Shown: piece after piece, positions 1-20,788 of the stretch
Numbering within the stretch: position 1 is the first letter of the stretch
How the letters are laid out: the number at the start of each line of letters is the position of its first letter
IMG/VR virus record: IMGVR_UViG_3300025132_000385
Span: 1 to 20,788 of that record
DNA length: 20,788 nucleotides
Origin: a virus
Reading direction: 5' to 3' (one strand)
The notes under the pieces: generated by a model
Seen by the model: the letters and a program-made list of their open reading frames with translations, nothing else
Database searches by the model: none
Told to the model about the DNA's origin: nothing
Made by a program: the position numbers and the translations under genes

Positions 1-1
1 A

Positions 2-265
2 AAAAAGATAAAATCAAATATTGCTCAGTTAGTTCATCAAGCAGATATGATTGCAACTCGTTATGAGATGGAACGTTATATGTTTAGTGAAGATGCTAAT
101 ATACCTTATGGTAAGATTATGGGTGTTGATGTAGAAAAAACCGAAAAAAATGCTAGTGCGGTTGTAGGACAAAGTCAACCTAAATCTAAAAGTAAAGTAA
201 AGCCTATGGTAGATAAAGAATATAAGAATAAATTATTTGATGAATTATTTGGAGATAAGAAATGA
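2..265 (+). CDS. 3' part of an unidentified gene, with clamp-binding-like C-terminus
   Basis: The reading frame is open from the first complete codon of the window, and the first ATG (47) has no ribosome binding site in front of it. The real start therefore probably lies upstream of the window and ATG 47 is internal. The 88 visible residues are mostly polar, with a Lys/Ser/Pro-rich linker (PKSKSKVKP) before a C-terminal helix ending LFDELFGDKK. That hydrophobic-acidic end resembles the sliding-clamp-binding tails of T4 gp33, gp55 and gp43. Its stop overlaps the next gene (ATGA at 262-265), and it is two genes upstream of the late sigma factor. A gp33-like late-transcription co-activator is one possibility, resting only on position and the C-terminus. 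I do not otherwise recognise the protein. Confidence 0.7.
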   Translation, partial: KKIKSNIAQLVHQADMIATRYEMERYMFSEDANIPYGKIMGVDVEKTEKNASAVVGQSQPKSKSKVKPMVDKEYKNKLFDELFGDKK

Positions 266-525
266 TTATTGAAGGAATATTAGGATTACTATTAGTTACA
301 AGTATGACCGCTAATCTTATTCAACTTAAACGTCAAGAAACTTTAGAAACTTGGTTTGAAGAAATGACAACAGATTTAAATCAAGTACAATTTGAAATTA
401 AAGAAATTGACGATAAAGAATGGTTTGAAAAAGATGATGAAGTCGGTGACACTTTCAGAAGATTAAAAGAAACAATTAACAAATTAAATAAATTCACAGG
501 AGTAGAAGATGCCAAAGAAGCGTAG
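262..525 (+). CDS. small membrane-anchored coiled-coil protein
   Basis: An 87-residue protein. Residues 1-20 form one hydrophobic segment (GILGLLLVTSMTANLI) with no charged residues after the start, followed by a Lys/Arg. This suggests an N-terminal membrane anchor with the rest in the cytoplasm. Residues 25-80 are highly charged and predicted to be helical, with a DDEVGDTFRRL stretch. Similar small proteins with one membrane segment and a D-D-E-V-G core occur beside late-transcription genes in marine T4-like phages, as far as I recall, but their function is unknown. Start and stop overlap the neighbouring genes (4 nt upstream, 17 nt downstream), so the three genes are almost certainly co-transcribed and translationally coupled. 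No function is assigned. Confidence 0.8.
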   Translation: MIIEGILGLLLVTSMTANLIQLKRQETLETWFEEMTTDLNQVQFEIKEIDDKEWFEKDDEVGDTFRRLKETINKLNKFTGVEDAKEA

Positions 526-1234
526 AAAGAAAAGTAAAATGTATTTTGGTCAAGTAACCGAAGATGCTATAGTAAAGTATAACTCAATGGAGCCTGGTGA
601 CCCTGAGAGAGATAGACTTTTTACAGAAAAAATCTATGCACCTATTAGGAAGATTGCAGAAAATTTAATTCATACTTATAAATTTTATTATTTTGACAAT
701 CCTACTGAAGAAGTAATAGATGAAGTAGTTGCTAATATGGTTATCAATATGCACAAGTATGTACAAGGTAAAGGTAAAGCCTTTAGTTACTTTTCAGTAG
801 TTGCTAAAAACTATTTAATTTTAAATAACAACAAGAATTATAAGATGGGTAAAATACACGACCAACTTGATGTTATGGATTTTAATAGAAAGACAACTGA
901 AGAAAAGAATATGGTTGATGTTACTGATTTTAAATTTGAAGTGTTTAATCAAATGTATCAGTATTGGGAAGACAACTTTATGCGTATCTTCAAAAAGAAA
1001 AAAGATTTAGCAGTAGTAGATGCTATCTTATATTTAATGAAGAACAATAAAAGTATTGAAAACTTCAATAAGAAAGCACTTTATATCTTAATTCGTGAGA
1101 TGAGTGGTTCTAATACTCAACATATAACGAGAGTTATAAATGCGATGAAACGTAAACAAAATGCGTTAATTCGTGACTTCAGAGATAAAGGTATCTCATT
1201 TAAACAGAACGCTACAGGTTCTGTATTCATATAA
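509..1234 (+). CDS. 55: late-transcription sigma factor, gp55-like
   Basis: A 241-residue protein with a very basic N-terminus (PKKRRKKSK). Its central helical part, about residues 40-115, includes AFSYFSVVAKNYLI, which resembles the sigma region-2-like core of T4 gp55, the factor that directs host RNA polymerase to phage late promoters. T4 gp55 is about 185 residues. This protein has an extra C-terminal part: residues 165-225 form helices with a possible helix-turn-helix (SNTQHITRVINAMKRK). Its end (NATGSVFI) does not look like a sliding-clamp-binding tail. The start is supported by AGGAG at 498-502, 6 nt before the ATG, inside the preceding gene. It is followed by a 62-nt leader and then the structural genes it would be expected to activate. 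A different phage sigma-like factor is the main alternative. Confidence 0.72.
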   Translation: MPKKRRKKSKMYFGQVTEDAIVKYNSMEPGDPERDRLFTEKIYAPIRKIAENLIHTYKFYYFDNPTEEVIDEVVANMVINMHKYVQGKGKAFSYFSVVAKNYLILNNNKNYKMGKIHDQLDVMDFNRKTTEEKNMVDVTDFKFEVFNQMYQYWEDNFMRIFKKKKDLAVVDAILYLMKNNKSIENFNKKALYILIREMSGSNTQHITRVINAMKRKQNALIRDFRDKGISFKQNATGSVFI

Positions 1235-1247
1235 ACACATAAAAAAC

Positions 1248-1294
1248 GTATCTTTCTTGATTAATATATATTTATTATTAATTAAGGAAGATAC
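1248..1294 (+). promoter_or_regulatory. 19-bp RNA hairpin sequestering the ribosome binding site of the next gene
   Basis: GTATCTTTCTTGATTAATA (1248-1266) pairs over its whole length with TATTAATTAAGGAAGATAC (1276-1294) around a 9-nt loop, TATATTTAT. There are 17 Watson-Crick pairs and two non-standard positions (1255/1287 and 1259/1283). Both are G-U pairs in plus-strand RNA but would be A-C mismatches in minus-strand RNA, which argues for a plus-strand RNA function. The 3' arm contains the Shine-Dalgarno AAGGAAG (1284-1290) and ends 2 nt before the ATG at 1297. No T-run follows, so it is not an ordinary terminator on this strand. In T4, similar hairpins on genes such as e and soc block translation from long early transcripts, while late transcripts starting inside the hairpin escape. 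The same role is inferred here. Confidence 0.8.
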
Positions 1295-1296
1295 AT

Positions 1297-1698
1297 ATGT
1301 CAGATTCTTATGAAGTTTTTGAAGGCAAAACGTTAGCGAATGTCTTCAAAGATATCTATACAAATTCGGAAGAAAACAAAAAACAAATCGAAGTCTTAAT
1401 GAAAGACTTATTAAGGTTTGTTACAGATACCGCTTCTGCGGTCGCACTCGTGCCTATCCTAAAAGATTATCTCGATGTTGCTGTAAAAAATGATGAGCAG
1501 TTAATTAAAGTAGCGGCCATCGTACAAAAACTTGCAAGTGCAGAAGCTAAAGGTTCTGATAATGAGTTTGGACTAAGTGAACTTGAAAAAGAACAACTTA
1601 TGTCCGGCTTATCAGATTCTATAGCAGAGATACAAGAACAAAGTGATAAAATAAGTGAGGATATAGATTCTACACAATCTAAGTTTCCTGAGAGCTAA
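1297..1698 (+). CDS. helical virion-associated protein of unknown function, first gene of the baseplate operon
   Basis: A 133-residue acidic protein with no membrane segment. It is almost entirely predicted helix: residues 8-50 (FKDIYTNSEENKKQIEVL), a middle segment around VALVPILKDYLDVAVKNDEQLIKVAAIVQKL (residues 50-80) and a Glu/Ser-rich C-terminus. It is followed after 2 nt by the spike/hub-like gene, so it is probably a baseplate or assembly component. I recall similar proteins next to baseplate genes in marine T4-like phages but know no function for them. The ATG follows AAGGAAG by 6 nt, and that site lies in a strong hairpin (1248-1294), so translation is probably controlled. No enzymatic motif is visible. 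Confidence 0.8.
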   Translation: MSDSYEVFEGKTLANVFKDIYTNSEENKKQIEVLMKDLLRFVTDTASAVALVPILKDYLDVAVKNDEQLIKVAAIVQKLASAEAKGSDNEFGLSELEKEQLMSGLSDSIAEIQEQSDKISEDIDSTQSKFPES

Positions 1699-1700
1699 AT

Positions 1701-2924
1701 ATGAGTGACAATAAATCTTATAGGGATGGTGGCATTCTAAATTTCGATAGAGGCTATCACTTTATAAAAAAACTCGTAAAAGAAACCGTAGCAGATTTGA
1801 TTCCAAAATCTCAAACGGTTCCTTACGGAAAAGTTAAAAGTGAGAACAAACCTGACGATGCGGAGTCAATGTTATCTATACACAATGTTTCTGAAAATAC
1901 AACTAAACACGCTAAACCTTCATCATTTCATTTTTTATCAGTTCCTGTAGAAGGTGAATATGTTTCTATCTACAATCATAAAGATAACATTTTTTACGGA
2001 AACTCTTTACCTATATTTGACTCATTAGTTAACAACGCAAAGATGTTACCTAAAGCAAGTAACCGATTTAAACCTGACTTTTCAATTAATCCTTTACAAG
2101 TAACTCCTGGTGATGTAGTTGTTCAAGGTAGATATGGTCACGGTATGATGTTTAGTGATGCTAAAGGTCAACCTACTTTTAGAATCGGTAATTCATTTAG
2201 AAGTAGACCTAAACAAGATATAGACCAATTTAATAGTTCAACTCCTGTTTTACAAAAAAAGATACGTACAGATGTAAGTTATCCTATATTTTACAATCCT
2301 AATTTAGATGGTAGTTCTTTTTATATGTTAAAAAGAATACCTGTAGGCGTTGACTTAGATAGTGAAACCGTTTTAGCTAAAAAGAAACATTATACAGATT
2401 ATAAAGATAATACATTACGACAAACTTTTAATGATTCTGATAATCGTTCAGATTCAAAAATGTTTATGTCTTCAGATTCATTATTATTTTATACAAAAGG
2501 ATTAAATAACAATGCAGGTCACGACATATCAATGTTATCATCAGGAAATATTTTTTTAAATTCTTTTAGAAATGTATTTATTACTACACCGGAAATAACC
2601 TACAAAGACAATGATAAAAATATTCCGGAAGGACGTATTTCTTTAGGTAGTCACAGAGACCCAGGTACAATGGCTAATTCTAAAGTACAACCGGTAGTAA
2701 GAGGATTAAATTATCAAGAAACAATAACTGACATTTTAGATACATTAAAATTCATAACTGAAAATTTTAAAAATCTTGCAGATGGCGGTGTAGCAGTAGA
2801 TAAAGATGGTAGTGCGATAACCGGAGATGCACAACAACCAATAATAAATTTACTTAACGACAAGATAAATAGTATACAAGATAAATTAAATAATGATTTA
2901 AGTAAAAAGGTATTTACAACATAA
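1701..2924 (+). CDS. baseplate hub/spike-like protein with an N-terminal OB-fold, no lysozyme domain
   Basis: A 407-residue protein. After a helical start, residues 36-102 look like a small beta-barrel (TVPYGKV...SVPVEGEYVSIYNHK...IFYGNSLP), the pattern of the OB-fold in phage spike proteins of the gp5/VgrG type. Residues 137-165 (GDVVVQGRYGHGMMFSD...TFRIGNS) and 313-340 (RISLGSHRD...VQPVVRGL) repeat the 'GD-x(n)-GR-G' and 'LG...PVVxG' elements typical of this protein type in marine T4-like phages. The C-terminus is helical (LDTLKFITENFKNLA). It lacks the lysozyme domain that T4 gp5 carries. It sits 2 nt after the preceding gene and overlaps the next as TAATG. I infer a place in the hub or central spike that meets the cell surface. 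The exact T4 counterpart is uncertain. Confidence 0.55.
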   Translation: MSDNKSYRDGGILNFDRGYHFIKKLVKETVADLIPKSQTVPYGKVKSENKPDDAESMLSIHNVSENTTKHAKPSSFHFLSVPVEGEYVSIYNHKDNIFYGNSLPIFDSLVNNAKMLPKASNRFKPDFSINPLQVTPGDVVVQGRYGHGMMFSDAKGQPTFRIGNSFRSRPKQDIDQFNSSTPVLQKKIRTDVSYPIFYNPNLDGSSFYMLKRIPVGVDLDSETVLAKKKHYTDYKDNTLRQTFNDSDNRSDSKMFMSSDSLLFYTKGLNNNAGHDISMLSSGNIFLNSFRNVFITTPEITYKDNDKNIPEGRISLGSHRDPGTMANSKVQPVVRGLNYQETITDILDTLKFITENFKNLADGGVAVDKDGSAITGDAQQPIINLLNDKINSIQDKLNNDLSKKVFTT

Positions 2925-3574
2925 TGGGACTAACAAAACCAATATTAGATAAAGTAATGAAACCTATTGACTCTATACGTGAGTATAAAGATAAAGAAGT
3001 ACCTAAAATGCAAAAAGAAGCTGATGAAGGGAAAACTCCTCCTAATCTTGATAAAGATATTGAGAAGATGCAAAAATTTAAAAAGTTAGCTGATAAAATA
3101 CCAAAACTTGTTCGTACGGTACGGAATGCTATTATTGCTATTGAAACTGCTAAAGCAATTGCGGAAGCGGCTAAAGATGCGGGAATGATTGGTGCCGCTT
3201 TAGTTCCTCCGGTAGCGGCCGCAGGTGTTTTACAAGAAAAGATTGTAGAGAAAGTAAAAGAAGAAATAGCAAAGGCAAAAGCAGAATTACCTGTTGTATC
3301 TTTAGTAACAAAAGAATTAAAAGGATTAGCAATAGCAGTCTTAATAGCTTTATTAGCTATAAAAGTAAAGAATGGTAATAAAAAAGGTGCGGGTGATGGT
3401 GAAGACGCTAATAGAGATGCACAAGATGAATTAGATAGTTTATTATCAGAACAAGAAGGTTTAATAGAAAGTGATGATGAAGATGACGGAACAGGCGTCA
3501 CAAGAATTGTAAGAACAACAACTGCTACGGGTACAACAAGTACAGGCGGTACCGGCGGTGGCGGTGGATATTAA
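2924..3574 (+). CDS. hydrophobic baseplate-operon protein with a Gly-rich tail ending in GY
   Basis: A 216-residue protein of unknown function. Residues 1-62 are charged and helical. Residues 66-104 are Ala-rich and hydrophobic (AIAEAAKDAGMIGAALVPP). Residues 132-148 (LKGLAIAVLIALLAIKV) could cross a membrane. Residues 158-190 are strongly acidic. The tail is low-complexity Thr/Gly (TTATGTTSTGGTGGGGGY). The Gly-Tyr end is shared with the gp25 and gp6 proteins downstream. The start overlaps the preceding stop (TAATG). Hydrophobic segments are unusual among baseplate genes, so a membrane-interacting or hub-internal role is possible, but this is inference. A long antisense ORF (2914-3501) overlaps it but looks like a shadow rich in Ser and Phe. 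Confidence 0.75.
   Translation: MGLTKPILDKVMKPIDSIREYKDKEVPKMQKEADEGKTPPNLDKDIEKMQKFKKLADKIPKLVRTVRNAIIAIETAKAIAEAAKDAGMIGAALVPPVAAAGVLQEKIVEKVKEEIAKAKAELPVVSLVTKELKGLAIAVLIALLAIKVKNGNKKGAGDGEDANRDAQDELDSLLSEQEGLIESDDEDDGTGVTRIVRTTTATGTTSTGGTGGGGGY
3545..3561 (+). repeat. GC-rich tail-coding repeat, copy 1
   Basis: GGCGGTACCGGCGGTGG matches GGTGGTACCGGGGGTGG at 4384-4400 in 15 of 17 positions. It is a conspicuous GC-rich patch in an AT-rich genome. It encodes part of the Gly-rich C-terminal tail, in the same codon phase in both genes. Confidence 0.7.
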
Positions 3575-3589
3575 CATATAGGAGTTAAA

Positions 3590-3943
3590 ATGAAGGCAAA
3601 CGAGTTAAAGAAAATAATCAATAGATTAGTTAGTGAAGAAGTCAAAAAACAACTCGGCGAGATATTTATTAATGAAATTAAGTCTAAAAGGTCTACGCCA
3701 ATTCAAGAGTCTGTTAAGACAGAAGAGTATCCAACAATGGGTGGTAAAACGTTTACGACAAATGATATGGCTGATTTATTAGGCTATGGTGATATGAAAC
3801 CAAACGGAGGCGGTATGACAAGTGCGGGTGTAGCAGAGATAGCACAGAAAGCAGGAGTAGCACCTGACCAAGTAGACCCTGACGTACAAAAGGCAATCAC
3901 TAAAGATTATCGTGAACTTATGAGTAAAATGAATAATAAATGA
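3590..3943 (+). CDS. small helical baseplate-operon protein of unknown function
   Basis: A 117-residue protein. Residues 1-32 form an amphipathic, probably coiled-coil helix (MKANELKKIINRLVSEEVKK). The middle is Gly-rich (PTMGGKTFTTNDMADLLGYGD), and residues 80-115 are helical again (AGVAEIAQKAGVAPDQVD). The start is well supported by AGGAG about 6 nt upstream of ATG 3590. Its stop overlaps the gp25 start as ATGA (3940-3943). The N-terminus superficially resembles the 'MKxxEL' starts of the cargo genes downstream but has no (L/I)-x-E cleavage-like site at the right place. Position suggests a baseplate component or a chaperone. No function can be named. Confidence 0.75.
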   Translation: MKANELKKIINRLVSEEVKKQLGEIFINEIKSKRSTPIQESVKTEEYPTMGGKTFTTNDMADLLGYGDMKPNGGGMTSAGVAEIAQKAGVAPDQVDPDVQKAITKDYRELMSKMNNK

Positions 3944-4407
3944 GTATCAAAGAAATAGACTTAAATCCTGATAAGCAATTTGGAATTGGTTTTCCTCTAA
4001 ACTATGATAGAGAGAGTTATGGATTCTTTAAACAGAATCAAACTTATTATCATCAATTACAAGATAATATTAAAAATCTTATAATGACTAAAATAGGAGA
4101 AAGACCGGGTAATGTTAGATTTGGATGTCGTATACACGAAGTTATCTTTGAACAGAACGAACCTGGGATACTAAAAACTAAAATCGAAGAATCAATAAAA
4201 GAAGCATTATTTAATTGGTTGCCTCACGTTCAGTTAATACAAACAAGAGTGCGCGCTAATAATAATACGTTAAGTGTCTCTGCACAATTTCGTTCTGATT
4301 TTAACGAAGGTATAATTGACCAAGTTTTAGAGTTTAATGATGCCTTTATTGAAAGCGGAGAAGATTCACAGACTACAACAACCGGTGGTACCGGGGGTGG
4401 CTATTAA
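3940..4407 (+). CDS. 25: baseplate wedge protein gp25-like
   Basis: A 155-residue protein of the gpW/gp25 family. The family core is clear: an N-terminal FPLNYD, a central helix (YHQLQDNIKNLIMTKIGERPGNVRFGCRIHEVIFE, residues 37-71), a second helix (KTKIEESIKEALFNWLPHV) and closing beta strands (TLSVSAQF). The GERP...FGCR motif is characteristic of the family, which forms the wedge core and the sheath-initiation surface with gp6. T4 gp25 is 132 residues. The extra length here is largely a C-terminal low-complexity tail, TTTTGGTGGGY, that resembles the tail of the gene at 2924-3574. Translation is coupled to the upstream gene through ATGA, and gp6 follows after 10 nt. Confidence 0.93.
   Translation: MSIKEIDLNPDKQFGIGFPLNYDRESYGFFKQNQTYYHQLQDNIKNLIMTKIGERPGNVRFGCRIHEVIFEQNEPGILKTKIEESIKEALFNWLPHVQLIQTRVRANNNTLSVSAQFRSDFNEGIIDQVLEFNDAFIESGEDSQTTTTGGTGGGY
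4384..4400 (+). repeat. GC-rich tail-coding repeat, copy 2, with a small hairpin
   Basis: GGTGGTACCGGGGGTGG is the second copy of the repeat at 3545-3561. With two bases upstream it can fold as CCGGT-GGT-ACCGG (4382-4394). It lies just before the gp25 stop and upstream of the gp6 ribosome binding site (AAGGAG). Confidence 0.65.
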
Positions 4408-4417
4408 GGAGAATTAA

Positions 4418-6394
4418 ATGGCTCAAGCAGTAAAACAAAAAGAAGTCAAATATCTTAATAAAGATTTTAATCAGTTTAAAGAATCTTTAATAGAACACGC
4501 AAAGACTTATTTTCCAAATTCTTATAACGATTTTAACGAAGCATCACCTGGTATGATGTTTATTGAAATGGCCGCATATGTTGGAGATGTTTTATCTTAC
4601 TATGTAGACAATCAATTTAAAGAAAGTTTATTAGCATATGCTGAAGAAACAAAAAGTGTTTATCAGATTGCGCAGTCTATGGGATATAAACCAAGACTCG
4701 TTTCCGCCGCAAATGCTTCAGTAGATATATTTCAAACGGTACCTGCTATTGGTTCAGGTGCAGAAAACAGACCTGATTTGAGATATGGTCAAGTTCTTAA
4801 AGCAGGTAGTGAATTTTCTTCTACTTCAGGAGTAAAATTTTATTCAACTGAAGACGTTAGTTTTCAATATACATCAAGTGCTTCATCGATGAATATTAGT
4901 GTATATGAAAGTTCTGCAGGTTCACCTGTAAGTTACTTATTAAAGAAACCTGTAACTGCTATGTCCGGTAATCAAAAATCAGAACAATTTGTTTTTGGAA
5001 CTGCTAAAAGATATGATGCGATAAGATTATCACAAAGACAAATAACTGAAATAGTTTCTTGTACAGATAGTGATGGTAATTCTTGGTATGAAGTTCCTTT
5101 CTTAGCTCAAGATACGGTTTTTATAGAATCAAATAATACAGCAGATTTAAGTCCGCAAGATTCACAATTTGCAGACAAAGCTCCTTACTTATTAAAATTA
5201 AAAAAGACTTCAAGACGATTTACAACTTTTATTACAACAGAAGGATTTACAGAATTACGATTTGGTGCTGGTAATAGTGATAATCCTGATGAAGAGATTA
5301 TACCTAATCCTGATAATGTTGGTTCAAGTTTACCTTCAGGTGTATCAAGTATAGACAGAACATTTGACCCAAGTAATTTTTTAAATACAAAAGCATACGG
5401 ACTTGCTCCTGCTAACACTACATTGACTATAGTATATAGATATGGAGGTGGATTAAATCATAATGTACAAGCTACTGCTATTAATAAAGTTAGTAATGCT
5501 TTATTTGGACCTCCAGGAGCTCCTAATTTATCTGCTCAAGTAATTAGCAACGTACAAAATTCTATTGCTTGTTCAAACGAATTACCTGCTGCGGGTGGTC
5601 GTGGTCAAGAAAGTGTTCTTGAAGTAAAAGAAAACGCTCTTGCTTATTTTCAAGCACAAGGCAGAACCGTAACAAAAGAAGACTATATGATGAGAGTGTA
5701 TACAATGCCTTCGAGATTTGGTAGTGTAGCTAAAGTTTATATTGTTCAAGATGAACAAATACAAGCCGGTAAAGATTTAGACCCTAAGACTGCAGGTTCA
5801 GCAGGTAAAAACTTACCAACAGCTAATACACGAGTTGCTAATCCGTTAGCTTTAAATATGTACGTTTTAGGATACACTCAGACTAAAAAATTAACTACAC
5901 TAAATAATGTAGTAAAAAGAAATCTTGCAACTTATTTAAGTGAATACAGACCTGTATCAGATGCGGTAAATATTAAAGATGCTTACATCATCAATATTGG
6001 TATTAGATTTAGTATTGTAGCAAGAGTAGGATATAATAAACAAGAAGTATTATTAAGATGTATAAATGCGGTAAAATTATTTTTTGCACCTGATAATTGG
6101 CAAATCAATCAACCAATTATCACACAAGACTTAATTCAAGATATAGCATTAGTAGATGGTGTGGCATCAGTTGTACCACCTGTTGAAGATAATCCTGAGA
6201 AAAGTCAATTACTGATTTTTAATCGTTATGAAAAAGGTTCAGGTTATTCAGGAAATATTTATGATTTAGATTCTGCAACTAAAGATGGAGTTATTTATCC
6301 GTCACTTGACCCAAGTATTTTTGAGTTAAAATTTCCGTCTCAAGATATTGAAGCAAATTGTGTAGGTGATTCTACATCAGGCGCGGGATATTAG
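4418..6394 (+). CDS. 6: baseplate wedge protein gp6-like (baseplate J family)
   Basis: A 658-residue protein, close to T4 gp6 in length (660). The N-terminal part is typical: YLNKDFNQFKESLIEHAKTY, then DFNEASPGMMFIEMAAYVGDVLSYYVDNQ (residues about 39-67), the region where gp6 dimers form the inner baseplate ring. A middle beta-rich domain follows, then the J-like core (ENALAYFQAQGRTVTKEDYMMRVYTMPSRFGSVAKVYIV, around residues 405-445) and a C-terminal wedge domain (YIINIGIRFSIV...QDIALVDGVASVVP). The C-terminus ends STSGAGY, again Gly-Tyr. The start has AAGGAG at 4406-4411, 6 nt before the ATG. It lies directly after gp25, its structural partner. The assignment is strong. Confidence 0.95.
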   Translation: MAQAVKQKEVKYLNKDFNQFKESLIEHAKTYFPNSYNDFNEASPGMMFIEMAAYVGDVLSYYVDNQFKESLLAYAEETKSVYQIAQSMGYKPRLVSAANASVDIFQTVPAIGSGAENRPDLRYGQVLKAGSEFSSTSGVKFYSTEDVSFQYTSSASSMNISVYESSAGSPVSYLLKKPVTAMSGNQKSEQFVFGTAKRYDAIRLSQRQITEIVSCTDSDGNSWYEVPFLAQDTVFIESNNTADLSPQDSQFADKAPYLLKLKKTSRRFTTFITTEGFTELRFGAGNSDNPDEEIIPNPDNVGSSLPSGVSSIDRTFDPSNFLNTKAYGLAPANTTLTIVYRYGGGLNHNVQATAINKVSNALFGPPGAPNLSAQVISNVQNSIACSNELPAAGGRGQESVLEVKENALAYFQAQGRTVTKEDYMMRVYTMPSRFGSVAKVYIVQDEQIQAGKDLDPKTAGSAGKNLPTANTRVANPLALNMYVLGYTQTKKLTTLNNVVKRNLATYLSEYRPVSDAVNIKDAYIINIGIRFSIVARVGYNKQEVLLRCINAVKLFFAPDNWQINQPIITQDLIQDIALVDGVASVVPPVEDNPEKSQLLIFNRYEKGSGYSGNIYDLDSATKDGVIYPSLDPSIFELKFPSQDIEANCVGDSTSGAGY

Positions 6395-6403
6395 GAGTAA
6401 ACA

Positions 6404-7519
6404 ATGCACTTATTTTCATACGCAACAGAAGATTCAGTTTTATACGAAGCATCATCATCAAATAACTTTGGGTTAGATGAGATTCTTGAAGTTAGAAAAG
6501 ATGTAGATGCGGCAGGTATAACCGTAGATGTATCAAGAGTATTAATAAATTTTAATTTAGCTAATATTAGTGAGAGTGTTTCTAAAGCAGGAGCAAATAG
6601 TTCTGCTAAATATTATTTAAATATGTATGATGCAGGTAGTGATAATTTATCTACTTCACAAATTTTATATGCTTATCCTGTTAGCCAATCTTGGCAAATG
6701 GGTAGAGGAAAAAAAGCATATGACCCCGCAGAAACAGAAGGTGTTAGTTGGGCTTATAGAAGTGGTAAGAATGAAGAATTATTTTGGCACGGTGGTACAA
6801 AAGATATTGGTGGTACTTGGTTTAGTGGTTCAGGATTTGAAGCATCTCAAACTTTTACACATACAGATACAGAACTTGATATGAGAATGGATGTTACTGA
6901 TATTGTTAATAAGTGGTTAGCCGGTACTATTCCTAACAATGGATTCATAGTAAAACGTTCAGGTTCTTTTGGAAACGACAACGTAGACCTTGATGAAGGT
7001 TCAAGTGCTCAGTTAGGAAATTTTAAATTCTTTTCTCGTGATACACATACAATTTATACACCAAGATTAGAAGCAGTTTGGAATTCACATTTGTGGTCAA
7101 CAGGTAGTTTAGATAAACTTGATGCGAGAGAAATAGAAGACTTACAAATTTATAGTCCAAATCTAAAATCAAAGTATACTATAAATTATGATGGTAAACT
7201 TAGAATTGTAGGTAGAGCTAATTTTCCTGTATTAACTAATTCTCCATCATCATCAGCATATACTGATGTAAAGTATTTGCCATCAGGTTCTCAATATAGT
7301 ATAATAGATAATTACACAGATGATGTAGTTGTACCATATGGTACAGGTTCATATATTTCTTGTGATTCACGTGGTAACTTTATTGATTTAAATACAAGTG
7401 GACTACAAGAACAAAGAGAATATAAACTATTAGTAAAAGTTATTAGTGGTTCATATAATGGTAGTTCAGGTGTAGATACTGAAGTTATAGATAACAATTT
7501 TACATTTTTCATAAGATAA
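6404..7519 (+). CDS. virion structural protein with a DNRLRE-like beta domain
   Basis: A 371-residue beta-rich protein. The first 230 residues match the layout of DNRLRE-type adhesive/structural domains: RVLINFNLANI near residue 45, the DVTDIVNKWLAGTIPNNGFIVK stretch at about 163-184, and a closing FKFFSRDTHTIYTPRLEAVW at about 206-226. Such a domain usually ends with 'F.S......P.L.v.w'. The C-terminal 140 residues (LKSKYTINYDGKLRIV...SGSQYSIIDNYTDDVVVPYG) look like a second beta domain. It lies between gp6 and the giant protein, with AGGAG 7 nt before the ATG, and its stop overlaps the next start as TAATG. I infer a peripheral baseplate or fibre-attachment component. I recall similar unnamed proteins in marine T4-like phages. 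Confidence 0.75.
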   Translation: MHLFSYATEDSVLYEASSSNNFGLDEILEVRKDVDAAGITVDVSRVLINFNLANISESVSKAGANSSAKYYLNMYDAGSDNLSTSQILYAYPVSQSWQMGRGKKAYDPAETEGVSWAYRSGKNEELFWHGGTKDIGGTWFSGSGFEASQTFTHTDTELDMRMDVTDIVNKWLAGTIPNNGFIVKRSGSFGNDNVDLDEGSSAQLGNFKFFSRDTHTIYTPRLEAVWNSHLWSTGSLDKLDAREIEDLQIYSPNLKSKYTINYDGKLRIVGRANFPVLTNSPSSSAYTDVKYLPSGSQYSIIDNYTDDVVVPYGTGSYISCDSRGNFIDLNTSGLQEQREYKLLVKVISGSYNGSSGVDTEVIDNNFTFFIR

Positions 7520-7830
7520 TGCCTTATACAAAAGAACAACTTGAAAATAACGAGTACTTTCAAAACTTAAAACTCGAAGCTTCTCGTGAGTACGAAGAAG
7601 AGAAAGCAAGAATGGTTGCTGAGTTTGCGGCATCATCTTCTTTAGATAATAATAATCAAGTATTAAGACAAGGACCTGGTGGACCTATTTTAAGTTATGA
7701 AAATCCAGCAACAGGTGAAGCACAAGATGACCCTTCAAGTTGGATAAAGATAGACAGAAAACAACCAAAACTTAAACGTGGTGATGGTCTCGATGAAATT
7801 ATAGATAGAAATTTTAGTGAGTTAACATAA
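7519..7830 (+). CDS. small structural or assembly protein of unknown function
   Basis: A 103-residue acidic protein: an N-terminal helix (YTKEQLENNEYFQNLKLEASREYEEEKARMV, residues 3-33), a disordered Gly/Pro middle (RQGPGGPILSYENPATGEAQ) and a short basic/acidic end (KLKRGDGLDEIIDRNFSEL). There are no membrane segments or enzymatic motifs. It overlaps both neighbours by one base in a TAATG arrangement, so its translation is coupled to the 371-residue protein and to the giant protein. Tight coupling suggests a stoichiometric partner of one of them. I cannot name it. Confidence 0.8.
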   Translation: MPYTKEQLENNEYFQNLKLEASREYEEEKARMVAEFAASSSLDNNNQVLRQGPGGPILSYENPATGEAQDDPSSWIKIDRKQPKLKRGDGLDEIIDRNFSELT

Positions 7831-10800
7831 TGTCAAGTAAATTATCAGCAAGAGATAAACAATTATTAAAAATAGGTGGTACGGTTGTACCTGGTACTCG
7901 TAGGTTCGAAGGCGGACCTTTTGGTAATGGTGAAGAAAATGATTTTATTAAATTATCTATAATAGAACCTACTACTAATCGTATCATAACTTCTAAAGAA
8001 GTACAACCTAATATAATAGATAGTCAAATTGTTGTAAAGCCAGGTATAGATATAAGAGAGATGGGTTTTGCTTCAGGTAGATTTTCTTTTAGATATGAAT
8101 TTTTTAGAAGATTAGCAGGTAGTGAAGATGTAGTATTGATAAATACTAAAGAGGCTAATTATGGAGATATTTATGAAGGGCCTTATTTTTTAAAACCTAA
8201 TGGTGATTATCACGCGGGTACTCCTGAGCAGTTAAGAGAAGCGGGTGATGAAGTAGCATTTCAATTAATGCCACTAAAGATGAATTATGAAGTTGCAGAA
8301 ATTTCACCATCAAGAAAAGAAGTAAGAATACGTGCTAAAAAAATAAATGATGATGTTTATAAAGAAGATTTATACGACAGAGGATTTGCATTTAAAACTT
8401 TTATTTCAGATGAAGAATATAGAAACAGAACTAATACACATCCTGTAGTAAGATTTTTTAATCCATTTAATCCTAATTTGTCTTCACCTTCTAATGCAGG
8501 ATTTGGTGCTCACTCAGGTGGACCGCCTGTTGATGACGACACGAGTTCTACACATTTATTATTAGAAGACGCCGCAGGTTTTAGTTTCAAACCAATAATG
8601 CAAGATGGTACTATTAGAATAAAAGATGCTTATGTAGTAGGTGAACGTGAAGAAATTGTAGTTACTGAAAATAACATTTTAAGTAATCCAAGTGGTGATA
8701 CAATAATATTTGCTGATGATTTATCTCCACAAAAACCTGTAGGTATACACGATGTAGAATTACATACAGATGCTATAAAAGTAGAAGCGTGGTCTGATGG
8801 AATCTTAGGATATAATAATCCTCTACAACAATTTTATGGAACAGGTCCGATTGGTTATCACGCTAAGTGGGTAAAGGGTGAAGGTCGTAATGGAGGTCAA
8901 TGTATAAAGTTTCTTGATAGAAATGCTATCTATAGAAACGACACAGAATGGCCTGGTGAACAAGGTGTACATAGACCATTAGTAATTACATCAAATCTAC
9001 CTGCTATTTCAAATTATGGAGTAACGCCAGGACAAGATTTATTCTACATAACTTATTTTCAAAAAGCATCAGACATAAACAAAGGTGCTAATATTAGTAT
9101 TAAGTATGGTGCGGGATTTGGACTTGGCGAACCGAGACCGACAGAACCTCCCGCAGGATTTCATATACCAGGTCAAGATATAGGAGAAACTCCTGATACA
9201 CTACCTTCAGGATATTTAGCAGAACCTACTGAACAAAGACCTTCAGATGAATTACAAGGCAATCAAGGCGAAGGTTTATTGTCACCTGGAAAACAATGGT
9301 TTGTTTCTTCTATACAAAATGGATTGTATGTATGGGAACCAAACTATTCTAATTATAATACTGCTGATGGCAGTTCAGTAGGAGTTCTTGGTATAAGAAA
9401 AGTAGGAACACAGATTCAAACAGAAGGAACTGATGGTACAAATCGTACTTGGATATGGAAAGGAACTACTTGGTTACCTGAAATACCTGCTGTAATACCC
9501 GGATGTACAGACCCTTCTGCTTTAAATTATCAAAGTTACGCACAAGAAGATGATGGTAGTTGTGTATTTGAACAATCTATTTTACCATCAACACGAGATT
9601 TTGATGTAGTATTTAAATGTAGACACAAAGAATATTTTGGTCACGTTGAACCTTGGAATTCGTTTTCAGGAGACCACGCTACTTTCTTTCTAAAGTATGA
9701 TGACACTTTAGGTGATTATCATATTTGGCAATCACGATTTGGTGGTTCTGAAAATGCTGTAAATTACAAATTTGGATTATCAACACTATTTGGTAAAACA
9801 AAACAGAGTAACGATTTTACATTAGGAGAAAGTGCTGTTTCAGTAAAGAAAACATCAAATGGTTTTATTGGTGAGGCTGTATCAGAAAATGGTCCTGGCT
9901 TATTAACATTGATGACAAAGTTTGGAAGAATTAAAGATATATCAGAATACCATAGATACAAAAGTGGTCACTCAAGAAAGAGAAAAGGTTTGATAATGTT
10001 AGTTGAGTTTTCTTCAGACTACAGAGATTTTGTAGAAAACGAAGCTAATGCTACTGAAGACCAGGCACAAGGTATCATTATAGAATATAGTGTAGACGGC
10101 GATGCGAGCCCAGGAAAGATAGTAGGATGTCAATTTTATAGTAAAGGTCCTGGCTCTAACGAAGTTGAGCCTGGTGAAAATGATTTAGGTACTTTAGACG
10201 AATTAAGATTTGCAGTTTTTGAAAATCCTGAAAATAAAAATGACCCGAGATTTTGGTTCTTAGGTGATACAGGTACTCCTGCAAGAGTAAGAACTGCCTC
10301 AGGTGCTCGTATCATAGACCCTTATACAAACAACGAATATTTTGAAACTTGGATTGGTACAGGTCTTGGTTCTTTTCAAGCTATATTCGGTGATGATTCG
10401 AGTGATAAATATGTTGGTATATCAGGCGACCAAGTGTATGCTACAGAGTTAAGTGCTACTGCACAATATCTACCAGGTTATCCGAGACCTATATCAGATG
10501 TTTATGCGGGTGTTGGTGAAAAAGATTTATATGTAAATAGAGGATGTGCTAATCCATTTGCTAACAATTATGGTGAAATATCTGAAGGCGAAGACGCTGG
10601 TAATAATCCTGTCGCAGTCTTTAAAGATATTATAAATAATGCAGATGTAGGAGCTAACATATTATTTGGAGGTCCGGTTAAAGTAGTAGCAGAAGATGCT
10701 CAAGAAAGACAACCAAATCTTTTACAAGGTAGAGCTTTCTTAGAACAAAGAAAATCTACGTTACTAAGTAAATTAAATGCACCGAGTTATTCTTTAAGAA

Positions 10801-13800
10801 AAAGATTAAACATACCAAATATTAATGGTGGTAATTGTGATTTCTCAGTTAGTAATGACCCGTTAAAAAATGGTACAATGTCTCCAAGTGGTTTTTGGAA
10901 ATGGAATGGTCCTGATGCAGTTTGGGAATACCAAGGTGATACACCTGCCGCTATAGATTTCAAGACTATAGAACTTAATGGTCAAGCAAGTTCTGTAGTA
11001 AATGAGTGGGAGATGATGGAAGGAACTGCTCCAATACCTGAAGATATGTTAACAAACGAACCTATGCAGTTAATAGTAGAAGGTCATAGAATTGGTGGTG
11101 CGGATGGTAATTCGACACAAGGAATTGTTTGGGTAGATGATTTTGATTTAAGATTTCAAAAACCAGGTGAGACTACAAATCAAAATATTTATTCAGACTA
11201 TATAGGTACAATAAAAAGAGTTGAAGGTAATGACTTAATTAAACTTGATAGAAGTTTTGATGAAGTAGGCGAAGAGTTAGGTGCGTTACAAGTAGCTGCG
11301 AATACAGGAAGAGAAAGTAGAACACGAAACGGACAACCTGCAGATGTAACTAAACCATTTAATAATTTTGAAATACGATATCGTGTAAATGATAACGAAG
11401 AACTTAGAACTTATGTTGAAGTTCGTGGAGAAAAGTATTTAACTACTAACTTTAAAATAGATAGAAAATCAACACCTGAGTATCCACACGCTGTAGATTA
11501 TAAATTGTATCGTGCGTTAGAGCCTTCAGTTTCTAAATTTGATTCTATAAGTATTGTAAAAGAAATGGCAGAACCATATGAAGATTCTATAGATATTATT
11601 GATTATGTTCCACAAGATATAAACGGAACCGTTTTATTAAGTCCAAAACTTGAAGATTCAGAAAGTCCGTTAAGAGCGAGACCTACTTCATTTCACAATG
11701 AAAATACTTTATTAACATCTGATGATACTATAAAAGAAAAATTACAAAATGTTATATTATCAGGTTCTTTAGAAGAAACAGAATTAAATGTACCATACGA
11801 TAAAGGTTTTAGAGAATTTGTAAATTTTTCATCAGCTGAAAAAAGAATTAGAAACTTTAAATACAAATTAGAATTAATAGAAAGTTATACACAAAGTTCA
11901 GCAAGTAGTGCGGGTATAACACAAGCAAACTACGGAACAGAAAAGAAAGATTCAGATATATGGCATCAGAGAATTAGAAATGTAAAGAATGGGTTTGACA
12001 CTTTTGAAAAATATATGTTCGAACAATCAAGTTCTTATCTTTCTTCCTCGATGGGTACTTTCTATAACAATGCTTGGCCAAAGACAAGTGGTGCGGGTAC
12101 AATGACAAGTCCTTATGTTCTTGCTCATACAACATCTTCAGAAGCAGAATCTTGGTTTAATTTACAAATGATTAGTTCATCTGAATACGATAGTAGAAAC
12201 GGAAACTATCTTGTAAATAATATGCCTCAATTTGTTGTTACTCAAGAAAATCAAGCATATGTAGATTTTATAAAAATGATGGGACAAATGTTCGATAAAA
12301 TTTGGTTGTTTACTAAACAAACAACTATGATAAATGATAGAAGGTCAAGTATAACTGAAGGACTTTCAAAACAATTATATTATTCTGTAGCTAAAAGTCT
12401 TGGATGGGGATTATCTGATGGTAAAGATTTAGTTGATTTACCTAACTTTGTTTTAGGTCAACGTTCAAGTGGTTCATTGGGTGGATTTGAAGAAATAGAA
12501 AGAACTGAACAAGATATATCAAGAGAAATATGGTCACGTATTGTATCTAATATGCCATACTTCTTGAAGAATAAAGGAACCGTAAGAGCATTAAAAGGAT
12601 TAATTAATTGTTATGGTATACCAAGTTCGATATTAAGAGTAAAAGAATATGGCGGACCTGATACTCCGAGTTCTGTAAACTTTGAGATAAATAGAAAATT
12701 TACAAAAGCACTTGGCTTTAATGGACAGACACAACAAGTTCATTTTAGTTGGCAAGTAGCTTCTGCTTCTGTAGCAGGTGATACACCTGGATTTCCTGAT
12801 ACGGTTGAGTGGAGATTTAAAGCACCTAATAGTCGAAACCAATGGCTATGGAGTAAGAGAGATTCATCGAATAAATATAGAATGGGTGCTATTATGAAAG
12901 ATAATAATAATGCTGATAATATCGGTTCAGTATTATTTTTCTTATCAGGCTCAGACGGGAATATATCTGTAAGTTCTTCTGATATGCCAATATATGATAA
13001 TGAATTTTATAGTGCGATGGTAAGAAGAACAACTCATAGTGCATCTTTAGAAAGTAGTGTAGATTATAATTTAGTAGTCAAGAAATATGATGCAGGTATC
13101 GACAGATTTCAATATGTATCTTCTGAAACATTAACGGTCAATGGTGCGGCAGGTGCTACATCTCAATCATATAATCAATCTTGGGATAGTTTTGGTAGAT
13201 TTTCTATTGCAGGTTTTGACCAATGGGCCGGTGTTACGACAGGTTCATTAAATTTTAATGGTAGTGCAGTATCGATGATGTCAGGTGCGATGATGGAATA
13301 TCGTATATGGACTGAACCTTTAAATACAGGCTCATTTGATAATCACGCTAACAATCCAAAAGCTTATGATGGTAATTCTATTTCTTCATCATATGAACAC
13401 ATTGTTTCTCGATATTCTTTTGATGATGATAAAAATTTACAAGCAGACCCTGTTATTAGAGATGTGTCTGCTAAGACAACAGAAACTCAAAATGCTACTG
13501 CAGTAGGATTTACATCAAATACTTTTGAATCTGTAGTAGACAGAACAAAAACTTTAGTACCAAATTTAGGACCATCAAAAGTAAGTTCTAATAAAATTAG
13601 AATAGAAGCAAATGTTGTTAGACCTGAGTTTCAATATATTAGTGGTAGTGATGGTATGTATACTGAATTACAATCTGAAAAACCGATTGGTAGAGGCAGA
13701 TATGATTTTGCTCCGGTTGATAGTAATAAACTCGGAATATACTTTTCACCATCAGATGCTATAAATCAAGATATAATAGAATCATTAGCTAATATAGATT

Positions 13801-14684
13801 TTGGTAATTTTCTCGGTGACCCGCGTGATAGATATTCAGAAACATATAGAGGACTTGAAGCGGCACAAGATAAATATTGGAAAAAATATAATGCACCATT
13901 TAGTTTTTGGCAGTATTTAAAATTGTTAAAAACATATGACCAAAGTATTTTTCCTCAACTTAAAAAGTTAACACCTGCAAGAGCAAATGCAAGATTTGGA
14001 ATATTAATAGAACCTAATATACTTGAAAGAGCGAGAGAAGTAGTTGGTAAACAACCTTTCTTTGAGAACACATACTATGAAACTTTATTACCAATAAGTG
14101 AATCATATTACTCTCCAGGAGTATCAGAGTTTAAAATGTATGGTCAGCCATATTCACCTTCAACAGATACATCGTTTGATGAGATAAATCAATCAATACA
14201 ATTTTATACTAATGACCCGAGTTCAAGTGCTTTGGTTGTTCAAGGTGAAAATAAATATTTTGAAGGAGTAGTATCACAAAGTAGATTAGAAAACTTTGAA
14301 CATAGTATACTTGAAAGACAAGGTAATCCAGGTGATATTTATGCAACAGCGTCTGTAACATTTGGTGATTCTTTTAAAGACCAATTACCTTTACAGCCTA
14401 ATGTTTCAAGTTCAAGATTAAATCCTTTAAAAGGTAGAATTAAATTATTTTATAGTAGTGAATATAGTGCGTCTATAGAAAGTCCATCAAGTTTTTCATA
14501 TGAACCGGCAGAAGTCAATGTACCTGCGGATTCATCTACTGCTATGAGAAGATTATTTTTTGAAGGAGTAAAGAATACAAAATTTACAACTCAAGATGGA
14601 TTAGATGCTGTTGAAGTACAACTAACTTCACCAACAAGAATTGTAACAAAAGAACCAGGAGATTCGAAACTTGACATCGAATAG
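7830..14684 (+). CDS. giant (2284-residue) baseplate/tail structural protein with LamG-like domain and GCTDP motif
   Basis: By far the largest gene. Residues about 15-200 form an N-terminal structural domain (VKPGIDIREMGFASGRFSFRYEFFRRL). At 558-578 is a Cys-flanked motif, GCTDPSALNY...DDGSC, and a related half-motif GCANPFANNY at 905-914. Residues about 1567-1610 (MPYFLKNKGTVRALKGLI...RVKEYGG) resemble a helical segment of T4 baseplate gp7 (its F-x-S-K-G...L element), so the core may be gp7-like. Residues about 1627-1870 look like a LamG/concanavalin-type beta sandwich (VEWRFKAPNSRNQWLWSKRD...MMEYRIWTEPLN). Residues 2040-2075 (LTPARANARFGILIEPNILER) form a conserved-looking helical end. It overlaps the upstream stop as TAATG. 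I infer a wedge or peripheral baseplate protein that also displays carbohydrate-binding domains. T4 gp7 is 1032 residues, so this is more than twice as long. Confidence 0.7.
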   Translation: MSSKLSARDKQLLKIGGTVVPGTRRFEGGPFGNGEENDFIKLSIIEPTTNRIITSKEVQPNIIDSQIVVKPGIDIREMGFASGRFSFRYEFFRRLAGSEDVVLINTKEANYGDIYEGPYFLKPNGDYHAGTPEQLREAGDEVAFQLMPLKMNYEVAEISPSRKEVRIRAKKINDDVYKEDLYDRGFAFKTFISDEEYRNRTNTHPVVRFFNPFNPNLSSPSNAGFGAHSGGPPVDDDTSSTHLLLEDAAGFSFKPIMQDGTIRIKDAYVVGEREEIVVTENNILSNPSGDTIIFADDLSPQKPVGIHDVELHTDAIKVEAWSDGILGYNNPLQQFYGTGPIGYHAKWVKGEGRNGGQCIKFLDRNAIYRNDTEWPGEQGVHRPLVITSNLPAISNYGVTPGQDLFYITYFQKASDINKGANISIKYGAGFGLGEPRPTEPPAGFHIPGQDIGETPDTLPSGYLAEPTEQRPSDELQGNQGEGLLSPGKQWFVSSIQNGLYVWEPNYSNYNTADGSSVGVLGIRKVGTQIQTEGTDGTNRTWIWKGTTWLPEIPAVIPGCTDPSALNYQSYAQEDDGSCVFEQSILPSTRDFDVVFKCRHKEYFGHVEPWNSFSGDHATFFLKYDDTLGDYHIWQSRFGGSENAVNYKFGLSTLFGKTKQSNDFTLGESAVSVKKTSNGFIGEAVSENGPGLLTLMTKFGRIKDISEYHRYKSGHSRKRKGLIMLVEFSSDYRDFVENEANATEDQAQGIIIEYSVDGDASPGKIVGCQFYSKGPGSNEVEPGENDLGTLDELRFAVFENPENKNDPRFWFLGDTGTPARVRTASGARIIDPYTNNEYFETWIGTGLGSFQAIFGDDSSDKYVGISGDQVYATELSATAQYLPGYPRPISDVYAGVGEKDLYVNRGCANPFANNYGEISEGEDAGNNPVAVFKDIINNADVGANILFGGPVKVVAEDAQERQPNLLQGRAFLEQRKSTLLSKLNAPSYSLRKRLNIPNINGGNCDFSVSNDPLKNGTMSPSGFWKWNGPDAVWEYQGDTPAAIDFKTIELNGQASSVVNEWEMMEGTAPIPEDMLTNEPMQLIVEGHRIGGADGNSTQGIVWVDDFDLRFQKPGETTNQNIYSDYIGTIKRVEGNDLIKLDRSFDEVGEELGALQVAANTGRESRTRNGQPADVTKPFNNFEIRYRVNDNEELRTYVEVRGEKYLTTNFKIDRKSTPEYPHAVDYKLYRALEPSVSKFDSISIVKEMAEPYEDSIDIIDYVPQDINGTVLLSPKLEDSESPLRARPTSFHNENTLLTSDDTIKEKLQNVILSGSLEETELNVPYDKGFREFVNFSSAEKRIRNFKYKLELIESYTQSSASSAGITQANYGTEKKDSDIWHQRIRNVKNGFDTFEKYMFEQSSSYLSSSMGTFYNNAWPKTSGAGTMTSPYVLAHTTSSEAESWFNLQMISSSEYDSRNGNYLVNNMPQFVVTQENQAYVDFIKMMGQMFDKIWLFTKQTTMINDRRSSITEGLSKQLYYSVAKSLGWGLSDGKDLVDLPNFVLGQRSSGSLGGFEEIERTEQDISREIWSRIVSNMPYFLKNKGTVRALKGLINCYGIPSSILRVKEYGGPDTPSSVNFEINRKFTKALGFNGQTQQVHFSWQVASASVAGDTPGFPDTVEWRFKAPNSRNQWLWSKRDSSNKYRMGAIMKDNNNADNIGSVLFFLSGSDGNISVSSSDMPIYDNEFYSAMVRRTTHSASLESSVDYNLVVKKYDAGIDRFQYVSSETLTVNGAAGATSQSYNQSWDSFGRFSIAGFDQWAGVTTGSLNFNGSAVSMMSGAMMEYRIWTEPLNTGSFDNHANNPKAYDGNSISSSYEHIVSRYSFDDDKNLQADPVIRDVSAKTTETQNATAVGFTSNTFESVVDRTKTLVPNLGPSKVSSNKIRIEANVVRPEFQYISGSDGMYTELQSEKPIGRGRYDFAPVDSNKLGIYFSPSDAINQDIIESLANIDFGNFLGDPRDRYSETYRGLEAAQDKYWKKYNAPFSFWQYLKLLKTYDQSIFPQLKKLTPARANARFGILIEPNILERAREVVGKQPFFENTYYETLLPISESYYSPGVSEFKMYGQPYSPSTDTSFDEINQSIQFYTNDPSSSALVVQGENKYFEGVVSQSRLENFEHSILERQGNPGDIYATASVTFGDSFKDQLPLQPNVSSSRLNPLKGRIKLFYSSEYSASIESPSSFSYEPAEVNVPADSSTAMRRLFFEGVKNTKFTTQDGLDAVEVQLTSPTRIVTKEPGDSKLDIE

Positions 14685-14713
14685 TGAAGAAAAACTTAAT
14701 AAACCAATATTTA

Positions 14714-14754
14714 ATATAGAAGAATAGTCTATTTATCTAATAGGAGTCTAATAT
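14714..14754 (+). promoter_or_regulatory. start-site structure and candidate late promoter before the 14753 gene
   Basis: The 68-nt gap after the giant gene holds AGGAG (14742-14746), 6 nt before the ATG. It also holds TATTTAT at 14730-14736, the same 7-mer found in the loop region upstream of 1297. The segment can fold: ATATAGA (14714-14720) with TCTAATAT (14747-14754, one bulge) as outer stem, and CTATT (14729-14733) with AATAG (14739-14743) as inner stem, partly covering the ribosome binding site. All pairs except a few are A-T, so this is a weak structure. No exact T4-type TATAAATA is present on the plus strand. Confidence 0.3.
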
Positions 14755-15403
14755 GGGATTTTTAAATAATACAAATATTACCGTTGATGCTGTACTCACA
14801 AAGAAGGGCAGAGAACTTTTAGCCAAAGGTGAGAATCAGTTCAACATAACAAAGTTTGCTTTAGCAGACGATGAAGTCGATTATCGTTTGTGGGATGTAA
14901 CACATCCTAATGGTAGTGATTTCTACGGCAACGTAATTGAGAGTATGCCTCTACTTGAAGCATTTCCTGATGAAAATCACGTGATGAGATACAAGTTGGT
15001 AACTCTACCTAAATCAACACAAGCAATGCCAATACTTGAAGTAGCACAAAGTGCTATTACTCTGAGAAGATTAAATTCTGTAAGTATTATAAATCCATCT
15101 ACACAAAATGGTTCAGACGATACTTTAGGCTATACTTTTATTCTTCACAATCAATCTATGGCGAGACTCAGAGTTAGAGCAGGTGCACAAGTATCTGCAG
15201 GCGGTACAACGGTACCATTCTTTTTAGATGAAGACGATTTACCAAACAGCATTTCTGTAGTAGGTAAGAGTGTTGAAATTAGACCTAAAAGATTAACAAG
15301 AACACAAACAACTCAAATAACCATAGTAGGTAATGAGACAGCCGCAACTACTACTCTAAACTTGACCGTAAATCGTAACAGAACATTCGGTATAAGAAGA
15401 TAA
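14753..15403 (+). CDS. virion structural protein of unknown function
   Basis: A 216-residue protein. The N-terminus, MGFLNNTNITVDAVLTKKGRELLAKGE, followed by FALADDEVDYRLWD and MPLLEAFPDENHVMRYKLVTLP, is a pattern I recall from conserved unnamed structural proteins of marine T4-like phages. The C-terminal third (SISVVGKSVEIRPKRLTRTQTTQITIVGNETAATTTLNLTV) reads like an Ig-like beta sandwich, as often found on phage surface proteins. It has a good ribosome binding site (AGGAG) and heads a three-gene block separated from the giant gene by 68 nt. It is probably a baseplate or tail-associated protein. The biochemical role is unknown. Confidence 0.78.
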   Translation: MGFLNNTNITVDAVLTKKGRELLAKGENQFNITKFALADDEVDYRLWDVTHPNGSDFYGNVIESMPLLEAFPDENHVMRYKLVTLPKSTQAMPILEVAQSAITLRRLNSVSIINPSTQNGSDDTLGYTFILHNQSMARLRVRAGAQVSAGGTTVPFFLDEDDLPNSISVVGKSVEIRPKRLTRTQTTQITIVGNETAATTTLNLTVNRNRTFGIRR

Positions 15404-15417
15404 GGGAGGAATAACTA

Positions 15418-16470
15418 ATGGCAATTTATCAACGATTTCAAACAGAAGCTGAAAATCCTGAGAATCCTGATGTGATTTCAGGACTCAGAGATGTTATCTC
15501 TTCCGGAATGTGGAGTGGCGGTTCAGGTACTCTAACTACATTCTTCACTTCATCAACACAATCAGGCTCAACAGGTGATTACTATTTAGATGTTTATAAA
15601 GCAGACCCCGATGCTGATGCTACTGCTGAGATACAATTTAGTATAGCTTATTGTCACTACCATGGTAGTGGTTCTTTAGGTACAAAAGGTGCGACAGGAA
15701 AAAGAGCATCTGCGGCATTATATGGTCAGTTTTCAAATATATTATTAGGCCCAGGTGAAGACAAATTCACAATGGCGAGTAATCACATTTTAGAACACGC
15801 ATATGTAATTTCTCTTCAAAGAGCAAGAATACGTGAAAAGATGGACCCAGGTAATTGGGAACTACATATAAGTGGTAGTGGAGCGAGTGGTACAACTACT
15901 ATAAAACTTATTGACGATTCAGGTGCGACAACTAATCCAACCGTTAATCAAGGTGGTAGAGTATTTAATGTTGTATCAGGCTCTATAGCAAATGGTACTG
16001 CGGTTATTAAGACAGCAGCTGCGGCAGAAACAGCAAATGGTTCTTATGGATTATTTTATCCTGACTTGGGTATGATAGTTCTTAATCCACATCCATTGAA
16101 AGTATTAGGTTCGCCTCATTTAGCTATTTCTTCAGGAAGTAATGCTGATGCTTTTAATGCTAATAAATTGTTTAAGTCTATTAAATCAAAGTCTTACTTT
16201 CAAGCTCGTAGAGAGGAAGTAATCAGTTCTACACATTATTTCTGTAGAGTTGGTAACAAGAAATTTAACTTTTCAAGTAACCCAACATACTTTACAGCTT
16301 CAGATGGTTCATTTACTAATCCAACGTTCTTTAAGAATCCAAAATCTTTTATAACTCAAGTTGGTATGTATAATGATGCTAATGAATTGTTAGCAGTAGC
16401 TAAGTTAAGTAAACCTTTATTAAAGTCTTTTGCAAGAGAAGCTATCGTAAAAGTTAAACTTGACTTTTAA
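15418..16470 (+). CDS. virion structural protein, paralogue A
   Basis: A 350-residue Ser/Gly/Thr-rich beta protein. It starts after GGGAGGA about 8 nt upstream of the ATG. Matching segments occur in the same order in the next gene: YVISLQRARIREKMDPGNWEL versus NVISIPSAFYGEKIKPGSVEL, TIKLIDDSG versus TLTLLDDGFG, and near the end ITQVGMYNDANELLAVAKLSKP (residues 312-333) versus ITQIGLYNDQNQLLAVGKLANP. The two are therefore diverged tandem duplicates. The N-terminal third (CHYHGSGSLGTKGATGKRASAALYGQFSN) is not clearly shared. No enzymatic motif is visible. A role in the baseplate periphery or tail is inferred from position. Confidence 0.78.
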   Translation: MAIYQRFQTEAENPENPDVISGLRDVISSGMWSGGSGTLTTFFTSSTQSGSTGDYYLDVYKADPDADATAEIQFSIAYCHYHGSGSLGTKGATGKRASAALYGQFSNILLGPGEDKFTMASNHILEHAYVISLQRARIREKMDPGNWELHISGSGASGTTTIKLIDDSGATTNPTVNQGGRVFNVVSGSIANGTAVIKTAAAAETANGSYGLFYPDLGMIVLNPHPLKVLGSPHLAISSGSNADAFNANKLFKSIKSKSYFQARREEVISSTHYFCRVGNKKFNFSSNPTYFTASDGSFTNPTFFKNPKSFITQVGMYNDANELLAVAKLSKPLLKSFAREAIVKVKLDF

Positions 16471-16485
16471 TAAGGAGGAACTAAG

Positions 16486-17532
16486 GTGTTTCGTAGAATA
16501 CCTCCTGATGATATTAGCATAACTCCGTTTACGAGTCACAAATCATTCTCGTTTACGAACAATGACACAGGCTCATTTGGTGTATACTCTTATCAAGCAG
16601 TTTCACAATCTTTGTTTAACTATGCAAGTGCGAGTGATGGTGTTACTTTTGTATCATCGTCAAACTCTTCGTATACATTTTTTAAAAAACCTACTTACTA
16701 TTGGGCTAAAAACAGATACTACAATCAATTCGAAGATAGAACGCCTGGACCGTTTAATAATTTTGGTGGTAGTAATGTTTACACTAAATTAGATATACAC
16801 GGGCAGATAAATGTAATATCAATACCATCTGCATTTTATGGTGAAAAAATAAAACCCGGTAGTGTCGAATTAACAGATAATAGTCCTGGACATAAAACTT
16901 TAACATTACTTGATGACGGCTTTGGGAACTTGTATGATAATACTTATTCTGCGTCGTTTGCCGCATATCAATCTTCATCATACGATTCAAGTAAACTTGT
17001 ACAAAGTGGTTCACAAAAAATAAATGGAGTTGTAGGTAATATATTTTATGCTGATGGTATAATAATAATCACAGAAACAGGAAGTTTGTATAATGGTGTA
17101 GGAATAGGTACCGGTAGTGATGGTTGGGAAATTGATTTTAAATCATCAGTAAAAAACTTAGAGTATGAATATCTATGTGATGTACCTGAATTTAAATTTA
17201 ATAAATCTACAAATATATCTACGACATTTGAACGAAGTGGTTCTATAGAAGTACCTGAAAGTGGTTCTGCATATAAATTTTTTCCTCCCGGTAACTCACC
17301 TAAATATAACTTAAATTCAATTAGTGCGAGTTCATATGGTGACAAATCATTCGGTGCAACAGATAAGGTCGCACCTTTTGTAACCGCATCTACGTTCGCA
17401 CCTTATATAACACAAATTGGACTCTACAACGACCAAAATCAGCTGTTGGCTGTAGGTAAATTAGCTAACCCAATAAAGAACGATGACGAATTAGCACTCG
17501 CTTTTGTTGTACGTTTTGACGTTAACTCATAA
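16486..17532 (+). CDS. virion structural protein, paralogue B, GTG start
   Basis: A 348-residue protein paralogous to the preceding gene product across its central and C-terminal parts. It ends APYITQIGLYNDQNQLLAVGKLANPI...FVVRFDVNS. It starts with GTG, the only non-ATG start supported in this window. The start is convincing because AAGGAGG (16472-16478) lies 7 nt upstream and the reading frame is open and beta-rich from there. The N-terminal 100 residues (RRIPPDDISITPFTSHKSFSF) differ from paralogue A, suggesting that the two copies have specialised, for example by binding different partners in the same ring. The stop codon lies inside a hairpin that reaches into the next gene's start (17522-17550). 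Confidence 0.78.
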   Translation: MFRRIPPDDISITPFTSHKSFSFTNNDTGSFGVYSYQAVSQSLFNYASASDGVTFVSSSNSSYTFFKKPTYYWAKNRYYNQFEDRTPGPFNNFGGSNVYTKLDIHGQINVISIPSAFYGEKIKPGSVELTDNSPGHKTLTLLDDGFGNLYDNTYSASFAAYQSSSYDSSKLVQSGSQKINGVVGNIFYADGIIIITETGSLYNGVGIGTGSDGWEIDFKSSVKNLEYEYLCDVPEFKFNKSTNISTTFERSGSIEVPESGSAYKFFPPGNSPKYNLNSISASSYGDKSFGATDKVAPFVTASTFAPYITQIGLYNDQNQLLAVGKLANPIKNDDELALAFVVRFDVNS

Positions 17533-17550
17533 TTATAGTTATGAAGTTAA
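17522..17550 (+). promoter_or_regulatory. hairpin spanning the stop of one gene and the start codon of the next
   Basis: TTAACTCATAA (17522-17532) pairs with TTATGAAGTTAA (17539-17550) around the 6-nt loop TTATAG: 11 Watson-Crick pairs with one bulged A. The 3' arm contains the ATG at 17541, and the 5' arm ends at the TAA stop of the preceding gene. There is no Shine-Dalgarno. A ribosome finishing the upstream gene would open the stem, which would couple translation of the first cargo gene to paralogue B. Only two pairs are G-C, so in an AT-rich genome this could partly be chance. Confidence 0.45.
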
Positions 17551-18305
17551 AAGACATACTAAATGAAAAAATTGAAATCGATGTTGAAATTGGTGATACT
17601 ATTCTTACAGGAAGATTTAAGAATAAAAAGACTAAAGTAAATTCTATTGAAACTGACCAACACGGTATGCCTACTATTAATGGTAGAAAAGTTACTACGT
17701 TTCGTACTATGAAAAAAGATGAAGGTACTTGTGGATATAGTATTGATGGCGAAGGTGATGATGAACCTGCAGGACCACATTTACTGAAGAAAGAAAGCAA
17801 AGACGAAATTAAAGTTATACACAACTTTCTTACAAAACATACAAAATCTGCTAAGAAAGCATCTGATATGATTAAGAAATATTACAAAAAAGTCAAGAAA
17901 CAATTCAGAGGAGATTCTTCGAGAGATGTAGCAATGGCTATTGTAGGCTATGATGTTTTAGGAGAAAATAAAGATTTATTTAAAATGTACACACAGGCTA
18001 TGAAGATGATGCCTGGTTCTCCTAAACAAAAAGAACTTATAAAGAAAATTAGTTCTTTACGAAAAAAATTAAAGATGGATGAAGCAAAAGCAAAAAGAGA
18101 TTACAAAGACGAGTACAAAAAATTTCAATCTTCTACAAAGGCTAAAAAATATAGAGCAGAATTAAATAAGTACAATCGTAAGAAAGGTACTTATGGAAAT
18201 GGAGATGGTAAAGACGCTTCACATAAAGGCGGAAAGATAGTGGGATTTGAATCACAATCTAAGAACAGAGGTCGTAGAGAAAAAAGTCGTTTAAAGAAGA
18301 AATAG
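17541..18305 (+). CDS. putative head-packaged internal protein 1: basic, with capsid-targeting-like N-terminus
   Basis: A 254-residue, strongly basic protein. It begins MKLKDILNE, which ends in an (L/I)-x-E site like those cut by the T4 prohead protease and matches the starts of the next two genes. Residues 12-57 form a small beta domain (VEIGDTILTGRFKNKKTKV...DQHGMPTINGRKVTTFR), which I recall from other marine phage proteins. Residues 88-175 are Lys-rich helices. Residues 204-254 (YRAELNKYNRKKGTYGNGDG, then KDASH...NRGRREKSRLKKK) are extremely basic. The D225-x-x-H228...N242 spacing faintly recalls an HNH nuclease, but metal-binding residues are not convincing. It has no Shine-Dalgarno and its start lies in a hairpin. 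I infer a DNA-binding internal head protein. Nuclease activity is speculative. Confidence 0.6.
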   Translation: MKLKDILNEKIEIDVEIGDTILTGRFKNKKTKVNSIETDQHGMPTINGRKVTTFRTMKKDEGTCGYSIDGEGDDEPAGPHLLKKESKDEIKVIHNFLTKHTKSAKKASDMIKKYYKKVKKQFRGDSSRDVAMAIVGYDVLGENKDLFKMYTQAMKMMPGSPKQKELIKKISSLRKKLKMDEAKAKRDYKDEYKKFQSSTKAKKYRAELNKYNRKKGTYGNGDGKDASHKGGKIVGFESQSKNRGRREKSRLKKK

Positions 18306-18306
18306 T

Positions 18307-19209
18307 ATGATTAAATTAAAACACTTACTATTAGAAGCTGATAAATGGTATCCTGCTCATACACGAGATGCGATTAATTGGGTAACGATGAAACAACATA
18401 TACCGTTATATGCAAAACAAATGGAAACACTTGTTGGTAAAGAAAGAGTAAATTCATTTCACGTTACAAGTCCTATTACAATAAAAAATATGAAAGATTT
18501 GATTGGTAAGAAATCAAAATCTATATCTACATTTACACGTGCAAACAAAGGTTCAGCACTTGCAAAAGGTCGTGGAGTTCAAACAGGAAGTGGTGGTGTT
18601 ATATTTTATTTAGAAGGAACTATGTTAGCAAGAAATTATATGGACTTCGATACGGTTCCTGATAAGAAAGGTATGAGATGGGTAGATGTTCATTATCTTA
18701 CAAGAGACAGAAAACATTTTAGCGACTATCTAACAAAACAAGGTATACCTGATACTTCTAAATGGAGAGATAAAGAATGGAATATGCGAGAAAAAATAAA
18801 AAATTCTCCTGAGAACAAAGATTTAAATTGGAAAGAATTAGAAAAATTAGTAAAAGACAAAATGAATCAGGAAGCAAATAAATTAATTAAAAAACATATT
18901 GATGCTTCAAACAAATATTTAAAGAAACACAAAGCAGATTTAATTAAAAATCTAAGAACACCTGGAGATAAAGGTTCTGCTTGGTGGAATGAAGTTCTTG
19001 TATATGATATTAAGGTAATAGATGTATTTGTGTTAAAACGAGTTTGGGATGATTATTATTTCCAACAAGATTCAGGATATGATGATTATAAACAAGATGC
19101 TTATAAAAAAGATTTATTAAGTTATGTACCTGAGAGTAAAATTACAATAGGAACACCGGCACAATTTCGTAAATGGTATAATGCGAGAGATGGTATTTTA
19201 GATGAATAA
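18307..19209 (+). CDS. putative head-packaged internal protein 2, possibly ADP-ribosyltransferase-like
   Basis: A 300-residue protein beginning MIKLKHLLLE|A, the second of three adjacent genes with this type of start. Residues 49-104 run NSFHVTSP, then KSISTFTRANKG (71-82), then GGVIFYLEG (96-104). Near residue 224 comes SAWWNEVLVYDIKVIDVFVL. The order of an aromatic-basic motif, an S-T-x-T strand and a late Asn-Glu-Val strand resembles the R-S-E layout of T4 Alt/Mod ADP-ribosyltransferases, where the NE(M)EV strand holds the catalytic Glu. The expected first Arg is His52 here, and only one Glu of the ExE pair is present. The fold call is therefore tentative. It starts 1 nt after the preceding stop, without a Shine-Dalgarno, so it is coupled. 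Residues 155-215 are a Lys-rich helical insert. Confidence 0.5.
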   Translation: MIKLKHLLLEADKWYPAHTRDAINWVTMKQHIPLYAKQMETLVGKERVNSFHVTSPITIKNMKDLIGKKSKSISTFTRANKGSALAKGRGVQTGSGGVIFYLEGTMLARNYMDFDTVPDKKGMRWVDVHYLTRDRKHFSDYLTKQGIPDTSKWRDKEWNMREKIKNSPENKDLNWKELEKLVKDKMNQEANKLIKKHIDASNKYLKKHKADLIKNLRTPGDKGSAWWNEVLVYDIKVIDVFVLKRVWDDYYFQQDSGYDDYKQDAYKKDLLSYVPESKITIGTPAQFRKWYNARDGILDE

Positions 19210-19232
19210 AATGCTTGACTTTATGGTAAATT

Positions 19233-19997
19233 ATGATTAAGTTAACACGTATATTGAATGAGTATATATCTGCAGGACAGCTGAATCAAGTTGAAAAGTA
19301 TCTTGATAAAGTTTGGGCTAAAGTAGGTATTGATGTAGAGTTCACACGACATTTTCACGATAGAGTAAATGATGCGAGAAATGGTAAACCTATATCTACT
19401 GCTGAAGTTATAAAGATATTTAGACTTGTTTATAAAAAGTTTGGTAAACAAATTTCTTCTTTACCTGATGGTATTAATTTACTATTCAAAGATATGAGAA
19501 GTGACATCAATGTACCTGTAGTATTAAGATACGACAAATTAAATAAAGAAATAGATATGATATCAAAAACGGTTATGAGAAAAAAGAATTTTAAATCTTC
19601 TACAAAAAAGTATTCTGTAGAAAATAAATTAAACGAAAGAGTAGATTATTTACATATAGGACAAGAGTTAGTAAAAGCATATGGTCTAAAATCAAGAGTT
19701 AGATTTACTTCAGGAAGTACATTAGCAGAATATGTTCCTGAAACTGATACAATATATCTTAGGAAATCTTATCCAAATATGAAAGAATTTATCATAACCG
19801 TTTTACACGAGATTAAACACGCTCTTGATGCTCAACAACTCGGTAGAAAAAAGTTTATGAAGAAATATACTCAAGCAGGAACAATGGCTCAGTATAAAGG
19901 ATTAGACCCACACGATGATAATAAGTGGGAAGAACGTGCTGAGAGATGGGCGAGAAACGAATTTAAACGAATAAAAAATAAATTGAATTTTAAATAA
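19233..19997 (+). CDS. putative head-packaged internal protein 3: zinc metalloprotease-like
   Basis: A 254-residue protein beginning MIKLTRILNE|Y, the third capsid-targeting-like start in a row. Residues 37-120 form a domain (FTRHFHDRVNDARNGKPIS, ending TVMRKKNF) that I recall from marine phage proteins of unknown function. The C-terminal domain has a clear zincin motif: ITVLHEIKHALD with H192-E193-x-x-H196. A downstream helix, WEERAERWARNEF (232-244), could supply the third ligand Glu, as in ImmA/IrrE-type or related small metalloproteases. A second LNE (133-135) lies exactly between the two domains. No secretion signal is visible. It follows a 23-nt gap with no Shine-Dalgarno. I infer a protease delivered with phage DNA. 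Its target is unknown. Confidence 0.65.
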   Translation: MIKLTRILNEYISAGQLNQVEKYLDKVWAKVGIDVEFTRHFHDRVNDARNGKPISTAEVIKIFRLVYKKFGKQISSLPDGINLLFKDMRSDINVPVVLRYDKLNKEIDMISKTVMRKKNFKSSTKKYSVENKLNERVDYLHIGQELVKAYGLKSRVRFTSGSTLAEYVPETDTIYLRKSYPNMKEFIITVLHEIKHALDAQQLGRKKFMKKYTQAGTMAQYKGLDPHDDNKWEERAERWARNEFKRIKNKLNFK

Positions 19998-20168
19998 TTT
20001 AGGCAATACTTATTATTGTAATAACGTTATATACAACTTCTCTAAAGGTTTCATTCAAATCTAATAGAACCTTTATGGATATAAGTAATTTAAACGTTAC
20101 ACTTAGCAATTAACTAATATAACTTAATAACTAATAGCTTAAATAAACTAAAACTACTATAATAGTAT
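19998..20168 (+). other. longest intergenic region, between the cargo cassette and the replication genes
   Basis: A 171-nt, very AT-rich gap, with no tRNA and no convincing ORF. It holds two possible hairpins: TTATTA-TTG-TAATAA at 20010-20024, and TAAAGGTT (20043-20050) pairing perfectly with AACCTTTA (20068-20075) over a 17-nt loop. Neither is followed by a T-run, so neither is a standard rho-independent terminator. The second half is low-complexity (repeated ACTAAT/TTAATAA-like words). It probably separates the late cargo genes from an early/middle replication operon, so transcription signals are expected here. Confidence 0.6.
20155..20168 (+). promoter_or_regulatory. candidate -10 element directly abutting the start codon
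   Basis: TATAAT at 20158-20163 lies inside the 13-nt palindrome TACTATAATAGTA (20155-20167), 5 nt before ATG 20169. There is no Shine-Dalgarno. A transcript starting the usual 6-8 nt after a -10 box would begin at or next to the ATG, i.e. be leaderless. No TTGACA-like -35 is visible. A partial match to the T4 MotA box core (AGCTTAA at 20136-20142) is spaced 15 nt from the TATAAT, wider than the T4 norm. It is a weak prediction. Confidence 0.3.
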
Positions 20169-20498
20169 ATGATTTCAACATCCGCACGAAAGGCTAAAGG
20201 CCGACGTTTACAAAATAAAGTTCGAGAACTTTTAATCGAAAAATTTGATTTTCATCCTGACGATATAAAGACCGCAGTTATGGGTGAATCAGGAGAAGAT
20301 ATTAGATTAGCACATTCTGCACGAAAGAAATTTCCATTCTCTGTAGAATGTAAGAACCAAGAAAAATTAAATATATGGTCATCGTTAGAACAAGCAGAAG
20401 ATAACGCAAGTGACTATAAACCATTATTAATATTCAAACGTAATCGTTCAAAGACTTACGTTACATTATCACTTGAGGATTTTTTAGATTTACTATAA
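20169..20498 (+). CDS. small PD-(D/E)XK nuclease (VRR-NUC/Hjc-like)
   Basis: A 109-residue protein with the motif order of a PD-(D/E)XK nuclease. There is a first helix with E20 (GRRLQNKVRELL), then GESGEDIRL with D44, then FPFSVECK with E60-x-K62 on a strand, followed by a helix with LEQAE (73-77). Length and layout fit stand-alone phage nucleases related to archaeal Hjc or VRR-NUC proteins, which cut branched or single-strand-containing DNA. It is directly upstream of the primase gene, consistent with a role in replication or recombination intermediates. ATG 20169 is preferred because the motif-bearing helix starts soon after it, though there is no Shine-Dalgarno. Its substrate cannot be predicted from sequence. 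Confidence 0.75.
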   Translation: MISTSARKAKGRRLQNKVRELLIEKFDFHPDDIKTAVMGESGEDIRLAHSARKKFPFSVECKNQEKLNIWSSLEQAEDNASDYKPLLIFKRNRSKTYVTLSLEDFLDLL

Positions 20499-20501
20499 TA
20501 T

Positions 20502-20788
20502 ATGATTGATGTTATAAGTGTATTGACTCGTGCTTTAGGGAGTCGTTATAAGAAAGCAAAACAAGGACAAGAAGTAATTTATCATTGTCCTTTCTGCCAC
20601 CACCATAAGCCGAAGTTACAAATTAGTTTATTATCACAAAAGTGGCATTGTTGGGTATGTGATAAAAAAGGTCGTTCACTTTATACGTTACTAAAACTTA
20701 TCAGAGCTCCTAAAGCATTGATAGATGAAGTTAGAGAATATAAACCTAATTATAAAAAACAATATAAAGAAAAAGAAGAAACTTTACA
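20502..20788 (+). CDS. 61: 5' part of DNA primase, gp61-like zinc-binding domain
   Basis: The reading frame runs off the window end; 95 codons are visible. The N-terminal zinc ribbon is clear: HCPFCHHHK with C29 and C32, then a strand (KLQISLLSQK), then WHCWVC with C50 and C53, then KKGRSLYTLLKL. This is the template-recognition domain of T4-type primase gp61, which makes RNA primers with helicase gp41. The catalytic TOPRIM part is outside the window. It starts 3 nt after the nuclease stop. The start is likely ATG 20502, because the next Met is not available before the zinc ribbon. No Shine-Dalgarno is present, and a TATAAT (20494-20499) again lies just before the ATG. The family assignment is strong, with the gene symbol by analogy to T4. 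Confidence 0.88.
   Translation, partial: MIDVISVLTRALGSRYKKAKQGQEVIYHCPFCHHHKPKLQISLLSQKWHCWVCDKKGRSLYTLLKLIRAPKALIDEVREYKPNYKKQYKEKEETL

What the first reader, a model, noticed from the sequence alone, without database searches (positions are those of the whole stretch)
17541..19997. Three adjacent genes share a capsid-targeting-like N-terminus: candidate injected-effector cassette
The products begin MKLKDILNE, MIKLKHLLLE and MIKLTRILNE, but are unrelated after that. Each short, Lys-containing amphipathic peptide ends in (L/I)-x-E, the cleavage pattern of the T4 prohead protease on internal proteins and Alt. Seen: the shared starts and the different downstream domains. Known: T4 proteins with such a leader are packed in the head and injected. 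Inferred: this phage delivers a basic DNA-binding protein, a possible ADP-ribosyltransferase and a zinc protease with its genome.
Basis: partly seen in the sequence, partly recalled or inferred. Interest (0 to 1): 0.85.

Follow-up and report, generated by a model that had tools for sequence, protein, structure and literature searches.

The report
Head-packaging tag on phage cargo genes
Three neighbouring genes of an uncultured T4-like virus of bacteria share a ten-residue starting tag that very probably loads their proteins into the virus head, where the tag is cut off; the same tag sits on dozens of unrelated proteins in related viruses, which suggests a large unexplored set of proteins delivered into bacteria with the viral DNA.

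Summary
The leader matches the T4 capsid-targeting sequence (MKTYQEFIAE, cut after E10) position by position. Relatives encode a gp21-type protease, and their gp23 conserves the same phi-x-E|small cut site. In four long relatives, strict leader genes lie within 4 kb of gp21 or in the window's slot. Orthologues keep the phi-x-E ending even when the rest changes, and codons vary synonymously, so the peptide is selected. Best explanation: gp21-cleaved head-targeting leaders on packaged, probably injected cargo. Targeting is strongly inferred; cleavage, packaging and injection are untested. Cargo: A, basic, with an HNH-like module; B, ART-like (conserved H-S-E, fold search not significant); C, RelE/BECR-like domain plus HEIKH zincin, with a second candidate cut between them. 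Known principle (T4 internal proteins), new leader consensus, new phage clade and much wider cargo: new variant of a known kind.

The parts
17541..18305 (+). Gene A, 254 aa, pI 9.9: leader, a DVEIGD...FKNKK module, a PGSPKQ helix module, and a C-terminal basic HNH-like module
   Evidence: modules seen separately or fused in L048 and L002
17541..17567 (+). Leader of A: MKLKDILNE, predicted cut before K10
18087..18296 (+). C-terminal module of A, residues 183-252, phrog_6437 (unknown function), very common in marine virus contigs
18307..19209 (+). Gene B, 300 aa, pI 9.5: leader plus ART-like domain; invariant H52, S74, E229
   Evidence: model pLDDT 80.6 with residues 1-12 disordered; fold matches not significant
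18307..18336 (+). Leader of B: MIKLKHLLLE, predicted cut before A11; E10 invariant in all 14 homologues
19233..19997 (+). Gene C, 254 aa, pI 9.8: leader, RelE/BECR-like domain, phi-x-E joint, zincin domain
19233..19262 (+). Leader of C: MIKLTRILNE, predicted cut before Y11
   Evidence: residues 1-11 pLDDT < 50
19266..19598 (+). N-terminal domain of C (residues 12-122), phrog_23027/phrog_14518; in immuto phage the same domain is on a protein starting MKKSQLRQIIKE|A, in phiM12 it ends a 602-aa protein
19626..19637 (+). Second candidate cut site KLNE|RVDY between the two domains of C
   Evidence: a Glu with L, I or V two residues before it precedes R[VIMA]D[YF] in the 65 zincin ORFs checked; residues 123-136 pLDDT < 50
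19806..19820 (+). HEIKH zinc-protease motif, residues 192-196
   Evidence: MPTase-PolyVal E 2.1e-4, below its curated cut-off
16486..17532 (+). Upstream syntenic anchor of the slot (348-aa MFRRIPPDD gene; A starts 8 bases after it)
20169..20498 (+). Downstream syntenic anchor of the slot (PDDEXK/RusA-like nuclease)

Best explanation
The shared N-terminus is a capsid-targeting sequence of the T4 kind. During prohead assembly the short lysine-containing amphipathic peptide (K-L-x-x-L-L-x-E) docks A, B and C into the scaffold core; the gp21-type prohead protease then cuts after phi-x-E, freeing mature proteins that stay with the DNA and are probably delivered into the host at infection. The slot between the tail gene and the PDDEXK nuclease is a variable cargo cassette: related phages keep the flanks and swap, add or drop leader-tagged genes. 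C is probably cut twice, giving a RelE/BECR-like fragment and a zincin fragment. Shown here: leader sharing, enrichment, conservation, cargo swapping, gp21 and its cut site in relatives, and co-location with head genes. Inferred: targeting, cleavage and packaging. Inferred at one further step: injection and host-directed activity.
For: Enrichment at gene starts. Unbiased IMG/VR scan: 109 complete ORFs in 55 unrelated families, against 13 hits in 257 Gb of cellular genomes, mostly inside longer frames or in tiny ORFs. Position match to T4 IPII/IPIII MKTYQEFIAE|A; in T4, residues 4 and 7 govern targeting and 8 and 10 govern cutting (PMC9026906), and in B and C these are L4, L/I7, L8 and E10. gp21 in 19 of 33 relatives' contigs, including the closest long one (phrog_207 E 4e-54). 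gp23 of 20 relatives conserves Q-[LI]-[IV]-x-E|[ASN] before W[SA]GVALPLVR. In four long relatives the strict leader genes outside the slot are all within 4 kb of gp21, apart from one poor match. A gene family between portal and gp21 carries either MIKLKDLLxE or STYKKMMAE. Zincin orthologues keep a phi-x-E ending under a different leader (MGKFKKLME|V, MGKFRDLWE|A). E10 invariant in B. Leader disordered in both models. Runs of 3 to 6 consecutive leader genes in relatives. Synonymous codon drift. phi-x-E at most module joints of the 1,663-aa fused protein in L048.
Against: No virion data. The window is a fragment without gp21. P1' is K and Y in A and C; across families it is S, K, G, A, D, N and others, looser than at the gp23 site. 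Only 13 of 21 long pattern-sampled contigs hold gp21 or gp23; most of the rest look like fragments, but this is not proven. G001 also has looser leader-like starts away from gp21 (80754 MVKLKELIE|A).
Confidence: 0.8

Rival explanations
1. The leader targets proteins to the prohead core, but the cargo are scaffold or core proteins that are cut up and lost (like T4 gp67/gp68), not delivered into the host.
For: Leader genes sit beside gp21 and gp23, and one leader family lies between portal and gp21.
Against: B and C carry enzyme-like domains with conserved catalytic-type residues; other cargo match NUDIX, zeta toxin, lysozyme and Acb1 families; the cargo in the window slot is swapped between close relatives, unlike core scaffold genes.
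Confidence: 0.12
2. The leader is a docking peptide for another phage assembly (for example the tail or a replication complex) and is not cut; the phi-x-E ending is part of the binding helix.
For: The window slot lies between tail and replication genes, not in the head cluster; P1' residues are loose.
Against: The same leader occurs next to gp21; the Glu is the most constant feature and is kept when the rest changes; phi-x-E also marks inner joints of fused proteins.
Confidence: 0.05
3. The shared start is a DNA-level element (a recombination joint or conserved translation start) that helps shuffle genes, with no role for the peptide.
For: Genes in the slot are shuffled between relatives.
Against: Leader codons vary at third positions within one genome (L142: 3.07 differences per pair; L241: 4.0) while the residues stay fixed.
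Confidence: 0.02

Closest known systems
T4 internal proteins IPI, IPII and IPIII with the capsid targeting sequence (PMC9026906, PMC3012670, PMC12373910)
   Same: A 10-residue N-terminal leader with hydrophobic residues at 4, 7 and 8 and Glu at 10 (IPII, IPIII) on otherwise unrelated basic proteins in a variable locus; a gp21 protease in the same kind of phage.
   Different: Leader consensus is MIKLKDLLxE, not MKTYQEFIAE; the phages are distant T4 relatives; cargo families are far more numerous and include enzymes and fused multi-domain proteins; genes form runs of up to six.
T4 Alt (injected ADP-ribosyltransferase, leader cut at ITE-6; PMC5694885)
   Same: Leader ending in phi-x-E and an ART-like protein (B).
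   Different: No homology of B to Alt was detected; B's ART assignment rests on three conserved residues and weak fold hits only.
Polyvalent proteins (PMC5512222)
   Same: Zincin, BECR-like, ART-like and other domains predicted to enter the host with phage DNA; L048 has a 1,663-aa fused form.
   Different: In the window the domains are on separate short proteins, each with a targeting leader, and the joints carry phi-x-E sites that the prohead protease could cut.
Giant phage (phiKZ/SPN3US) processed head proteins (PMC5694885)
   Same: Prohead-protease processing at x-E motifs of internal ejection proteins.
   Different: Their propeptides are mostly over 100 residues and cut at A/S/G-x-E; here the leader is 9-10 residues and ends in L/I-x-E.

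Membership tests
T4-type capsid-targeting leader | About 10-residue N-terminal leader shared by proteins unrelated in the body | tested here: met
T4-type capsid-targeting leader | Hydrophobic residues at 4 and 7 (targeting) and at 8, with Glu at 10 (cutting) | tested here: met
   B and C directly; A shifted by one residue (rule from PMC9026906)
T4-type capsid-targeting leader | A cognate gp21-type prohead protease in the same phage | tested here: inconclusive
   Present in the closest long relative and 18 other contigs; absent from the window, which is a fragment
T4-type capsid-targeting leader | Protease specificity phi-x-E|small in the same clade | tested here: met
   conserved at the gp23 cut position in 20 relatives
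T4-type capsid-targeting leader | Small residue at P1' | tested here: inconclusive
   K, A and Y in the window; mixed in relatives
T4-type capsid-targeting leader | Variable locus with different cargo in related phages | tested here: met
   L086, L089, L090 and L142 against the window
T4-type capsid-targeting leader | Proteins cut, packaged in the head and injected | not testable with these tools
   no virion proteomics
ADP-ribosyltransferase (gene B) | R/H-S-E catalytic residues | tested here: met
   H52, S74 and E229 invariant in 14 homologues; that these are the catalytic residues is inferred
ADP-ribosyltransferase (gene B) | ART fold or family match | tested here: inconclusive
   only non-significant PDB hits, among them PARP14, Tpt1/KptA and PltA; no Pfam or PHROG match
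MPTase-PolyVal zincin (gene C) | HExxH motif | tested here: met
   HEIKH at 192-196
MPTase-PolyVal zincin (gene C) | Score above the family's curated cut-off | tested here: not met
   21.8 against 27.5 bits; probably works like a zincin, formal membership not claimed
BECR/RelE-fold RNase (N-terminal domain of C) | Fold match | tested here: inconclusive
   HigB2 and RelE hits at E 0.09-1.1

The most novel reading that the evidence does not exclude
Distant T4-like phages of aquatic bacteria carry a large, modular set of head-delivered proteins marked by a MIKLKDLLxE-type tag: dozens of cargo families (ART-like, NUDIX, zeta-toxin, PAP2, lysozyme, Acb1-like anti-CBASS, zincin, RelE-like), swapped in cassette slots, with some cargo made as fused polyproteins that the prohead protease cuts at phi-x-E joints into several effectors.
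Probability: 0.5. Interest if true: 0.85.

Novelty: new variant of a known kind. Interest (0 to 1): 0.72.

Why it matters
A ten-residue tag that predicts which phage proteins are packed and probably injected would turn many hypothetical proteins of uncultured phages into candidate first-minute effectors, including predicted anti-defence enzymes. It gives a simple sequence rule for finding them, and suggests that the T4 capsid-targeting system is much broader than the internal proteins of T4. The open-access papers found here describe such leaders only for T4-like enterobacterial phages and, in another form, for giant phages; subscription papers and preprints were not searchable.

Tried and rejected
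DNA-level recombination joint: rejected by synonymous codon variation. Chance similarity: rejected. T4 late promoter TATAAATA near the cassette: none there, and fewer in the window than expected; the consensus scan gave no promoter excess, so timing of expression was not settled. Fold searches for B (PDB, viral library) and C (PDB) gave nothing significant. No homologue of B, of a zincin relative (L097), or of the portal-gp21 leader family in INPHARED phages, so no published virion proteome could be used. Pfam hits for A (GWxTD, Duffy binding and the like) are weak, below cut-off and rejected. No paper was found on Microcystis phage Mel-JY01, and the search for virion proteomics of Flavobacterium phage immuto listed nothing on it.

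Full report
Observation. The window is a 20,788-base IMG/VR fragment of a T4-like phage. Genes A (17541-18305), B (18307-19209) and C (19233-19997) start MKLKDILNE, MIKLKHLLLE and MIKLTRILNE and differ after that. A follows a 348-aa tail-type gene by 8 bases, the three genes are spaced by 1 and 23 bases, and they lie before a PDDEXK/RusA-like nuclease gene.

More than chance. In 2,556 distinct ORFs from the loci held at that point, the pattern M-x(0-2)-K-phi-x-x-phi-phi-x-E starts 124 ORFs; at internal methionines it occurs 14 times in 14,892 (52-fold). In a 1,973-ORF subset, shuffling the N-terminal residues gives 1.7 on average against 121 observed. The same pattern in 257 Gb of bacterial and archaeal genomes gave 13 hits, mostly inside longer frames or in tiny ORFs.

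The slot is a cassette. With the same flanks, L086 and L089 carry A, a different middle gene (LNEVIACGEC or REVIACGEC) and C; L090 has A and C only; L081, L082 and L084 carry A, B and C. In L142, a more distant contig, six consecutive genes carry the leader, the last two being a B relative and a relative of the N-terminal domain of C.

Link to the head. T4 IPII and IPIII start MKTYQEFIAE|A; in T4, residues 4 and 7 govern targeting and 8 and 10 cutting, and the first 10 residues suffice (PMC9026906). B and C match this numbering. The closest long relative, G001 (126.5 kb, C 93% identical), has portal, gp21 (phrog_207, E 4e-54) and gp23 in one cluster; 19 of 33 relatives' contigs have gp21. The gp23 of 20 relatives conserves Q-[LI]-[IV]-x-E|[ASN] just before W[SA]GVALPLVR, the place of the T4 gp23 cut (the T4 sequence at this place is from memory). 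In G001, G003, G014 and G008 the strict leader genes outside the slot all lie within 4 kb of gp21, apart from one poor match in G001 at 7955. One gene family between portal and gp21 carries either this leader or STYKKMMAE.

How general the link is. Of 21 long contigs sampled only by the leader pattern, 13 hold gp21 or gp23. Of the eight others, four were checked further: G004 has terminase and portal at its very end and so stops short of gp21; G041, G043 and G045 gave no terminase, portal, gp21 or gp23 match and may be fragments without the head module. G048 and G052 have gp23 but no gp21; their gp23 lies 3-4 kb from the contig end, less than the 5-10 kb that separates gp21 from gp23 elsewhere. 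G037 is unresolved.

Conservation of the cut. The zincin of C has relatives with another leader that still ends in phi-x-E: MGKFKKLME|V, MGKFRDLWE|A, MGKFKKMME|S. Before the zincin domain itself, a Glu with L, I or V two residues earlier precedes R[VIMA]D[YF] in the 65 ORFs checked, whether at the N-terminus or at an inner joint; a structural role of this Glu is not excluded. In B, E10 is invariant in 14 homologues. Leader codons vary at third positions. AlphaFold leaves residues 1-12 of B and 1-11 and 123-136 of C at low confidence.

Fused forms. L048 encodes a 1,663-aa protein with an A-like module, phrog_6437, a tRNA-nucleotidyltransferase domain, a B-like domain (33% identity, residues 517-801) and a weak cytidylyltransferase-like match. 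Its phi-x-E sites fall mostly at module joints (15, 76, 152, 513, 801, 1075) and rarely inside modules. This looks like a polyprotein that the prohead protease could divide. The domain borders were set from alignments, so the count is suggestive only.

Cargo. B: H52, S74 and E229 invariant, an ART-like set; PDB and viral fold searches not significant, though PARP14, Tpt1/KptA and PltA appear among weak PDB hits. C: N-terminal domain with weak HigB2/RelE hits, C-terminal zincin with HEIKH and a sub-threshold MPTase-PolyVal match. A: basic, with an HNH-like module judged by eye. Other leader-tagged cargo match NUDIX, zeta toxin, lysozyme, PAP2, 2'-5' RNA ligase/Acb1, HTH and sigma-70 region 4.

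Relatives in culture. By the gp23 of G001 the nearest isolates are Microcystis phage Mel-JY01 and Flavobacterium phage immuto (52-54% identity). Several of their head-region and CN-domain genes start with other leaders ending in phi-x-E (MKKSQLRQIIKE|A, MENFDLKKFLVE|N, MKIKKIIFE|D), so the idea can be tested in phages already in culture.

Verdict. Capsid-targeting leaders of the T4 kind, in a new consensus and on much wider cargo. Targeting is strongly inferred; cutting, packaging and injection remain to be shown.

Noticed in passing
G001 (L086 contig) 31559-32923: The closest long relative encodes three prepilin-like proteins in a row (GFTLIELIMVMIILGILGAVAIPR), unusual in a phage.
   Followed up: no
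L048:652-5643: 1,663-aa fused protein with A-like, tRNA-nucleotidyltransferase, B-like and cytidylyltransferase-like modules and phi-x-E sites at most joints.
   Followed up: partly
L304:10674-11222 (- strand): One leader-tagged cargo protein matches 2'-5' RNA ligase/Acb1 (anti-CBASS) in the set scan; assignment to this locus is by eye from its EPHTTLLF motif.
   Followed up: partly
L142:7683-10387: Six consecutive genes all starting M[IV]KLKxL[LV]xE with different bodies.
   Followed up: yes
window 3590-3943: Gene starting MKANELKKIINRLVSEEV, in the style of the MKKSQLRQIIKEA leaders of Flavobacterium phage immuto.
   Followed up: no
window 18087-18296: The phrog_6437 module at the end of A occurs in hundreds of virus contigs and in cyanobacterial and Flavobacterium phages, with no assigned function.
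   Followed up: no
L247 contig (207 kb, G041): Carries the leader but no gp21, gp23, portal or terminase match by the families searched; a fragment or a real exception.
   Followed up: partly
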